Origin: Carbonactinospora thermoautotrophica
GTDB lineage: Bacteria > Actinomycetota > Actinomycetes > Streptomycetales > Carbonactinosporaceae
Length of the DNA: 64,000 nt
Assembly (NCBI RefSeq): GCF_001543895.1
Contig: NZ_JYIJ01000019.1
Coordinates: forward strand, 1,116,001 to 1,180,000
Direction: 5' to 3'
Part shown: positions 1-64,000 of the stretch, piece after piece
Numbering within the stretch: the stretch's first letter is position 1
How the letters are laid out: each line of letters opens with the position of its first letter
The notes under the pieces: generated by a model
The model's database searches: none
Seen by the model: only the letters and a program-made list of their open reading frames with translations
Told to the model about the DNA's origin: nothing
Translations under genes and position numbers: made by a program

Positions 1-184
1 TCGTCTCGCCGGTCAGCGTGTCGATCCGACGCACCGTCACGGGGCGGACGCAGACGCCGTACTCCTCGGCGACGACCCGGACGACGTCCCGGGCGAGCGG
101 CATACGGGACCGCTCGGCCCGGGACATCCGTCCGCTGGCGTTCGTGACGTCCGCCAGGTGGATTTCGTCGTGCTGTGTGCTCAT
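1..184 (-). CDS. AICE replication initiator (RepSA-like), N-terminal part only
   Basis: The first 61 codons of a minus-strand gene that runs off the left window edge. It starts with ATG at 184 and overlaps the stop of the small upstream ORF as ATGA, so it is the last visible gene of the conjugation operon. The visible residues include a MSRAERSR stretch, then a Val/Ala-rich helix and VCVRPVTVRRIDTLTGET. This resembles the start of Rep proteins of pSAM2/SLP1-type elements, which normally continues into a Cys-rich CPPCA segment. That diagnostic part lies outside the window, so the call rests on resemblance plus position directly after the FtsK-like gene. Confidence 0.6.
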   Translation of the reverse strand, partial: MSTQHDEIHLADVTNASGRMSRAERSRMPLARDVVRVVAEEYGVCVRPVTVRRIDTLTGET

Positions 185-375
185 GGCCGGTTCTCCGAGT
201 CCAGCTCACGCAGGAACTCCCGGGCCGAGCTGGCCGCTTCGTCGGCCAGCCGTTCGACCTGCCGGTACAGGTACCGGTACGTCTCGATCTGGAGGACACC
301 GGCATCCAGCTCGTTGCCTATGTCGCCGAGCCGTCCCAGCAGGTCGCGCAGGTCTTCCCAGCCCCGGATGGTCAT
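181..375 (-). CDS. small conserved AICE protein, 64 aa
   Basis: A 64-residue protein beginning MTIRGWEDLRDLLGRLGD. It starts inside the stop codon of the FtsK-like gene (ATGA overlap, 372-375) and its own stop overlaps the rep start (181-184). The composition is helical and charged, with no membrane segment and no catalytic motif. Translational coupling on both sides makes it a genuine gene between the translocase and Rep, a position often filled by small unnamed proteins in AICEs. I do not recognise a domain; a regulatory or accessory role in transfer or replication is only inferred from position. Confidence 0.7.
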   Translation of the reverse strand: MTIRGWEDLRDLLGRLGDIGNELDAGVLQIETYRYLYRQVERLADEAASSAREFLRELDSENRP

Positions 376-1802
376 GCCGCATCCGGGGTGGTCGCCTCTG
401 CCTCGCCCAGGGCCGGGCGGCGCGCGTACTCGGCCGCCATGGCGCGGATCTCGTCGTCGGCGAGGTAGGAGGCCCGGACCCGGAACGGCTCGCGTACCCC
501 GTCGAGCTTGACGAAGCCCACACCCGGCAGCGACTCGGGGATGCGGTCGCAGTACGCGCCCCGGTCCCGTGCCCCGTCGCCGAGCACCATGTCCACCTGG
601 GTCGGCTCGTCGAGCCGCAGCGCGACCCGGGTGGGGAACAGGTTCCGGTACGGGATCACGTCCTTGGCCGGGTCCTGCAGCGCGCCCACGACCGAGTACC
701 CGGCCGTCCGGCCCTTGGTGAGCAGGTGCCCCAACGCGTCGTCGATGCGGGCCGCGATCTTGCGTTCCCCGACCAGCGCGGTCAACGACGCCAGCTCGTC
801 GATGACGAGCACCCGGAACGGGTCGCCGGGCGTGGGCTCGTGCTGGCGCGTGTGGCCTTTGAGCCTCTGGGTGCGCTCGTCCATGCCGGCGACGGCCTCG
901 TCCAGCAGGTCGGCGAATCCGGCCGGGTCGCCGTCGGCGAAGCGGGCGAACATCGGCTGGCCGAACGCCAGCTCCATGCCGCCCTTGGGGTCGATCACCC
1001 ACAGCTCGACCAGCCCGTCCCGGACGGCCGGGGCGACACCGCGCACCAGCGACCACAGGACCGAGCCCTTGCCCGCGCCGGTCGCGCCCGCGACGAGCAC
1101 GTGGGTGCCGAGCAGCCGCAGCCGCCACAGCTCCCCGTCCTCCCGCAGTCCGACCGGGACGCGGTCCAGGTCGGCGACGTCCGGCACGGGCAGGGGCGGG
1201 ACGACCTGCCGGAGCGGGTCGCGGCGCAGCAACTCCACCCGCACCTCGCCCGGCCGGTGCACGCGCACCCGGCAGTCCTGCGCCTTGGTCGCGTGCGCCA
1301 GGGCGTCGGCGGCCTCCTCGAAGTGCGCCGGGGCCATCCCTTCGGGGATGGCGACGAGGAGCCGGTCCACTGTGCCCGTGCAGTGAACGCGCCGCAGCTT
1401 CGGCCGCTCGGTCTCACCGTCGCCCCAGGTGACGAGCCCGTGGCGGGACATGAGCCGGTCCCATCGGGGCGCGTACACCAGCCAGCGGCGGACGACGCCC
1501 AGGAACGCCGAGCCGACCCGCCGGCAGAACGCGTCCCGGGCGAGGAGGAACCACGCGAGCGCTGGCAGGCCCACGGCGAGCGCCGCCGCGACCACCAGCG
1601 CCCACACGCCCCACCGGACCAGCACGACGGCCGCCAGCAGGACCAACACCGCCTGGGCGGGGTGTCGGAAGGCCCACCGCACCAGCCGGAACGCCAGCTT
1701 GACCAGCTTCCAGACCACCCACAGCCAAGCCAGCAGTAACAGGACCGACAGGCTGAACTCGCCGTTGAGCACGCGAGCAGCCCGGAACCACCGCGAAGAC
1801 AT
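372..1802 (-). CDS. FtsK/SpoIIIE-type DNA translocase of an AICE (Tra protein)
   Basis: A 476-aa membrane-anchored ATPase. Hydrophobic segments fill roughly residues 15-40 and 48-90. The FtsK domain carries Walker A GATGAGKGS at about residue 240, then the family signature LWVIDPKGGMEL and a second acidic strand VLVIDELASL. In pSAM2-type elements one such hexameric pump moves double-stranded DNA between mycelial cells without a relaxase or type IV machinery. It lies downstream of the Pra-like gene and is coupled to the 64-aa ORF and rep. The ATG at 1802 is chosen because the membrane anchor begins soon after. It is intact, so the element could still have transfer capacity. Confidence 0.93.
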   Translation of the reverse strand: MSSRWFRAARVLNGEFSLSVLLLLAWLWVVWKLVKLAFRLVRWAFRHPAQAVLVLLAAVVLVRWGVWALVVAAALAVGLPALAWFLLARDAFCRRVGSAFLGVVRRWLVYAPRWDRLMSRHGLVTWGDGETERPKLRRVHCTGTVDRLLVAIPEGMAPAHFEEAADALAHATKAQDCRVRVHRPGEVRVELLRRDPLRQVVPPLPVPDVADLDRVPVGLREDGELWRLRLLGTHVLVAGATGAGKGSVLWSLVRGVAPAVRDGLVELWVIDPKGGMELAFGQPMFARFADGDPAGFADLLDEAVAGMDERTQRLKGHTRQHEPTPGDPFRVLVIDELASLTALVGERKIAARIDDALGHLLTKGRTAGYSVVGALQDPAKDVIPYRNLFPTRVALRLDEPTQVDMVLGDGARDRGAYCDRIPESLPGVGFVKLDGVREPFRVRASYLADDEIRAMAAEYARRPALGEAEATTPDAA

Positions 1803-1927
1803 AACCTGGAGCCCTCTCAGGAACGCACACCCTGGGAACCCGAGGGGCAGTCGGTGGCAGCGACTGCCCCTCGCTCGATCCGGTCCGGGCCGCGTGGCAG
1901 GCGACCCGGACGCACGTCACCCGGCGC

Positions 1928-2323
1928 TCAGCCCTGCTTGGCCGGCGCGGCCGACTTCTGGCCGGGAGCGCGCACCCCGCGCGCCCGCAGCGAGTACGCG
2001 AGCCGGCGGTTGCCGTTCACGTACGGGGTGACCGTCATGCCGTCGAACTCGACCGGCCGGAAGGGCACGCCGGGGGCCGCCTCCGGGAGGACCGGCTGAT
2101 GCGGCGCGGCGATCTTCACCCGGACCGACTTCTCCCGGGCGTTCGGGTCGGGGTCGATGACCTCGACGCTCCAGAGAAGCTCGCGCGTCTCCTTGCCCCG
2201 CGCCTGGACCTGGGCACCGCCCTTGGACTGCTCGAAGTCCCGCACCGGCTCCACCGCCACGGCGTACGCGCCGGCTGGGAAGACGTCCTCGAACCGGACG
2301 GGGATGGGAACCTGAACCGCCAT
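1928..2323 (-). CDS. Pra-like replication/integration/excision activator of AICE
   Basis: A 131-aa protein starting MAVQVPIPVRFEDVFPAGAY. The ATG at 2323 is preceded by a purine-rich GGAAAGGAAG site; an upstream in-frame start would add an Arg-rich, non-conserved tail. The F-x-x-VFPxGAYA start, the middle RELLWSVEVIDPDP and the closing FDGMTVTPYVN block resemble the family annotated as plasmid replication, integration and excision activator in Streptomyces elements, after pSAM2 Pra. It is first in the minus-strand transfer operon, 125 bp ahead of the FtsK-like gene. Family recall is from memory; I cannot show that it works as an activator here. Confidence 0.65.
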   Translation of the reverse strand: MAVQVPIPVRFEDVFPAGAYAVAVEPVRDFEQSKGGAQVQARGKETRELLWSVEVIDPDPNAREKSVRVKIAAPHQPVLPEAAPGVPFRPVEFDGMTVTPYVNGNRRLAYSLRARGVRAPGQKSAAPAKQG

Positions 2324-2591
2324 CTTCCTTCCTTTCCGGGCATGGCTCGCCCGTGGCACGGCGCGCCACGCCGCGCCCTGAGCGAGCTGGGTGTGAGGGG
2401 ATGGCGGAAGGCGCCCGGGAAAGGTCAGACGCGTTAGCATCGAAGATGCGAAGCCGACCAACTTCGCGTCTGGCCTGGGCGGGCTGCCTCCCGCTCGGGC
2501 CGTTTGCCTTCTGGCCCCGTTGTGAATGCCATCGCCCGGGCGCTGGCCTGCCTTCCGGCACCCGGGCGGCTGTGTGTGCTGTCGCTACCTC

Positions 2592-2620
2592 CTTGCCGAA
2601 GACTTCTCGCCTACGGCAAG
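2592..2620. other. inverted repeat downstream of the AICE XRE gene
   Basis: CTTGCCG at 2592-2598 pairs perfectly with CGGCAAG at 2614-2620 around a 15-nt loop, in the gap between the XRE gene (ending at 2656) and the Pra-like gene (starting at 2323). It could be a weak terminator for the regulator or a protein-binding site. The same 330-bp gap also holds GCATC-GAA-GATGC near 2437 and an AGACGCG/CGCGTCT pair at 2427-2433 and 2465-2471, so it is repeat-rich. Confidence 0.4.
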
Positions 2621-2649
2621 TACGGTAGCCCGCACTCCGAGTTCTGTCT

Positions 2650-2682
2650 AGTACTTCAAGTACTAGTACGTACTGGAAGTAC
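2650..2682. promoter_or_regulatory. GTAC-rich operator cluster ahead of the transfer operon
   Basis: This stretch contains AGTACTT-C-AAGTACT, a near-perfect palindrome at 2650-2664, followed by AGTACGTACT and GGAAGTAC. The core AGTACTTNNAGTAC recurs at 4248-4261 in front of the regulator pair. Its position, overlapping the 3' end of the XRE gene and upstream of the Pra-like gene, suggests that the element's own XRE protein controls both the regulator and the transfer operon. The binding protein is inferred. Confidence 0.55.
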
Positions 2683-3879
2683 GCCGACCCGCCGGGCTAG
2701 GGCCTGCAGGCGGGGGCCGGGCGGGTCCTGGATGGTGAGCAGGTCGGTGACGAGCTGGTGCACCACCTTGTGCTCGCGTACCTGCTCCGGGGTCAGCTCC
2801 TCGGCCTGCTCCAGCGCGGCCACCGCTTCGTCGGGCTGCCGGCGCTGTGCGTGCGCGCGGGCCACGTCGATGAGCAGCCGGGCGCGACGCTCCGCCGACA
2901 GGCCGGTGACGTCGATGGACTTGGCACGCCGCAGCGCCATGCCGGCGTCGCCGAGGTCCACGGCCACGGCGACCTCGTGCAGGCCGACGTTGGCCGGGCC
3001 GAACTCGGTGTTGTAGTCGTTGCGTCCCGGGCCGACCCTTTCTGCGGCCTGCCGCGCCCGGTCCAGGTACTGGTACGCGGCGTCCGCGTCGTTGCGCCGG
3101 GCCGCCGCGATGGCGCGCTGCAGCGTGATCGCGCCCCACAGCGCCACGGCCTCGGGCCGGCCTTGCTCGACGAGGGGTTCTAGTGCCTCGGCCGTCGTCC
3201 GCGCGGTGTGTTCGGCCTGGTCGTAGTAGCGCGCGCCGAGGAACACGATCACCAACCGGAACTCCCCGGCCGCCATCAGCAGCGGGTCGCCCGCCCGCTC
3301 GCCCGCCATGATGGCCCGGTCCGCCGCGATCCAGGCCGCCTCCGGCTCGCCCAGCTTGGCCAGCGCCGCCGAGCACGCCTGGTAGGCGGTCGCGAGCAGC
3401 CGGAACAGCTCGGCGCGCTCCCCGTTGTCGCCCGCGCGGACGGCCGACTCCAGGTCGGGCACGAGCCGTTCCAGCTCCTCGGCTAGGTCCACGTACCGGC
3501 CGGCGTGCGTCAGCTCCCAGGCCCGCTCGACCCGCTCCCGCAGGGCAGGGACGTCCGCCCGCCCCTGCCCCCGCAGGATGGCGTTCAACGAGTGCGCGGC
3601 GCTCAGCACCATCCGCAGCCGGCTCGCGCCCGGCGCCTCCTCGGCTGTGGCGGCGACGAGCGGGGCTTCCGCCGCCAGCTCGGCGAGCGGCACTTCCAGC
3701 ACCTCGGCGACGGTCTCCAGCACCGACATCCGGTCGATGCGCCGCACGCCGCGCTCGACCTGGGAGACCCACGCCTCGGACCGGTCGATGCGCCGGGCGA
3801 ACTCCCGCTGGGACAGCCCGCGCCGCTTCCGGTAGAAGGCGATCTTGCGGCCCAGCGCCTTCTGGTAGTCCTCACTCAC
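2656..3879 (-). CDS. XRE-family HTH regulator with C-terminal TPR-like repeats (AICE)
   Basis: A 407-aa protein with an N-terminal Cro/CI helix-turn-helix at about residues 8-62 (LSQREFARRIDRSEAWVSQVE) and a long Ala/Leu-rich helical C-terminus of TPR type. In this actinobacterial group the C-terminal repeats sense a peptide or partner protein. The start overlaps the end of the ABM-domain gene by 8 bp, so the two are co-expressed. GTAC-type palindromes sit both in front of the pair and at this gene's 3' end. It is the most likely switch between quiescence and transfer, though that is inferred from position. Confidence 0.88.
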   Translation of the reverse strand: MSEDYQKALGRKIAFYRKRRGLSQREFARRIDRSEAWVSQVERGVRRIDRMSVLETVAEVLEVPLAELAAEAPLVAATAEEAPGASRLRMVLSAAHSLNAILRGQGRADVPALRERVERAWELTHAGRYVDLAEELERLVPDLESAVRAGDNGERAELFRLLATAYQACSAALAKLGEPEAAWIAADRAIMAGERAGDPLLMAAGEFRLVIVFLGARYYDQAEHTARTTAEALEPLVEQGRPEAVALWGAITLQRAIAAARRNDADAAYQYLDRARQAAERVGPGRNDYNTEFGPANVGLHEVAVAVDLGDAGMALRRAKSIDVTGLSAERRARLLIDVARAHAQRRQPDEAVAALEQAEELTPEQVREHKVVHQLVTDLLTIQDPPGPRLQALARRVGVLPVRTST

Positions 3880-4183
3880 CCGGCACGCCCTTGCCCGTCC
3901 GGAGCGTGAGGAAGTCCACCTCGGTCGCGCTCAGGTACTGCTCGCGCTGGGCCAGGAAGCTCTTCACGTAGTCCTGCCTCTCGTGCGCGTCGAACGCGGC
4001 GCGGTCGGCATACAGCTCGTAGAAGATCCGCTGGAGCGGCTGCCCCTCCACCTCGTGCACGGTGTAGACCAGCGTTCCCGGCTCGTGCGCCCGGATCTTC
4101 TCCACCGTTTGCGCCACCAGCCGGTCGAACGCCTCGGCGCTTGCCTGGTCCTTGCACGTGAAGCGCACCACGAGACCGAACAC
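3872..4183 (-). CDS. ABM-domain protein (putative quinol monooxygenase-like)
   Basis: A 103-aa single-domain protein of the antibiotic biosynthesis monooxygenase fold. It starts at GTG 4183 with a strong GAGGAGGG site 6 nt upstream; the overlapping 109-aa reading in another frame is a shadow. The pattern FDRLVAQTVEKIRAHEPGTL...VYTVHEVEG...FYELYADRAAFDAH is typical of small YgiN-like enzymes, which act as dimers on quinone-type substrates. It is co-transcribed with the XRE regulator. No substrate can be inferred, and it may serve as a sensor rather than a biosynthetic enzyme. Confidence 0.82.
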   Translation of the reverse strand: MFGLVVRFTCKDQASAEAFDRLVAQTVEKIRAHEPGTLVYTVHEVEGQPLQRIFYELYADRAAFDAHERQDYVKSFLAQREQYLSATEVDFLTLRTGKGVPGE

Positions 4184-4244
4184 GGTCCCTCCTCAGGCTC
4201 GACAACTCATCCGTACTTATTGTGCGGTACCCGTACCCGAGATG

Positions 4245-4285
4245 ACGAGTACTTGTAGTACGGTACTCGTACTTTAAATACGAGT
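4245..4285. promoter_or_regulatory. divergent promoter with two overlapping operators
   Basis: Between the divergent ABM/XRE pair and the HATPase gene two perfect inverted repeats overlap: ACGAGTAC (4245-4252) with GTACTCGT (4263-4270), and ACTCGTA (4265-4271) with TACGAGT (4279-4285). They contain the AGTACTTNNAGTAC core also found at 2650-2663. The local AT richness contrasts with the surrounding DNA and suits a regulated bidirectional promoter. The likely ligand is the element's XRE regulator. Confidence 0.6.
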
Positions 4286-4314
4286 CTGCTTGCGGTGTGT
4301 CGCCAGGAGCCGGT

Positions 4315-4752
4315 ATGGAGCAGTCAGCCGAGCGGGACCGCGACCTTGTGACCAGGGCTCAGGTCTTTCCCGGCAAGCCCGAGTCAGTCCCCGCCGCACG
4401 ACGTTTCGTCATGAGCCTGTTAGACGGCTGCCCGGTCCGCCCGGATGCCGAGCTACTGGTCACCGAGACCGCCACCAACGCCATCAGACACACCCGCTCC
4501 GGCCAGCCGGGCGGGACATTCCTCGTCAGGGTCCTGCTCCGCCCCGGCTGGCTCGTCGTCGCCGTCATCGACCAAGGCGGCCCGCTCACCGTCCCCGCCC
4601 GGCCCGGTGCCCTCGACACCGAGGACGGCCGAGGCCTGCGCATCGTCGCCAAGCTCGCCAACCGCTGGGCACTCGACGGCGACCACACCGGCCGCTGCGC
4701 CTGGTTCGAACTCGTCTGGGACCCGGCCGACCACGACTTGTTGCCGAATTAG
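4315..4752 (+). CDS. ATP-binding protein, HATPase_c_2 family (RsbW-like)
   Basis: A 145-aa GHKL-fold protein. ATG 4315 has AGGAG 8 nt upstream; a GTG 18 nt earlier is possible but lacks a better site. The N-box LLVTETATNAIRHT and the G-rich EDGRGLRIVAKLANRW are those of the RsbW/SpoIIAB-like anti-sigma kinases that are very numerous in actinomycetes. It stands alone, divergent from the XRE/ABM pair, as element cargo or an element regulator. No sigma factor or anti-anti-sigma partner is adjacent, so its target is unknown. Confidence 0.85.
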   Translation: MEQSAERDRDLVTRAQVFPGKPESVPAARRFVMSLLDGCPVRPDAELLVTETATNAIRHTRSGQPGGTFLVRVLLRPGWLVVAVIDQGGPLTVPARPGALDTEDGRGLRIVAKLANRWALDGDHTGRCAWFELVWDPADHDLLPN

Positions 4753-4800
4753 GCCCTACTGGATCAAGGCGGCGCGCTCCCGCGCGCCGCAGGCCCGGCC
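4753..4800. repeat. remnant end of an ISL3-like insertion sequence
   Basis: The sequence just after the HATPase stop (CTACTGGAT, then GCTCCCGCGCGCCG and AGGCC) closely matches the left end of the ISL3-type element at about 12860, which also begins just after a stop codon. Only about 45-50 bp are recognisable, so this is a leftover terminus or a solo end rather than a functional element. Confidence 0.5.
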
Positions 4801-4917
4801 GCGCCCGCGCCGGGCGTGCGGCCCTGGGGGCCGATCCCGCCGCGGGCGCGGCCGGGCCGACGTCTAGCCATCGCCGTAGCCCTGAGGAACCCCGGGTTCC
4901 CCAGACCCCTCCCAGCC

Positions 4918-4987
4918 CCGTGGTGCCCTCGCCGCCACGGCTTGCCCGTGCTCCGGTGCTGCCCGTACGGCGGCGAGGGCACCACGG
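4918..4987. terminator. very strong hairpin with 19-bp arms in a 400-bp gene-free stretch
   Basis: Bases 4918-4936 and 4969-4987 are perfect reverse complements (core GTGGTGCCCTCGCCGCC) around a 32-nt loop. The hairpin lies in the gene-free stretch 4753-5152 between the HATPase gene and the membrane-anchored protein. There is no T tract, as is common for actinomycete terminators. It may end transcription from the HATPase side or be the footprint of a lost mobile element next to the ISL3 remnant. Apart from these two I see nothing in this gap. Confidence 0.6.
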
Positions 4988-5152
4988 CACGATCACCACC
5001 GTGCACACAGTGGTTTGTGATCGCTAGCCGAGCCCGCATGCCTTGCTACTTGTTCGGTATAAACGCTTTATCCCGATAGGTTGCTCTACCTTGCCGGCTG
5101 AGCTCTTCATAGATTTGCCCCAACGCAGACGCTAAGGATCTAGGATCCTTAC

Positions 5153-5899
5153 ATGGACGGTTGGCTCGGCTTGAATGCCGACGAATGGAGCGCGCTCGGT
5201 TCGGTAATTTCGGCTGTAGCCGCAACAGGCACTCTTGTCGTTGCTTTTGTCGCAGCAGTGGCAGCATTCAAGCAAGTGCGCGAAGCCCGTGATCTTCGGG
5301 TGGAACAAGCGCAACCTTATGTTGTTGCTTATATGGAGCCTTCGCCGACGAGCTTTATGCTTATGGACTTTGTCGTCAAGAACATAGGGCAAACACTCGC
5401 AAAAAATATTCAAATCGCCTTTGATCCGCCTTTGCGAAGCACCCTGGATAATGAAGATGGGACCGGACCTAGCAAATCGTCAATCTTGACCGAGGGAATT
5501 CCTTCTTTGGCACCCGGTCAAGAGTATCGAATGCTTCTTGAGCATGGGCCGCAGCGGTACGAGCGTACTGATCTTGAGCGCAGTTATCGAGTCCGTATTT
5601 CTTTTGAAGATCGTCATGATAGGCGAGATGCTTATGATTATGTAGTCGATTTTAACACCTGGTTTGGTCTTGAGCAGGTAACAGTTTATGGGGTGCATCA
5701 TATTGCGAAGGCGCTTCGAGAAATTGAGAGGGAGCACAAGAAGTGGCGAGCACATACGAGAGGGTTGTTGGTGTACGGTTTGGATGAAGAGGATTATCGC
5801 GAACGTTCTCGTCAACAGATAGAAAAGCTTCGTCACCTTCGCGAGGAGAATCGGAGCGGTCGGGCTGAGGAGGACGGAAATAGCGATGCTCCTAGTTAA
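5153..5899 (+). CDS. membrane-anchored protein of unknown function (low-GC cargo)
   Basis: A 248-aa protein with one hydrophobic segment at about residues 16-42 (SVISAVAATGTLVVAFVAAVAAF), then a coiled linker, a beta-rich domain that looks Ig-like or immunoglobulin-sandwich (VVKNIGQTLAKNIQIAFDPP), and a charged helical tail rich in Arg, Glu and His. Proteins of this layout occur as accessory genes in actinomycete islands, but I know no function. Codon use is far less GC-rich than in its neighbours (many TAT, GAT, AAA), a clear sign of recent transfer with the element. ATG 5153 is the only good start. Confidence 0.8.
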   Translation: MDGWLGLNADEWSALGSVISAVAATGTLVVAFVAAVAAFKQVREARDLRVEQAQPYVVAYMEPSPTSFMLMDFVVKNIGQTLAKNIQIAFDPPLRSTLDNEDGTGPSKSSILTEGIPSLAPGQEYRMLLEHGPQRYERTDLERSYRVRISFEDRHDRRDAYDYVVDFNTWFGLEQVTVYGVHHIAKALREIEREHKKWRAHTRGLLVYGLDEEDYRERSRQQIEKLRHLREENRSGRAEEDGNSDAPS

Positions 5900-6055
5900 T
5901 TCGAGATTCATGCGAAGAGTAGTGGGTAGAGGGTGATTATCTGGAACAAACACCGGCTACACCTATTCGGCACTGAAAGCGATAGCAATCGTGGTTTGTG
6001 TGTAAAATAGGCGCGGTCGCTACCTATGGCGACGTGTGGTCGGAGGGGGAGATCT

Positions 6056-6340
6056 ATGGCGCTGCGCAGAAATACATTGCGAAGCCAGGCACTTGCACAG
6101 GACCATTTGATAATCGGTCCAGCCGCACTTGATCTCGATGATCTTGAGGAATTGCATCAACTCCTGGCCGCTAATTCCGCTGGTCCTGTCACGATCCAAG
6201 TAGGCGACTAGGAAGCTGAAGAAATTGACGATCTTGCCCGGGCAAGAAAGCAGGAATTGAAGCGAATACTTCTGTCAACGACAGGGCCGGAACTTGTCAT
6301 CGAACTCACCAGCTCTGGTGCAAAGATTTCAGTGCCCGTA
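6056..6340 (+). pseudogene. cargo gene with an in-frame stop, truncated by the IS
   Basis: It starts at ATG 6056 behind a clear GGAGGGGGAG site and reads 51 codons to TAG at 6209-6211. The same frame then continues at once for 43 further codons (EAEEIDDLARARKQELKRI, then ...ELVIELTSSGAKISVPV) until the IS begins at 6341. The continuation has normal amino-acid composition, which fits a nonsense mutation in a once longer gene later cut by the IS. Base composition is low-GC like the preceding cargo gene. I do not recognise the family. Confidence 0.65.
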
Positions 6341-7228
6341 AAGGCTGTCACGTAACTGGTCTTCTGGGTTGCGTGCGATGCTGGCCGGCGCCTGCTCCGA
6401 TCAACCAGTGAGGGCGAGGTTGTGCAGGAAGGCGATGCCGGCGGCGGTGTCGCGCAGGGTATGGGCCTTGCGCCGGTAATCGCGCAGGATCTTCCAACAC
6501 TTCATCCTCGCCAGGGTGTGCTCGATCCGAGCCCGGACGCTGCGATGGACCGCGTTGAGCTCCTCCTGCCACTCCGGCAGGGGCGTGCCGTCCCGGGGCC
6601 TACGGTAGGGGATGATCACGCCCGGGTTGCCCTGATAGCCCCCGTCGGCCATGACAGGCCTGCCAGCCAGGACCTGGTCAATGCCGGACTCGCGGTAGGC
6701 CCGGCAGTCGTTGCGGTTGCCCGGCTGGGGGTCCCCGACGGCGACGACCAGGCGGGTGTCGGCGTCGATCGCGACCTGGAGGTTGGTCGAGTACCGGTAG
6801 TTCTTGCTGCGCTCCGCCAGACGGCGATCCCGGGTGGGCACCAGGGTGCCGTCCACGATGCACACCTGATCGACGCTGCGGCGCCGGGCCGGGGCCAGGG
6901 CCAGCAGCGGCCCCACCGTCTCCACGACCCGGTGCGCCGCGGCATGGGAGATCCCGAACAGCGGGCCGACCTGCCGCAACGTCAGGTTCGTGCGCCAGTA
7001 CACCGCGACCAGCAACACCCGATCCGCCAGACACAATCGCCACGGCCGGCAGGCGCGACCGTCGGCGATCCTGTCCCCGCCCCGCTCGGCCACGGTACGC
7101 ACCAGCTTGCGGAACTGCCGGGGTGTCAACCCGGTGAACGGAGTGATCCACCCCGCCTGAGCAGCAGAGATCACCTGACCCATACCCCGACCAACGGCCG
7201 ACACCGCCCCGAGTTACGAGACAACCTT
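6341..7228 (-). mobile_element. IS5-type insertion sequence, copy A
   Basis: An 888-bp element with terminal inverted repeats AAGGCTGTCACGTAACT (left end) and AAGGTTGTCTCGTAACT (right end, read inward), flanked by TA on both sides (6339-6340 and 7229-7230), read here as the target duplication. It carries one transposase gene on the minus strand. It is the inverted twin of the copy at 7964-8851, with an identical transposase translation. Its left end truncates the cargo gene at 6056 and its right end truncates the restriction-modification gene. Confidence 0.9.
6401..7204 (-). CDS. IS5-family transposase (DDE_Tnp_4 type), copy A
   Basis: A 267-aa transposase. An N-terminal helix-turn-helix region (LTLRQVGPLFGISHAAAHRVVE) precedes an RNase H-like DDE core: first Asp in VDGTLVPT, second in VMADGGYQG, and Glu in RARIEHTLARMKCWK. 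The length and motif order are those of single-ORF IS5-group enzymes. It is intact and identical to copy B at the protein level, implying recent duplication. The start is taken as GTG 7204; an internal ATG seven codons later is also possible. Confidence 0.93.
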   Translation of the reverse strand: MSAVGRGMGQVISAAQAGWITPFTGLTPRQFRKLVRTVAERGGDRIADGRACRPWRLCLADRVLLVAVYWRTNLTLRQVGPLFGISHAAAHRVVETVGPLLALAPARRRSVDQVCIVDGTLVPTRDRRLAERSKNYRYSTNLQVAIDADTRLVVAVGDPQPGNRNDCRAYRESGIDQVLAGRPVMADGGYQGNPGVIIPYRRPRDGTPLPEWQEELNAVHRSVRARIEHTLARMKCWKILRDYRRKAHTLRDTAAGIAFLHNLALTG

Positions 7229-7756
7229 TAGAAGTGCCTCGACATCGGGTTCTGAAGGATTGACCTGGTGATTAGCGACCTCATGAAGCTTGCCATCTTC
7301 CCCAAGGTTGTATAGCCGCCAGTCGGCACCGTCTGTAAGGATGCCGACGTAGCGCTGTCGCACCACCTCGGTCCGGGCCTTAACGTATCCGGCAAGCTGG
7401 ACGAGCGCATCATCAACTACGCGTCCAACGCGCAGGTCTTTCTTAACTTCGATGACTGTCAATCCCGCTTCGATATCGATGCGTCGTCGACCACCAGCGT
7501 GCGTCTCAAGCAAAACCTCGATGTCCAAGTCGCCGAGGTTCAACCCTCCGAACAGCAACAGGTCACGTACACCGGCTTGGATGTCGGCCTCTGTACGCGC
7601 CTTCTCACGTGACGCAAGCTTCCTGACGACCTCGACAAGTCCATGCGGGCATTCTGCCGCTTGAAGGCCACGGAAGCGGCCGTGTCGGGGTACTTCGGAG
7701 CGCGTGGTACAGCCAGGACCGTGCAACTTCTGGGGCAGCGACCCGCTGCCGAACAC
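7214..7756 (-). pseudogene. truncated restriction-modification gene (N-terminal nuclease/methylase part)
   Basis: The open frame gives 180 residues, but the last four codons and the stop lie inside IS copy A, so the gene is cut at its 3' end. From about residue 40 it shows KLASREKARTEADIQ, then GGRRRIDIEAGLTVIEVKKD, a PD-(D/E)XK-like Asp...Glu-Val-Lys arrangement, then LVQLAGYVKARTE and YVGILTDGADWRLY. This matches the N-terminus of large restriction enzymes or N-6 DNA methylases of type I/IIG kind. The first 40 residues look non-homologous, so the 5' side may also be rearranged. The methylase part is absent. Confidence 0.7.
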
Positions 7757-7868
7757 TCAAGGTAAGCAGTCCGCGACGCCCCGGATATGCCGTTGGGAGA
7801 ACCTCGACTGGTGTCGTCTGAGTCCAGAGCGCAATCCGGATCTTGATGGCGAGGCCAACGCGGGATGC

Positions 7869-7920
7869 GTGCCAGATCTGTGCCAGAACGAGCGGCACCG
7901 TACGGTCAACCACGGTCAAC
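7869..7920. repeat. paired direct repeats, possible integrase arm sites
   Basis: GTGCCAGA occurs at 7869-7876 and 7880-7887, and ACGGTCAAC at 7902-7910 and 7912-7920, each pair one helical turn apart. They lie about 95 bp from the tRNA core site once the IS insertion is discounted. Such spaced direct repeats next to a tRNA core resemble arm-type sites of tyrosine integrases. This is inferred; the integrase itself is not in the window. Confidence 0.45.
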
Positions 7921-7963
7921 AACGGCACGAGCGGGCACGCTCGACCTGCTCAGCACTCGCCTA

Positions 7964-8851
7964 AAGGTTGTCTCGTAACTCGGGGCGGTGTCGGCCGTTG
8001 GTCGGGGTATGGGTCAGGTGATCTCTGCTGCTCAGGCGGGGTGGATCACTCCGTTCACCGGGTTGACACCCCGGCAGTTCCGCAAGCTGGTGCGTACCGT
8101 GGCCGAGCGGGGCGGGGACAGGATCGCCGACGGTCGCGCCTGCCGGCCGTGGCGATTGTGTCTGGCGGATCGGGTGTTGCTGGTCGCGGTGTACTGGCGC
8201 ACGAACCTGACGTTGCGGCAGGTCGGCCCGCTGTTCGGGATCTCCCATGCCGCGGCGCACCGGGTCGTGGAGACGGTGGGGCCGCTGCTGGCCCTGGCCC
8301 CGGCCCGGCGCCGCAGCGTCGATCAGGTGTGCATCGTGGACGGCACCCTGGTGCCCACCCGGGATCGCCGTCTGGCGGAGCGCAGCAAGAACTACCGGTA
8401 CTCGACCAACCTCCAGGTCGCGATCGACGCCGACACCCGCCTGGTCGTCGCCGTCGGGGACCCCCAGCCGGGCAACCGCAACGACTGCCGGGCCTACCGC
8501 GAGTCCGGCATTGACCAGGTCCTGGCTGGCAGGCCTGTCATGGCCGACGGGGGCTATCAGGGCAACCCGGGCGTGATCATCCCCTACCGTAGGCCCCGGG
8601 ACGGCACGCCCCTGCCGGAGTGGCAGGAGGAGCTCAACGCGGTCCATCGCAGCGTCCGGGCTCGGATCGAGCACACCCTGGCGAGGATGAAGTGTTGGAA
8701 GATCCTGCGCGATTACCGGCGCAAGGCCCATACCCTGCGCGACACCGCCGCCGGCATCGCCTTCCTGCACAACCTCGCCCTCACTGGTTGATCGGAGCAG
8801 GCGCCGGCCAGCATCGCACGCAACCCAGAAGACCAGTTACGTGACAGCCTT
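7964..8851 (+). mobile_element. IS5-type insertion sequence, copy B
   Basis: An 888-bp element identical in layout to copy A but in opposite orientation, bounded by AAGGTTGTC at the left and GACAGCCTT at the right with TA on each flank (7962-7963, 8852-8853). It is inserted between the putative integrase arm repeats and the tRNA-derived attachment core, so it lies just inside the end of the integrative element. The two copies enclose 735 bp containing the restriction-modification fragment. Confidence 0.9.
7988..8791 (+). CDS. IS5-family transposase (DDE_Tnp_4 type), copy B
   Basis: A 267-aa protein identical to the product of copy A, with the same helix-turn-helix segment and the VDGTLVPT / MADGGYQG / RIEHTLARMK catalytic set. 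It is predicted active: no frameshift and no missing acidic residue. Identity of the two copies means that either could supply transposase and that they are perfect substrates for homologous recombination, which in this inverted arrangement would flip the 735-bp segment between them. Confidence 0.93.
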   Translation: MSAVGRGMGQVISAAQAGWITPFTGLTPRQFRKLVRTVAERGGDRIADGRACRPWRLCLADRVLLVAVYWRTNLTLRQVGPLFGISHAAAHRVVETVGPLLALAPARRRSVDQVCIVDGTLVPTRDRRLAERSKNYRYSTNLQVAIDADTRLVVAVGDPQPGNRNDCRAYRESGIDQVLAGRPVMADGGYQGNPGVIIPYRRPRDGTPLPEWQEELNAVHRSVRARIEHTLARMKCWKILRDYRRKAHTLRDTAAGIAFLHNLALTG

Positions 8852-8874
8852 TAGCTCACGGCCGATCACCGCTG

Positions 8875-8923
8875 ATCAGCTTCCCAAGCTGATAGTGCAG
8901 GTTCGATTCCCGTCACCCGCTCC
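8875..8923 (+). repeat. attachment site: 3' half of tRNA-Gly(CCC) at the element end
   Basis: The sequence runs from the anticodon stem (ATCAGC, loop TTCCCAA, GCTGAT) through the T arm GGTTCGATTCC to the acceptor strand CACCCGC and discriminator TCC. It is the 3' half of a glycine tRNA with anticodon CCC. The expected 5' half (acceptor GCGGGTG, D arm) is missing upstream, where element DNA lies instead. This is the usual distal att copy left when an AICE integrates in a tRNA 3' end. It fixes the right boundary of the element near 8923; the complete tRNA gene should be left of base 1. Confidence 0.82.
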
Positions 8924-8930
8924 GCAGCAG

Positions 8931-8956
8931 AGGCCCAGGTCACCGGACCTGGGCCT
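8931..8956 (+). terminator. terminator of the original tRNA-Gly gene
   Basis: AGGCCCAGGT at 8931-8940 and ACCTGGGCCT at 8947-8956 form a perfect 10-bp stem with a 6-nt loop, 8 nt past the tRNA 3' end, followed by TCGTGCTTGT. It is the host terminator now separated from the tRNA 5' half by the integrated element. Confidence 0.8.
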
Positions 8957-8994
8957 TCGTGCTTGTCGGGGTCACTCGGGGACCCGCGCCAGGT

Positions 8995-9035
8995 GGGCGG
9001 CTCACCCGCTGGGAGGCGGTGCGGGTGAGCCGCCC
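8995..9035. terminator. 15-bp-stem hairpin after the tRNA remnant
   Basis: GGGCGGCTCACCCGC (8995-9009) pairs perfectly with GCGGGTGAGCCGCCC (9021-9035) around an 11-nt loop. The gap 8957-9182 contains no convincing gene. The hairpin may end transcription coming from the minus-strand recombinase-like/HATPase pair, which points toward it. Confidence 0.55.
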
Positions 9036-9182
9036 GGGGTGTGGGCCGCGCGTCGGGGGCGGCGGGGCTCGATGCTGGTCGGGGGCAGGACCGGCCGAGC
9101 CCCTGGGCGCGTGGCCCGCACGATGTGGGGGAGCAATCCCCGGGCCGGGGCGCGGCACGGCGCGGGGGCGCTCCGGCTCATG

Positions 9183-9565
9183 TCATCCCCTGCCGCGCAC
9201 TACTCCCCCGCGGTAGGGGAGTTGGACGGCGCGCAGGGTCAGGCCCTCGGGTGGGTTGGCGAAGGCCAGGAACCGGCCCGGCTGCGACGTCGCTGCCAGT
9301 AGATCCCCCTGGGCCTGCGGGTGCTGGGGCATCAGCTCCGGCCGGGCGATCAGCACCCCCTGAAACTTGCCGTCCCGCAGGTCGGTGAGGAGTTCCCGCA
9401 GCCCGGGCGGGTCGGATGCCCACAACGGGCAGGCCCGTCCTGGTACACGCCGTGGATCTCCCAGCCCATCCAGGTGGCGTGCTCCCGGCATTTCCCGTCC
9501 TGGCGGGCCAGCTCCACCGGATCGAACCCCGGGGTACAGACCCACACCCCCACCCGGGTCGTCAC
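9183..9565 (-). pseudogene. recombinase-like small protein, frameshifted
   Basis: It starts at GTG 9565, overlapping the stop of the HATPase gene (GTGA), and reads VTTRVGVWVCTPG...GWEIHGVYQDG. Near 9440 the sense switches to the next frame, which gives ACPLWASDPPGLRELLTDL, then GVLIARPELM and so on to the stop at 9183. Joined, the pieces resemble the catalytic-domain layout of small serine-recombinase-like actinomycete proteins (VGVW...CTPG in place of VxYxRVS), without a clear catalytic Ser. One base gained or lost explains the break; it could be a sequencing error or real decay. Confidence 0.55.
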
Positions 9566-10083
9566 CGCTCCGCCTCCGGGCCGAGCGCGGGGATGTCGGC
9601 GTACACGAACTTCCCACCCGGGCGCTTCGGGAGATGCCCCCACCGGGCGCACAGGGCGTCGACTAGGAGCAGGCCGCGCCCCTCGGGGTCCTGGTCGGTG
9701 GCCCACGCCAACACCGGACCCTGCGGGTTGTAGTCGTCCACCTCCACCCGGAAGGTCTCCCCGCGCCAGCGCGCCACCACCAGCAGCGGGCGGCCGTCCG
9801 GCTTCCCATGCTTGAGCGCGTTGCCGAACAACTCGGTGGCGACCAGGCTCACCGCTTCCACCGGGAACCGGTCGAGTAGCCCCCAGCGGGTCAGGCAGTC
9901 CTCCACATACGCCCGCACCCGGCGCACCTGCTCCGGCTCCGGCGGGAACCACACCCGGCGCAGGAACCCACCCGCTCCACGCCGGTCACGGGGCCGCCAC
10001 CCCCGACCCGCCACCCGCCTGGCACGGATACCGAGACGGTGAACCAGCCGAGCTATAGACACGCGCCCGACACGAGACGACAC
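9562..10083 (-). CDS. ATP-binding protein, HATPase_c_2 family (RsbW-like)
   Basis: A 173-aa GHKL ATPase. After a basic N-terminal tail of about 40 residues, the domain shows VSLVATELFGNALKHG (N-box) and EGRGLLLVDALCARWG (G-box). These single-domain kinases act on sigma-factor regulators. It is translationally coupled to the recombinase-like ORF downstream and divergent from the XRE regulator at 10282. The first ATG at 10083 may be too early, because the residues before about 45 are Arg-rich and variable. Confidence 0.8.
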   Translation of the reverse strand: MSSRVGRVSIARLVHRLGIRARRVAGRGWRPRDRRGAGGFLRRVWFPPEPEQVRRVRAYVEDCLTRWGLLDRFPVEAVSLVATELFGNALKHGKPDGRPLLVVARWRGETFRVEVDDYNPQGPVLAWATDQDPEGRGLLLVDALCARWGHLPKRPGGKFVYADIPALGPEAER

Positions 10084-10189
10084 GCTTCACGCCACGACCC
10101 CCGCACGACTCGCACCGGGGGTCTTCCACTACCCGCCCAGGAGCCATGGCCCGAGCATCTGAGGCGCCCGGATATACGAACAGTCACGG

Positions 10190-10201
10190 TGTGTATACAC
10201 A
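10190..10201. promoter_or_regulatory. TGTGTATACACA palindrome in a divergent promoter
   Basis: A perfect 12-bp palindrome about 80 bp upstream of the XRE regulator start and about 110 bp from the divergent HATPase start, in an AT-richer stretch (GGATATACGAACAG nearby). It is a plausible autoregulatory operator for the XRE protein; binding is inferred. Confidence 0.45.
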
Positions 10202-10281
10202 TGCGGTATAAGCTCGATAAGTCCGGCTGTCGGTGGTGAGACCTCATTTAGGATCGCGACTGAGCGGGGGAGGCGCCGCCT

Positions 10282-11658
10282 GTGAGTGATCCACGTCAGC
10301 AGTCGATCGGGTTACCCGACAGTTTCTGGCAGCGTGAGGAAGCGCAGCAGCCGCTGCGTGAACGCGACGTCGCCGCGATCTTCCGGCTGGTGCAGAAGTA
10401 CACCGGGGCCAGCCAGACCAAGATCGGGATGGCTGTGGGGATGCCTCAGCCCCATGTCAGCACGATCATGGCGGGCAAGCGCCAGGTGCGCGACGTCGCG
10501 GTGTTCGAGCGGATCGCCGAGGGGTTGGGCATTCCCCGCCACCTTCTCGGGCTGGCACCGGAGCCCGGGAAATCGGGTCCCTTCCCCGACGTGACTGGCG
10601 AGGATCCCATGAAGCGCCGAGAATTCCTCGGAGTCGCCGGCATCGCCGTGACCGGTCTGGCCGAACCGGGCACCTGCTCTGACGCCACCGACCAGGTGCG
10701 CGCGATCGGTGACATCCTCCTGCCGTACGGCACCGCGGACCACGCGGAGGGAGAGCCGGAGGTCCCCAGCCTGGCGCGGCTCCAAGCCCTGGTGTCGGCA
10801 GCCAGGCAGGCGTACGCGGCGTGCCGGTACTCGGCCGTGATGAAGGAGCTTCCAGGACTGTTGTCCGTCGTCCGGCATGCCCGCAACGCGTTCGACGGCG
10901 ACGAGGCGTTGACCGCGCTGAGCCTCGCGGCGGACACCTACCACGTGGCGGCCAGCACAATGCTCAAACTGGGGCACAAGGACCTGGCGTGGATCGCCGC
11001 TGATCGCAGCATGCAGGCCGCCTCAGCCAGCCAGGACCCGCTGACAGTCGGGTCGAGCATGCGGATCCTGACCCATGTCTTCCTCGCCAGCGGCTACCAC
11101 GACCGCGCGAAGGAAACCGCGAGCCGGGCAGCCGTCGAGCTGAGCCGGCAGTTCTCCAAACCCTCGCCTGATGAGCTGTCCGTTTACGGTGCGCTCCTGC
11201 TACGGGGAGCCATCGCCGCCGCCCGGGGCGAAGACCGGGCCGGCGCCCTCGAACTGCTGGATGAAGCCGAACGCGCGGCCCGGCATTTAGGGAAGGGCTT
11301 CAACCACCACCAGACCGCGTTCGGCCTCACCAACGTGCTCGTCCACCGCGCGCATATCGCGGTCACCCTGGGCGACGCCGGCACCGCCCTACAGCACGCG
11401 CGCCGAGTCGACCTGACCACGATGCCGGTGCGGGAACGGCAGGCCAGCCTGTGGCTGGACGTCGCCCGCGCCTACGCCCAGTGGGGCAAGTACCCGCAAG
11501 CCCTCACCGCGGTACTCAAAGCCGAACAGTTGGCTCCTGAGGAGATACACGCCCGCCCGGCGGTGCGCAGACTGGTCGAGGAACTGAACCAGCACAGCCG
11601 CACGGCTGGGCTATCCGAGGTAGGAGGACTGGCCAGGCGCGTGGGTGGGGACCTGTGA
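10282..11658 (+). CDS. XRE-family HTH regulator with TPR-like C-terminus
   Basis: A 458-aa regulator. The helix-turn-helix is at about residues 35-90 (ASQTKIGMAVGMPQPHVSTIMAG). After it comes MKRREFLGVAGIAV, a Tat-signal-like remnant typical of this Streptomyces family, then helical repeats to the end. It starts at GTG 10282 behind GGGGGAGGC. Its stop overlaps the start of the flavoprotein gene, so it heads a small operon (regulator, flavoprotein, NUDIX fragment). This kind of regulator is abundant in actinomycetes, and its signal is unknown. Confidence 0.85.
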   Translation: MSDPRQQSIGLPDSFWQREEAQQPLRERDVAAIFRLVQKYTGASQTKIGMAVGMPQPHVSTIMAGKRQVRDVAVFERIAEGLGIPRHLLGLAPEPGKSGPFPDVTGEDPMKRREFLGVAGIAVTGLAEPGTCSDATDQVRAIGDILLPYGTADHAEGEPEVPSLARLQALVSAARQAYAACRYSAVMKELPGLLSVVRHARNAFDGDEALTALSLAADTYHVAASTMLKLGHKDLAWIAADRSMQAASASQDPLTVGSSMRILTHVFLASGYHDRAKETASRAAVELSRQFSKPSPDELSVYGALLLRGAIAAARGEDRAGALELLDEAERAARHLGKGFNHHQTAFGLTNVLVHRAHIAVTLGDAGTALQHARRVDLTTMPVRERQASLWLDVARAYAQWGKYPQALTAVLKAEQLAPEEIHARPAVRRLVEELNQHSRTAGLSEVGGLARRVGGDL

Positions 11659-12224
11659 CCAGCCGACCGAATCAGCGCGTGCTGTACGTGGTCGTGTGCG
11701 GGGCAGGCCCCGCCCCGTATGTCGACCGGCTGATCAAGCAGGCCCAGCAGCGCGGCTGGCAGGCCTGCGTCCTCGCCACCCCCGCCGCCCTGGAGTTCAT
11801 CGACGCCGCGCACCTGGAAGCCATCACCGGCTACCCGGTGCGCAGCCACCACCGCAAGCCCGGCGAACCACGGGGACGCGGCCTGCCCCGCGCCGATGCC
11901 ATCGTAGTGGCCCCGGCCACGTACAACACGATCAACAAATGGGCCGCCGGCATCGCCGATACCTACCCGCTGGATGTCCTCGCCGAGTGCACCGGCCTGG
12001 GCCTGCCGATCGTCGTGCTCCCGTTCGTGAACGCCGCTCTCGCCGCCAACCGCGTCTTCGCCCGCAGCATCCAGGAACTGCGCGCCGCCGGGGTACGCGT
12101 CATCCACGGCCCCGGCCAGATCGAACCCCACCCACCCGGCACCGGCAGCCGCCTGGTCGACACCTTCCCCTGGCACCTCGCCCTGGACCACCTCGACCAA
12201 CACGCCCACGGTCCCGGCGCATGA
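11655..12224 (+). CDS. flavoprotein, HFCD/Dfp family
   Basis: A 189-aa protein of the homo-oligomeric flavin-containing Cys decarboxylase fold: VLYVVVCGAGPAP near the N-terminus, then ADAIVVAPATYNTINKWAAGIAD, the conserved P-A-T-x-N-T segment binding FMN phosphate and substrate, and a C-terminal LPIVVLPFVNAALA. Free-standing members beside XRE regulators are common in Streptomyces, but their substrate is not established. It starts at GTG 11655 overlapping the regulator stop, and its own stop overlaps the NUDIX start. Confidence 0.82.
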   Translation: MTSRPNQRVLYVVVCGAGPAPYVDRLIKQAQQRGWQACVLATPAALEFIDAAHLEAITGYPVRSHHRKPGEPRGRGLPRADAIVVAPATYNTINKWAAGIADTYPLDVLAECTGLGLPIVVLPFVNAALAANRVFARSIQELRAAGVRVIHGPGQIEPHPPGTGSRLVDTFPWHLALDHLDQHAHGPGA

Positions 12225-12340
12225 CCGACACCCGACACACCGACCCGATCACCCTCCCCCGGGTCGCGGCCGGCGCGCTGTGCCTTGACGAGAACAACCG
12301 CGTGCTGTTGATTCGTCAACCTCGCAGAGGCCGACGCTAC
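12221..12340 (+). pseudogene. truncated NUDIX hydrolase, N-terminus only
   Basis: ATG 12221 overlaps the flavoprotein stop (ATGA). The first 35 or so residues (TLPRVAAGALCLDENNRVLLIRQP) are a normal NUDIX N-terminus. The expected glycine-rich lead-in and the catalytic GX5EX7REUXEEXGU box are absent; the frame instead runs on as Arg/Ser/Pro-rich nonsense to 12598, over the next gene. The break is near 12330, where unrelated DNA carrying the cyclotransferase gene begins, so a deletion or insertion joined the two. Confidence 0.65.
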
Positions 12341-12360
12341 GGTGATCCGAGAGGTGCTTC

Positions 12361-12858
12361 ATGCCGCATACCGCGACCCACTCACCCCGGACGACCTCAC
12401 AGCCCTCTGACCGGCCGGACCGCCTATCGGCGGGCCCGGAAGCACTCTTCGTCTACGGAAGCCTCATCTTCCCTGAAGTCCTGCGTACCCTCCTTGGCCG
12501 CGTGCCCGACAGGACACCTGCAACTGCCGCAGGGTGGCGAGTCGCAGCCCTCCCGGGCCGGGTCTATCCAGGCCTGGTGTCCGGCGAGCGTTCGGTGAAC
12601 GGCTTCCTGATCACCGGCCTGTCCGCAAGCGAGTGGCGCATACTCGACGCCTTCGAGGACGACAGCTACGACCTGCGCCGCCTCACCCTCACCGATGGCC
12701 GGGACGGCTGGGCCTACGTCTGGACGAACGAGGCAGAGGTATCCGCTGACGACTGGGACCCCGAGCAGTTCGCCGCCCGGGAGCTGTCCGCCTACGTGGA
12801 ACGCTGTACGGCGTGGCGACGGAACTACGACGCCTCCATGAAGGGCGGACACTGCTGA
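12361..12858 (+). CDS. gamma-glutamylcyclotransferase-family protein (AIG2-like)
   Basis: A 165-aa protein with the fold signature ALFVYGSLIFPEVLRTLLGR (Y-G-S-L loop) at about residue 28, then GFLITGLSASEWRILDAFEDDSYDLRRL, carrying the conserved Glu expected to act as general base. The family releases 5-oxoproline from gamma-glutamyl compounds or modifies related amide linkages; many stand-alone bacterial members have unknown substrates. The start is uncertain: ATG 12361 adds a poorly conserved 27-residue tail. It ends immediately before the ISL3 element. Confidence 0.75.
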   Translation: MPHTATHSPRTTSQPSDRPDRLSAGPEALFVYGSLIFPEVLRTLLGRVPDRTPATAAGWRVAALPGRVYPGLVSGERSVNGFLITGLSASEWRILDAFEDDSYDLRRLTLTDGRDGWAYVWTNEAEVSADDWDPEQFAARELSAYVERCTAWRRNYDASMKGGHC

Positions 12859-12861
12859 ATT

Positions 12862-14427
12862 TGGCTCTACTGGATTTCAAGCGACGTGCTCCCGCGCGCC
12901 GTAGGCCGGTGCTGAAGGAGTGCGGTTCGGGAAGGTCCGCGGCGAGGACGGTGGCCATCCAGTCGGTGAGGCGGTCTCCGCGCCGCGGGCGCATCATGCG
13001 CGCGAAGGCGCGCACGTGCCCGTGGACGGTGTTCCGGTGTGGGCATCGGGCCAGGATGGCCGTGAGCTGGTGTTCCTCGCCGGGATCCAGGGTGCGGGGG
13101 TTGCGTATGATCCACCCGGCCACCGGGCGCACCGTCGGCGGTGCCGGGACGGGCTCGGGTGCGGTCGTGCCGGAGCGGAAGGGGCGGAGGTGGTCCCGCG
13201 CGGTGGCGTAGCTGCCGCGATAGCCCAGGGCCTGGGTCTCCTCCCGCAGCCGGGCGGCGTCGGTGCACCCGGCGTTCCACCGCCAGTACGGGGAGGGCGT
13301 GAACTCCTCCAGCATGCTGGGCCTGCGGCCGGTGCCGTCCTTGGTCAGCAGCTCGTCTGGGCTGTCGGCGCGGGCGAAGCGGCGGGCGGTGCCGCGGGCC
13401 AGGCGCAGCGTGCGGGCGATCGCCGTGCGGCTGTAGCCGCCGGCGAGGAGACCGTGGACGGCCGCGTGCCGCTCCCGGGTGCGCTGGGCCACCCGGCCCT
13501 CGGGTGCGGGAACGCTCGCGGCGTCGACCGGGTGGCCCGGCCTGTTCGTCGGCCTGTGCTGACCTGCCCGGTCCGGTCGGCTGGCGCTGGCGGGCGCGGT
13601 GCTTGCTGACGGCCCGCGCGACGGCTGCGCCGGGGTTGCGCCACAGATGCCAGCGGTCGGTGACCTGGACCGCTGCCGGGGGCCGCGTGCGGCGCCCTCG
13701 GCATAGCACCCCGCGCGGTCGCGGCTGACCACCGCCACCCCGGGGCGGGCACCCAGCCAGCGGGTGAAGGACTCCGCTGACCGGTCGGTCAGCACCTCGA
13801 CCGGGCGGCGGGCTTCCACGTCGACCAGCACCGTGCCGCAAACCGTGCCGCAGGGTGTGGCCACGCCGTAGCGCGAACTCATCCACCCCCAGCACGCGGG
13901 GCACCGCGACGGCAGGATCGGGCAGAGCACGGAGCAGCCGCGGCCAACCTCATCCGGTCCACGGCCGCGGCCAGCCGACGGGCCCGCCGTGCCCCCGCCC
14001 GGCCGCCCAGCGCCCAAGCGATTCGCCCGCAGCGCATCGCCCAGCCCCACGCTGCATCACCCGGAGCGGACCGTCGGACCAGGGACCTGTTCGGCGAAGG
14101 TCTTCTTCTGGCACTCGTCGTCGCGGCAGCAGAACCGGCGAACCCCAAGCCGGATCACTGTCTCCCGGCCCGCGATCGCGGTGTCGGACAGCCGCCGCTC
14201 CGACCGGCTGTGCACCCACCGGGACGCGACACCACAGCCCGGGCAGACCGCCTCCGGATCTGGTGTCCTGGCCTTGCTCCGCACCGACCTCCCGGCCAGG
14301 AACACCCCCTCGATGCGCACACCCGCCAGGTGCGGGAACCAGACCGCGAGCAACTCCGGGACCGACACCCGTCATGATCACGATCAACCAAGCCCCGCCA
14401 CAAGGTCACGAAATCCGAGCCAGAGCC
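12862..14427 (-). mobile_element. decayed ISL3-family insertion sequence
   Basis: The left end begins GGCTCTACTGGATTTC; the right end, read inward, begins GGGCTCTGGCTCGGATTTC. These imperfect repeats are of the ISL3 kind. The minus-strand transposase spans nearly the whole element, but its conserved parts fall in three frames. A remnant left end of the same type sits at 4753. The element lies between the cyclotransferase gene and the type VII toxin operon. Confidence 0.7.
12867..14368 (-). pseudogene. ISL3-family transposase, broken by several frameshifts
   Basis: The zinc-finger N-terminus reads cleanly from about 14368 (AVCPGCGVASRWVHSR, RRFCCRDDEC). A second frame gives ALGGRAGARLAAAV-like text near 14000. 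DDE-domain pieces PRVLGVDEFALRRGHT and VEVLTDRSAESFTRWL follow in different frames, as does TDRWHLWRNPGAAVARAV. The C-terminal helix-turn-helix and tail (GYSRTAIARTLRLARGT, LLTKDGTGRRPSML, YWRWNAGC) are again in the other frame down to about 12870. At least three indels are needed, so the enzyme is dead. Confidence 0.75.
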
Positions 14428-14560
14428 CGTTTTCAGCCGTCGCCGACACGAACCGCTTCACCGTGTCGACGAGCAACGGTCCCCCTTCCACATGCGCAAA
14501 TGCTTCCAGCATCTTGCCAGCGATCAGCGCATCCGGGGTGACATCGAGGTCGTTCTACGT
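14428..14560 (-). pseudogene. short coding remnant abutting the ISL3 element
   Basis: Read on the minus strand into the element, one frame gives about 43 residues of normal protein character (DALIAGKMLEAFAHVEGG, then LLVDTVKRFVSATAENG), ending exactly at the ISL3 terminus. A TAG lies just upstream in the same frame, so the start is also lost or altered. I do not recognise the family. The matching remainder is not present beyond the other IS end, which suggests that a deletion accompanied the insertion. Confidence 0.35.
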
Positions 14561-14705
14561 TACGGACTCAGTTCTTGTGATCGGGGCCTCTGGCGTACAC
14601 CGTGAGGCCCGCCGTTCTCGCGAGGGCAAAAAGTGGCCTTGGTTCCTGTGGGTGATGTTGGGTAGCCTCGCTGGCACGAGTCGTAGTGGGCACGGGGGTT
14701 CGGGG

Positions 14706-15029
14706 ATGTCCGATCAGTTCGAGATCAGCCCGGAGTCGTTACAGACGGCCTCGCGGGGCATGCGGCGGTGTGCGGAGGATTTCGCCGCCGCGGTGGAGCG
14801 ACTGCGGGGCCGGGTGCTGGGGGCGGGCAACCCGTGGGGCGGGGATGAGTTCGGCACCCTGTTCGGCGCCGCGTACACCGGGTGCACCGAGTTGGGGTTG
14901 CGGGCGCTGGACCACCTGGCGGGCCAGCTCGGTGACGTCGCTGAGGCGCTGGGGAAGATGGGCGCCAACATCCAGGCCGCGGACGAGGCGAACGCCGCCT
15001 CCATCCACCGGGTCGGGGGCGAGCGATGA
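14706..15029 (+). CDS. WXG100-type protein, first gene of a toxin operon
   Basis: A 107-aa helical hairpin protein. The turn motif is in GNPWGGDEFG at about residue 43, between two amphipathic helices (LQTASRGMRRCAEDFAAAVERL and a second about residues 60-95). Such ESX-like proteins are partners or targets of type VII secretion. It starts at ATG 14706 and its stop overlaps the toxin start (ATGA at 15026). The gene probably encodes the helical partner needed to export the next protein. Confidence 0.82.
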   Translation: MSDQFEISPESLQTASRGMRRCAEDFAAAVERLRGRVLGAGNPWGGDEFGTLFGAAYTGCTELGLRALDHLAGQLGDVAEALGKMGANIQAADEANAASIHRVGGER

Positions 15030-16159
15030 GCATCATGCTCCCCGGGGAGCTGGTCACGGTCTTAGACCTGCTCGGGTTCACCTGGCCGCAGGCCGATGAG
15101 GACAAGCTGGAGGACTGCGCTCGGGCCTGGCGGGACTTCGCTAACGAGGTCGAGCACGTCTTCGCCGACGCCGACCGGGTGGCGCGGGCGGTGGTGGCGG
15201 AGAACCACGGCGCGTCGATCGCGGCGTTCGAGGACTATTGGCCGCGCCTCGGCGGCGGCTCGGGGCAGTTATGCGAGGCCGCGGACGCCGCGCGGCTGGT
15301 CGCCGAGGTGCTGGAGGGGTTCGCCGACGCGGTTCGCGTCGCCAAGGGCCTGGTGCTCGCCCAGCTGGGCCTGGCCGCGGCGTCCCTGGCCGCCGGGCCG
15401 CTGTCGGCGGTGGCGCAGCAGGGGTTCCGGCTGGCGATCCGCAAGGCCCTCGATGAGTTACTCGAACGGGTGGTCAAGAGCCTGCTGCCCCGGCTGAAGA
15501 GCGAGGTCAGCGAGGTCTTCGAACGCATCCTGCGCGAGCCGCGCAAGCACCTGGACGACTTCGCCACCCGGCTGCGCGCCTCCCTGCAAGGTATGGGCGG
15601 CCCACCCCTGGCCCTCGCCGGCGCTGACAACGTCCCAGCCGGTGTCCTGGCCCGCCAGCTCGACGACCTCACCCACCTCCAGGGCGGCCCCGGCGGCCCC
15701 AACCTCATGGCCATGCTCTCGGGGAAGGGCGGCGGGGCGAAGCTCGAGCCGGTGAGGATCAAGATCTGGTACGAGGAAGGGTGGTCCAAACACGAGTTCC
15801 GCCGTAAGGCGAACGCGTTGAAGCGTCTGGGGGATGAGGGGAAGCTGTTCAAGGCACCCAATCCGGTGGCCCGCGATCGGCGCGTCACCGACCAGTACCG
15901 TTCGGACGTGATCGGCCGCATCCGCCGCCAGTTCAAGGACCGAAACCCCGAGTTCATGAACCGGTTGATCAACCGCGTGACTGAGAAAATGTCTCCTGAC
16001 CATGTCTGGGAGCTGCAACTGGGCGGGCCGGACACCGCCGACAACCTGCGCTTCCTCAGCCGGGACATCAACGAGGGGATCGGCCTACGCCAGATCCGAC
16101 CGCAGATCAGAGGTTTGCCGGACGGCACTCCGATCAAGATCGACGTGATTGGACCATGA
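15026..16159 (+). CDS. predicted type VII-exported nuclease toxin (HNH-like C-terminus)
   Basis: A 377-aa polymorphic toxin. Residues 1 to about 200 are all-helical, resembling the WXG/CpnT-type N-terminal domains of type VII substrates. After a linker of about 50 residues the C-terminal domain ends in MSPDHVWELQLGG, then TADNLRFLSRDINEGIG and LPDGTPIKIDV. The DH-x-x-ELQLGG-x(4)-NL-x(n)-N arrangement is that of His/Asn-metal toxin nucleases of the HNH/SHH type, so DNA cleavage in competitors is predicted. It is coupled to the WXG gene upstream and to the immunity gene downstream by ATGA overlaps. No EccC or other core export gene is nearby. Confidence 0.78.
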   Translation: MSIMLPGELVTVLDLLGFTWPQADEDKLEDCARAWRDFANEVEHVFADADRVARAVVAENHGASIAAFEDYWPRLGGGSGQLCEAADAARLVAEVLEGFADAVRVAKGLVLAQLGLAAASLAAGPLSAVAQQGFRLAIRKALDELLERVVKSLLPRLKSEVSEVFERILREPRKHLDDFATRLRASLQGMGGPPLALAGADNVPAGVLARQLDDLTHLQGGPGGPNLMAMLSGKGGGAKLEPVRIKIWYEEGWSKHEFRRKANALKRLGDEGKLFKAPNPVARDRRVTDQYRSDVIGRIRRQFKDRNPEFMNRLINRVTEKMSPDHVWELQLGGPDTADNLRFLSRDINEGIGLRQIRPQIRGLPDGTPIKIDVIGP

Positions 16160-16647
16160 AGAGTCTGAAGGAGACGATCGAGGCTGTTCGGGCCGCGCTC
16201 GCCGAGGTGGAGGACTCGGTCATCCTGGGGCGGTTCCCGGCCGGCTGCTCGGACCCGACCGCACTGGCGGACGTGCCGGAGGGGCTACGGGAGCTGCTGC
16301 GGATCACCGACGGACCCCGGTGCGGCGTGGTCGTCCTCTTCCCCGCCGCCGACCTGCCCCGCCACCAGTACTACTGCGACGAGGTGGAGGGGGGCCAGGA
16401 GGCGTGGCTGTGTTTCGGTGTGGTCGCCGACGAGCCGCTGATGCTGCAACGTGCCACCGGGCAGGTGTGGTGGTTCCCCGACACCGGGGTGGCCTGGTAC
16501 GACAGCGACCGGTTCGAGTGCCTGGCCAAGGACGTGGCCACCTTCTTCACTGAGCACGTGCTCGGCGAGGGGTATGCGCGGCTGGCACCGAGCGGTGCGG
16601 AGGACGAGTGGTACGGCTTCCTGCGCGACCACGGGTTCGTCCCCTAG
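16156..16647 (+). CDS. SUKH (SMI1/KNR4)-like immunity protein
   Basis: A 163-aa acidic protein starting within the toxin stop (ATGA, 16156). It shows LADVPEGLRELLRITDGPRCG, the typical P-x-x-L-x-x-x-x-x-x-DG start of SUKH folds, then aromatic strands AWLCFGVVADEPLML, VWWFPDTGVAWY and an end helix before FLAKD-like text. SUKH proteins are the broadest class of immunity partner for nuclease toxins. Tight coupling directly after the toxin supports that role. Specific neutralisation of this toxin is inferred. Confidence 0.78.
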   Translation: MKSLKETIEAVRAALAEVEDSVILGRFPAGCSDPTALADVPEGLRELLRITDGPRCGVVVLFPAADLPRHQYYCDEVEGGQEAWLCFGVVADEPLMLQRATGQVWWFPDTGVAWYDSDRFECLAKDVATFFTEHVLGEGYARLAPSGAEDEWYGFLRDHGFVP

Positions 16648-16678
16648 CCCGGTCACGGCGATCCTGACGGAAGGCGGC

Positions 16679-17209
16679 GTGTTGATTAAGTACAGCGACC
16701 TGGCTGACCTGTGGGAAGAAGACGAACTGGTCCACTTCCCCTTCGACCGGCTCGGCCCGTGGGTGCGGTTCGGCCGCGACCTGTTCCCGCCCGGCGGGGC
16801 GATGCCCGTCGACGTGCCGATCCTGTTCACCGTCCACCTGAGCGGTGATGTCCATCTGTTCAGCGTGCTGCGGATCCAGGTCGGCGAGGGCGAACCCGGG
16901 CAGGTCATCGTGCTCGGTGCCGTACCCGGCGACCAGGGGCTGCTGTACTGCTTGGACACCGAGACCGGAGCCGTGCTGCTCCTGGGTACGGACACCGGAA
17001 GCCTGGAACTGGTGAACTCCAGCTTCGCTCTCTTCGTGGAGTTCCTGTACCGGCTCGCCCAACTCATCAGGAACGACCCTGGCGGTGCCGAACGGGCCGC
17101 TATGGCCCGGCACCTGCGCACCGAACTCGCCGCCGCGGACCCGGCCGCGTTCGAGGACCCGGAATCGTGGTGGTCGGTGGCGTTCATGCAACTGGAGTCC
17201 ACGCGGTAG
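16679..17209 (+). CDS. SUKH-4-like second immunity protein
   Basis: A 176-aa protein; GTG 16679 follows GGAAGGCGG at a good distance. Text such as DLWEEDELVHFPFDRL, YCLDTETGAVLLLGTD and NSSFALFVEFLYRL matches the SUKH-4 group, whose members occur as stacked immunity genes behind polymorphic toxins. It sits 31 bp after the first SUKH gene, so the operon carries at least two immunity genes. It may protect against a related toxin no longer encoded here. Confidence 0.72.
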   Translation: MLIKYSDLADLWEEDELVHFPFDRLGPWVRFGRDLFPPGGAMPVDVPILFTVHLSGDVHLFSVLRIQVGEGEPGQVIVLGAVPGDQGLLYCLDTETGAVLLLGTDTGSLELVNSSFALFVEFLYRLAQLIRNDPGGAERAAMARHLRTELAAADPAAFEDPESWWSVAFMQLESTR

Positions 17210-17539
17210 CACGAAAAGACCGAGGTGAATCCCCGGGGCGTCCCCGCCGGGCTGTCAGAGCGGGCGATCGGGCTGCCCGGTCGTGCGCGGGATCACCGTC
17301 ATCGGCTGTGGGGATAGTGGCAGACCCCACCCTGGGTGATCCACGGTGACCACGTCTCCACGCTCCCGGCTGGGTTGGCTGCCGCCGACACCGTGATTTC
17401 GATCCGCCTCCGTGGATCTGCCTGTGGGGCATCATCCAGCGCCAGTCGCGCCACGGAGGCGGGCAGCGAGATCCGCTGGACTTCGCCATGGGTTCGCGTC
17501 GAGTCGACCGCCTGTTCGCTTCGCCCGTTCGTCAGGATC
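17210..17539. other. gap of 330 bp without a convincing gene
   Basis: No frame in this stretch has a supported start plus a recognisable family. A minus-strand frame (17541-17299) reads plausibly around SAAANPAGSVETWSPWITQGG, but I cannot assign it. A GTG at 17336 would extend the following chimeric gene by 68 codons with unconserved sequence. It may be debris from the rearrangement that built the chimera. Confidence 0.4.
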
Positions 17540-18196
17540 ATGGCTGTGGCCTACTTCCTTCTGGAACCGGAAGTAGCAAGCGAGCTGGGCCAACACACCG
17601 AGCTGGACACCCGCATGCACCCGCTACGCGTCCACCGACTGCACTATGAGATCACCGACTGGCTCGGTGACGAGCTGCTGGAGTCCTTCCCGTGCTTCCT
17701 CCTCAGCCGGCGGCTAGGCGAACGCGCCGCTGCTGAGGGGCTTACCGGATTCGAACTCGCTGATGTCGAGGTGACGCTGTCGCCGGAGGCGGAGGAGCTT
17801 CTGGCGCTGGCTGCTCCGGCCCAGGCAGCCTCGCCGGTGCAGATCTACAAGGTGTACTACGACTCGCCCGGCGCCGACACCGGCAGCAACACCAGCCTGA
17901 ACGCCGAGTACGTCGTCCTGAAGAACACCGGTCGCTCCGCGGTGAGCCTCACCGGCTGGACGCTGCGCGACGCCCAGGGCTACGTCTACACCTTCGGCAC
18001 CTTCACCCTCGGTGCCGGCAAGGCCGTCGTCGTGCACACCGGCAAGGGCGCCAACAGCTCCACCCACCGGTACTGGGGACGCACCTGGTACGTGTGGAAC
18101 AACACCGGCGACACCGCCACCCTGCGCACCCGGTCCGGCTCACTGGTCGACACCTGTTCCTGGAACCGGGTGGGGTCCGGCTACCGCTACTGCTAG
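17540..18196 (+). CDS. chimera: immunity-like N-terminus fused to a lamin-tail domain
   Basis: A 218-aa protein in two parts. Residues 1 to about 85 (AYFLLEPEVASELGQHTELD, LHYEITDWLGDELLESFPC, GLTGFELADVEV) match a widespread actinomycete family often found among immunity genes, but only its first half. From residue 94 on, APAQAASPVQIYKVYYDSPG and LNAEYVVLKNTGR and LTGWTLRD are a lamin-tail domain (LTD) of a small secreted protein, including the tail of its lost signal peptide (APAQA/AS). The export signal is gone, so the LTD now follows a cytosolic-type domain. The ATG at 17540 has a poor ribosome site. Confidence 0.7.
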   Translation: MAVAYFLLEPEVASELGQHTELDTRMHPLRVHRLHYEITDWLGDELLESFPCFLLSRRLGERAAAEGLTGFELADVEVTLSPEAEELLALAAPAQAASPVQIYKVYYDSPGADTGSNTSLNAEYVVLKNTGRSAVSLTGWTLRDAQGYVYTFGTFTLGAGKAVVVHTGKGANSSTHRYWGRTWYVWNNTGDTATLRTRSGSLVDTCSWNRVGSGYRYC

Positions 18197-18203
18197 GCCA
18201 CCT

Positions 18204-18240
18204 GCCGTGGCGCCTGCCCTCCCAGGGCAGGCGCCACGGC
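18204..18240 (+). terminator. 17-bp-stem terminator after the chimeric LTD gene
   Basis: Bases 18204-18220 and 18224-18240 are perfect reverse complements (core GTGGCGCCTGCCCT) with a 3-nt loop, 8 nt after the stop codon. It probably works for both the plus-strand toxin/immunity operon and the convergent GNAT gene ending at 18262. Confidence 0.85.
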
Positions 18241-18261
18241 CTGGGAGTCGGACTGACCTGA

Positions 18262-18773
18262 TCACGCGGGGTCGTGCCGCAGCCGGCTGTAAAGGACCAG
18301 ATCCCGCCACTCCCCGTGGCTGAACTGCGCCGCGCGGAGGACCCCCTCCCGGGTGAACCCGGCGCGCTCCAGGGCGCGCTGCTCAGCGATGTTGTCCACC
18401 CGGGTCGCGGCTTCGATCCTCATCACGGGCGTGTGGGCGAACAGGTAGTCGCACAGGGCCCGCTGTGCGCGCCAGCCCACTCCCCGGCCACGCCACTCGG
18501 GTACCAACGCGATGCCGATGGACCAACACTGGCCGACCCGCGCGTGGCGGCGCGCGATCCAGGAGACAGTGCCTGCCGGTTCACCATCGGCCACGACCAT
18601 CAGCAGCCCGCGGTCCTCGCCGAGGTAACCGTTGGTCTCGAAGTGGCGGCGCACCTCGCCGACGTCGGTCCCGGCCACTCCGGTCCGAGCAGCTCGGGCT
18701 CGACGGCGAACCGCTGTAACAGTTCCAGGTCGTCTGCCACGATCGGCCGAAGCTGAACAGACGGTGATCCCAT
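18262..18773 (-). pseudogene. GNAT-family N-acetyltransferase with a frameshift
   Basis: From ATG 18773 the frame gives SPSVQLRPIVADDLELLQRF and LGPEWPG, then fails. From about 18670 the adjacent frame gives DVGEVRRHFETNGYLGEDRG and on to IALVPEWRGRGVGWRAQRAL, the acetyl-CoA-binding R/Q-x-x-G-x-G/A motif, and the C-terminal EAATRVDNIAEQRALERAGF. Joined, the length is about 170 residues, normal for RimJ/RimL-like enzymes. One missing base explains the break; it may be real or an assembly error. Confidence 0.7.
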
Positions 18774-18906
18774 GACAGTGAGGTAAGAGCGGTGCGGGCG
18801 AAGGGCTACGGAATATCCGCGGGGTGATCTCGTGCCCCGTGCCGTGCGGCACCGTGGCGTGCCCGCAGCCCTCGCCACGGGCGTGGGATGCGGCGCGCGT
18901 GGCCCG

Positions 18907-19461
18907 TCAGCTCGGCGTGACCGGGACGCCCAGGCCCTCCAGGACCTCGGCGCCGGGGAGGTCGGCCAGGGCGCGGCCGGGGACCAGCAGCTTGGAGCGG
19001 CGCACGCCGCTGCCGACGATGACGCGGGGCGCGGCGGCGACCGCGGCGTCGATCAGGATCGGCCAGCCATCCGGCAGACCGATCGGGCCGATGCCCCCGT
19101 ACTCCATGCCGGTCTCCCGGACCGCGACGTCCATGGGGGCGAACGACGCCTTGCGCGCGCCCAGGTGACGGCGGACCAGGTTGTTGACGTCGGCGCGCGT
19201 GGTGGCCAGCACCAGGCAGGCGGCGAGCCGGATCTCGCCTCCACGCTTGGCGGCGATGATCACGCAGTTCGCCGACTCGTCCAGCCCGATCCCGTAGCGG
19301 GCGCAGAACTCCGCCGTGTCCGCCGCTGCCGGGTCGATCTCGGCGACGGCCAGTTCCTCGACCGGTACGCTGCCCTTCCACGCGGCGATGGCGGCGGCGA
19401 CGGGCTCGGCGAGCAGGTCGAGGTGGTCGATCGCGGGCGCGAAACGCAGGGGCTCCGTCAT
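18907..19461 (-). CDS. YbaK/EbsC-family aminoacyl-tRNA deacylase
   Basis: A 184-aa protein starting MTEPLRFAPAIDHLDLLAEP. The family hydrolyses mischarged aminoacyl-tRNAs (for example Cys- or Ala-tRNAPro) and resembles the prolyl-tRNA synthetase editing domain. Seen here: ESANCVIIAAKRGGEIRLAA with the conserved Lys, VRRHLGARKASFAP, and GGIGPIGLPDGWPILID, the G-x-x-P-x-G motif. ATG 19461 is chosen because the conserved text begins there; an ATG 21 nt upstream is possible. It is a single gene between the broken GNAT gene and the divergent GGDEF gene. Confidence 0.85.
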   Translation of the reverse strand: MTEPLRFAPAIDHLDLLAEPVAAAIAAWKGSVPVEELAVAEIDPAAADTAEFCARYGIGLDESANCVIIAAKRGGEIRLAACLVLATTRADVNNLVRRHLGARKASFAPMDVAVRETGMEYGGIGPIGLPDGWPILIDAAVAAAPRVIVGSGVRRSKLLVPGRALADLPGAEVLEGLGVPVTPS

Positions 19462-19549
19462 ATCCCTATCTTGGCGACTCATCGCCAGCCGACGAGAACC
19501 CGCCTCCACTCTTAGTCACTGAAACAACAAGCAAGTATCCAATAGAGAC

Positions 19550-19565
19550 GTATATGCGCATATAC
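19550..19565. promoter_or_regulatory. GTATATGCGCATATAC palindrome between ybaK-like and GGDEF genes
   Basis: A perfect 16-bp palindrome in the AT-rich divergent promoter region, about 90 bp upstream of the YbaK-like start and about 125 bp upstream of the cyclase start. Its size and symmetry fit a dimeric repressor site. No regulator gene is adjacent, so the ligand is unknown. Confidence 0.55.
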
Positions 19566-19691
19566 CAGGGAAAGCGTGGCTTTGCTTACCCGCCATCCGG
19601 GCGATAGCAGCGCGAGGAGTCGTCGACAGACCACGCCATGTACCACGATGTCCCTCCAGGGCAGACCACGGATCGCTCGGGGGACCACTCC

Positions 19692-21146
19692 ATGCATCAA
19701 GCGCAGGACGTCCACGCGCGTCTCGCCGCCCTGCGCCTGCTGTACCGGGTGGCGGCCGACCTCAACGCCGTCCGCGACCTCACGGCGACTCTTCAGGCGG
19801 TCGCCGACGCCGTCGTGTCCAGCCTCGGGTTCGGTATCGCCGTGGTGAACGTGGTACGCCCCGACGGCGATCTGGAGGTCGCTGCCGTGGCCGGGAGCGA
19901 GGAGAGCCGCCAGGCGCTCTCCGGTCGTGTCGGTTCACGGGCGGACTGGGAGCGCCTGCTCGCCAGCGGCGAGGGGTGGGGCTCGCTGCGGTTCATCCCC
20001 GAGGGCAGCGTCGACCCCGGCGACATCCCCTCCTACATCCCCGACCTGCCGGTCGTCGACGAGCCGGACGCCTGGCACCCCCTGGACGTGCTGCTCGCCC
20101 CGCTGCGCGCGCCCGGCGGCGAGCTGGTCGGCGTGATCTCGGTCGACGAGCCGGCCAACGGCAAGCGGCCCGGTGAGTGGCAGTGCGAGCTGCTGGAGAT
20201 GTTCGCCATGCACGCCGCGATCGCCATCGACAACGCGCGGCTGCACACCGAGGCTCGCCAGGCCCTGGCCCGGCTCGAGCAGGAGCAGGCCGCGCTGCGG
20301 GCCAGCGAGGAGAGCTTCCGGCTCGCGTTCGAGAACGCGCCCAGCGGCATGGCCATGACCAGCCTGCGCCCCGCCGACCGCGGTCGGCTCATGCGGGTCA
20401 ACGAGGCGCTGTGCGACATGCTCGGCTATCCCGAGCTGCTGTTGCGCCGGCTCGGCCTGGCCACGGTGACCCATCCGGAAGACCGCGAGCTGTTGGACGC
20501 CTGCGAGCACGCCGGCTCGGTCGAGCTGCGCCTGCTCCGCGCCGACGGCACGGCCCTGTGGGCGGCGTTGCGCTCGTCGATCGTGTACCACGCGGCCGGC
20601 GAGCCCGACTTCCTGCTCATCCACGTCGAGGACATCGAGGACCGCAAGCGGCGCGAGCAGACCTTGCGGCACCGGGCCAGCCACGATCCGCTGACCGGCC
20701 TGCCCAACCGCGCCGAGCTGCGCGTCCGCCTGGAACGGCTGCTGGCCGCCCGCACCACGCTCGGCGTGCTCTTCTGCGACCTGGACGACTTCAAGACGAT
20801 CAACGACACGTACGGTCACCATGCCGGTGACGCGGTGCTGGTCGAGGTCGCGGTCCGCCTGCAGTCCGGCGTGCGGGACGGCGACACGGTGGCGCGTGTG
20901 GGTGGTGACGAGTTCGTCGTGCTCGCCGGCGGGCTCGGCCCCGGCGACGTCGAGGACCTCGCCGCTCGGCTCGCCGCCACGGTGAGCGCCCCGTTCGAGT
21001 ACGAGGGCCAGCAGATCCCCATCTCGGCCAGCGTCGGCATCAGCTGGTCCGACGGCGCCTCCCAGGCCGAGGACCTGATGCGGGCCGCCGACCGGCACAT
21101 GTACGAGCGCAAGCGCGCCCGGACCAAGCCGCGCGCGGTCAGCTGA
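19692..21146 (+). CDS. diguanylate cyclase, GAF-PAS-GGDEF (CdgB-like)
   Basis: A 484-aa signalling enzyme with a GAF domain at about residues 15-175, a PAS/PAC domain at about 195-315 (ASEESFRLAFENAPSGMAM, ending in DIEDRKRREQ), and a GGDEF domain at about 325-480 with FCDLDDFKTINDTYGHHAGD and the intact active loop RVGGDEFVVLAG. It should make cyclic di-GMP from GTP. There is no EAL domain. The order matches CdgB of S. coelicolor, which affects development. ATG 19692 with GGGGGA upstream is preferred over the in-frame ATG at 19638. It converges with the next gene and overlaps it by 8 bp. Confidence 0.9.
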   Translation: MHQAQDVHARLAALRLLYRVAADLNAVRDLTATLQAVADAVVSSLGFGIAVVNVVRPDGDLEVAAVAGSEESRQALSGRVGSRADWERLLASGEGWGSLRFIPEGSVDPGDIPSYIPDLPVVDEPDAWHPLDVLLAPLRAPGGELVGVISVDEPANGKRPGEWQCELLEMFAMHAAIAIDNARLHTEARQALARLEQEQAALRASEESFRLAFENAPSGMAMTSLRPADRGRLMRVNEALCDMLGYPELLLRRLGLATVTHPEDRELLDACEHAGSVELRLLRADGTALWAALRSSIVYHAAGEPDFLLIHVEDIEDRKRREQTLRHRASHDPLTGLPNRAELRVRLERLLAARTTLGVLFCDLDDFKTINDTYGHHAGDAVLVEVAVRLQSGVRDGDTVARVGGDEFVVLAGGLGPGDVEDLAARLAATVSAPFEYEGQQIPISASVGISWSDGASQAEDLMRAADRHMYERKRARTKPRAVS

Positions 21147-21975
21147 CCGGGAGGTGCTCGCGGCGTGGCTGACTGCGGACCGTCACCGGGTCGCCAGGAG
21201 CCAGGCCCAGTTGGTTGGCGGCGTTGCCGCCGTTGATCGCCAGGGCGAGCATCCCGGCTGAGTCGACGAAGGCGACGAGCCGGCCGACGGGGACGCTCCC
21301 GAACGTCTCCCCGTACGTGAACTCCCAGCGGCCCTCGGCGGACCGCACCTCCAGCCGCGTCCCAGGACGCAGGCCGAGCGCGCCCACCTGGTCGCCGGTC
21401 AGGCTGGTCTGCACGTTGCCGTACCGGTCCACGGTCACCACCTCGCCCTCGGCGTGGTCGGCGTGCAGCCGGCTCACCGGGTCGGGCAGCCGGACGAGCC
21501 GGTCGACCGGCAGCTCGGGCCCGACGCGCTCCAGCGGCACGCCGGTCGCGAGGTGGGCGGCCACCGGCGCGAACACGTCCCGCCCGTGGAACGTGCTGGA
21601 CACCTCGGGCAGCATCAGGGTCGGCTCGGCCAGCTCGTATGCGTGCGCCGGACCGCCCACCGCGTCGGCGGCCCAGCTGAGCAGCCCGTTGTCCGGGCCG
21701 ACGAAGACGTGGTCCCCGGCCTGGACCGCGACACCGCGCCGCGCGGTGCCCACTCCTGGGTCGACGACGGCGACATGCACGCCCGGCGGCAGGTACGGCA
21801 CGGTCTGCGCGAGCACCGCCGCGCCCCGGCGCACGTCACCGGGCGCCACCAGGTGGGTGATGTCGATCACTCGAACCGCCGGCGCGATCCGGGCGAACAC
21901 GCCGTGGCACGCGCCGACGAACCCGTCGGCCAGTCCGTAGTCGGTCAGGAACGAGATGCACCGGTACCCGGCCAT
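21139..21975 (-). CDS. S-adenosyl-L-methionine hydroxide adenosyltransferase (DUF62)
   Basis: A 278-aa enzyme of the fluorinase-related family that splits SAM into adenosine and methionine using water-derived hydroxide. Motifs: ISFLTDYGLADGFVGACHG at the N-terminus (Asp that binds the ribose), VDPGVGTARRG, VGPDNGLLSWAAD, and the Asp-x-x-Gly-Asn segment VDRYGNVQTSL. It has no fluorinase-specific insertion that I can see. It stands alone between the cyclase and nagA and overlaps the cyclase tail-to-tail. Confidence 0.9.
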   Translation of the reverse strand: MAGYRCISFLTDYGLADGFVGACHGVFARIAPAVRVIDITHLVAPGDVRRGAAVLAQTVPYLPPGVHVAVVDPGVGTARRGVAVQAGDHVFVGPDNGLLSWAADAVGGPAHAYELAEPTLMLPEVSSTFHGRDVFAPVAAHLATGVPLERVGPELPVDRLVRLPDPVSRLHADHAEGEVVTVDRYGNVQTSLTGDQVGALGLRPGTRLEVRSAEGRWEFTYGETFGSVPVGRLVAFVDSAGMLALAINGGNAANQLGLAPGDPVTVRSQPRREHLPVS

Positions 21976-22136
21976 GCCGGCAGCCTACCCGGGGCCGGGC
22001 GTGGTCCGAGATCGCATGACAACGCTCGGTTCCCCGGGGGACCGGGGTCAGCCGGCCGCGCGCGGTACGCCGAGGCGCGACCTCGCCGGCGACGGGGTAG
22101 TGACGCCGAGGGCGAGGTCGAGCGCGACGGTGACGA

Positions 22137-23288
22137 TCATGCGCGGGCGAACTCCCGCACCCACTCGCCGCGCCGCATCACGGCGACCACCTCCAGGTCG
22201 TCGTCGAGCACCACCAGGTCGGCGTCCTTGCCTTCCTCGATCGAGCCGATCCGCCCGTCCAGGCCGAGCAGCCGCGCCGGGGTCAGCGACGCCGCCCGGG
22301 ACGCCTGCTCGATCGGCACGCCGACCTCCCGCACGGTGCGGCGGAAGGCGCCGGCCATCGTCAGCGTGCTGCCGGCCAGCGAGCCGCCGTCGACGAGCCG
22401 GACCACCCCGCCCGCGACGCGGACGCTCACCGGCCCCAGCCGGTAGACCCCGTCGGGCATGCCGGCCGCGCTCACCGCGTCGGTGATCAGCGCGACCCGG
22501 TCCGCGCCGACCGCGTCGAACACGACCCCGATGACGGCCGGGTGCAGGTGACCGCCGTCGTTGATGACCTCCACGGTCACGCCCGCGTCCGCCATGGCCG
22601 CGATCACCGGGCCCGGTTCCCGGTGGTGCATGCCGCGCATGCCGTTGAACAGGTGCGTGGCCACGGTCGCGCCGGCCTCGATGGCGGCCCGCGTCTGCGC
22701 GTACGTGGCGTCGGTGTGCCCGATCGCCGCGAGCACCCCGGCGTCGGCGAGCTGTCGGATCACGTCCAGGCCGCCCGGCAGCTCGGGCGCGATCGTGACC
22801 ATCCGGATCGTGCCGCGGGCCGCGTCCAGCAGGCGCGCGACCTCGCCGGTGTCCGGGGCGCGCAGCAGGTTCGGATCGTGCGCGCCGCAGCGGGCCCGGC
22901 TGAGGTACGGCCCCTCCAGGTGGAGGCCGGCCAGCAGGCCGTCCTCGACGAGGTCGGCGAGGGCCGCGACGCTGCGCTCCAGGTCCGCCACGGTGGCGGT
23001 GACCAGGCTCGCCACGGTCGTGGTGGTGCCATGCCCGCGATGGAACTCGGCGGCCGCGCGCGCCTCCTCGGGGTCGCCGGTGGTGTAGGAGGCGCCGCCG
23101 CCCCCGTGCACGTGGATGTCGACGAAGCCGGGCACGACCCAGTGTCCGCGCAGGTCGAGCGCGTCCCTGGGGAGCGGCGCGTCCCCGGCCGCGCCGACGG
23201 CGGCGATGCGGCCGGATCGCACCTCCAGCCAGCCGTCCTCGACGACGCCGCCCGGCAGTACGAGCCGGGCGTGGCGCAGCACGGTCAT
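22137..23288 (-). CDS. nagA: N-acetylglucosamine-6-phosphate deacetylase
   Basis: A 383-aa amidohydrolase converting GlcNAc-6-P to GlcN-6-P and acetate in amino-sugar catabolism. Metal-binding motif VDIHVHGGGG, then GLHLEGPYLS (metal-bridging Glu), AGATVATHLFNGMRG, and the catalytic Asp in LITDAVSAAGMPDG are all present. ATG 23288 overlaps the stop of the upstream kinase remnant, showing a former two-gene operon. The divergent DeoR-type gene and the ABC transporter beyond it suggest a GlcNAc or chitooligosaccharide utilisation locus. Confidence 0.95.
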   Translation of the reverse strand: MTVLRHARLVLPGGVVEDGWLEVRSGRIAAVGAAGDAPLPRDALDLRGHWVVPGFVDIHVHGGGGASYTTGDPEEARAAAEFHRGHGTTTTVASLVTATVADLERSVAALADLVEDGLLAGLHLEGPYLSRARCGAHDPNLLRAPDTGEVARLLDAARGTIRMVTIAPELPGGLDVIRQLADAGVLAAIGHTDATYAQTRAAIEAGATVATHLFNGMRGMHHREPGPVIAAMADAGVTVEVINDGGHLHPAVIGVVFDAVGADRVALITDAVSAAGMPDGVYRLGPVSVRVAGGVVRLVDGGSLAGSTLTMAGAFRRTVREVGVPIEQASRAASLTPARLLGLDGRIGSIEEGKDADLVVLDDDLEVVAVMRRGEWVREFARA

Positions 23289-23454
23289 GTACCCGTTCCT
23301 TCCACCCGGTCGAGCAGGTCCCAGGCGAGCAGCCCGGCTCCGGCGCAGCCGGCTTCGTCGCCCAGCCGACGATCCGGGGCGGCACCTGGAAGGTGCCGGG
23401 CGAGCGCGTCGCGCAGCGGCGCCAGCAGCATCTCATCATGGGCTTTGCTGTTCA
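23285..23454 (-). pseudogene. C-terminal stub of a sugar kinase (probable GlcNAc kinase)
   Basis: The frame ending at 23285 overlaps the nagA start (ATGA) and reads LLAPLRDALARHLPG, then LGDEAGCAGAGLLAWDLLDR, the D-A-G-x-x-G-A-x-L-L tail typical of ROK or BadF-type sugar kinases. Only about 55 residues are recognisable; upstream of about 23455 the frame loses kinase character and no ATP-binding or substrate motif exists. In related actinomycetes a kinase gene precedes nagA, so this is the remnant of that gene after deletion. Confidence 0.65.
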
Positions 23455-23703
23455 CGGGTTGAGGTGACACCCGGCCGCTGACAAGGCGGTCACGGGTGGG
23501 CGCGCGACAGCACGAGCCGCGTGGTGGCGAACCGGGGTCCACCGACCGCTGGTCGGCGAAGTCCAACACGAGCGGATGAACAAATCGCTGCGGAGGGAGC
23601 TGCCCCGCATGTTCTGAACGGCTGTGTGACGACGCGTACCGCGCTCGGGAAACGCGCGGTTGTGCCACGCTGCACACGAGCGTGAGCAGCGGGAGGAGGC
23701 ACG

Positions 23704-24489
23704 GTGACGCGGTACGAGCGGTGGAACGCCCTGCTCGAGCTCCTGGCGCGAGACGGGCGGCTGGAGGTCGAGCAGGCCGCGCGCGAGCTGGGCGTGTCGT
23801 CGGCGACGATCCGCCGTGACCTGGACCAGCTGGCCCAGCAGCAGATGCTGACCCGGACCCGGGGTGGTGCGGTCGCGCACAGCGTCTCGTACGACCTGCC
23901 GCTGCGGTACAAGACCGCGCGGCGCGCGCCGGAGAAGCAGCGGATCGGGGCCGCCGCAGCCGGGCTGGTCGCGCCCGGCTCGATCGTGGGCCTCAACGGC
24001 GGCACCACCACCACCGAGGTCGCGCGCGCCATCGGCACCCGGTCCGACCTGCACCCCTCGACTGGGGCGCCGGGGGTGACGATCGTGACCAACGCGCTGA
24101 ACATCGCGAACGAGTTGGTCGTCCGGCCGCACGTCAAGATCGTGGTGACCGGCGGGGTGGCACGGCCCCAGTCGTACGAGCTGATCGGCCCGTTGGCGAC
24201 CGGGATCCTCAACGAGGTCTCACTCGACCTCGCGATCATCGGCGTGGACGCGATCGACGCCGAGCAGGGCGCGACCGCGGACCACGAGGGCGAGGCGGCT
24301 ATCAACCGCCTGATGGCGAGCCGGGCCCGGCAGGTGGTCGTGGTGGCGGACAGCTCCAAGCTGGGGCGCTGCGCGTTCGCCCGGATCTGCCAGGTGGACG
24401 AGATCGACGTGCTGATCACGGACACGACCGCGCCGGAGAAGCTGACCGAGCGGTTCGTCGAGGCGGGCGTGCGCGTGATGCGGGTGTGA
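23704..24489 (+). CDS. DeoR/GlpR-family transcriptional regulator
   Basis: A 261-aa repressor. The N-terminal winged HTH (VEQAARELGVSSATIRRDLDQLAQQ) is followed by the sugar-phosphate sensing domain with GLNGGTTTTEVARAI, VVTGGVARPQSYELIGPLA and VADSSKLGR, in which the conserved Lys contacts phosphate. Family members respond to a phosphorylated sugar. It starts at GTG 23704 behind GGAGGAGG. It is divergent from nagA and lies before the ABC sugar transporter, so both are probable targets. Confidence 0.9.
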   Translation: MTRYERWNALLELLARDGRLEVEQAARELGVSSATIRRDLDQLAQQQMLTRTRGGAVAHSVSYDLPLRYKTARRAPEKQRIGAAAAGLVAPGSIVGLNGGTTTTEVARAIGTRSDLHPSTGAPGVTIVTNALNIANELVVRPHVKIVVTGGVARPQSYELIGPLATGILNEVSLDLAIIGVDAIDAEQGATADHEGEAAINRLMASRARQVVVVADSSKLGRCAFARICQVDEIDVLITDTTAPEKLTERFVEAGVRVMRV

Positions 24490-24548
24490 TCCGCCCGTGG
24501 TGACCGTGAAAGTGGCGAGGGGGCGTCGGGCTACCCTTCCCGGACAAA

Positions 24549-24560
24549 TGGTTCAAACCT
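24549..24560 (+). promoter_or_regulatory. candidate operator TGGTTCAAACCT before the sugar ABC transporter
   Basis: An imperfect dyad 74 bp upstream of the binding-protein start. The TGGT-N4-ACC pattern resembles DasR-type dre sites (TGGTCTAGACCA) of streptomycetes, although only the outer bases match. It could equally be the DeoR-family site. The ribosome site and start of the transporter lie downstream. Confidence 0.35.
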
Positions 24561-24633
24561 TTCCGGTCGGCAGGGCGCGGGCCACGATCGCGGACCGGTT
24601 CGCGCGACGAAGACCACGAAGGCGGGTGTCAGG

Positions 24634-25884
24634 TTGAAGCGGCGTCTCATCGGCATCGCCGCCGCGGGCCTCACGATGGTGATGGCCCTGTCCGGGTGCG
24701 GCGGTGGTGGGTCCGGCGGCGGTGACGGCAAGACGATCAAGTTCATCGCGGCCAAGTACAGCGAGAAGACCCAGCCGTACTGGCAGAACCTCATCAAGGA
24801 GTTCGAGGCCGAGAACCCCGGCTACCAGGTCAACCTCGAGGTCGTCGACTGGGAGCAGATCGACCAGAAGGTCAAGACGCTCGTCCAGACGCGCCAGGAG
24901 CCGGACATCCTCAACCTCAACAAGTTCTCCGACTTCGCGCGCGACGGGATGCTGTACTCGGTCGACGAGGCGGTGTCGCCGCAGGTCAAAAACGACTTCC
25001 TGGCGAACTTCGTCGAGGTCGGCAAGTACCGGGGCACGCAGTACGGCCTGCCGTTCATCTCCAGCGCCCGGCTGTTCTTCTACAACAAGGAGATCTTCGC
25101 CAAGGCTGGCCTGTCCGCCCCGCCTGAGAGCTGGGACGAGGTCAAGCGGTACGCGCAGCAGATCAAGGCCAAGGTGGCCGGGGTGTATCCGCTCGGCCTG
25201 CCGCTCGGCGCCGAGGAGTCCCAGGCCGAGTTCTTCATGTGGGCGATGAACAACGGCGGCGGCTGGGTCGACGCCTCCGGCGAGTGGGCGGTCAACAGCC
25301 CGCGGAACGTCGAGACCCTCACCTTCCTGCGGGACCTGACCAAGTCCGGCCTCACCCAGCCGAACCCGGAGACGACCAACCGCAAGGACGTCTTCAACCT
25401 GTTCGCCCAGGGCAAGATCGGCATGCTCAACGGCGCGGTGTTCATGCCGACCTCCTTCATCAACCCGGTGAACCCGAACCTGCGGTACGGCGTCGCGCCG
25501 CTGCCCAGCAAGGACGGCGCCACCCACAACACGCTAGGCGTGGTGGATTTCCTGATGGCGTTCAAGAAGGACGACGGCGCGAACAAGGAGGCCGTCTCGA
25601 AGTTCCTCGACTTCTGCTACGCCAAGGAGAACGTCGCCAAGTTCCTCGAGGACGAGGGCTTCCTGCCGGTCACCAGGTCCGCCGGTGAGGCGCTGAACTC
25701 CGACGCGTACCTGAAGCAGTTCATCGACCAGCTGCCCAACGCGAAGTTCGCCCCGACCGACGACCCGGCGTGGCAGGCGGTCGACGGCGCGGCGAAGCAG
25801 CGGCTCGGCACGGCCGTGGCGAACACCGACCCCAAGGCGGTGCTCGACCAGATCCAGCAGACCGCGGAGCAGAACAGCGAGTGA
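24634..25884 (+). CDS. sugar ABC transporter substrate-binding lipoprotein
   Basis: A 416-aa extracellular receptor. The signal peptide KRRLIGIAAAGLTMVMALSG leads to Cys in LSGCGGG, a lipobox, so it is membrane-tethered. The mature part is a type 1 periplasmic binding fold of the MalE/sugar family (SARLFFYNKEIFAKAGL, MLNGAVFMPTSF, ATHNTLGVVDFLMAFKKD). It starts at TTG 24634. With the two permeases downstream it forms an importer; the ATPase is not encoded here and is probably a shared MsiK-type subunit. Amino-sugar or chitobiose substrate is inferred from nagA. Confidence 0.92.
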   Translation: MKRRLIGIAAAGLTMVMALSGCGGGGSGGGDGKTIKFIAAKYSEKTQPYWQNLIKEFEAENPGYQVNLEVVDWEQIDQKVKTLVQTRQEPDILNLNKFSDFARDGMLYSVDEAVSPQVKNDFLANFVEVGKYRGTQYGLPFISSARLFFYNKEIFAKAGLSAPPESWDEVKRYAQQIKAKVAGVYPLGLPLGAEESQAEFFMWAMNNGGGWVDASGEWAVNSPRNVETLTFLRDLTKSGLTQPNPETTNRKDVFNLFAQGKIGMLNGAVFMPTSFINPVNPNLRYGVAPLPSKDGATHNTLGVVDFLMAFKKDDGANKEAVSKFLDFCYAKENVAKFLEDEGFLPVTRSAGEALNSDAYLKQFIDQLPNAKFAPTDDPAWQAVDGAAKQRLGTAVANTDPKAVLDQIQQTAEQNSE

Positions 25885-25968
25885 GTGGGGGTCCTGCGGG
25901 TCACCGCAGACCCCGGAGCGCCCTCGCGCAGCGCGGGAAGGCGCCTGCGCATCGGCTGAGGAGACGAA

Positions 25969-26862
25969 GTGGTGAGGAAACGGGGACAGCGCGCCGGCAG
26001 CGCGTTCGTCCTGCTGTGGATCGGACCGGCCCTGACGCTGATCCTGGTGGTCGTCGTCTGGCCCGTCATCGAGATGATCCGCGCCTCGCTGCTGCGGATC
26101 AGCCGGTCCGGCCGGACCCTGGGGTTCGAGGGCCTCGGCAACTACCTCGACCTGCTCGCCGAGCGCGACCTGCCGGAGATCCTGCTCCGGACCCTGGTGT
26201 GGGTCGTCGGCGTCGTCGTCGTGACCACCGTGCTCTCCCTCGGGCTTGGGCAGCTGCTCAACCAGCGCTTCCCGGGCCGGACCGCGGTCCGCTGGGCGGT
26301 GATCGTGCCCTGGGCGGCCTCGGTCCTGATGACCGCCCTGATCTGGCGGTGGATGCTCAACAATTACTTCGGGCTGGTCAACCAGGTCCTGATGGACCTG
26401 AGGGTGCTGGAGGAGCCGGTGAACTGGCTCGCCCACCCGAATCTGGCGCTGCTGTGGATGATGTGGGTGGCGGTGTTCGTGTCGTTGCCGTTCACCTCGT
26501 TCGTGATCCTCGCCGGGCTCCAGGCCATCCCGAACGAGGTGTACGAGGCGGCGCGCATCGACGGTGCCGGCCCGCTGAAGACGTACGTCATGATCACCCT
26601 GCCGCTGCTGCGGCCCGCGCTGCTGGTCGGGTCGATCATCAACGTGATCAACGTGTTCAACTCGTTCCCGATCATCTGGGTCATGACCCAGGGCGGGCCC
26701 GGGCACGCGACGGACACCACGACCACGTTCATGTACAAGCTCGCGGTCTTCGACCAGGACGTGGGCGACTCCGCCGCGATGGCCGTCGTCAACTTCCTGC
26801 TGATCATCGTGATGGTGCTGCTGTACCTGCGCGCGCTGCGGTGGCGGGAGGAGGTCGGGTGA
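25969..26862 (+). CDS. sugar ABC transporter permease (MalF-like)
   Basis: A 297-aa inner-membrane permease with six hydrophobic segments, the first at about residues 15-40 (FVLLWIGPALTLILVVVVWP). The EAA loop that docks the ATPase reads EVYEAARIDGAGPLKTYVMITLPLLRP in two overlapping parts near residue 190. It starts at GTG 25969 about 85 bp after the binding protein. It pairs with the MalG-like gene 4 bp downstream to form the membrane channel. Confidence 0.93.
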   Translation: MVRKRGQRAGSAFVLLWIGPALTLILVVVVWPVIEMIRASLLRISRSGRTLGFEGLGNYLDLLAERDLPEILLRTLVWVVGVVVVTTVLSLGLGQLLNQRFPGRTAVRWAVIVPWAASVLMTALIWRWMLNNYFGLVNQVLMDLRVLEEPVNWLAHPNLALLWMMWVAVFVSLPFTSFVILAGLQAIPNEVYEAARIDGAGPLKTYVMITLPLLRPALLVGSIINVINVFNSFPIIWVMTQGGPGHATDTTTTFMYKLAVFDQDVGDSAAMAVVNFLLIIVMVLLYLRALRWREEVG

Positions 26863-26866
26863 GCCA

Positions 26867-27748
26867 GTGAGCGAGCCAACCCTTGCCGCCCTTGGCGAAC
26901 GCCGCCGACGTCGAGGAGGCGGCGTCCGCGACCCCCTGCGGCTCGCGCTCGTCACCGGAGTCGGCTGGCTGGTGGCGCTCGTCTTCCTCGCGCCGTACCT
27001 GCAGATGCTGCTCACCGCGCTGAAGCCCCAGCCGGAGCTGATGAAGTCCCCGCCCACCTACCTCCCCTCCACCTGGGAGTGGGCGAACTTCGTCGAGGTC
27101 TGGAAGGCCGCGCCGATCGCCACCAACCTCAAGGTCTCGCTGATCGTCGCGTCGGCGTCCACGCTGATCACGCTGGCCGCGGCGCTGCCCGCGGCGTACT
27201 ACACCGCGCGCAACCGGTTCCGCGGCCGCACCGCCTTCCTCCTGCTGGTGCTGGTCACCCAGATGTTCGCGCCGACCGCGCTGGTCGTCGGCATCTACCG
27301 GGAGATGCTGGCCTTCGGCCTGGTCAACACCTACACCGCGCTGATCCTGGTCAACGCGGCCTTCAACCTGCCGTTCTCGATCTGGATCCTCAACGGGTAC
27401 TTCGCCAGCATCCCGGCCGAGATCGAGGAGGCCGCCTTGCTGGACGGTTGCGACCGGTTCACCGCGCTGACCCGGATCTCGCTGCCGCTCGCCCTGCCCG
27501 GCGTGGTGACCGCGGTGATCTACACCTTCATCAGCGCGTGGAACGAGTACGTGGTCGCCCTGACCCTGTCCAGCACGCCGGACAAGCAGCCGATCACGGT
27601 CGCGATCCCGTCGTTCGTCACCCAGTACCACGAGCAGTGGCAGTACCTGTTCGCCACGTCGCTGATCGCGATCGTGCCCGTGGTGGTGCTGTTCGCCTTC
27701 ATCGAGCGCTACCTGATCGGCGGCCTGACCGCCGGCTCAATCAAGTAG
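26867..27748 (+). CDS. sugar ABC transporter permease (MalG-like)
   Basis: A 293-aa permease, second half of the channel. Hydrophobic segments start at about residue 25 (LALVTGVGWLVALVFLAPYL); the EAA loop IEEAALLDGCDRFTALTRISLPLA is near residue 190 and the end IGGLTAGSIK is typical for carbohydrate permeases. It starts at GTG 26867, 4 bp after the MalF-like stop. No ATPase follows, supporting use of a shared ATPase from elsewhere in the genome. Confidence 0.93.
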   Translation: MSEPTLAALGERRRRRGGGVRDPLRLALVTGVGWLVALVFLAPYLQMLLTALKPQPELMKSPPTYLPSTWEWANFVEVWKAAPIATNLKVSLIVASASTLITLAAALPAAYYTARNRFRGRTAFLLLVLVTQMFAPTALVVGIYREMLAFGLVNTYTALILVNAAFNLPFSIWILNGYFASIPAEIEEAALLDGCDRFTALTRISLPLALPGVVTAVIYTFISAWNEYVVALTLSSTPDKQPITVAIPSFVTQYHEQWQYLFATSLIAIVPVVVLFAFIERYLIGGLTAGSIK

Positions 27749-28000
27749 CCGCCCGTCCGGGGACCGGGTGGCAGGGCGGTGGCGCACCTGAACCCTTGGG
27801 GTCCCTGTGTCGCTCCTGTGTCAAGCGGCCCTGAGGGGGCCACGATGGTGAGCGGCCTTTTCGATGGTTGGCGAGCGGCCTTTTTGGCGGTTCCCCCGCG
27901 TATCATCGTCCCCGTTGTACCCCGATAAGGTGAACGCCCGACAGCGGCCGGGTGGTTCACTGCCGTACGCGAGCCGCGTGCCCGCGTGGGAGGGAGTTGG

Positions 28001-28309
28001 ATGAACTCCGGACACGCCTTTGCGAGGGCCACGGGCGAGCCGCCCGGCCCGAACCAGCAGTCCGGGGGACTCTCCGAGCGTGACCGGCGGATCCTCGACT
28101 TCGAACGGCAGTGGTGGCGGTCCGCGGGCGCCAAGGAGCAGCGCATCCGGGAACTGTTCGACATGTCGGCGACCCGCTACTACCAGGTGCTGAACGCCCT
28201 GCTCGACCGCCCGGAGGCCCTGGCCTATGATCCGATGCTCGTCAAGCGGCTACGCCGGATCCGATCGACCCGGCGGCGCGCCCGTTCCGCCCGTCGGCGG
28301 GTGACCTGA
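28001..28309 (+). CDS. DUF3263 protein
   Basis: A 102-aa basic protein. ATG 28001 follows GGGAGGGAG. The core LSERDRRILDFERQWWRSAG and KEQRIRELFDMSATRYYQVLNALLDRPEA is the DUF3263 domain, a small HTH-like module of actinobacteria of unknown function; the C-terminus is an Arg-rich tail. It is followed 13 bp later by a LytR_C gene, a pairing conserved widely in actinobacteria, pointing to a role near cell-envelope assembly. Confidence 0.88.
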   Translation: MNSGHAFARATGEPPGPNQQSGGLSERDRRILDFERQWWRSAGAKEQRIRELFDMSATRYYQVLNALLDRPEALAYDPMLVKRLRRIRSTRRRARSARRRVT

Positions 28310-28322
28310 GGTCTGATCAGCC

Positions 28323-28916
28323 ATGGCTGACGTGGAACCCGGGCCCCACCACGAGCAGCCGGGCCATCCAGCGGTGCTCCGCGGGGTGGGTGCCTCGGTC
28401 ACGGCCGTGCTCGGAGTCTTCGCCCTGGTCGGCCTGCTCATCGTGGCGTTCGGCCGTCCCCTCCCGCCCGGCGGGGCCGCCGCGTTCCAGCGGCCCAAGC
28501 CGGACGGGCCGACTGCCCAGCCGCCCGCGTCGCGGCCGGCCGGCCCGTCCCCCCTCGGCGCCGCGATCGTCATGCCTCCGACCGTGTCGCCGCTGGCCAG
28601 CACGGCCGAGACGCCCACGCCCAAGGGGTACGTGGTGGTGTACAACCAGACCCGGCACCGCGGCCTCGGCACCCGGGTGGCCGCCGATCTGGAGCGCGCC
28701 GGCTGGCGGGTGGTCCGGGTCGGCAACTGGGTCGGCAACGTGCCGGCCACCACCGTTTACCACCCGGAGGGCATGCGGATGGAGGCGCTCGCGCTGCGGG
28801 ACGACTTCCCGCACATCAGCCGCGTCCGCCCCGCGTTCCCCGGCATACCGGACAACGCGCTCACCGTGATCCTCGCCAAGGACTACCCGGCCACCCTCGG
28901 GGACGATGCGCCCTAG
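28323..28916 (+). CDS. LytR C-terminal-domain membrane protein
   Basis: A 197-aa single-pass protein. A short cytosolic tail precedes one membrane helix at about residues 22-45 (VGASVTAVLGVFALVGLLIVAF), a Pro-rich linker to about residue 95, and a LytR_C domain (GYVVVYNQTRHRGLGTRVAA, LERAGWRVVRVGNWVG, VTVYHPEG-like text). This domain also ends LytR-CpsA-Psr enzymes that attach glycopolymers to peptidoglycan; alone it lacks the catalytic part. It is encoded just after the DUF3263 gene. Confidence 0.88.
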   Translation: MADVEPGPHHEQPGHPAVLRGVGASVTAVLGVFALVGLLIVAFGRPLPPGGAAAFQRPKPDGPTAQPPASRPAGPSPLGAAIVMPPTVSPLASTAETPTPKGYVVVYNQTRHRGLGTRVAADLERAGWRVVRVGNWVGNVPATTVYHPEGMRMEALALRDDFPHISRVRPAFPGIPDNALTVILAKDYPATLGDDAP

Positions 28917-28983
28917 GTGTGCCGTTCGGTGAGGTTGGCGACGCGGGGGAAGGCGCTTCGCGCCGGTCCGACACCCGCTCCGG

Positions 28984-30174
28984 TCACCTCCCCAGGGCGG
29001 CGGTTTCGTCCCGCGGCTGTGTCGTCTTCGAAGCTGTCTCCGAAGCCGTCTCCGGCGTCGTCTGCCGGGCCCGGGCCTGCTCGCGCTCGCGCCGCTCGAC
29101 CTCGGCGCGGACCAGCGGCAGCAGGTGGCGGCCGTAGTCGATCGCGTCGTCGTACGGGTCGTAGCCGCGGATCAACAAGGTGGTCACGCCGATGTCCACG
29201 TAGTCGAGCAGCGCCTGCGCGACGGTCTCCGGCGTGCCGACCAGGGCTGTGGAGTTGCCGGGCGCCCCGGTCGCCGCGGCGAGCGGGGTCCACAGGGCGC
29301 GATCGTGCCGCTCGCCCTTGGCGGCCACGGCCAGCAGCCGCTGGGATCCGACGTTCTGCGGCTGGCCGTCGGGGCCCCTGCGGTCGCGGATGAAGTCCTC
29401 CTCGCCCGTGTACCCGCTTCGGATCTTGTGGAGGATCCGGTGAGCGCGTTCCCAGGCGAGTTCCTCGGTGGGGCCGAGGATTGGCCGGAAGGAGACGCTG
29501 AACCGGGGCGGGGTGGTGCGGCCCTGCGCCGCGGCGGCGGCGCGCACCGCCGCCATCTGCTGCGCGGTCTCGGCGAGCGGCTCGCCCCACAGGGCGAAGA
29601 CGTCGGCGTGCTTGCCGCCCACCCGGTAGGCCGCTTCGGAGGAGCCGCCGAAGTAGATGGGGATGCGCGGCTGCTGCGCCGGGCGGACGGCGCTGACGAA
29701 GTCCTCCAGTCGGTAGAAGCGGCCCTCGTGGTCGAACGGCTCCTCGGATGTCCACGCCTTCTTGAGGATCTCCAGGTACTCGTCGGTGCGGGCGTACCGG
29801 TCGTCCTTGCTCAGGTAGTCGCCGTCCCGGCGCTGCTCCGCGTCGCTGCCGCCGGTGATGGCGTGCAGGGCGATCCGCCCGCCGGAGAACTGGTCCAGGG
29901 TGGCGAAGGCCCGCGCGGCCACGGTGGGGGCCATGAACCCGGGCCGGTGCGCGACCAGGAACCCCAGCCGGTCGGTGTGGGCGGCGGCGTAGGCGGCCAC
30001 CTGCAGTCCGTCCGGCCGGGACGAGCTGTAGCCGATCAGCACCCGGTCGAAGCCGGCGTCCTCGTAGGCGCGGGCGAACCGGCGCACGAAGTCCGGGTCC
30101 ACGACCGGCCCGGGACGTCGCTTGATCTCGGAAGCCTCCTGCGTGGCGATCATGCCGATGAACTCGACGGGCAT
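28984..30174 (-). CDS. FMNH2-dependent alkanesulfonate monooxygenase-like (LLM class)
   Basis: A 396-aa flavin-dependent luciferase-like oxygenase. ATG 30174 follows the previous stop by one base. Text PVEFIGMIATQEASEIKRRPG, GFDRVLIGYSSSRPDGLQ, FLVAHRPGFMAPTVAARAFA and QFSGGRIALHAITGGSDAEQ matches SsuD, which releases sulfite from alkanesulfonates. The C-terminal 35 residues are polar and repetitive (ETASETASK). It is the last gene of a minus-strand operon after a cupin and an acyl-CoA dehydrogenase-like enzyme, opposite an SsuA-like receptor, so the locus should scavenge organosulfonate sulfur. Confidence 0.9.
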   Translation of the reverse strand: MPVEFIGMIATQEASEIKRRPGPVVDPDFVRRFARAYEDAGFDRVLIGYSSSRPDGLQVAAYAAAHTDRLGFLVAHRPGFMAPTVAARAFATLDQFSGGRIALHAITGGSDAEQRRDGDYLSKDDRYARTDEYLEILKKAWTSEEPFDHEGRFYRLEDFVSAVRPAQQPRIPIYFGGSSEAAYRVGGKHADVFALWGEPLAETAQQMAAVRAAAAAQGRTTPPRFSVSFRPILGPTEELAWERAHRILHKIRSGYTGEEDFIRDRRGPDGQPQNVGSQRLLAVAAKGERHDRALWTPLAAATGAPGNSTALVGTPETVAQALLDYVDIGVTTLLIRGYDPYDDAIDYGRHLLPLVRAEVERREREQARARQTTPETASETASKTTQPRDETAALGR

Positions 30175-30175
30175 G

Positions 30176-31390
30176 TCAGATCCCTTCCGTGCTATCCGGT
30201 GGCGCCAGGACCGAACGGCCGACGGCACCGAGGATGGAGTCGTCCTGCGGGGTGTGGACGCGGGCGCAGAGCACATCGCGGTAGTGGCGTTCCAGCGGGT
30301 TGCCCCGGGTCAGCCCGGGGTTGCCGGTGAGCGCGACCGCCCGCTCCACCGCGCGGATGGCGGCCCGAGTGGCGAGCAGCTTGGCCACCGGCGCCCGCGC
30401 CAGGGCTTCCTCGTCGCCGGCGTCGATCCGCCGGGCCAGCCCGGTGATCAGTTCCTCCGCGCCGATCAGTCGGGCCTCGATCTCGCCGACCGCGGCCTGG
30501 AAACGGGCGAGCGTGGCGAGCGGCGCCCCGAGCGCGCTGGGGGTGCGCTCCCGCAGGAACTTCACCAGCCAGTCCCGAGCCGCCTCCGCCACGCCCAGGT
30601 AGAGCGCGGGCAGGCCCAGCGCGTGCCAGGCCGCCACCACAGCGGGAAGGCCGCCGCCCGTGCCCGCCTCGGTCAGGCCGGTGGTGGCGTCCTCGTCCAC
30701 CTCGACGTCGGTGAGGACCACGTCGTGGCTGGCGCTGGCCCGCAGGCCCAAGTGGTCCCAGGTGGGCTCGACGGTGACCCCTGGGGCGTCACCGCGGACG
30801 ATGAAGCCGCCCACCCGGACCGGGTTCTCGTCCGTAGCCGCCCAGACCACCATCCACTTCAGGCCGACCGACCCGGTCGAATAGATCTTCCGGCCGGTGA
30901 TCGACCAGCCCCGCGCGGTACGCCGTGCCACCGTGGCGGGCAGCCCGCCACGAGTCGGGGTGCCGAGGTCGGGCTCCGCCCGTAGCGCGTTCACCAGTGC
31001 CGGCCCAGCCGCCGTTTCGGCGAGCAGCCGCCGGTAGTAGCGGTCCGGCCAGGTCCCCAGGCGGGCCTGCTCCGCGTGCGTGAACAGCGTCATCGCGGTG
31101 ACGAGCGCGACCGAGGGGTCACCCCGTCCCAGCTCACGCAGGACCCGCACGGTCTCGGCCAGCCCGGCTCCCGGGCCGCCGTACCGCGTCGCCACGGTGA
31201 GCGTGAGGAGCCCGGCCTCGTGTACCGCCTCGACACCCTCGTGGGGGAACGACGCTTCACGGTCGTGCTGTGCGGCGTTGGCGGCCAGGGTGGCGACGAC
31301 GCCGGGAAGCCGGGCCAGCGCCGCGGCCACCTGGCTGGACGGCAGCGGGTCCGGGGGACTTGCGGGGGCAGTGGGCTGTGTCGTGGTCAT
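30176..31390 (-). CDS. acyl-CoA dehydrogenase-family flavoprotein (SfnB/DszC-like)
   Basis: A 404-aa flavin enzyme. The N-terminal helical domain has GLLTLTVATRYGGPGAG, the middle WSITGRKIYSTGS and VLTDVEVDE, and the C-terminal helices LTGNPGLTRGNPLERHYRDV. In sulfur-scavenging operons such proteins act as flavin-dependent monooxygenases (SfnB, DszC) rather than true dehydrogenases. The start at ATG 31390 is chosen because conserved sequence begins soon after; the longer frame adds 31 unrelated residues. It is followed by the SsuD-like gene with a 1-bp gap. Confidence 0.85.
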   Translation of the reverse strand: MTTTQPTAPASPPDPLPSSQVAAALARLPGVVATLAANAAQHDREASFPHEGVEAVHEAGLLTLTVATRYGGPGAGLAETVRVLRELGRGDPSVALVTAMTLFTHAEQARLGTWPDRYYRRLLAETAAGPALVNALRAEPDLGTPTRGGLPATVARRTARGWSITGRKIYSTGSVGLKWMVVWAATDENPVRVGGFIVRGDAPGVTVEPTWDHLGLRASASHDVVLTDVEVDEDATTGLTEAGTGGGLPAVVAAWHALGLPALYLGVAEAARDWLVKFLRERTPSALGAPLATLARFQAAVGEIEARLIGAEELITGLARRIDAGDEEALARAPVAKLLATRAAIRAVERAVALTGNPGLTRGNPLERHYRDVLCARVHTPQDDSILGAVGRSVLAPPDSTEGI

Positions 31391-31585
31391 GACGCCGAGC
31401 CCTTCCAGTCGAAGGCGGTTGTCCAGGACGGCCCCGGGGATCAGGCGCACCTGCGCGAAGGCGCCGGCGGCTTTTCCGGGCACGATCGGCTGCCGCTTCA
31501 GCCGGCGGGTGACGCGGCGCTCCCGACCTTGGCCTGGCCGGTCCAGGCCTCCTGGCGACGTGATCGGCCTGTGGTCGTGCGGTGG

Positions 31586-32122
31586 TCAGTCGTCGGGATC
31601 CGTCTCAGCCGTCGTCCGGGACCGCAGGTCGGGCAAGTTGACCACGATCGCCTCCTGCGTGCTGCGTGCGATGACGACCACCGCCTCATGCTCCGGGTCC
31701 GGGTTCTCCTCCCGGTGCGGCAGGTAGGGCGGGACGAAGATGTAGTCGCCGGGCTTGGTCTCGACGCGCACCTCCTTGGCGTCGTCGCCCTCGCCCTCTA
31801 GGAAGACGAAGACCGGCCGGCCGCTGACCACGTAGATGGCGGTCTCGGACTCGCCGTGGTGGTGGTCAGCCGATCTGGTCGCGGGCGCCACGTGGGTCTG
31901 GCCCATCCACAGCTTTCGGGAGCCGACGGTCTTGCCGCTCACGGCGGCCAGGCGGCGCATCCCAGCGGTCTGCGCGGTCTCCGGATCCAGCAGTTCCGGA
32001 ACCACGTGGTGCAGCCTGCGGTGGAAGCCGTCAGGGCCGTCGGCTTCCGCTCGGCTGCCGGCCCCCGCCGGCGCCTGGAGTCCGGACGCGGGGGTGCGGT
32101 CGGAATCGGATATCTCGCGCAC
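31586..32122 (-). CDS. cupin-domain protein of the sulfonate operon
   Basis: A 178-aa protein, GTG 32122 preceded by a strong AGGAGGT. One cupin barrel: THVAPATRSADHHHGESETA (metal-binding His-His-His...Glu), then VSGRPVFVF and DYIFVPPYLPHREENPDP with the second-motif His. Such single-domain cupins are found beside sulfonate or taurine genes, with uncharacterised chemistry. It heads the minus-strand operon, about 260 bp downstream of the leader peptide described below. Confidence 0.82.
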   Translation of the reverse strand: MREISDSDRTPASGLQAPAGAGSRAEADGPDGFHRRLHHVVPELLDPETAQTAGMRRLAAVSGKTVGSRKLWMGQTHVAPATRSADHHHGESETAIYVVSGRPVFVFLEGEGDDAKEVRVETKPGDYIFVPPYLPHREENPDPEHEAVVVIARSTQEAIVVNLPDLRSRTTAETDPDD

Positions 32123-32384
32123 GATACCTCCTGGTTCGGCTCGCGCCGGGTAACGGGGTGTCGGACACACCGGGGCGTGGTGGGACACCCGGCCCGGGGA
32201 GTGCGGCATGGGATGTGGACCGAAGCGCCGAGGGGTTCGACAGAGCGGACACCGACGGGCCGCTTCCGTGGTTCACGCCGGGGACGAACGGCGGAACGTG
32301 ATCGAACCGTGCTCGACGCGAGGATCAGATCACGCGTCCAGGACAGGCGGACAGTTCAGGCGGCGCTCCGGACCAGCGCGTCGG

Positions 32385-32465
32385 TCAGCGAACGCGACAC
32401 GCGGTGGAACTCACGCGGAGGAGATCGACGTACCTCCGGGTGACGAGGAGCGCGGAGCGGAACAT
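32385..32465 (-). CDS. 26-aa leader peptide, minus strand
   Basis: A 26-codon ORF from ATG 32465 with sequence MFRSALLVTRRYVDLLRV and then SSTACRVR. The RRYVDLLRVSS-A-C pattern is that of the short putative leader peptides placed before sulfur-assimilation operons in Streptomyces and relatives. It lies about 260 bp ahead of the cupin gene on the same strand. A TTGACA (minus strand, 32501-32496) and TAACTT 17 nt further on put the start of transcription almost at the ATG, so it may be leaderless. Likely a cis-acting sensor of cysteine supply through stalled translation. Confidence 0.72.
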   Translation of the reverse strand: MFRSALLVTRRYVDLLRVSSTACRVR

Positions 32466-32567
32466 GTCCCGGAAGTTACGTGGGGTCACCAGGACTGTCA
32501 ACAGCCCGGCGATCACGCGGCAGGCGGGCTTGACAGGTCCCGGGCACCGCGGGAGATCATCCTTCCC
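32466..32567. promoter_or_regulatory. divergent promoter between two leader peptides
   Basis: TTGACA boxes face outward on both strands: minus at 32501-32496 and plus at 32530-32535. They sit in an imperfect inverted repeat (CTGTCAACAGCCCG against CGGGCTTGACAG). The minus -10 TAACTT is at 32478-32473 with a 17-nt spacer; the plus -10 is weaker (GATCAT-like). Both predicted transcripts begin only a few bases before the leader ATGs. Confidence 0.6.
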
Positions 32568-32645
32568 ATGTCGGCTTCCACGTTGCTCATCCGCCGCCGC
32601 TGCGTTGATTTCGCGCGGACGAGCAGCTGCTGCTGTCGCCGCTGA
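32568..32645 (+). CDS. 25-aa Cys-rich leader peptide, plus strand
   Basis: A 25-codon ORF from ATG 32568, beginning MSASTLLIRRRCVDFAR and ending TSSCCCRR. It keeps the R-R-x-V-D-F/L-x-R-x-S-S core of its minus-strand partner and adds a run of three cysteine codons just before the stop. GGGAG lies 11 nt upstream. The SsuA-like gene starts 185 bp downstream, after GC-rich potential hairpins (GCACGC/GCGTGC near 32670). The arrangement fits a cysteine-responsive attenuator or uORF like those described for mycobacterial sulfur genes. Confidence 0.75.
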   Translation: MSASTLLIRRRCVDFARTSSCCCRR

Positions 32646-32829
32646 CGTCTCCGCCCGCCGCCGAGTAAGGGCACGCGTAGGCTTCGGCGTGCCGCACGCT
32701 CGGCACGGCCTGCCGCTCGTTCCTTTTCCGTTCCCCTGTCGACCTGCCCGTCCACCCCGCGGACCCGTTTCGGGTCGATGGGGCAAGACAGTCTTTCGCG
32801 ATTCTTCCGCGACCGCACCGGAGCCCGCT

Positions 32830-33882
32830 GTGCCTCGTCGTGTCCTGTCCGCTGTTTTGCGTTGTGTTCTGTCCGCACGCCTGCCCGCGCGCCCCGCGAA
32901 CCGTGGCTGGCACGGGGCCGTGAGCCTCGCCGCGGCGATCCTGCTGCCCTTGGCCGTGCTCACCGGCTGCGGGTCGAACTCCGCCTCCAGCCAGGCGCAG
33001 GCCAGCGGCTCGGCAGACCTGTCCCAGGTCACCCTGCGGGTCGCCCACCAGAACCGCCAGACCAAGGCGCTGATGGAGGCGGCCGGCGTACTCGACGATG
33101 TCCCCTACCGGATCGAGTGGTCCAACTTCCCGGCCGCCCTCCCGCTGCTGGAGGCGCTGAGGGCGAACGCGGTCGACATCGGCGTGGCGGGCGACGCGCC
33201 CACCCTGAACGCGTTCGGACAGCAGGCACCGATCAAGATCGTGGCCGCGGTCCGGGGCCCGACCGATTCCACCAACATCCTGGTGCCGAAGGACTCGCCC
33301 ATCCGAAGTGTCACCGATCTCAAGGGCAGGACCGTGTCCCCGACCACGAGGGGCAGCATCGGGCACTACCTGCTCCTGCGGGCGCTGGAGCAGGCCGGGT
33401 TGACCCCGTCCGATGTGAAGATCTCGTTCCTGCAGCCGGGCGACGCCACCGCCGCCTTCGCCTCCGGCGAGCTGGACGCCTGGTCTACCTGGGACCCGTA
33501 CGCGGCCGCCGCGGCCGACTCCGGGGCGCGGGTCCTGGTCAGCGGGAAGGGCATCATGAGCGGGCTCAGCTTCCTGGACGCCGCGGACAAGGCGCTCCAG
33601 AATCCGGCCAAGCGGGCCGCGATGAAGGACTTCGTGGCCCGCTTCCACAAAGCGCACCAGTGGGCCAACACCCACGTCGAGGAGAGCGCGCGGGTGTTGG
33701 CCCAGGCGATGGGGTTGCCGCAGCCGGTGACCCAGGCTATGAAGCGCCGCGGTCCGACCGTACCGGTGCCGCTGGACGGCGCGCTGCGCACCGAGCTGCA
33801 ACAGGTGGCGGACAACTACGCGCAGGCCGGGGTCGTCCCGGCCGGTTTGCGGGTGGAGTCCTTCTTCGCCCGGCTCGACTGA
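32830..33882 (+). CDS. aliphatic sulfonate-type ABC substrate-binding lipoprotein (SsuA-like)
   Basis: A 350-aa lipoprotein receptor. GTG 32830 with GGAG upstream gives a long basic signal peptide ending in LAVLTGCGSN, a lipobox. The mature domain is a type 2 binding fold of the SsuA/NrtA class: IEWSNFPAALPLLEALRANA, VDIGVAGDAPTLNAFG, LKGRTVSPTTRGSIGHYLLL, ELDAWSTWDPYAA. It is divergent from the SsuD-like operon. No permease or ATPase gene follows, so the importer subunits must be elsewhere or lost. Confidence 0.9.
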   Translation: MPRRVLSAVLRCVLSARLPARPANRGWHGAVSLAAAILLPLAVLTGCGSNSASSQAQASGSADLSQVTLRVAHQNRQTKALMEAAGVLDDVPYRIEWSNFPAALPLLEALRANAVDIGVAGDAPTLNAFGQQAPIKIVAAVRGPTDSTNILVPKDSPIRSVTDLKGRTVSPTTRGSIGHYLLLRALEQAGLTPSDVKISFLQPGDATAAFASGELDAWSTWDPYAAAAADSGARVLVSGKGIMSGLSFLDAADKALQNPAKRAAMKDFVARFHKAHQWANTHVEESARVLAQAMGLPQPVTQAMKRRGPTVPVPLDGALRTELQQVADNYAQAGVVPAGLRVESFFARLD

Positions 33883-33926
33883 GTCGCCGGAGGCGTCGGC
33901 AGGGGCCGCCAGGTAGGGTCGAGACC

Positions 33927-34772
33927 ATGCCCGTTCCCCAGCCGACCACCCCGGAAGGCGCGGCCGGGCTGGCCGCGCTACTCGCCGACCCCGCGCGGGC
34001 GGTGATCGCACTCGACTTCGACGGCACGCTGGCCCCGATCGTCGAGGACCCGACCCAGGCGCGCGCCCACCCCGGCGCCGTGCCGGCCCTGACCCGGCTG
34101 GCGCCCCGCGTCGACTCGATCGTCGTCATCACCGGCCGGCCGGCGGCGACCGCCGTGGAGTACGGCGGCTTCGCCGGCGTACCCGGCCTGGTCGTGCTCG
34201 GCCACTACGGCCGGGAGCGCTGGGAGGCCGTGACCGGCCAGGTGGTCTCGCCCGATGCGGGGCCGGGCGTGGCCGCGGTCCGGGCGGCGCTGCCCGGCGT
34301 GCTACGCGCGGCCGGGGCGCCCGAGGGCACCTGGATCGAGGACAAGGGCAGCTCGCTGGCCGTGCACACCCGGCGCGCCGCCGACCCGGAAGGCGCGCTC
34401 GCCCTGCTCGCCGAGCCGCTGGCCACGCTGGCGGCCCAGCACGGCCTGGTCGTCGAGCCGGGCCGGATGGTCCTGGAGCTGCGCCCGCCCGGCGTGGACA
34501 AGGGCGCCGCGCTCACCGCGTACGTCCGGGAGCGCAAGGCCGGGTGCGTGCTGTTCGCCGGCGACGACCTGGGGGATCTCGCCGCGTACGCCGCGGTGGA
34601 CGCCCTGCGCGCCGAGGGCGTCCCGGGCCTGAAGGTGTGCAGCGGCTCCGCCGAGGTGCGGGCGCTCGCCGAGCGCGCCGACCTGGTCGTGGACGGACCG
34701 GATGGCGTGGTCGCGTTGCTGGAGGAAATTTCCGCCGAATTGGCCGCGCGAGAACGCGACAGAACGGAATAA
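33927..34772 (+). CDS. otsB: trehalose-6-phosphate phosphatase
   Basis: A 281-aa HAD phosphatase removing phosphate from trehalose-6-P. Motif I is ALDFDGTLAPIVEDP (nucleophile Asp), then VVITGRPAA, VLGHYGRERW, EDKGSSLAVHTR, and motif IV FAGDDLGDLAAY. All catalytic Asp residues are present. ATG 33927 gives the expected length. Its synthase partner otsA is 6.8 kb away on the other strand, separated by a protease and type VII secretion genes, whereas the two are near each other in many relatives. Confidence 0.93.
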   Translation: MPVPQPTTPEGAAGLAALLADPARAVIALDFDGTLAPIVEDPTQARAHPGAVPALTRLAPRVDSIVVITGRPAATAVEYGGFAGVPGLVVLGHYGRERWEAVTGQVVSPDAGPGVAAVRAALPGVLRAAGAPEGTWIEDKGSSLAVHTRRAADPEGALALLAEPLATLAAQHGLVVEPGRMVLELRPPGVDKGAALTAYVRERKAGCVLFAGDDLGDLAAYAAVDALRAEGVPGLKVCSGSAEVRALAERADLVVDGPDGVVALLEEISAELAARERDRTE

Positions 34773-34821
34773 GTCAGCGCAGAACAAGGCAGAACTTCAC
34801 ATCGAATAACCGGGCGAAATA

Positions 34822-34873
34822 GCCGAGCACCGCGGTCGGTGGCTGGTTTTTAGCGGCCGTTGCGGTGCTCGGC
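34822..34873 (+). terminator. 12-bp-stem hairpin between otsB and the subtilase gene
   Basis: GCCGAGCACCGC (34822-34833) pairs perfectly with GCGGTGCTCGGC (34862-34873); the 28-nt loop contains TTTTT. It lies 50 bp after otsB and about 110 bp before the protease start. Likely a terminator for otsB. Confidence 0.65.
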
Positions 34874-34984
34874 CGTATTGTTTCCAAGCCGAGACCGTTC
34901 AGAAATCCAAACTCTGGGACAGCTTCCGCTTCCATTCAGCAAGATCTGCGCGATGTTTCGCAGGATCCGACGGAAGGGAAGCCG

Positions 34985-37900
34985 GTGACTGTCCCCATCC
35001 ACCGGAGGCGCCGCACGATGGCGCTTCTGGTAGCGGCCGGTCTCTCGATCGGCGGTGCGCTCGCGGTCCCCGCCACCGCGGCGAATGAGCGGCCGAACCC
35101 GCTCAACCAGCACACCGCACCCGAGGTGAAGGCCGCGCTGGTGGCGCACCCGCGCGACAAGATCGGCGAACACGACCGCCAGCTGCTGGCCGAGGCTGTC
35201 GCCCGCGGCGAGAAGACCGTCACCGCCATGCTCGCGGTCGACCAGCGGCAGACCAGGCGGGTCGCCGACCAGCTACGCGGCATCGGCGCCAGGGTCGACC
35301 GCGTGGACGAGCGCGTGGGCTACGTCCGCGCCCAGGTGCCCCCCGGCAAGGTCGAACAGGCCGCCGCGGTCGGCGGGGTGGTAGCGCTGGACCTCAAGGA
35401 GTACTTCCGGCCACCGGAGCCGGCGCCAGAACAGCGCGTCGCCGACACGGCCCGGGTTCCCGCGCCGGGGCCCGGCACGCCGGACGCCAACCCGTACCTG
35501 CCGACGCACGAGACCGGGGCGGTGCGGTTCCGCCAGCAGCACCCGTCCTGGGACGGCCGCGGCGTCACGATCGGCATCCTGGACACCGGCGTGGACCTGG
35601 ACCACCCGGCCCTGCAGAAGACCACGACTGGGCAGCGCAAGATCGTCGACTCGGTGACCGCCACCGACCCGATCTACGACGGCGACGCCACCTGGCGAGC
35701 GATGATTACTTCGGTGATCGGGCCGGTGTTCGTCTACCGCGGCCAGATCTGGACCGCGCCCGCCGGCGAGTACAAGATCAACGTGGTCACCGAGAAGAAC
35801 ACCGACTTCCCCGGCTGCGCCCCCACCGACGACATCGTCTGCGGGGACCTCAACCGGGACGGCGACTCCGACGACGTCTTCGGCATCCTGTACCGGCCGG
35901 GCGACCACGCCGTCTGGGTCGACACCGACGGCGACCGCGACTTCACCGACGAGCAGCTCATGCGCCCGTACGGCGTGAGCCGCCAGGTCGGCCACCTCGG
36001 CCAGGACAAGCCCGGCACCGAGGTCCGCGAGACCCTGCCGTTCGTCGTCCAGTACCGCGAGGACGTCGAGCTGCCCCAGGGCGGCGTCGCCGACTTCGTC
36101 AACCTGGGCGTCATCGCCGGGGCGCACGGCACCCACGTGGCCGGCATCACCGCCGCGCACCGGATGTTCGGCGGCCGGATGAACGGCGCCGCGCCGGGTG
36201 CCCAGATCGTGTCGGTGCGCGGCTGCCTGTTCGGCCCCGGCTGCTCCAGCGTCGCCCTGGTCGAGGGCATGATCTGGCTCGTCGCCGACCGCCACGTCGA
36301 CGTCGTCAACCTGTCGATCGGCGGCCTGCCCGCGCTCAACGACGCCAACAACGCCCGCGCCGAGCTGTACAACCGGCTCATCCGCCAGTACGGCGTGCAG
36401 CTTTTCATCTCCGCCGGCAACTCCGGCGCGGGCCTGAACACCGTCGGCGACCCCTCGGTCGCCGACGACGTGGTGAGCGTCGGCGCGGCCATCTCCAAGG
36501 CGACCTGGAAGGCCAACTACGGCGCGGAGGTCGCGTACCGGATGGGCGTGTTCAACTTCTCCTCACGCGGCCCACGCGAGGACGGCGGCTTCAAGCCCGA
36601 CATCGTCGCGCCCGGCTCGGCCATCTCCTCGATCCCGGTGCAGACCGTCGGCCAGCCGGTGCCCGAGGCCGGGTACTCCCTGCCCGTCGGGTACGGCATG
36701 TTCAACGGCACCTCGATGGCCGCCCCGCAGGCGACCGGCGCCGCGGCGCTGCTGCTGTCCGCCGCCCGGCAGACCGGCGCCCAGGCCACCCCGGCCCAGC
36801 TCCGGCAGGCCGTCTTCTCCGCCGCCAAACCGATCGCGGGCATCCCGGTCCACGTGCAGGGGTACGGCATGTTCGACGTGCCGGGCGCGTGGAACCTGCT
36901 CAAGCGGGACCTGACCCCGGACGCGTTCACGGTCAGCGCCCCGGTCTGCACCCCGCTCTCGGACAAGCTGGCCACCCCGCACCAGGGCGCCGGCGTGTAC
37001 AACCGGTGCGCCGCGGGCGGCCACGAGCCGGGTGAGGCGAAGGACTACCTGGTCACCGTCACCCGCGCCTCCGGCGACCCGCGGCCGAAGGCGTACCGGT
37101 TGTCGCTGCAGGGCAACGACGGCACGTTCCGCACGTACGCCTCCACGGTGACGCTGCCGCGCGGCGTGCCGGTCAAGATCCGGCTGACCGCCGCCCCGAC
37201 CGTGGGCGCGCACAGCGCGATCCTGCGGTTGGACGACCCGGCCACGCCCGGCCTCGACCTGGGCGTGCTCAACACGGTCGTGGCCGCGCCCACCCTGGAC
37301 GAGCCGAGGTACACCTGGCAGGCGACCGGCTCGGTGAACCGCAACGAGTACCGCTCCTACTTCGTGAGCGTGCCGGCCGATACCAGGGTGCTCCAGGTCA
37401 ACCTGGCCGACGTGGCCGACGGCAGCCAGACCCGCTGGATCGCGTACAACCCGTGGGGGCTGCCGGTCGAATCCACCTCCAGCCTGGTGTGTTACACCAA
37501 CCTCGGAGGCGGCAACGGCTGCGACCCGGCCTCGCGGTTCTACGCCCACCCGATCCCAGGCGTGTGGGAGTTCGTCGTCGAGTCGCGGCGCACCTCGCCG
37601 CTGCTGGAGAACCCGTTCCGGCTCACCACCCAGGCCCAGGGCATCACGGTCACCCCGGACCCGGTCACGTTCGAGTCGCTGCCGAAGGGCCAGGCGACGG
37701 GGTTCGAGGTCACGGCCCGCAACGACTTCGGCCCGGTCACGGTCACCCCGCAGGGCGGCGCGCTCGGCAGCCTGCTCGCCACCACGCGGACCATCACGAA
37801 GGGCGAGACCCACCTGTACACGGTCCAGGTGCCCGAGGGCGCGACCCGGTTCGAGGTCGCGATCGGCAACCCGGGCGACCCGGCCGCCGACCTGGACCTG

Positions 37901-38260
37901 ACCGTGCGCAAGGACGGCGTGGTCGTCGGCCGGTCCGCCGACGGCGACTCCGACGAGGTCGTCACGCTGGACGAGCCGGAGCCCGGCACGTACGAGGTCG
38001 AGGTGTACGGGTACGAGACCAAGCCCGGGGGCACCTCGTACGACTACCGCGAGGTGGTCTTCGCCCCGAGGTACGGGACGGTCACCGCGCCCGGGGACGC
38101 GATCTCGCTCGCGAACGGCCAGACGGTCACCGTGACGGGCAGCGTCACCATCCAGCAGGCCCCGCCCGGCGGCCACCAGCTGTACGGCGAGGTTCCGCTG
38201 GTCTCCCCGGCCGGCGCCGCCGTCGGCACGGCCACCGTGGTGATCGAGTCGGTGAGCTGA
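34985..38260 (+). CDS. large secreted S8 (subtilisin-family) protease
   Basis: A 1091-aa exported protease. GTG 34985 with GGAAGGGAAG upstream gives the signal peptide RRRRTMALLVAAGLSIGGAL ending AVPATAA. The catalytic Asp is in TIGILDTGVDLDHP, His in GAHGTHVAGITAAH, Ser in FNGTSMAAPQATGAAAL. Between Asp and His is an insertion of about 150 residues with DLNRDGDSDD and DTDGDRDFTDE, calcium-binding-like loops. After residue about 650 come several beta-sandwich domains (PPC or Fn3-like). It lies just upstream of the WXG100/mycosin genes but is not a mycosin. Confidence 0.92.
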   Translation: MTVPIHRRRRTMALLVAAGLSIGGALAVPATAANERPNPLNQHTAPEVKAALVAHPRDKIGEHDRQLLAEAVARGEKTVTAMLAVDQRQTRRVADQLRGIGARVDRVDERVGYVRAQVPPGKVEQAAAVGGVVALDLKEYFRPPEPAPEQRVADTARVPAPGPGTPDANPYLPTHETGAVRFRQQHPSWDGRGVTIGILDTGVDLDHPALQKTTTGQRKIVDSVTATDPIYDGDATWRAMITSVIGPVFVYRGQIWTAPAGEYKINVVTEKNTDFPGCAPTDDIVCGDLNRDGDSDDVFGILYRPGDHAVWVDTDGDRDFTDEQLMRPYGVSRQVGHLGQDKPGTEVRETLPFVVQYREDVELPQGGVADFVNLGVIAGAHGTHVAGITAAHRMFGGRMNGAAPGAQIVSVRGCLFGPGCSSVALVEGMIWLVADRHVDVVNLSIGGLPALNDANNARAELYNRLIRQYGVQLFISAGNSGAGLNTVGDPSVADDVVSVGAAISKATWKANYGAEVAYRMGVFNFSSRGPREDGGFKPDIVAPGSAISSIPVQTVGQPVPEAGYSLPVGYGMFNGTSMAAPQATGAAALLLSAARQTGAQATPAQLRQAVFSAAKPIAGIPVHVQGYGMFDVPGAWNLLKRDLTPDAFTVSAPVCTPLSDKLATPHQGAGVYNRCAAGGHEPGEAKDYLVTVTRASGDPRPKAYRLSLQGNDGTFRTYASTVTLPRGVPVKIRLTAAPTVGAHSAILRLDDPATPGLDLGVLNTVVAAPTLDEPRYTWQATGSVNRNEYRSYFVSVPADTRVLQVNLADVADGSQTRWIAYNPWGLPVESTSSLVCYTNLGGGNGCDPASRFYAHPIPGVWEFVVESRRTSPLLENPFRLTTQAQGITVTPDPVTFESLPKGQATGFEVTARNDFGPVTVTPQGGALGSLLATTRTITKGETHLYTVQVPEGATRFEVAIGNPGDPAADLDLTVRKDGVVVGRSADGDSDEVVTLDEPEPGTYEVEVYGYETKPGGTSYDYREVVFAPRYGTVTAPGDAISLANGQTVTVTGSVTIQQAPPGGHQLYGEVPLVSPAGAAVGTATVVIESVS

Positions 38261-38264
38261 CGCA

Positions 38265-38293
38265 GTGCGTGTCGTCACGCGCACACTCGACGT
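38265..38293. repeat. degenerate copy of a GTGCGTGTCGTCAC palindromic repeat
   Basis: Right after the subtilase stop the sequence AGTGCGTGTCGTCAC is followed by GCGCACACTCGACG. This is the outer part of the 48-50 bp palindromes at 52992 and 57550 with the central part missing. It supports a dispersed repeat family placed at gene ends. Confidence 0.55.
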
Positions 38294-38535
38294 TCGGGGC
38301 CAGGTGCTGCCGAGTGCGCAGGTCTTGTCGTGTTCGCGGCGGGCGCAGCCCCTGGGTGAGGGCGGCGACCAGGGGCTGGCCGCGGCTGTGCTCGGCGGGT
38401 CGCACGGGAGATGACGACGCCGGCAGATTTGATCTTCCGGTGGCCGCCGTCAGGACGGAGATGTTCTTGCCGGTCAACGGCCGGCTCCGTACGCTGAGAC
38501 CGCCTGATCAGACGAATTTCGGGGGACGGGATTCG

Positions 38536-38862
38536 ATGGTTTCGGGGTTTCACGCCGAGCTGGACGTGTTGGAGTCGTTCGCTTCCAAGCTGCAGGGCTT
38601 GATCAACCAGTTCGAGCAGGACACCAGACCCGCCCGGCAGGACGACTGCCGGTCGGTCTACCACACGCGGCAGCTCGGGGAGTTCAGCGGTTCGCAGGTG
38701 CTGTTCAGTCAGTACCACGCGTACCAGGCCGGCGTGCGCGCCCTGCTCGCGGAAGTGCAGCAGGAGATCACCAAGGTGCGCGAGAACATCGACCGGGTGC
38801 GGGCCTCCTATGAGGAGTCCGACCGGTCCAACGCGGCGTCGTTCCAGGGGGGTGCGTGGTGA
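38536..38862 (+). CDS. WXG100-like protein of a type VII secretion satellite
   Basis: A 108-aa helical protein (FHAELDVLESFASKLQGLIN at the start, LLAEVQQEITKVRENIDRV near the end). The turn lacks a clear W-x-G but the length and two-helix pattern fit ESX partner proteins. ATG 38536 follows GGGGGACGG. Its stop overlaps the start of the next gene, so the two products are made together and probably dimerise. Confidence 0.72.
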   Translation: MVSGFHAELDVLESFASKLQGLINQFEQDTRPARQDDCRSVYHTRQLGEFSGSQVLFSQYHAYQAGVRALLAEVQQEITKVRENIDRVRASYEESDRSNAASFQGGAW

Positions 38863-40085
38863 GCGACTACCAGCAGATGAGCCATGAGCAGCTGTACGAC
38901 ATGCTCATGGCCACCGACCCGGGGGCGGTGCGGGCCACGGCCGACCTGTGGCGGGGCCAGGCGGAGAAGCTGCAGGACTTCGCCGCGAAGCTGATGCGGG
39001 ACGCCAACGGGCTGCGCCACTCCTGGCAGGGGGAGGCCGCGGAGGGGTTCTTCGCCGCGGTGGAGCGGATCAACCAGAAGGTGCTCAAGCTGGCGCAGGA
39101 CGCCGCCACCGGCTCGGCGGCGATGACAGGGGCGGCGGAGGCGTTGGAGACCGCCCGGTCGCGGATGCAGGCGCTGGGCAAGCCAAGCGCGCTGGAGAAG
39201 CTGGCCGCGAAGTACGCCCAGGAGGCGGGCCTGGCGCTGACCTCGATAAGTCCCGTCAACGCGATCGCCGGGACGGTGGTCGAGAAGATGGTGCAGGCGC
39301 ACCTGCAGGCCGAACACGCCGAGGCGGTCGGGATCGTGGCCCAGCTGGACGCGGCGTACCGGGACGCCGCGCGGAAGCTGGATGTCGAGAAACGTGACGT
39401 CTACGAACCGGGTGAGCCGTCGTCCTCGACGCATCGGACCACTCCTGGTAGCCGCACGGGGGTCGGGAGGCTGGGTGCCGCGGGCTACGGTGATGGGTCC
39501 GGGGACTACGCCGGGCAGACCGCCGGATACGGGCGGGTCGGTGGCGCCGGCTCGGGTTACGGCGCGGCCGGTTGGCGGCCGGGTGGCTCCGGCGATCCCG
39601 GCTCCGGTTGGGGTGCCTCGGGTGGCGGCTTGGACTCGGGGCTGGCGGGCTTCGACCCGCCGGGCGCGGGCTCGGGGGTGCTGGACCGGCCGGGGACCGG
39701 GGTCGGTGGTGGCCCGTTGCCCGGGGCTGGGGGCTCTGGGTCCGGCGTCGGTGGTGTCGTCGGCGGGGTGCCGGTTGGCGGGTTCGGCGGCGCGGGTGGT
39801 CTCGGCGGGCGCGCTGGCGGTGTCGACGGCCGGGCCGGTGCCGGTGGTGTGCGTCCTGGGAATGGTGGGGTGGTCCCCGGCGGTGGCGCGGTGGGCCGGT
39901 CCGGCGCGGCCGGGGCCGGTCGTCCCGGCGGGGGTGGCGCCGGGGGTATGGGTCCCATGATGGGCCACGGAGGTGCTCCGGGCAACGAGCAGGAGCGCGA
40001 GCGCGGCAAGCGCCCGGCGTGGCTGGTGGAGGACGAGGACGTGTGGGCGGTCAAGAAGCCGGTCGTCCCGCCGGTGATCGAATGA
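38859..40085 (+). CDS. WXG100-domain protein with long Gly-rich C-terminus
   Basis: A 408-aa protein starting at GTG 38859 within the preceding stop. Residues 1-170 are helical with the WXG turn in LRHSWQGEAAEGFFAAVERI. Residues about 190-370 are almost entirely Gly, Ala, Ser, Pro and Arg; the tail AWLVEDEDVWAVKKPVVPPV is conserved in actinomycete proteins of this kind. The layout recalls PPE-like or EspB-like type VII substrates. Low complexity inflates long open frames on the opposite strand here. Confidence 0.75.
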   Translation: MSDYQQMSHEQLYDMLMATDPGAVRATADLWRGQAEKLQDFAAKLMRDANGLRHSWQGEAAEGFFAAVERINQKVLKLAQDAATGSAAMTGAAEALETARSRMQALGKPSALEKLAAKYAQEAGLALTSISPVNAIAGTVVEKMVQAHLQAEHAEAVGIVAQLDAAYRDAARKLDVEKRDVYEPGEPSSSTHRTTPGSRTGVGRLGAAGYGDGSGDYAGQTAGYGRVGGAGSGYGAAGWRPGGSGDPGSGWGASGGGLDSGLAGFDPPGAGSGVLDRPGTGVGGGPLPGAGGSGSGVGGVVGGVPVGGFGGAGGLGGRAGGVDGRAGAGGVRPGNGGVVPGGGAVGRSGAAGAGRPGGGGAGGMGPMMGHGGAPGNEQERERGKRPAWLVEDEDVWAVKKPVVPPVIE

Positions 40086-40196
40086 CCGGATTCCGGCCTG
40101 GTACTCGTGAGCGGCTCTGCGGGTAGTCTCCTGCGGGGCTGGCCCATCCGGCGCGGGTCGGGGCCGCATCGAGGATGTTGGAGGGGAGACCACGCC

Positions 40197-41477
40197 ATGC
40201 GTCACCGGTCGCACCGCACGCTGCGCGCCGGTCTGGCCGCCCTCGCGACCGGGGCGGCCCTGCTCGCGCTCGCCCCGCCCGCGCACGCCGTCGACCCATC
40301 CCAATGGGCACTCAAGCGTCTGAAAGCCGAGCAGGCCTGGCAGCACTCCCGGGGCGAGGGCGTCATCGTCGCCGTCCTCGACAGCGGGGTCGACGCCACT
40401 GCTCCTGGGTTGGAGGGCAAGGTCCTGCCCGGCGCGGACTTCATCGACGGGGGCGACGGGCGTGAGGATCCGGACCTCGACCGGCATGGCACCCGGATGG
40501 CCGGGTTCATCGCAGGGTCCCCGACGTCCGGGCCGGGGGTGTGGGGTGTCGCGCCGAAGGCGAAGATCCTGCCGGTCCGCGTCATGGGGAACACCGGATT
40601 TGAGACCCAGGCGTTCATCAAGGGTGTCCGCTTCGCGATCGAGCGTGGCGCCAAGGTCATCAACATCTCGCTGGGTGGGTCAGTGGGCGGGGACGACCTC
40701 ACCGCGGCGGTCGCGGAGGCGATCCGGCACGACGTCGTGGTGGTCGCCGCCGCCGGCAACAGCGGCAATACCGACAACCAGGTGGAGTACCCGGCCGGGA
40801 TCCTCGGGGTGGTCGCGGTGTCGGCCACCGACCGGAACGACCGGCCCTGGCCCAGGTCGCAGCACGGCCCGCAGGTGGTGCTCGCCGCCCCTGGGGTGAG
40901 GACTGTGTACGTCGATGGCAAGGGTTGGACCAGCGGCACCAGTGACTCCGCCGCGTACGTGTCGGGGGTGGCGGCGCTGGTGCGGGCGAAGTACCCGCAG
41001 CTGACCGCTGGGCAGGTGATCGAGCGGCTGGTCAAGACCGCCGACGACCGGGGTGTCCCGGGGCGGGACGAGTACTACGGGTACGGCATCGTCAACCCGG
41101 TCAGGGCGCTCACCGCGAACATCCCGCCCGGTCCGGCCGAGGGCCCCCTCCCGCAACCGGGCGTGCCCACCCCGACCCCCGTGGCGGGGTCGGGCGGCTC
41201 GGAGGATTCCAGCCTCGGCCTGCTGGTCGCGGCACTGGGCGGCCTGGTCGTGGTCGGCCTGGTCGCCGGAGTGGTGGTTGTCCTGGCCCGGCGCGGCAAG
41301 ACCCCGCCCCCTGGCCCGGGCGGGTACGGCCCACCCGGCCCGTTCCCCGCACCCCCGGCGCGGGCCGGCTGGACCGGCCAGCCGCCCCCGCCCGGCCCGC
41401 CGGGCCCCTGGCCGCCCCAGGGCACCCCGCAGGCCCCGCCGCCTCCCGGCCCCTGGCAGCACCCCCCGCAGCGCTGA
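40197..41477 (+). CDS. type VII secretion mycosin protease (MycP-like)
   Basis: A 426-aa membrane-anchored subtilase. The signal peptide ends in LAPPAHAV. Catalytic Asp is in VIVAVLDSGVDATA, His in DLDRHGTRMAGFIAG, Ser in SGTSDSAAYVSGVAAL. A C-terminal helix (LLVAALGGLVVVGLVAGVVV) near residue 350 is followed by a Pro/Gly-rich cytosolic tail. Mycosins stabilise the ESX core complex and cleave substrates. ATG 40197 follows GGAGGGGAG. It closes a small cluster with two WXG100 genes; no EccB/C/D/E gene is in the window. Confidence 0.9.
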   Translation: MRHRSHRTLRAGLAALATGAALLALAPPAHAVDPSQWALKRLKAEQAWQHSRGEGVIVAVLDSGVDATAPGLEGKVLPGADFIDGGDGREDPDLDRHGTRMAGFIAGSPTSGPGVWGVAPKAKILPVRVMGNTGFETQAFIKGVRFAIERGAKVINISLGGSVGGDDLTAAVAEAIRHDVVVVAAAGNSGNTDNQVEYPAGILGVVAVSATDRNDRPWPRSQHGPQVVLAAPGVRTVYVDGKGWTSGTSDSAAYVSGVAALVRAKYPQLTAGQVIERLVKTADDRGVPGRDEYYGYGIVNPVRALTANIPPGPAEGPLPQPGVPTPTPVAGSGGSEDSSLGLLVAALGGLVVVGLVAGVVVVLARRGKTPPPGPGGYGPPGPFPAPPARAGWTGQPPPPGPPGPWPPQGTPQAPPPPGPWQHPPQR

Positions 41478-41503
41478 ACCCCCGCCAGCCGCAACCCTCT
41501 TGG

Positions 41504-41552
41504 TCCCCTGGTGGCCCGGTGACAACCTTGTCATCAGAAGGCCACCAGGGGA
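41504..41552. terminator. bidirectional terminator between mycosin and otsA
   Basis: TCCCCTGGTGGCC (41504-41516) pairs with GGCCACCAGGGGA (41540-41552), and an inner TGACAA/TTGTCA pair extends the hairpin. It separates two convergent genes ending at 41477 and 41565. Confidence 0.8.
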
Positions 41553-41564
41553 TCAGGGGCTTGC

Positions 41565-43031
41565 TCACTCCAGCGCCGCGAGCTGGTCGGCGAGCCACTT
41601 GCCCGGCGGGAGCGCCGTCGCGGCGGCGGCCAGCCGGCGGCAGCGGGCGATCCGCTCGGCGTCATCCATGGTGAGCGCCTGGTGCAGCGCCTCGGCGGTG
41701 CCGGTCACGTCGTAGGGGTTGACCACGATCGCGTCCTGGCCGAGGTCGAAGAACGCGCCGGCCTCCCGCGACAGCACCAGCGCGCAGCCCTTCTCGGACA
41801 GCACCGGCGCCTCTTTGGCGACCAGGTTCATGCCGTCGCGGATCGGGTTTACCAGCACCACGTCCGCCATCCGGTACGCCGCGAGCGAGCGGGGGAAGTC
41901 GTCGTTGACGTGCAGGATCAACGGCTGCCAGTCAGGAGTGGCGAACTCCTCGACGATCTCCGCCGCGGTTCGCCGCACCGCCGCGGTGTACTCGCGGTAC
42001 TCCGGCAGGTCGTGCCGGCTCGGGTAGGCGAACGCCAGGTGGACGACGCGGCCGTGCCACTCCGGGTGCTCGCGCAGCAGGTGCCGGTAGGCGAGCAGGC
42101 CGCGCACGATGTTCTTGGACAGCTCGGTGCGGTCCACGCGCACGATCAGCTTGCGGTCGCCGACCTGCTCGCGCAGCGCCGTCACGTGCGCCTCGACGTC
42201 GGTCTGGGCGGCGCGATCGCGCAGGAAGTCCCCGTCCGCGCCGAGCCCGTGCACGCCGACCCGTGTGGTGCGACCCGCGTGGGTGACGGTCAGCTCTTCG
42301 CGGTCCACCTTGGCGCCCAGCACCGTCTCGCAGCAGTCCAGGAACGCGCCCGCCCAGCGTCGCGTGTGGAACGCCGCGTAGTCCGCGCCGAGGACCCCTT
42401 CCAGCACCTCGCGTGCCACGTCGTCGGGCAGCAGCTGGAAGTACTCCGACGGCGCCCACGGCGTGTGGGTGAAGTAGCCGATGCGCAGGTCGGCTCGGCG
42501 GTCGCGGAGCAGCCGCGGGGTCAGCGTCAGGTGGTAGTCCTGCACCATCACCTTCGCGCCCTTGGCCGCGTCCGCGGCGAGGGCGTCGGCGAAGGCCGTG
42601 TTGTACGCCTCGTACGAGGCCCATTCCTTGCGGAACCGGGCGTCGAACACCGGCTGGTTCGCCGTGTCGTACAGCATGTGGTGGATGAACCACAGGGTCG
42701 AGTTCGCGATCGCGTTGTACGCCCGGTTGAACGTGGCCGGATCGATGTCGAGCATGCGCACCGCCTGGCCGCCGGTGTCGTGCCCAGCCTGGTCCAGGCG
42801 TCCGCCTGGGGCGTGCCGGGCCGCACGGCGGTCCGCGTCGGACAGTGCCGCGCAGATCCAGATGACGCCGGCGGACGGGTCGATCGCGGACAGGCTAGAG
42901 ACCAGACCGCCGCCGCCTCGCTTCAACGCGAACGTGCCGTCGTCCTTCAGCGTGAAGGAGACCGGCCCACGGTTCGAGGCGAGTAGGATCGCAGCCTTGT
43001 CGGTGGGCGGCATAGCCGCGAGCTTATCCAC
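41565..43031 (-). CDS. otsA: trehalose-6-phosphate synthase
   Basis: A 488-aa GT20 glycosyltransferase joining UDP- or GDP-glucose to glucose-6-P. Motifs: ILLASNRGPVSF, HHMLYDTANQPVF, VMVQDYHLTLTP (the V-x-D-Y-H-L site), GYFTHTPWAPSEYFQLLP, VRVDRTELSKNIVRGLLAY and ADVVLVNPIRDGMNLVAKE, all conserved. GTG 43031 follows AGGAGGACC; the ATG six codons later is an alternative. It works with otsB at 33927 in trehalose synthesis, useful for spores. Confidence 0.93.
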   Translation of the reverse strand: MDKLAAMPPTDKAAILLASNRGPVSFTLKDDGTFALKRGGGGLVSSLSAIDPSAGVIWICAALSDADRRAARHAPGGRLDQAGHDTGGQAVRMLDIDPATFNRAYNAIANSTLWFIHHMLYDTANQPVFDARFRKEWASYEAYNTAFADALAADAAKGAKVMVQDYHLTLTPRLLRDRRADLRIGYFTHTPWAPSEYFQLLPDDVAREVLEGVLGADYAAFHTRRWAGAFLDCCETVLGAKVDREELTVTHAGRTTRVGVHGLGADGDFLRDRAAQTDVEAHVTALREQVGDRKLIVRVDRTELSKNIVRGLLAYRHLLREHPEWHGRVVHLAFAYPSRHDLPEYREYTAAVRRTAAEIVEEFATPDWQPLILHVNDDFPRSLAAYRMADVVLVNPIRDGMNLVAKEAPVLSEKGCALVLSREAGAFFDLGQDAIVVNPYDVTGTAEALHQALTMDDAERIARCRRLAAAATALPPGKWLADQLAALE

Positions 43032-43794
43032 GGTCCTCCTGGATGAGGATTATTCATATCATTTGTATATGATCACTCACGTCGCTCCCGAAGCTCGATC
43101 ACACCGCTCCTGAAGTCATTCCCGCGCCGGTTCGAGACCACTCCTGCCTGCCCCGAAGTGGCTGGTTGTCGTCCTTCGCGGGCAACCGTTGATCTCCCCG
43201 GTCGCGGGTCGCGTTCCCGCTGGTGTTCCAGCCCGGCGCCCAGATCCGGGGCGTCCAGATCTTCGTTCCGTATCCGGAACAAGATGCCCTGGTCACTGCG
43301 ATCGTCTCGGGCGAGCGCCCGTTCCCGGAGCCGGGTGCCGATCGGTCAGGCGCGGAGTACATCGGCCGGTGCGCGTTCTGCCAGCCGGGGCGCAGATCGG
43401 GACGAGCGACCGCGCGGAAGAGCTGCGGGTTCATTGATTCACTTCGGTAAATCCTTCACCCGAACAGCGGATGTTCCGTAACCATCTAACGCGGGCATAG
43501 TCGGTATAGAACCCGATATACGACATAGTACGTTAAGGCCGAAAATCTTGTGAATAGTGCAATTCACACGGTTGTCTGACTAATAGCGTGAACCGGGAGC
43601 TCAGCAAGGCCGTCCCGGTCATCGCACGGCTGCGGTGACCGTCGGCTTGCGCACAGGCTCCGCGCATCGGTGAAGAAGCAGCTGGGCGCGGCCGAAGTCG
43701 CTGGAAACCGCCGTTCCGTGCTGCGCACGGGCGGGGAATGCGCCTGCGGCGATCTCTCCGCCGAGCGGGCACGGAGCAGTCCCAGGGAGATCAC
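43032..43794. other. 763-bp gene-poor region between otsA and the polyketide locus
   Basis: It holds the otsA promoter region, unusually AT-rich near 43050-43072 (TTCATATCATTTGTATATGA, an imperfect dyad), and the upstream region of the plus-strand polyketide operon, AT-rich near 43490-43530 (ATAGTCGGTATAGAACC, then CGATATACGACATAG). Open frames of 70-80 codons at 43189-43450 have no recognisable family or ribosome site. No RNA structure stands out. Confidence 0.5.
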
Positions 43795-44139
43795 ATGAAG
43801 ACGTCCCGAGACGTGCCGGCAAGCCCTCCGCGGTCCACCGCCAAGTTACGGGTGGTCCACCTGGTAAGGCTGCACGAGGGCGCCGAGGCGCGCTTCCTCG
43901 AAGCCTATGAGCAGGTCGGCCGCCAGATCACCACGGTCCAGGGACATCTGAGCGGCCAGCTCTGCCAGTCCACCGAGGATCCGCTCCAGTGGATCATCAC
44001 CAGCGAGTGGCAGGCACCGGAGCACTACTTCGCATGGCTCGAGGGTGACGGCCATCGCGAGCTGGTCGCGCCCATGCACGCCTGCGTGCAGGAGTCACGT
44101 TCCTTCAGGTTCACCGTCCGGCGCGAGACCGCGTCGTGA
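43795..44139 (+). CDS. SchA/CurD-like protein, first gene of a whiE-type locus
   Basis: A 114-aa ABM-fold protein; ATG 43795 follows GGGAGATC. Text [20 protein letters not shown] and [20 protein letters not shown] and [20 protein letters not shown] fits the SchA/CurD-domain proteins (WhiE ORF I homologues) that precede the ketosynthases in spore-pigment clusters. Probable role: oxygenation or tailoring of the aromatic polyketide; unproven. It is followed by a cupin gene, as in whiE. Confidence 0.82.
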
Positions 44140-44162
44140 CGAGGCATTCACGGGAGACCACG

Positions 44163-44552
44163 GTGACCGCTCAGACCGTCCACGTCGTCGACATCGACGA
44201 GGTCGAACCCAACCGCAGGCGCGGCGGGGACCTGCGAGTGCTGCTCAGCCCCAAGACCGTCGGGGCGACCAGCGGTTTCCTCGGCGTCGCCATCATCGGG
44301 CCCGGCGACCGCGTCAACGAGCACTACCACCCGTACTCCGACGAGTTCGTCTACGTGATCCACGGGGAGCTGGTCGTGGACCTGGACGGGGTGCCGCACG
44401 AGATCCGCGGCGGGCAGGGACTGATGGTGCCGCGCAACATGCGCCACCGGTTCCGCAACGTCGGTCAGGACGAGGCGCGCATGGTCTTCCACCTGTGCCC
44501 GCTGGCTCCCCGCCCCGAGCTAGGCCACGTGGACACCGAGGAGAACCCGTGA
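44163..44552 (+). CDS. cupin-domain polyketide tailoring protein (WhiE-II/CurC-like)
   Basis: A 129-aa single cupin. The metal motif is [21 protein letters not shown] (two His, Glu) with the second motif [17 protein letters not shown] 44163 follows GGGAG; a GTG at 44136 overlapping the previous stop is the alternative. Homologues sit second in spore-pigment clusters. Its stop overlaps the KS-alpha start (GTGA), so the operon is tightly coupled. Confidence 0.85.
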
Positions 44553-45817
44553 CCAGGCGGGTGGCGGTCACCGGCATCGGCGTCGTCGCCCCCGGCGGGG
44601 TGGGGGTTCCAGCGTTCTGGGACCTGCTCACCGCCGGGCGCACGGCCACGCGCCGGATCACGTTCTTCGACCCCAGCCCGTTCCGCTCCCGCATCGCCGC
44701 CGAGTGCGACTTCGACCCCTACCAGCACGGGCTGGACGCCGCACAGGTCGAGCGCATGGACCGGTACGTGCAGTTCGCGCTGGTGGCCGCCACCGAAGCC
44801 GTCCAGGACGCGCAGCTCGACCTCGGGGCGGAGAACCCGTGGCGGGTGGGGGTGTCCATGGGTACCGCCGTCGGGGCGACCACGCAGCTGGAGAACGAGT
44901 ACGTCGAGGTGAGCTCCGCCGGTGCGGTGTGGGAGGTCGACCACCGGCGCGCTTCCCCCTTCCTGTACCGGGCCCTGTCGCCGAGCACGCTGGCGAGCGA
45001 GGTCGCCGCGCTGGTCGGTGCGCGCGGTCCGGTCCAGACCGTCTCGACCGGCTGCACCTCGGGGCTGGACGCGGTCGGGTACGCGTTCCAGCTCATCGAG
45101 GACGGCAAGGCCGATGTGTACGTGGCGGGCGCGTCCGATTCCCCCATCTCCCCGATCACCGTGGCCTGCTTCGACGCCATCAAGGCGACCTCCGCCCGCA
45201 ATGACGACCCGGCGCACGCGTCCCGCCCCTTCGACGCGAGCCGCGACGGTTTCGTCCTGGGGGAGGGCGCGGCGGTCCTGGTGCTGGAGGAACTCGACCA
45301 CGCTCGCCGGCGCGGCGCCCGCGTCTACTGCGAGATCGGCGGCTTCGCCACGTTCGGCAACGCCTACCACATGACCGGGCTGACCCGCGAGGGCGTGGAG
45401 ATGGCCGAGGCGATCACCCAGGCGCTCGCCCAGGCCCGGCTGGCGCCGCAGGAGATCGACTACGTCAACGCGCACGGCTCCGGCACGAAACAGAACGACC
45501 GGCACGAGACGGCGGCCTTCAAACGGGCGCTCGGTGAGCACGCGTACGCCGTCCCAGTCAGCTCCATCAAGTCGATGATCGGTCACTCTTTGGGCGCCAT
45601 CGGCGCGATCGAGCTGGCGGCCTGCGTCCTCGCGCTCGACCGCGGTGTCGTGCCGCCCACGGCCAATCTCGAGACCCCGGACCCGGAGTGCGACCTGGAC
45701 TACGTCCCTCGCACCGCTCGGGAGCAGCGGCTGGACGCCGTGCTGTCGGTGGGCAGCGGGTTCGGCGGCTTTCAGTCCGCGGTCGTGCTGGACCGGAGGG
45801 AAAGGAGGGCCCGATGA
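44549..45817 (+). CDS. type II PKS ketosynthase alpha subunit
   Basis: A 422-aa KS-alpha that extends the polyketide chain on the acyl carrier protein. The nucleophile Cys is in [16 protein letters not shown]; His residues are in [19 protein letters not shown] and [17 protein letters not shown]-terminus [15 protein letters not shown] is typical. It forms a heterodimer with the KS-beta encoded next, with an ATGA overlap. Pigment-type clade is suggested by neighbours, not by a tree. Confidence 0.95.
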
Positions 45818-47034
45818 GCAGACGCGCCGTCATCACCGGCATAGGCGTCGTCGCGCCCAACGGGATCGGTGCCGACGTCTTCTGGAAGGCCACGCGGGAG
45901 GGGATCAGCGTCCTCGACCGCATCTCCCGCTACGACTGCGGTCCCTACCCGCTCAAGGTCGCGGGCGAGGTCCGTGCCTTCGACCCCGCGACCCTGATCG
46001 AGCGGCGCTACCTCGTCCAGACCGACGCGTTCACCCACTTCGCCCTCGCCGCGGCAGATCTCGCGCTCGCGGACGCCGCGCTGGATCTCCCGGCTGACTC
46101 GCCCTTCTCCGTCGGCGTGGCCACCGCGAGCTTCTCCGGAGGCAACGAGTTCGGGCAGCGGGAGATCGAGCAGCTGTGGCGCCAGGGCCCCAAGTACGTC
46201 GGCCCCTACCAGTCCATCGCCTGGTTCTACGCGGCGAGCACCGGACAGATCTCGATCCGCAAGGGGTTGAAGGGGCCGTGCAGCGTCCTGGTGACCGACG
46301 AGGCCGGCGGCCTGGACGCGATCGCCCACGCGGGGCGGGCGATCCGGCGGGGGACCGCCGCCCTTGTCGTCGGCGCCACCGAGGCGCCGGTCACCCCGTA
46401 CGCCATGACCTGCCAGTACGGGCACGGCCTGTTCAGCGACGCCGACGACCCGGCGGCCGCATACCTGCCGTTCACCGCCGCGGCCCGCGGCTTCGTGCCC
46501 GCCGAGGGCGGGGCGCTGTTCGTGCTGGAGGAGGAGGAGCGGGCGCTGCGCCGCGGCGCGCGGGTCCGGGCGGTCGTGGCGGGGCACGCTGCCACCTTCA
46601 CCGCCACCGGCGGGTTCGCCGCCTCCCGGGAGGGGCTGGCCGCCGCCATCCGCGGCGCGCTCGACGAGGCGGGGTGCGCGCCGGAGGAGGTGGACGTGGT
46701 GTTCGCCGACGCGCTGGCGGTGCCGGACGCCGACCGGGCGGAGGTGCTCGCCCTGCACGACGTCCTGGGAAGCCGGGCCGCGGAAGTCCCGGTCACGGCG
46801 CCGAAGGCAGGCGTCGGCCGGGCGTACGCGGGCGCCGGGGCGCTCGACGTGGCCGCCGCGGCCCTCTGCCTGGAGCACAGCCTGGTGCCGCCCACCCCGA
46901 ACGTGTCCGAGCCCGGCTACGACATCGATCTCGTGACGGGCCGGGCGCGCGCCGTCGAGGCGCGCACCGCCCTCGTTCTCGCCCGCGGCCTCGCGGGGTT
47001 CAACTCGGCGCTGGTGCTCCGGCGCCGCTCGTGA
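45814..47034 (+). CDS. type II PKS chain-length factor (KS-beta)
   Basis: A 406-aa KS-like protein lacking the catalytic Cys. At the aligned position it reads [11 protein letters not shown], so Glu replaces the Gln usual in this family. The subunit sets chain length in the KS heterodimer. ATG 45814 overlaps the KS-alpha stop behind AAGGAGG. The rest of the fold is intact ([36 protein letters not shown]). The Glu could belong to a pigment clade variant; I could not verify its frequency. Confidence 0.92.
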
Positions 47035-47070
47035 CCGTGGTCCGGTCACCGCATCGGAAGGGAGTTCGCC

Positions 47071-47331
47071 ATGTCCAACGGCCCGCTGACCTTCGAGGAG
47101 CTGGCCTCGGTCATCAACAGCTGTGCTGGGGTCCCCGTCAGCGGTGAGGAGTTGGCCGGCGATCCGTTGAGGTCGTTCGCCGACCTCAACGTCGACTCGC
47201 TCGGGCTGCTCGGCATCGTCGCGGAGCTGGAGCGCCGCTACGGCATCCCGCTCGGCACGGAGGCCGAGCAGTGCGCCTCGCCCCATGAGCTTCTGAACTT
47301 CGTCAACGCCCAGATCACTTCAGGAGTCTGA
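47071..47331 (+). CDS. type II PKS acyl carrier protein
   Basis: An 86-aa carrier protein. The phosphopantetheine Ser is in FADLNVDSLGLLGIVAELE (D-S-L motif). ATG 47071 follows GGAAGGGAG. It receives malonyl groups and carries the growing chain for the KS pair. No dedicated phosphopantetheinyl transferase or malonyl-ACP transferase is in the locus, so those are borrowed from primary metabolism. Confidence 0.95.
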   Translation: MSNGPLTFEELASVINSCAGVPVSGEELAGDPLRSFADLNVDSLGLLGIVAELERRYGIPLGTEAEQCASPHELLNFVNAQITSGV

Positions 47332-47808
<477 letters not shown>

Positions 47809-47840
47809 ACCGACCCGGCCGGCGCGTTGAGGAGGCCCCC

Positions 47841-48173
47841 ATGCACCGTACCTTGATCGTCGCCCGGATGCGGCCGGGCTCGGCGGAACCGATCGCCGAC
47901 ATCTTCGCCAAGTCCGACGCGGGCGAGCTGCCGCGGCTGATCGGCGTACGCGGCCGCAGCCTGTTCCAGTTCGGTGAGCTGTACCTGCATCTCATCGAGG
48001 CGGATCGCCCCGTGGGACCGGCGGTGGCCGAACTGCGCGACCATCCCGAGTTCCGCGGCATCAGCGAGCGGTTGTCCCGGTACGTCTCCGCGTACGACCC
48101 GCAGACCTGGCGCGAGCCACGGGACGCGATGGCACGCGAGTTCTACCGCTGGGACCGGGGCGGCTCGGGCTGA
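47841..48173 (+). CDS. TcmI-family polyketide cyclase
   Basis: A 110-aa cyclase; ATG 47841 behind GAGGAGG. Text HRTLIVARMRPGSAEPIADI, FAKSDAGELPRLIGVRGRSL, FGELYLHLIE and the C-terminal YDPQTWREPRDAMAREFYRW is the TcmI/WhiE-VII pattern (ferredoxin-like fold). It closes later rings of the aromatic polyketide. It is the last biosynthetic gene before the carboxylase genes. Confidence 0.92.
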   Translation: MHRTLIVARMRPGSAEPIADIFAKSDAGELPRLIGVRGRSLFQFGELYLHLIEADRPVGPAVAELRDHPEFRGISERLSRYVSAYDPQTWREPRDAMAREFYRWDRGGSG

Positions 48174-48243
48174 CCTCCCGCCCGAGCCCCCCGCCCCACG
48201 TCCAGCCGGATGACCCCGGTCCCCGAGCCGCCAGGTGGTAGCC

Positions 48244-49974
48244 ATGGCCGAGATCCTTGACCGACCCCGTGATCCATCGCTGCCCGTCACGTCGTCGGAG
48301 TGGGTGCTGTGCTGCCGCTGCCGCGCGCTCACCTACGGCAAACGGTTCGTCCGCGACCTGTGCGTGTGCCCCGAATGTGGATGGCACGCGCGCCTCACCG
48401 CGCAGCAACGCCTGGAGCAGCTCCTCGACCCGCGCTCGGCGGAGCAGCTCGCCCCGGCTTTCGACGTCGACACGGCGCCGCCGGTGTACGACCCCCTGGG
48501 GTTCGTCGACACCCGCCCCTACCCGGAGCGGCTACGTGAGGCACGCGCCGTCACCGGGCTCGATGAGGCGGTGGTCTGCGCCCGGGGAACCATCGGTGGC
48601 CATCCGGTCATCGCCGCCGTGATGGACTTCCGGTTCCTCGGCGGCAGCCTCGGCTGCGGCGTCGGGGAGCTCATCACGCAGGCCGCCGAGACGGCCCTGC
48701 GCGAGGAGGCGCTCCTGCTGCTGGTGACCGCGTCCGGCGGCGCGCGGATGCAGGAGGGAGCGCTGTCGCTGATGCAGATGGCGAAGACCAGCCAGGCGCT
48801 CGCCCAGCTCGACGAGGCGGGCGTCCTGGTGGTGTCCCTCATCACCGATCCCACGTACGGAGGGGTGGCCGCCTCCTTCGCCACCCTCGCCGACGTGATC
48901 CTCGCCGAGCCCGGCGCCCGGCTGGGCTTCGCCGGCCCCCGGGTGATCGAGCAGACCGTGCGGCAGAAGCTGCCGGATGGGTTCCAGACCGCCGAGTTCC
49001 TGTTCCAGCGCGGCTTCCTCGACGACGTCCAGCCGCGCGCGGCGCTGCGGACCACGCTTGCGCGCCTGCTCGCCGTGGCGCGGCCCCGCCTCTCCCAGGC
49101 GGTCCCCCGTCCCGCCGCGGACCCCGTCATCCGCCGGCCGCACGACCTGCCGCCCCGGGAACCCTGGGAGGTCGTCCAGCTGGCCCGGCACCTCGACCGG
49201 CCCACGACCCTCGACTACATCGACTACCTGGTGGACGGCTTCCACGAGCTGCACGGCGACCGCGTCTCCGGTGACTGCTCCGCCCTCGTCGGCGGTCCGG
49301 GCTGGCTCCACGGCGTGCCGGTGATGGTGATCGGCCACCAGAAGGGACACACCCTGCAGGACCGGGCCAGCCGCAACTTCGGCATGGCGAATCCCGAGGG
49401 CTACCGCAAGGCGGCCCGGCTCATGCGCCTGGCCGCCAAGCTCAGGCTGCCCGTGATCACCCTGATCGACACCCCGGGCGCGTACCCGGGCATCGCGGCC
49501 GAGGAGCACGGGCAGGCGATCGCCATCGCCGAGAACCTGCGCCTGATGTCCCAACTCCCGGTCCCGATCATCGCCGTGATCACCGGTGAGGGCGGCAGCG
49601 GGGGCGCGCTCGCCCTCGGCGTCGCCGACCGCGTGCTGATCAGCGCGAACGCCATGTACTCGGTGATCAGCCCGGAAGGTTGCGCCGCCATCCTGTGGCG
49701 ATGTCCGGAGGCGGCTCCGCAGGCGGCCGCGGCGCTGCGGCTGGACGCTCGGGAGCTGCTGCGCCTCGGCGTCGTCGACGGTGTGGTGCCGGAGCCAGAC
49801 GGGGGCGCCCACCACGACCCGGCGCTCGCGGCCGCCATGCTCGGGGACGCCCTTGCCGCCACCCTGCACGAGCTGCTCCCGATCGACGGGGCACACCTGG
49901 TCCGGGAGCGCAGGCGCCGGTTCCGGAGCTTCGGCGCCGACCTTCGCCTAGGCCTTGAGGAGGTGAGGCCGTGA
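48244..49974 (+). CDS. fused acetyl-CoA carboxylase carboxyltransferase (AccD-AccA)
   Basis: A 576-aa fusion. The first half is the beta subunit with a four-Cys zinc ribbon ([10 protein letters not shown] ... CVCPECGW) and [18 protein letters not shown]. The second half is the alpha subunit, with [53 protein letters not shown] and [17 protein letters not shown]. It transfers carboxyl from carboxybiotin to acetyl-CoA, making malonyl-CoA. ATG 48244 follows AGGTGG. Such fusions in type II PKS clusters supply extender units. Confidence 0.92.
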
Positions 49975-50444
49975 ACGAGACCCCCGCGTCCCCGTCGTCG
50001 GTCCTCGACGCCGTCTGCCACAACGTCGTACGGCTGGTGAGCGCGTCACAGCAGCCCCTGCGGCGGCTCCGGGTGCAGTCCGGCGACGCGATCGTCGAGG
50101 TGGAGTGGCCGGAGTCGCAGGGCCGTGCCGCCGAGCCGGATCCCGGTTCCGCCGACGGGCCGCCGCCCGGGGTGGACGGCCAGCCGGCGTCGGAGCTGCA
50201 CTACATCCGCGCCCCCATGGTCGGCACCTTCTACCACGCTCCGGAACCGGGGGCCAGGCCGTTCGTCAACGTCGGCGACGTGGTCGAGCCCGGCCAGCCC
50301 GTGGGGATCGTCGAGGTCATGAAGCTCATGAACACCATCGAGGCCGACGCGGCCGGACGCGTCGTCGAAATCCTGGTCCCAAACGCCGAACCCGTGGAGT
50401 TCGAACAGCGCCTTATCGCGCTCGCCCCGGTGACCACGAGCTGA
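49971..50444 (+). CDS. accB: biotin carboxyl carrier protein of acetyl-CoA carboxylase
   Basis: A 157-aa BCCP. The biotinylated Lys lies in [18 protein letters not shown]; the thumb region precedes it ([20 protein letters not shown]). The N-terminal 75 residues are a flexible linker with a Pro/Gly-rich part. It starts at GTG 49971 inside the AccDA stop. Its place in the carboxylase set within the PKS operon suggests a dedicated malonyl-CoA supply. Confidence 0.95.
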
Positions 50445-50494
50445 GCAGCGGGATGAGCCATGACTGGCGCGGGTCTGAGCTGTGAGGTGGTCCC

Positions 50495-51856
50495 ATGTTC
50501 AACACCGTGCTCATCGCCAACCGCGGTGAGATCGCGTTGCGCGTCGCCCGCACGTGCCGGGAACTCGGAGTCCGCACCGTAGTCGTCCACTCCACGGCGG
50601 ACCGGGAATCCGCTGCCGTGCGCTTCGCGGACGAGGCGGTGCAGATCGGTCCTCCGGCCGCCAGCCGGAGCTATCTCAACGTACCCGCCATCATCGAAGC
50701 CGCCGTGCGGACCGGCGCCGAGGCCATCCATCCGGGGTACGGCTTCCTCGCCGAAGACCCGGACTTCGCCGAGATCTGTGAGAAGCACGGGATCACCTTC
50801 GTCGGCCCGCCGCCGGAGGTCATGGCGAACCTCGGCGACAAAGCCGTCGCGCGGGCCCTCATGGCGAAGGCAGGGCTTCCCGTCCTGCCCGGGAGCCATG
50901 GGACGCTGTCCAGTTGCGCGGAGGCCAGGGAGGTCGCGAAGGAGATCGGCTATCCCGTCATCATCAAGGCGGCCGCGGGCGGCGGCGGCCGGGGGATGGC
51001 CGTGGTGTGGGAGCCGCAGGACTTCCGTCGCCTGTACAACCAGACCTGCGCCCACGCCCGGGCCGTGTTCGGCGACGACCGGGTGTACGTGGAGCGGTTC
51101 GTGGAGGCGGCCCGGCACGTCGAGGTCCAGGTGTTGTGCGACCGCCACGGAGCAGCCGTCCACCTGGGCGAGCGGGACTGCTCGGTGCAGCGGCGCCATC
51201 AGAAGCTTCTGGAGGAGACGCCCGCCCCTGGCCTGCCGCCCGAGCTGACCGCCCAGATCTGCGACGCCGCCGTGCGCGGGGCGCTGGCTGTCGGCTTCGT
51301 CGGGGCGGGGACGTTCGAGTTCCTCGTCGACGAGCACAACAACTTCTACTTCATCGAGGTCAACTGCCGGATCCAGGTCGAGCACCCGGTCACGGAAATG
51401 GTCACCGGCATCGACCTGGTCCGGGAACAGCTCCGGATCGCCGCGAACGCCCCGCTCGGGTACGGGCAGGAGCAGGTCGTGACGCGCGGGGCGGCCGTCG
51501 AGTGCCGGGTCAACGCCGAGGACCCGGAGCGTGACTTCGCGCCCACCCCCGGAGTCCTCAGCCGGTTCTGGCCGCCCGGCGGTCCGTTCACCCGGGTCGA
51601 CACCCAGGCGTACCCCGGATGGCGGATCCCGCCGCAGTACGACTCCCTGCTGGCGAAGGTCGTCGTGTGGGCACCCGACCGGGATCAGGCCCTTGACCGG
51701 ATGGACCGGGCCCTCGGCGAGTTCGAGATCGCCGGGGTGTACACCACGCTCGGCTTCCTGCGGGACGTGCTCGCGCAGCCCCTGTTCCGCGACGCCAAGC
51801 ACACCACGTCCCTCGCCGAGCAGATGCTTTCCGAACGTTTCCCGGACACCCGCTGA
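50495..51856 (+). CDS. accC: biotin carboxylase subunit of acetyl-CoA carboxylase
   Basis: A 453-aa ATP-grasp enzyme that carboxylates biotin on AccB. Motifs: VLIANRGEIALRVARTCREL, IHPGYGFLAEDPDFAEICE, IKAAAGGGGRGMAVV (Gly-rich ATP loop), RDCSVQRRHQKLLEE-type text, and NCRIQVEHPVTEMVTGIDLV, where the family usually has N-x-R-L/I-Q-V-E-H. ATG 50495 follows GTGAGGTGG. Together with AccDA and AccB it completes a bacterial-type multisubunit carboxylase. Confidence 0.95.
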   Translation: MFNTVLIANRGEIALRVARTCRELGVRTVVVHSTADRESAAVRFADEAVQIGPPAASRSYLNVPAIIEAAVRTGAEAIHPGYGFLAEDPDFAEICEKHGITFVGPPPEVMANLGDKAVARALMAKAGLPVLPGSHGTLSSCAEAREVAKEIGYPVIIKAAAGGGGRGMAVVWEPQDFRRLYNQTCAHARAVFGDDRVYVERFVEAARHVEVQVLCDRHGAAVHLGERDCSVQRRHQKLLEETPAPGLPPELTAQICDAAVRGALAVGFVGAGTFEFLVDEHNNFYFIEVNCRIQVEHPVTEMVTGIDLVREQLRIAANAPLGYGQEQVVTRGAAVECRVNAEDPERDFAPTPGVLSRFWPPGGPFTRVDTQAYPGWRIPPQYDSLLAKVVVWAPDRDQALDRMDRALGEFEIAGVYTTLGFLRDVLAQPLFRDAKHTTSLAEQMLSERFPDTR

Positions 51857-51917
51857 ACCCTCGCAGGCCGTCCAGCCGTGGGCGGCCTGCCGCGTCACTG
51901 GACAAGGAGGCAACGCA

Positions 51918-52969
51918 TTGGGCAAGAAACAGCACTTCGGGCAAGAGCCGCCGGCGAAGATTCGGCTCCCGACCAGGTGGCGGCGGGCGTTACTGGCCGC
52001 CGGCCTGCTGGCGGTGACGACCCTCGCGGCCCCGGCGTGGCACGCCGGGGCCGCGGATGACTCCGCGGCGCCCGCCGCCGCGGGAGGCCCGACCGCGTAC
52101 GTGGTCAACAACGGTGCGAACAACGTGTCGGTGATCGACACCGCGAGCAACGAGATCACCGCCACCGTGGAGGTCGGGAACTTTCCCCGGAAGGTGGCGA
52201 TCAGCGGCAAGCGCGCCTACGTGACCAACCTGTTCGCCGACAACGTGTCGGTGATCGACACCGAGAGCAACAAGGTCACCGCCACCGTGCCGGTCGGCAA
52301 GGGCCCGGTCGGGGTGGCGGTCGAGCCCCGACCAAGCCCTGGGCGTACGTCTACGACGCGACAGCGTCTCGGTGACGATACCACACGGTCGACGCCGCGG
52401 CCGGCCAGGCCGTCGCCACCGTGCCCGTGGGCGAGCACCCGGTGGGCGTGGTGGTCACGCCGGACGGCAAGCGGGCGTACGTGACCAACTACGACGCGAA
52501 CAGCATCTCGGTGATCGACACCGCGAGCAACAAGGTCACCGCCACCATCCCCGTGGGCAAGGGGCCCGGCGGGCTGGCCGTGGCTCCGGACGGCGGGCGC
52601 CTCTACGTGGCGAACGGGCCCTCGAACGACGTCTGGGTGATCGACACCGGGGACCACAGCGTCGTCGCCAAGGTGGATGTCGGGAAGAGCCCGCACGGCA
52701 TCGCCGTCGCTCCGGACGGCAAGCGCGCCTACGTGACGGACTTCGGGGTGAACCAGCTCTCGGTGCTCGACCTCGCGAGCAACGAGGTGGTCGCCAAGGT
52801 GGATGTCGGGAAGAGCCCGTACGGGGTGGCTGTCACCCCGGACGGCAAGCGCGTCTACGTCACCAACGCCGCGTCGAACAACGTGTCGGTGATCGACACC
52901 GAGAGCAACAAGGTCACCGCCACCGTGCCGGTCGGCACCAACCCGGTCGCGATCGCCATCAAGCCCTGA
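51918..52969 (+). pseudogene. secreted YVTN beta-propeller protein, frameshifted
   Basis: TTG 51918 follows AAGGAGG. A basic signal peptide (RRALLAAGLLAVTTLAAPAW) leads into propeller repeats AYVVNNGANNVSVIDTASN and AYVTNLFADNVSVIDTESN. Between about 52325 and 52420 the frame breaks, with two or more indels in the third blade, and four more repeats (YVTNYDANSISVIDTASN and so on) follow in another frame to 52969. The intact original would have seven blades. Blades are so similar at DNA level that unequal recombination or assembly error is plausible. Confidence 0.75.
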
Positions 52970-52991
52970 CCAGGCCCTGGACGGCCGTCTA

Positions 52992-53039
52992 CGTTGAGTG
53001 TGCGTGTCGTCACACGTGTGACGACACGCACACTCAACG
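52992..53039. repeat. perfect 48-bp palindrome
   Basis: Two 24-bp arms with no spacer: CGTTGAGTGTGCGTGTCGTC then ACAC, mirrored exactly. It lies between the convergent YVTN and XRE genes. A closely related palindrome lies at 57550-57599 and a degenerate one at 38265. It can act as a bidirectional terminator hairpin, but such exactness in 24 bp suggests selection or recent spread. Confidence 0.85.
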
Positions 53040-53060
53040 CCAGGAGTGGCTCCGCCGTTC

Positions 53061-54248
<1,188 letters not shown>

Positions 54249-54375
54249 CGTCACCCCCGGCTGTTGCCCCGTTGGCCTGCGCTGTTCCGGAGACAGCGTC
54301 TCGACCCCGTACGCCGTCACCGTGAAGGTTGAGACAGCACCAACCGGCACACCGAACATACAACGTACACAGGGG

Positions 54376-54534
54376 ATGATGATGTTGTTCGACGACAATC
54401 CGGATGCGCTGCGGGACGTCCTGAAAACTCAGCGGCGTGACCAGCCCCCGCCAGCCCCGGCCCGCCCAGTCCCCGAGCCCGGCCTGGTGCCGGTGCGGAT
54501 CCCGGCCCGGTGTGGTGGGGAGGTGCCGGCGTGA
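54376..54534 (+). CDS. small protein, 52 aa, first of a four-gene coupled set
   Basis: A short acidic-to-Pro-rich protein (LFDDNPDALRDVLKTQRRDQ, then Pro-rich). ATG 54376 follows AGGGG; further ATGs at 54379 and 54382 are alternatives. Its stop overlaps the next start (GTGA at 54531). No family recognised. It is divergent from XRE copy 1 across a promoter region of about 130 bp. Confidence 0.55.
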   Translation: MMMLFDDNPDALRDVLKTQRRDQPPPAPARPVPEPGLVPVRIPARCGGEVPA

Positions 54535-54773
54535 CCATCCCCCAGCCGGAACCCACCCGGCAGAACGGGGTCTCCCGCCCGGGGAGCGTGGAGGAGTTCT
54601 TGCAGCAGGTCCGCGCCTGGACCCAGCACCCGAACCCGACCCTGCGGGACCTGACGGCCTACCCCAAGTGGCTCACCAGCGCGACCGAGGTGCTGCTCAG
54701 CCTGCTCGCCACCCACCCGCAGGTCCGCGACAGCGTCGAGCGGCACGTCCACACCTGGGGGTGGCGCGAATGA
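54531..54773 (+). CDS. small protein, 80 aa
   Basis: It starts at GTG 54531 overlapping the preceding stop. The protein is helical and polar with VSRPGSVEEFLQQVRAWTQH and LTAYPKWLTSATEVLLSLLA. It has no recognisable domain. Its stop overlaps the start of the zinc-ribbon-like protein (ATGA at 54770), so all three are made from one mRNA. Sets like this beside XRE regulators recur in actinomycetes with unknown function. Confidence 0.6.
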   Translation: MTIPQPEPTRQNGVSRPGSVEEFLQQVRAWTQHPNPTLRDLTAYPKWLTSATEVLLSLLATHPQVRDSVERHVHTWGWRE

Positions 54774-54931
54774 CCGAACCGCGCGCCGTCATCGATCCCG
54801 CCTGCGCCACCTGCCACGGTACGGGCACGGTGAACGGCCACCCGTGCGGCCCGTGCTCGGTACCGCTCACCCCCAAGGAGATCGCCGTGCTGTACGGGAC
54901 GGGGGTGCCCGATGCGCCGGCTCAGCCGTGA
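54770..54931 (+). CDS. small zinc-ribbon-like protein, 53 aa
   Basis: The product carries CATCHGTGTVNGHPCGPCSV, a C-x-x-C-x-G-x-G and C-x-x-C arrangement as in DnaJ-type zinc ribbons. It starts at ATG 54770 in the preceding stop. At 53 aa it is too small for an enzyme. Its gene overlaps the membrane peptide gene at 54912 in another frame. Confidence 0.6.
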   Translation: MTEPRAVIDPACATCHGTGTVNGHPCGPCSVPLTPKEIAVLYGTGVPDAPAQP

Positions 54932-55019
54932 GGCCGAGGTCACGCTGATCCTCATCCTCGGCTTGGCCCTGCTGGCGCTGCCCGGCTTCCTGTACGCCCT
55001 GGGCTGGCTGCCCCGCTAG
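54912..55019 (+). CDS. 35-aa single-pass membrane peptide
   Basis: ATG 54912 begins inside the end of the zinc-ribbon gene and gives a basic start (MRRLSREAEV) and one membrane helix (TLILILGLALLALPGFLYAL) ending GWLPR. It is the last of the coupled set. Downstream 55020-55257 is a GC-rich gene-free stretch with hairpin potential (GCCGGGCCCCGGC near 55115). Confidence 0.5.
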   Translation: MRRLSREAEVTLILILGLALLALPGFLYALGWLPR

Positions 55020-55272
55020 ACCACGCCCCCGGCCGCCCCGACCCCACCGCCGCCCCCGGGGTGGGGACGGCCCTCACTCGGCCCGGCCGGTACACCGTCC
55101 CCCGATGTGCCCCGCCGGCCGGGCCCCGGCCGCCCGGCGCCCATGCCCGCGCCTCCCGGGCGCCGGGCGGCCACTCGACGGCTGACGCCGTCTCCCCTGG
55201 ACTCGTGACTCTTACTACCTGAAAGATCTGTTTGTCAGATTTTTAAGCAATCGGAAAGTGAAGGTACGCCTG

Positions 55273-55695
55273 GTGCGGTTACCCGCGTTAGCGCTGGCCA
55301 GCGTGCTCGCCGTGGTCGCGGCGGAAGCTCAAGGATGCGACGGGTCGAGCGGCGCAGCCGGCCCGAGGTGTGTCACCAAGCACGAAGGCAGGCGGGCTGC
55401 GGTGGTCCTCAGCTACGAGCCCCCGGCCGAGGCGGGACCGAAGCCCAAGCCGAGGAAGACACGGGTCAAGCCGGAATGCACGAAGCAGAACGCGCGCTTC
55501 TGGAAGAGCTTGCGGCCGTGGCGGGGTAAGTACAAGACCGACGGCAAGCGCGTCTACTACTGGGACTACACGCACAATGACATCGAGGTCTTCGACCGGA
55601 AGACCAGGCAGCATCTGGGCAGTGCGCACCCGGATACCGGCGAGATGATCAAGGGACCGGCGAAGGGCAGGGAGCTGCCCAAGAATCTTGGCTGA
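55273..55695 (+). CDS. secreted toxin with colicin E3-type 16S rRNase domain
   Basis: A 140-aa protein. GTG 55273 is preferred over GTG 55258: in the partial duplicate at 57711 the earlier GTG is GCG while the later one and its GGAAAG-x-GAAGG site are kept. A hydrophobic signal (LPALALASVLAVVAAEAQ) precedes a basic linker. The C-terminal 60 residues match the colicin E3 cytotoxic domain: VYYWDYTHNDIEVF (Asp, His and Glu of the E3 W-D-x-x-H-x-x-x-E site), RKTRQHLGSAHPDTG and IKGPAKGRELPKN. Predicted to cut 16S rRNA at the decoding site. The immunity candidate follows 12 bp later. Confidence 0.82.
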   Translation: MRLPALALASVLAVVAAEAQGCDGSSGAAGPRCVTKHEGRRAAVVLSYEPPAEAGPKPKPRKTRVKPECTKQNARFWKSLRPWRGKYKTDGKRVYYWDYTHNDIEVFDRKTRQHLGSAHPDTGEMIKGPAKGRELPKNLG

Positions 55696-55707
55696 AGGGG
55701 TCAGCAG

Positions 55708-56082
55708 GTGACGGAGGAGTACGCACAGGGCGACGAGCACTGCGGCGAGTGCGAGGTACTGGCGGTGCCGCCCGGCACGTTCGAGGTTGAGACCACCGCC
55801 GAAGATCAGTGCTGCGAACTGATGCTGCAGAACCTGCGCGCTGATGATCTTCCCGTCGTCTACGACGCCACGATACGCGAGTGGGGGATCAGATACCTCG
55901 ACGGCGGCAGCTCGATCCAACGACTGGAGTACTGCCCCTGGTGCGGCAAGAAGCTGCCTGGTGACCTGTGGGACGAGTGGCGTACCCGCGTCGAACAGCT
56001 CGGGCTCGACCCCTGGGACGACGCCGACAGGATCCCCGAGGCGTTCCGCAGCGACCGCTGGTGGAAGGAAGCCGGGCTGTAG
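55708..56082 (+). CDS. DUF6980-like protein, putative immunity to the E3-like toxin
   Basis: A 124-aa acidic protein starting at GTG 55708 behind AAGGGG. Cys pairs CGECE and QCCELM near the N-terminus and YCPWCGKKLPGDLWDEW near residue 80, then GLDPWDDADRIPEAFRSDRW and WKEAGL, fit the DUF6980-type family. Its place directly after the toxin and its acidity against a basic rRNase domain suggest that it is the immunity protein. It is duplicated, with a frameshift, at 57865. It is unlike the known Im3 fold, so the role is an inference. Confidence 0.65.
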   Translation: MTEEYAQGDEHCGECEVLAVPPGTFEVETTAEDQCCELMLQNLRADDLPVVYDATIREWGIRYLDGGSSIQRLEYCPWCGKKLPGDLWDEWRTRVEQLGLDPWDDADRIPEAFRSDRWWKEAGL

Positions 56083-56328
56083 TCGGACGCGGCGAACTGA
56101 TACTCCAGATGAAGTTGACGATACGACTGTGCTGTACCCCGTACACGTAGCGATCTGGTCCTCTCTGCAGCTCTGCGACGCCCTCGGCGGTTTGGCGAAT
56201 CACAGCGCGTGAGTGTCAGCGCGGGCATCAGAATCGGCCGCGTCAGCGGACAGCTCGGACACGCCACCTGTGCCGGCAGCAGGCCACCCCAGTGGTTTCA
56301 ATGCCGGAGTCACCGGGCGGTTTCGCGC

Positions 56329-57498
56329 TCAGGCGAGGTGTTCGCCGAGGTCGGTGACGGCGGGCAGGGTCGGCCAGGTCGCGGCCAGCCGGGCGTGCAG
56401 GCGCTGGAGCTGGACGCGCAGGCGGATCGCGCGGGTCTGGCGGGCGATGTCGGCGGCTTCGGCCGCGACGGCGCACGCCTGCTCCGGCTCCCCGGCCTGC
56501 TCGTGCGCGACGGCGAGCTGGTACAGGTACCACGCGGCCCACTCGGCGCGGCGAAGCTCTTCAGGGAGCCCGGCCAGGCCGGTCGTGAGCAGTTCGACCG
56601 CCTGGGCGTGTCGGCCGAGGTAGCGGTAGGCGAGCCCGCGCTGCATGGTCAGGAAGTCCGGGGAGTAGAAGTAGATCCAGGCCGGCTCGTCCTCGGGGTG
56701 CTCGGCGGCGCGGGCGGCCAGGGCCTGCGCCTCGTCCAGCTTCCGTTCGGTCGCGTCCCCGTCGCCGGCCAGGGCATGCCCCCGAGCCTCCTGCTGGGCG
56801 GCGAGCGCCCGCACCCCGGGGCTCACCCGCCGTGCCGGGCGCTGCGCGGCCTGGGACAGGCCGATCATCGGCCCGACCCGGCCGGTCATCCACGCCAGGT
56901 GGCCTTTCATGCTCCACGCGGTGGCCACCATGTCGGCGTTGTCCGCTTCGGCGGCCCACTCGGCGGCTCGGTCGTACCAGGTGCGCGCGGTCGAGCGGGT
57001 GCCGGTGTTGGCGTGCAGCCAGCCGCAGAACTGCGCCCACTGGGCGGCCACGTCCAGCACCTTGGCCCGGATCGGGCCGCGCGCGTCGAGCACCAGGTCC
57101 TCGATCACGGCGAGGTGGGTGGTGATGGGCTCGACCAGGGGTACTGAGCCGATGGCGTCTTCCAAGCGGCGCTGCGCGGCGAGCGTGGCCGCCAGCGCGT
57201 CGATCACGGCGGTGTCCACCCGGCGCGGTTGCTGGACGGCCTTGCGGAGGCGTTCTTCCGCGTCAGGGTCCAACGGCGTGCCGGGGAGCCGTTCCTTCGC
57301 CACGGCCAAGGCCGCGAGCGCGTCGTCCGCCCCGAGGGCCGCATCCAGTGCCGTGGCCAGCTCCACGCTCGGCGGCTTGCGCCCGTTGGCCACCTTCGAC
57401 AGGTACCCCACGTCGTAGTGGACCCGCTTGGCCAGCCCGCGCAGGGACACGCCCTGCTCGGCCATGAGCCGGCGCATCTCGTCGCCGAACATCGTCAT
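56329..57498 (-). CDS. XRE-family HTH regulator, module copy 2
   Basis: A 389-aa paralogue of the regulator at 53061 with nearly the same HTH (RRLMAEQGVSLRGLAKRVHY and DVGYLSKVANGRKPPS) and TPR-like region (VLDVAAQWAQFCGWLHANTG, QTRAIRLRVQLQRLHARLAA). ATG 57498 begins at the conserved MTMFGDEM. Similarity continues to the last residues (PTLPAVTDLGEHLA). It is divergent from the deleted toxin and frameshifted immunity copy. The gap 56083-56328 downstream of the first immunity gene has no gene that I can support. Confidence 0.85.
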   Translation of the reverse strand: MTMFGDEMRRLMAEQGVSLRGLAKRVHYDVGYLSKVANGRKPPSVELATALDAALGADDALAALAVAKERLPGTPLDPDAEERLRKAVQQPRRVDTAVIDALAATLAAQRRLEDAIGSVPLVEPITTHLAVIEDLVLDARGPIRAKVLDVAAQWAQFCGWLHANTGTRSTARTWYDRAAEWAAEADNADMVATAWSMKGHLAWMTGRVGPMIGLSQAAQRPARRVSPGVRALAAQQEARGHALAGDGDATERKLDEAQALAARAAEHPEDEPAWIYFYSPDFLTMQRGLAYRYLGRHAQAVELLTTGLAGLPEELRRAEWAAWYLYQLAVAHEQAGEPEQACAVAAEAADIARQTRAIRLRVQLQRLHARLAATWPTLPAVTDLGEHLA

Positions 57499-57549
57499 CG
57501 CTGTCGCCCCACCGTCGTGTTGCCGGTTGGTGCTGGGTGGCACCCTTGG

Positions 57550-57599
57550 CGTCGAGTGTGCGTGTCGTCACACGAGTGTGACGACACGCACACTCGACG
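57550..57599. repeat. 50-bp palindrome with 2-nt spacer
   Basis: Arms of 24 bp (CGTCGAGTGTGCGTGTCGTC then ACAC) are perfect complements around GA. It differs from the 48-bp palindrome at 52992 by one base per arm (T to C) and the spacer. It lies about 50 bp upstream of XRE copy 2, where it may be an operator, while the first one lies at the 3' end of XRE copy 1. Confidence 0.85.
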
Positions 57600-57710
57600 G
57601 TTGGTGGCGTTCCCCCCTGTGCGCGGAACCGGCTTGAGTGCTGCTCACCCGGATTCGCGCTTTGGCAGAGAGTTTTGCCATTTATGAGATCTTCTGAGTG
57701 ATCGGAAAGC

Positions 57711-57851
57711 GAAGGTATGCCTGGTGCGGTTACCCGCGTTAGCGCTGGCCAGCGTGCTCGTCGTGGTCGCGGCGGAAGCTCAAGCGCCCACCCGGACACC
57801 GGGAAGATGATCAAGGGACCGGTACCTGGCAGGAAGTTGCCCAAGAGATGA
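57711..57851 (+). pseudogene. deleted duplicate of the E3-like toxin gene
   Basis: The upstream region and signal-peptide part (LPALALASVLVVVAAEAQ) match the toxin gene at 55273 almost base for base. The sequence then jumps within about one codon to the toxin's last 22 residues (AHPDTGKMIKGPVPGRKLPK) in another frame. About 290 bp are lost, including the W-D-x-x-H-x-x-x-E catalytic stretch. Therefore no toxin is made. Confidence 0.85.
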
Positions 57852-57864
57852 AGGGCTAGATGCG

Positions 57865-58214
57865 GTGACAGAGCACGAACAGGACGAAGACATCTGCTGC
57901 GGCGCGGCACGCAGCTACGCGGTTGCCACCGATCCCGCCGACCACTGCTGCGAGACCATGGCGCGGTTCGTCCAAGCCGACGACCTCCCCATGTATTACG
58001 ACTGCGTCGCCCGCACCTGGGGGATCGCCTACCCCGGAGACCACTCCATCCAGACGATCTACTACTGCCCGTGGTGTGGCCAGAAGCTCCGGAGTTGGGT
58101 GACGAGTGGGTCGCGCGGCTCGAAGCCATGGGGATCGATCCAGGGGACGACGACGCCGACAGGATCCCCGAGGCGTTCCGCAGCGACCGCTGGTGGAAGG
58201 AAGCCGGGCTGTAG
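57865..58214 (+). pseudogene. second DUF6980-like immunity copy, frameshifted
   Basis: It starts at GTG 57865 and keeps CCETMARFVQADDLPMYYDC, WGIAYPGDHSIQTIYYCPWC and GQKL, then shifts frame at about 58091 where one C is missing. The other frame restores GDEWVARLEAMGIDPGDDDA and RIPEAFRSDRWWKEAGL to the stop at 58212-58214. The last 60 bases are nearly identical to copy 1. It is an orphan immunity copy in decay, or one base of sequence error. Confidence 0.75.
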
Positions 58215-58361
58215 CCCGGCGGCGGGCGGGCTCCCGCGTGATGCTTCTCACGGGCCGGATCGTCTCGCATCACGGACCCGGAGGGGCGTGGCCTGACCGG
58301 ATCGGTTACTCTCTTGGCACGCGCACTCGCGTCGTGAGGCGCGTTCACAACCGCATAGGAA

Positions 58362-58506
58362 CTCATCCAGAGGGGCAGAGGGAACGGCCCGATGAAGCCC
58401 CGGCAACCATTCCGGCGTCCGTGACCGGGTTCTCGCAGGCGTATCGCGAGGCCGCGCCGGGACAGGTGCCAATTCCGGCCCGCACGGGGTGTGCGGGAAA
58501 GATGAG
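58362..58506 (+). ncRNA. S-box (SAM-I/IV-type) riboswitch before threonine synthase
   Basis: The 5' P1 strand CTCATC (58362-58367) pairs with GATGAG (58501-58506). Between them is the conserved core AGAGGGGCAGAGGGAACGGCC, shown as AGAGGGG then GGGAACGGCCCGATGAAGCC, CCGGCAACC, and GGTGCCAATTCC. These are the diagnostic S-box segments binding S-adenosylmethionine. The 3' P1 strand ends 4 nt before the AGGAGG of thrC (TTG start at 58523), so control is probably on translation initiation. SAM level would thus reduce threonine branch flux or balance methionine against threonine. Confidence 0.88.
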
Positions 58507-58522
58507 GAAGAGGAGGCCTCGC

Positions 58523-59806
58523 TTGGCTACGCCAGCAACCGAAGCGACTACCGCGCGCTCTGTCGGCAAGACTGTCGACCCCTCTCGTTTCGGTCCCGCC
58601 GTCGCGCTGTCCTGTCGCGAGTGCGGCGAGCGGTACGACCTCGGTCCCCGGTACGTTTGCGAGCAGTGCTTCGGTCCGCTTGAGATCGCGTACGAGTTCA
58701 CCGGCGTGACCCGGGAATCGATTGCTTCCGGGCCGCGCTCGCTCTGGCGCTACAAGGACTTGCTCCCGGTGCCCGCCGACGTGGCCGAGCAGGCCAACCT
58801 GGCGCCGGGCTTCACCAAGCTGGTGCCCGCCCGGAACCTCGCCCGAGAGCTGGGCCTGCGCTCGCTGTACGTGAAGGACGACTCCGGCAACCCCACGCAC
58901 TCGTTCAAGGACCGGGTCGTGGCGGTCGCGTTCGCGGCCGGTCGGGAGCTGGGCTTCACCACCTTCGCCTGCGCCTCCACCGGCAACCTCGCCAACGCGG
59001 TGGCCGCCGCCGCGGCGCGGGCGGGCGTGCGCTCCTGCGTGTTCGTCCCGTACGACTTGGAGCAGGGCAAGACGGTGACCACCGCCGTGTACGGCGGGAC
59101 GCTGGTCGCGGTCGAGGGCAACTACGACGACGTGAACCGGCTGTGCTCGGAGGTCGCGGGCGAGGAGCCGTGGGGTTTCGTGAACGTGAACCTGCGGCCG
59201 TACTACGCGGAGGGCTCCAAGACCCTCGGGTACGAGATCGCCGAGCAGCTCGGTTGGCGGCTGCCCGAGCAGGTCGTGATCCCCGTCGCCTCCGGCTCGC
59301 TGCTGACCAAGGTGGATAAGGCTTTCCGGGAGCTGATCAAGCTGGGGCTGGTGGAGGACACCCCGTACCGGATCTTCGGCGCCCAGGCCACCGGGTGCGC
59401 GCCGGTCGCGAACGCGTTCAAGGCCGGGCACGACGTGGTCCAGCCGGTTCGCCCACAGACGATCGCGAAGTCGCTGGCGATCGGCAACCCGGCCGACGGG
59501 CCGTACGCCCTCGACGTCGCCCGCCGTACCGGCGGCGCGATCGAGGACGTGAGCGACCCCGAGATCGTCGAGGGCATCAAGCTGCTGGCCCGCACCGAGG
59601 GCATCTTCGCCGAGACCGCCGGCGGGGTGACCGTCGCGACGCTGCGTAAGCTGCTGGCGAGCGGCCAGTTGGATCCCGACGCCGAGACCGTGGTGCTGAA
59701 CACCGGCGACGGGCTCAAGACCCTCGACGCGGTCGCCCCGACGAGCGGTCCGACCGTGACCATCCGTCCCTCGCTGAGCGCGTTCCGCGAGGCTGGCTTG
59801 GCCTAG
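58523..59806 (+). CDS. thrC: threonine synthase
   Basis: A 427-aa PLP enzyme converting O-phosphohomoserine to threonine. TTG 58523 follows AGGAGG at 6 nt; longer ATG/GTG frames run back through the riboswitch and are wrong. A Cys-rich N-terminus (ALSCRECGERYDLGPRYVCE) resembles a zinc ribbon. The PLP Lys is in SGNPTHSFKDRVVAVAF and the phosphate loop in VASGSLLTKVDKAF-like text. It is regulated by the SAM riboswitch directly upstream. Confidence 0.93.
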   Translation: MATPATEATTARSVGKTVDPSRFGPAVALSCRECGERYDLGPRYVCEQCFGPLEIAYEFTGVTRESIASGPRSLWRYKDLLPVPADVAEQANLAPGFTKLVPARNLARELGLRSLYVKDDSGNPTHSFKDRVVAVAFAAGRELGFTTFACASTGNLANAVAAAAARAGVRSCVFVPYDLEQGKTVTTAVYGGTLVAVEGNYDDVNRLCSEVAGEEPWGFVNVNLRPYYAEGSKTLGYEIAEQLGWRLPEQVVIPVASGSLLTKVDKAFRELIKLGLVEDTPYRIFGAQATGCAPVANAFKAGHDVVQPVRPQTIAKSLAIGNPADGPYALDVARRTGGAIEDVSDPEIVEGIKLLARTEGIFAETAGGVTVATLRKLLASGQLDPDAETVVLNTGDGLKTLDAVAPTSGPTVTIRPSLSAFREAGLA

Positions 59807-59889
59807 GAGCGCTGCGAGATGGACCGAAGCAGTCGAACACGGCGTGTTCGTCGCGCTCGGGTGCGCGACGGGCGCAGCGAGGAGCGAGC

Positions 59890-60165
59890 ATGAGCGTGAA
59901 CGTCCGGATTCCGACGATCCTGCGCACCTACACCGGCGGGGAGGCCGAGGTGAAGGCCGAGGGCGCGACCCTGGCCGAGGTGCTGGACTCCCTGGAGGCC
60001 AACTACCCGGGCATCCGCGCCCGCGTGCTGGACGAGGAGGGGCGGCTGCGCCGGTTCGTGAACGTGTACGTCAACGACGACGACGTCCGCTTCGCCGACG
60101 GCCTGAACACGCCCACCCCGGACGGGTCGAGCGTGTCGGTGATCCCAGCCGTGGCGGGCGGCTGA
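59890..60165 (+). CDS. ubiquitin-like sulfur carrier (MoaD/ThiS/CysO family)
   Basis: A 91-aa beta-grasp protein (VNVRIPTILRTYTGGEAEVK, LDSLEANYPGIRARVL, VNVYVNDDDVRFADGL) ending in PAVAGG, the di-Gly tail that is thiocarboxylated. Its place after thrC resembles mycobacterial cysO neighbours, so a role in cysteine synthesis is plausible. No JAMM peptidase or cysteine synthase follows here. ATG 59890 is within GGAGCGAGC-ATG. Confidence 0.88.
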   Translation: MSVNVRIPTILRTYTGGEAEVKAEGATLAEVLDSLEANYPGIRARVLDEEGRLRRFVNVYVNDDDVRFADGLNTPTPDGSSVSVIPAVAGG

Positions 60166-60461
60166 GCCCGCGGGGATCACGACCGTACGACAGCGCGGCG
60201 CGCCGGTGGTGCTCCGGCGCGCCGCTGGCTGTTCGCGGCATGTCTGCCCCAGGGTGGCGCGGACCGGATGGAAATCACGGGGTGGGAGCGCGTCATTTTT
60301 GTTCTTGATTCCTGTTGCGGAGCGCATCGAGGCGACTACGCTCGGCTGCGGTCGATCGTCCGGCGACCTCCGGGCCGCGGGACACCCCAGCTCTTGCTCA
60401 GAGCGTGAACGACCCGGGCCCGCGCGGTGTGGGCCCGACCCCAGCACCAGGGAGTAACACC

Positions 60462-60662
60462 ATGCCTCAGGGCACCGTCAAGTGGTTCAACGCGGAGAAG
60501 GGGTACGGCTTCATCGCGGTCGACGGTGGGGCGGACGTGTTCGTCCACTACAGCGCGATCCTGATGGACGGTTACCGCACCCTTGAAGAAGGACAGCGCG
60601 TCGAGTTCGAGATTTCCCAGGGCGCCAAGGGTCCTCAGGCCGATTCGGTTCGCACGCTCTGA
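60462..60662 (+). CDS. cold-shock protein, CspA family
   Basis: A 66-aa OB-fold RNA chaperone with RNP1 KGYGFIAV and RNP2 [11 protein letters not shown] 60462 follows GGGAG. A long untranslated region (from about 60170) may serve cold-regulated translation. Position between the MoaD-like gene and groEL matches the streptomycete order. Confidence 0.95.
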
Positions 60663-60866
60663 GTCGAGCAACACCGGCAGGCGTCACCGCCGGCCCGGCT
60701 CCGACATCTGGGGAGCCGGGCCGGCGTGCGTTTTGCGCGCGGAAGGCGCGGTGGCGCGGTCGGGTACGGGGTGTCACCAGGCGCCGCCCGCGGCAGGGGC
60801 TGCTGTTCCGCCGCTGATCAGCGGGGTCGTCGGAGGGAACGTTTGGTACGTTCAGCCGGGCGATGG

Positions 60867-60893
60867 CTTGCACTCGCCGGGGTCGAGTGCTAA
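60867..60893. promoter_or_regulatory. CIRCE element 1 (HrcA operator)
   Basis: CTTGCACTC (60867-60875), nine bases, then GAGTGCTAA (60885-60893) match the CIRCE consensus TTAGCACTC-N9-GAGTGCTAA with one or two differences in the left arm. It is about 165 bp upstream of the groEL start. Confidence 0.92.
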
Positions 60894-60901
60894 TGATTGC
60901 G

Positions 60902-62677
<1,776 letters not shown>

Positions 62678-62712
62678 TCGAGCTCGCCGTACGTTCCGTT
62701 GGCATAAGAGCC

Positions 62713-62744
62713 AGGGGCGGGGACCCGGCCGGGTCCCCGCCCCT
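62713..62744 (+). terminator. groEL terminator, 14-bp perfect stem
   Basis: AGGGGCGGGGACCC (62713-62726) pairs exactly with GGGTCCCCGCCCCT (62731-62744) around GGCC, 36 bp after the groEL stop. Confidence 0.92.
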
Positions 62745-62916
62745 CGGCGTCCTCCGTTTCCTACGCCGACGCCTCCCGGATCGGGCGCTTCTGTTCGGGA
62801 GCAGCGGCGGCTCCGCGGGCGACTCGTCCGCCGACGCAAGCTGCGCTTCTTCGACCGCCGTGCCGCAGGCCGACTTGGACCGACCGGCGTCGAGCCGGAG
62901 CGGTTAGGCTGATCAC

Positions 62917-63654
62917 ATGGGGACGAAGGCCGGCCGACGCGAGGACGTGCGGTTCGACGTGCCGTTGTACACGCAGGCGGAAGCCGCGCGCTACCTCGCC
63001 ATGCCCGAGTCGACCTTCCGCACCTGGGCACGGGGCTACACCCGCCAGCGACAGGGACGTCGCCCGGTCACCGGCGCCCCCCTGGTCACGTACCTGCGGC
63101 CGGCCAACCCGCAGGACCCGTCGATCCCGTTCATCGGTCTCGCCGAGGGCATGTTCCTGTCGGCCCTGCGTCGCGCCAACGTGCCGTTGCAGCAGATCCG
63201 CCCGGCGCTTGAACTCGTCCGGGAGAAGCTGGGTGTCGAGCATGCCCTGGCGAGCAAGCGGCTCTACGTCGTCGGCGCGCAGCTGCTCTGGGAGGTCAGC
63301 GAGTCGAGTGATCTCGACCGTGACGCCCGGTACGGAGCCCGTGACCTCATCGTGCTCAGAAACGGGCAGTACGTGTTTCGACAGGCCGTGGAGCAGTACC
63401 TGCGCCGGATCGAGTACGCCGAGGACGAGTTCGCCCGGCGCGTGCACCTGCCCGAGTACGAGGTGGCCGACGTCATCGCCGATCCGCTCATCAACTTCGG
63501 CCAGCCGTTCTTCCAGGCTACCGGCACACCGATCGAGGCGGTGCTGAGCCGGCACCGGGCCGGGGAGCCGATCGAGGATCTCGCCGAGGACTACGGGCTG
63601 CCGTACGACGAGGTCGTCGAGGTAGTCGAGCGCCACCGGCGGCGGGCGGCATGA
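62917..63654 (+). CDS. DUF433/VapB45-like antitoxin
   Basis: A 245-aa protein. The N-terminus has a MerR-like segment (DVPLYTQAEAARYLAMPEST, FRTWARGYTR). The C-terminal DUF433 part is INFGQPFFQATGTPIEAVLSRHRAGEPIEDLAEDYGLPYD in two halves. Layout and the next gene match VapB45 of mycobacteria (Rv2018 type), a transcription factor-like antitoxin. The toxin gene overlaps its stop (ATGA 63651). It may also have a regulatory role of its own. Confidence 0.75.
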   Translation: MGTKAGRREDVRFDVPLYTQAEAARYLAMPESTFRTWARGYTRQRQGRRPVTGAPLVTYLRPANPQDPSIPFIGLAEGMFLSALRRANVPLQQIRPALELVREKLGVEHALASKRLYVVGAQLLWEVSESSDLDRDARYGARDLIVLRNGQYVFRQAVEQYLRRIEYAEDEFARRVHLPEYEVADVIADPLINFGQPFFQATGTPIEAVLSRHRAGEPIEDLAEDYGLPYDEVVEVVERHRRRAA

Positions 63655-64000
63655 TCCGCTCCGACCTCCGGTTGTTTCTCGACCGCAGCGTCGGCACCCG
63701 CAAGGTCGCGGCTGGGCTCCGGGAGCTCGGCATCGAGGTGCAGACGATCCAGGAACGCTACGGGAGCGAAGCACCGCGGGTTGCGGACGTTCGGTGGATC
63801 GCGGATGCCACCGCGGACGGCTGGGTACTGCTCGGTGCCGACCAGCGGATCCGGTACCGGCCGCTCGAAAGACGAGCGCTGTGCCTGTACAAGGCGCGCT
63901 ACTTCGCGTTTCCGCGCGGGGACCTGACCGCTCGGCAGATGGTCGATCGGGTCGCGGCCCACTTGGACCACATCGCACGCATCGCCGTCCACGAACCTGG
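63651..64000 (+). CDS. PIN-like VapC45-family toxin, cut by the window end
   Basis: At least 116 residues are visible from ATG 63651, overlapping the antitoxin stop. The frame reads IRSDLRLFLDRSVGTRKVAA, then LGIEVQTIQERYGSEAPRVA, DVRWIADATADGWVLLGADQ and RIRYRPLERRALCLYKARYF. The L-D-x-S/N start and the D-x-x-W-I-x-x-A segment belong to the DUF5615/VapC45 PIN-like group, predicted RNases. The C-terminus lies outside the window. Confidence 0.78.
   Translation, partial: MIRSDLRLFLDRSVGTRKVAAGLRELGIEVQTIQERYGSEAPRVADVRWIADATADGWVLLGADQRIRYRPLERRALCLYKARYFAFPRGDLTARQMVDRVAAHLDHIARIAVHEP

Follow-up and report, generated by a model that had tools for sequence, protein, structure and literature searches.

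Does the gene pair at 55273-56082 of the window, the 64,000-nucleotide stretch of Carbonactinospora thermoautotrophica DNA analysed here, encode a secreted ribonuclease together with the protein that shields its producer? Ribonucleases of the colicin E3 type cleave 16S rRNA at A1493/G1494. An earlier note on this DNA had proposed that the first gene encodes a small exported enzyme of this type and that the second is a new kind of immunity partner. The features that bear on the question are the following.

53061 to 54248, minus strand: NsdA-family HTH-TPR regulator, upstream of the toxin gene and divergent from it (NF053720, E 1.8e-47; enriched near toxin loci)
55273 to 55695, plus strand: putative toxin gene, 140 aa, with signal peptide, K/P-rich linker and E3-type RNase domain (open reading frame; PF09000; colicin E3 in the PDB by sequence and fold)
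55273 to 55330, plus strand: predicted export signal, MRLPALALASVLAVVAA followed by EAQ (read from the sequence; kept in ten paralogues)
55492 to 55677, plus strand: E3-type cytotoxic domain with the Asp-His-Glu and Arg of the E3 active site (HMM match, alignments)
55708 to 56082, plus strand: DUF6980 protein, 124 aa, candidate immunity protein with a CC...CPWCG pattern (PF22400)
56329 to 57498, minus strand: another NsdA-family HTH-TPR regulator, separating the intact pair from the decayed one (NF053720, E 1.7e-58)
57715 to 57851, plus strand: second toxin gene, a remnant with its signal-peptide end fused to SAHPDTGKMIKGP and its catalytic core deleted (BLASTN)
57865 to 58214, plus strand: second DUF6980 gene, frameshifted, partner of the remnant (profile matches, BLASTN)

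Concerning the first gene, the 140-residue product matched PF09000 (Cytotoxic) with 32.3 bits against a cutoff of 22 (E 1.3e-7), and colicin E3 was its sole significant match in the PDB, by sequence (best E 1.2e-7) as well as by fold. The motifs YYWDYTHNDIE, QHLGS, PDTG and IKGP align with YEWDSQHGELE, QHLGS, PKTG and LKGP of colicin E3. Alignment to PDB 1e44_B indicated that the Asp/His/Glu triad is kept and that the C-terminal Arg of E3 pairs with Arg. An AlphaFold2 model built on a shallow alignment of 7 reached a pLDDT of about 96 over the last 70 residues, and when the isolated domain model was searched with Foldseek, colicin E3 took the top five places (E 3e-4 to 1e-3, probability 1.00, TM 0.46-0.49 by target), the next best other match having an E of 0.5. 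Profile, sequence, fold and catalytic residues support the assignment of the domain as E3-type; the motifs and active-site residues that the earlier note had picked out from the letters are thus confirmed, with the Arg as an addition. The triad is also retained in the paralogues described below, apart from one (L019:4852-5274) that carries Gly at the position of the catalytic Glu (THNDLGVF) and is possibly an inactive or altered toxin.

The second gene starts 12 bases past the toxin stop codon, and its 124-residue product matched DUF6980 (PF22400) with 70.3 bits against a cutoff of 27 (E 1.7e-19). In an alignment of 60 relatives, C76-P-W-C79-G is invariant and C35-C36 nearly so. The protein had no Pfam match to Im3 or cloacin immunity proteins, and its model (pLDDT 86) matched no PDB fold, that of Im3 included, at E <= 0.001. 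The neighbour is therefore the DUF6980-like Cys protein that had been predicted, and is unlike Im3, as had also been predicted. Searches of NCBIfam, PHROGs and PADLOC returned nothing useful for either protein, and we did not find DUF6980 named in the literature.

The pair is not unique in its genome. The 5.13-Mb sequence contains 10 PF09000 and 8 DUF6980 matches, and the intact secreted E3-type genes number ten, that of the 140-residue toxin among them. Five (group A: the window, L019, L021, L022 and L023) are followed directly by a DUF6980 gene, which together with two broken loci occupies the immunity slot behind E3-type ends. The other five (group B: L024:4544-5349, 6392-7212 and 10077-10888; L025:4769-5586; L026:4925-5739) are followed by an unrelated Trp-rich protein of 132-135 aa (WPFTDFNGYR), whose start sits within the toxin stop (ATGGTGA). 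This protein, for which no Pfam, plasmid or order-level relatives were found, is a candidate for a further immunity family. A partner thus lies directly downstream in all ten cases, with stop/start overlaps in several; this is the arrangement, a toxin domain followed immediately by a gene in the immunity position, by which polymorphic toxins are recognized. The two groups have similar signals and linkers, E3-type ends being the only kind observed in them. Median dN/dS among toxin and partner paralogues ranged from 0.24 to 0.35, with about 0.35 for each of the two genes of the present pair: both genes evolve under purifying selection and are thus selected as proteins. Toxin and partner distances gave a mirror-tree r of 0.84 over ten pairs, a value confounded by relatedness, and no significant correlation within the genome (r 0.28, p 0.28). 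No PrfH release factor, which would point to the E3-repair pathway, scored above cutoff in the genome, and repair is therefore not an obvious means of self-protection.

We then consider DUF6980 beyond this genome. Searching about 85,000 genomes with a DUF6980 alignment yielded 112 relatives. Among the 80 loci listed, at least six, from Pseudomonadota, Thermodesulfobacteriota and Bacillota, have an E3-type end directly upstream of DUF6980: Acidovorax (L071), Panacagrimonas (L072; an Rhs protein, with a 4-base overlap), Paracidovorax (L075; the toxin broken), Roseateles (L077; a 4-base overlap), Desulfovibrio (L103; a CdiA-like protein with DUF637 and PT-VENN) and Alkalibaculum (L142; Rhs with HINT). 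Since Pfam places Rhs, Rhs with HINT, or DUF637 with PT-VENN before the E3 domain in the longer of these toxins, DUF6980 stands where Rhs and CdiA-like systems carry their immunity gene. On the family's tree, at least four state changes on well supported branches are needed to account for the link to E3. Most DUF6980 genes do not adjoin toxins. The family occurred in 39 of 394 genomes in an order-level survey, where the loci read beyond this genome showed a single copy flanked by ordinary genes, and the Streptomyces copies are mostly conserved orphans, which implies that DUF6980 has or had another role; it is not solely an immunity family. The statement that DUF6980 genes generally are not near toxins, which the earlier note had set against its own proposal, applies to these orphans but not to the family as a whole, the basis beyond this genome being the six loci in three other phyla among the 80 listed. 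Two relatives are from phages, one of Shewanella and one of Microcystis, with no neighbouring toxin (L151:2998-3303 and L152:2737-3246).

PF09000 itself was found in 9 of the 394 order-level genomes; several of the domains terminate long proteins, and the partners are different, either DUF7683 or a 'DIDxYxDEW' protein. Besides this genome, a phylum sample added three with PF09000, in none of which DUF6980 lay near the domain; the remaining E3-type genes read in order and phylum relatives likewise had partners other than DUF6980. In L057-L060, Streptomyces-type toxin ends precede DUF7683 (PF24731, as tested for L058), a protein that may be an Im3-like antidote. In L062, L064 and L164, leaderless E3-type genes of 76-87 aa precede the 'DIDxYxDEW' protein, itself followed by a peptidase-like gene (HELGH/HELAH) in L062 and L064; this arrangement is possibly another E3-based system.

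One alternative is that the toxin acts as proposed but DUF6980 protects the ribosome or handles the damage instead of binding the toxin. The family would then consist of zinc proteins with a general association with ribosomes or RNA, and would have been recruited next to E3 toxins to block or repair their target site. Its wide and often orphan distribution, its strong conservation in Streptomyces and its presence in phages are consistent with such a role, as is its occurrence directly behind a CdiA-like Fil_haemagg_2 protein with a non-E3 C-terminus in a Rickettsia endosymbiont (L145:563-4303). Nevertheless, the DUF6980 model gave no significant match to a ribosomal or RNA-binding fold, and the family has diversified in close translational proximity to one toxin, in the five intact pairs and at the foreign loci, as cognate immunity proteins do. 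We consider this explanation unlikely.

It could also be supposed that the toxin genes are remnants of polymorphic toxins, stripped of their delivery domains and without any present role between cells, in an arsenal that is decaying. Two group A toxins are indeed broken. One (L021:12850-13274) carries a frameshift, and the other is the remnant at 57715-57851, which belongs to a decayed pair (57715-58214) 2 kb downstream of the intact one. The remnant matched the intact gene by BLASTN with 97% identity over 74 bp and 81% over 64 bp, while its DUF6980 partner gave profile matches in two frames and a BLASTN match of 78% over 207 bp. The Glu to Gly copy and the lack of a delivery domain point in the same direction. 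However, the dN/dS values of toxins and partners argue against general decay, as do the ten intact pairs, five in each group, whose signals are conserved, and we regard this explanation as quite improbable. Decay has moreover been one-sided. Three intact partners lack an intact toxin (L020, L021:12564-12860 and L025:5961-6374), whereas no intact toxin lacks its partner. That partners outlast broken toxins, and never the reverse, is the asymmetry predicted by an immunity function.

The N-terminus of the toxin bears on a further alternative, an intracellular toxin-antitoxin module in which DUF6980 is the antitoxin and the hydrophobic segment is not an export signal. The open reading frame begins with GTG at 55273 (an alternative GTG lies upstream at 55258); residues 3-17 form the most hydrophobic 15-residue segment of the protein, and three Cys lie between this segment and the C-terminal domain region. 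The signal is probably cleaved by signal peptidase I at V-A-A or A-E-A. Lipoprotein export was considered and dropped because Q-G-C is a poor lipobox, no lipobox of good quality being present in the signal. The short gene, the overlapping or closely spaced partner and the multiple decaying copies would all suit a toxin-antitoxin module. On the other hand, ten of ten paralogues, in both groups, keep the features of a classical signal, namely a hydrophobic stretch and V-A-A-type cleavage sites, followed by a Cys, and in relatives the same domain forms the C-terminus of exported Rhs and CdiA-like proteins, which makes an intracellular module very unlikely. That DUF6980 and E3 domains adjoin by chance or hitchhiking, as the location of most DUF6980 genes elsewhere might suggest, is hardly credible when five intact adjacent same-strand pairs are observed in this genome against about 0.005 expected and the pairing recurs, with 4-base overlaps, in three other phyla.

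Regulator genes are also frequent near the loci. An NsdA-family HTH-TPR gene lies within 2 kb at 7 of 11 toxin loci, compared with about 4% of the genome, an enrichment with p about 4e-7 after the C17 cluster was collapsed. At three loci the gene order is divergent regulator, HATPase gene, toxin and DUF6980. Further NsdA-family genes were seen by toxin loci at C19:1195960, C13:180239 and C19:77385 (G000), often with an HATPase gene between. It is possible that NsdA-family regulators control the toxin loci.

Compared with colicin E3 and Im3, the system shares the RNase domain, its fold and catalytic residues, and an immunity-position gene directly downstream. It differs in that the toxin is chromosomal, present in ten copies, apparently exported by a signal peptide, and devoid of the receptor-binding and translocation domains that characterize colicin-type bacteriocins (a Pfam search of the 140 residues returned PF09000 only), and in that the partner is DUF6980. 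The small size, simple export signal and missing receptor domain given in the earlier note are all borne out. Contact-dependent inhibition (CDI) systems such as CdiA-CT/CdiI of Enterobacter cloacae (ECL), an E3-like 16S rRNase with its cognate immunity protein (PMC9086364), provide a precedent for E3-type toxins outside colicins, although these belong to large contact-dependent CdiA proteins of Gram-negative bacteria whereas the toxin here is small and of the signal-peptide type. We did not find DUF6980 described as a CdiI in the literature; the Desulfovibrio locus places it in the CdiI slot. The Tox-ColE3 polymorphic toxins (Zhang et al. 2012, PMC3482391) likewise carry the E3 domain as the toxin end, include Actinobacteria and have an adjacent immunity gene, but the sole partners given for them are Imm-Cloacin and Imm45, as opposed to DUF6980 and a second family of its own kind here. 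Finally, a SAR2788 family putative toxin (NF038340), 252 aa and exported, has the same E3-type end in its member from plasmid pNY3A; it is longer, with a Bacillota-like N-terminal domain, and the next gene encodes an unrelated 197-aa protein. That region (L148; CP079755.1, Klebsiella grimontii) looks Bacillota-like for a Klebsiella plasmid and may reflect an assembly mix-up. A scan of genome contigs with the toxin alignment found no short secreted relative elsewhere, and at that sensitivity the format looks confined to this lineage.

Taking these results together, we consider it likely that the pair comprises a secreted antibacterial E3-type toxin and a DUF6980 immunity protein. The 140-residue toxin would be exported by the general secretion route, lose its signal peptide and act in competing, probably related, cells by cutting the decoding centre of 16S rRNA. 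DUF6980, for its part, would remain in the cytoplasm of the producer, where it would bind the E3-type domain and so shield the cell, probably by means of a small fold stabilised by a cluster of metal-binding cysteines. The ten intact toxins, which fall into two groups whose partner families are unrelated to each other, would represent an arsenal expanded by duplication. The recurrent immunity-slot position, in this genome and in three other phyla, supports the proposal of a new kind of partner, and DUF6980 very probably adds a new family of immunity proteins to those of an old toxin domain. We lean, by a modest balance, towards the full combination: DUF6980 as a phylum-crossing E3-neutralising family with a fold unlike any solved immunity protein, and a lineage with ten small freely secreted toxins, two unrelated immunity families and a link to NsdA-type developmental regulators.

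What is new here is DUF6980 as a partner family, the bare secreted format and the presence of two partner families in one genome. The format prompts a question: by what route could an RNase this small, secreted and devoid of a receptor domain, enter another bacterium? The results suggest a function for a Pfam family of unknown function found across many phyla, and likely a new way of blocking a well-studied ribosome toxin, for which the ten toxin-antidote pairs of one genome would offer a natural set for tests of specificity.
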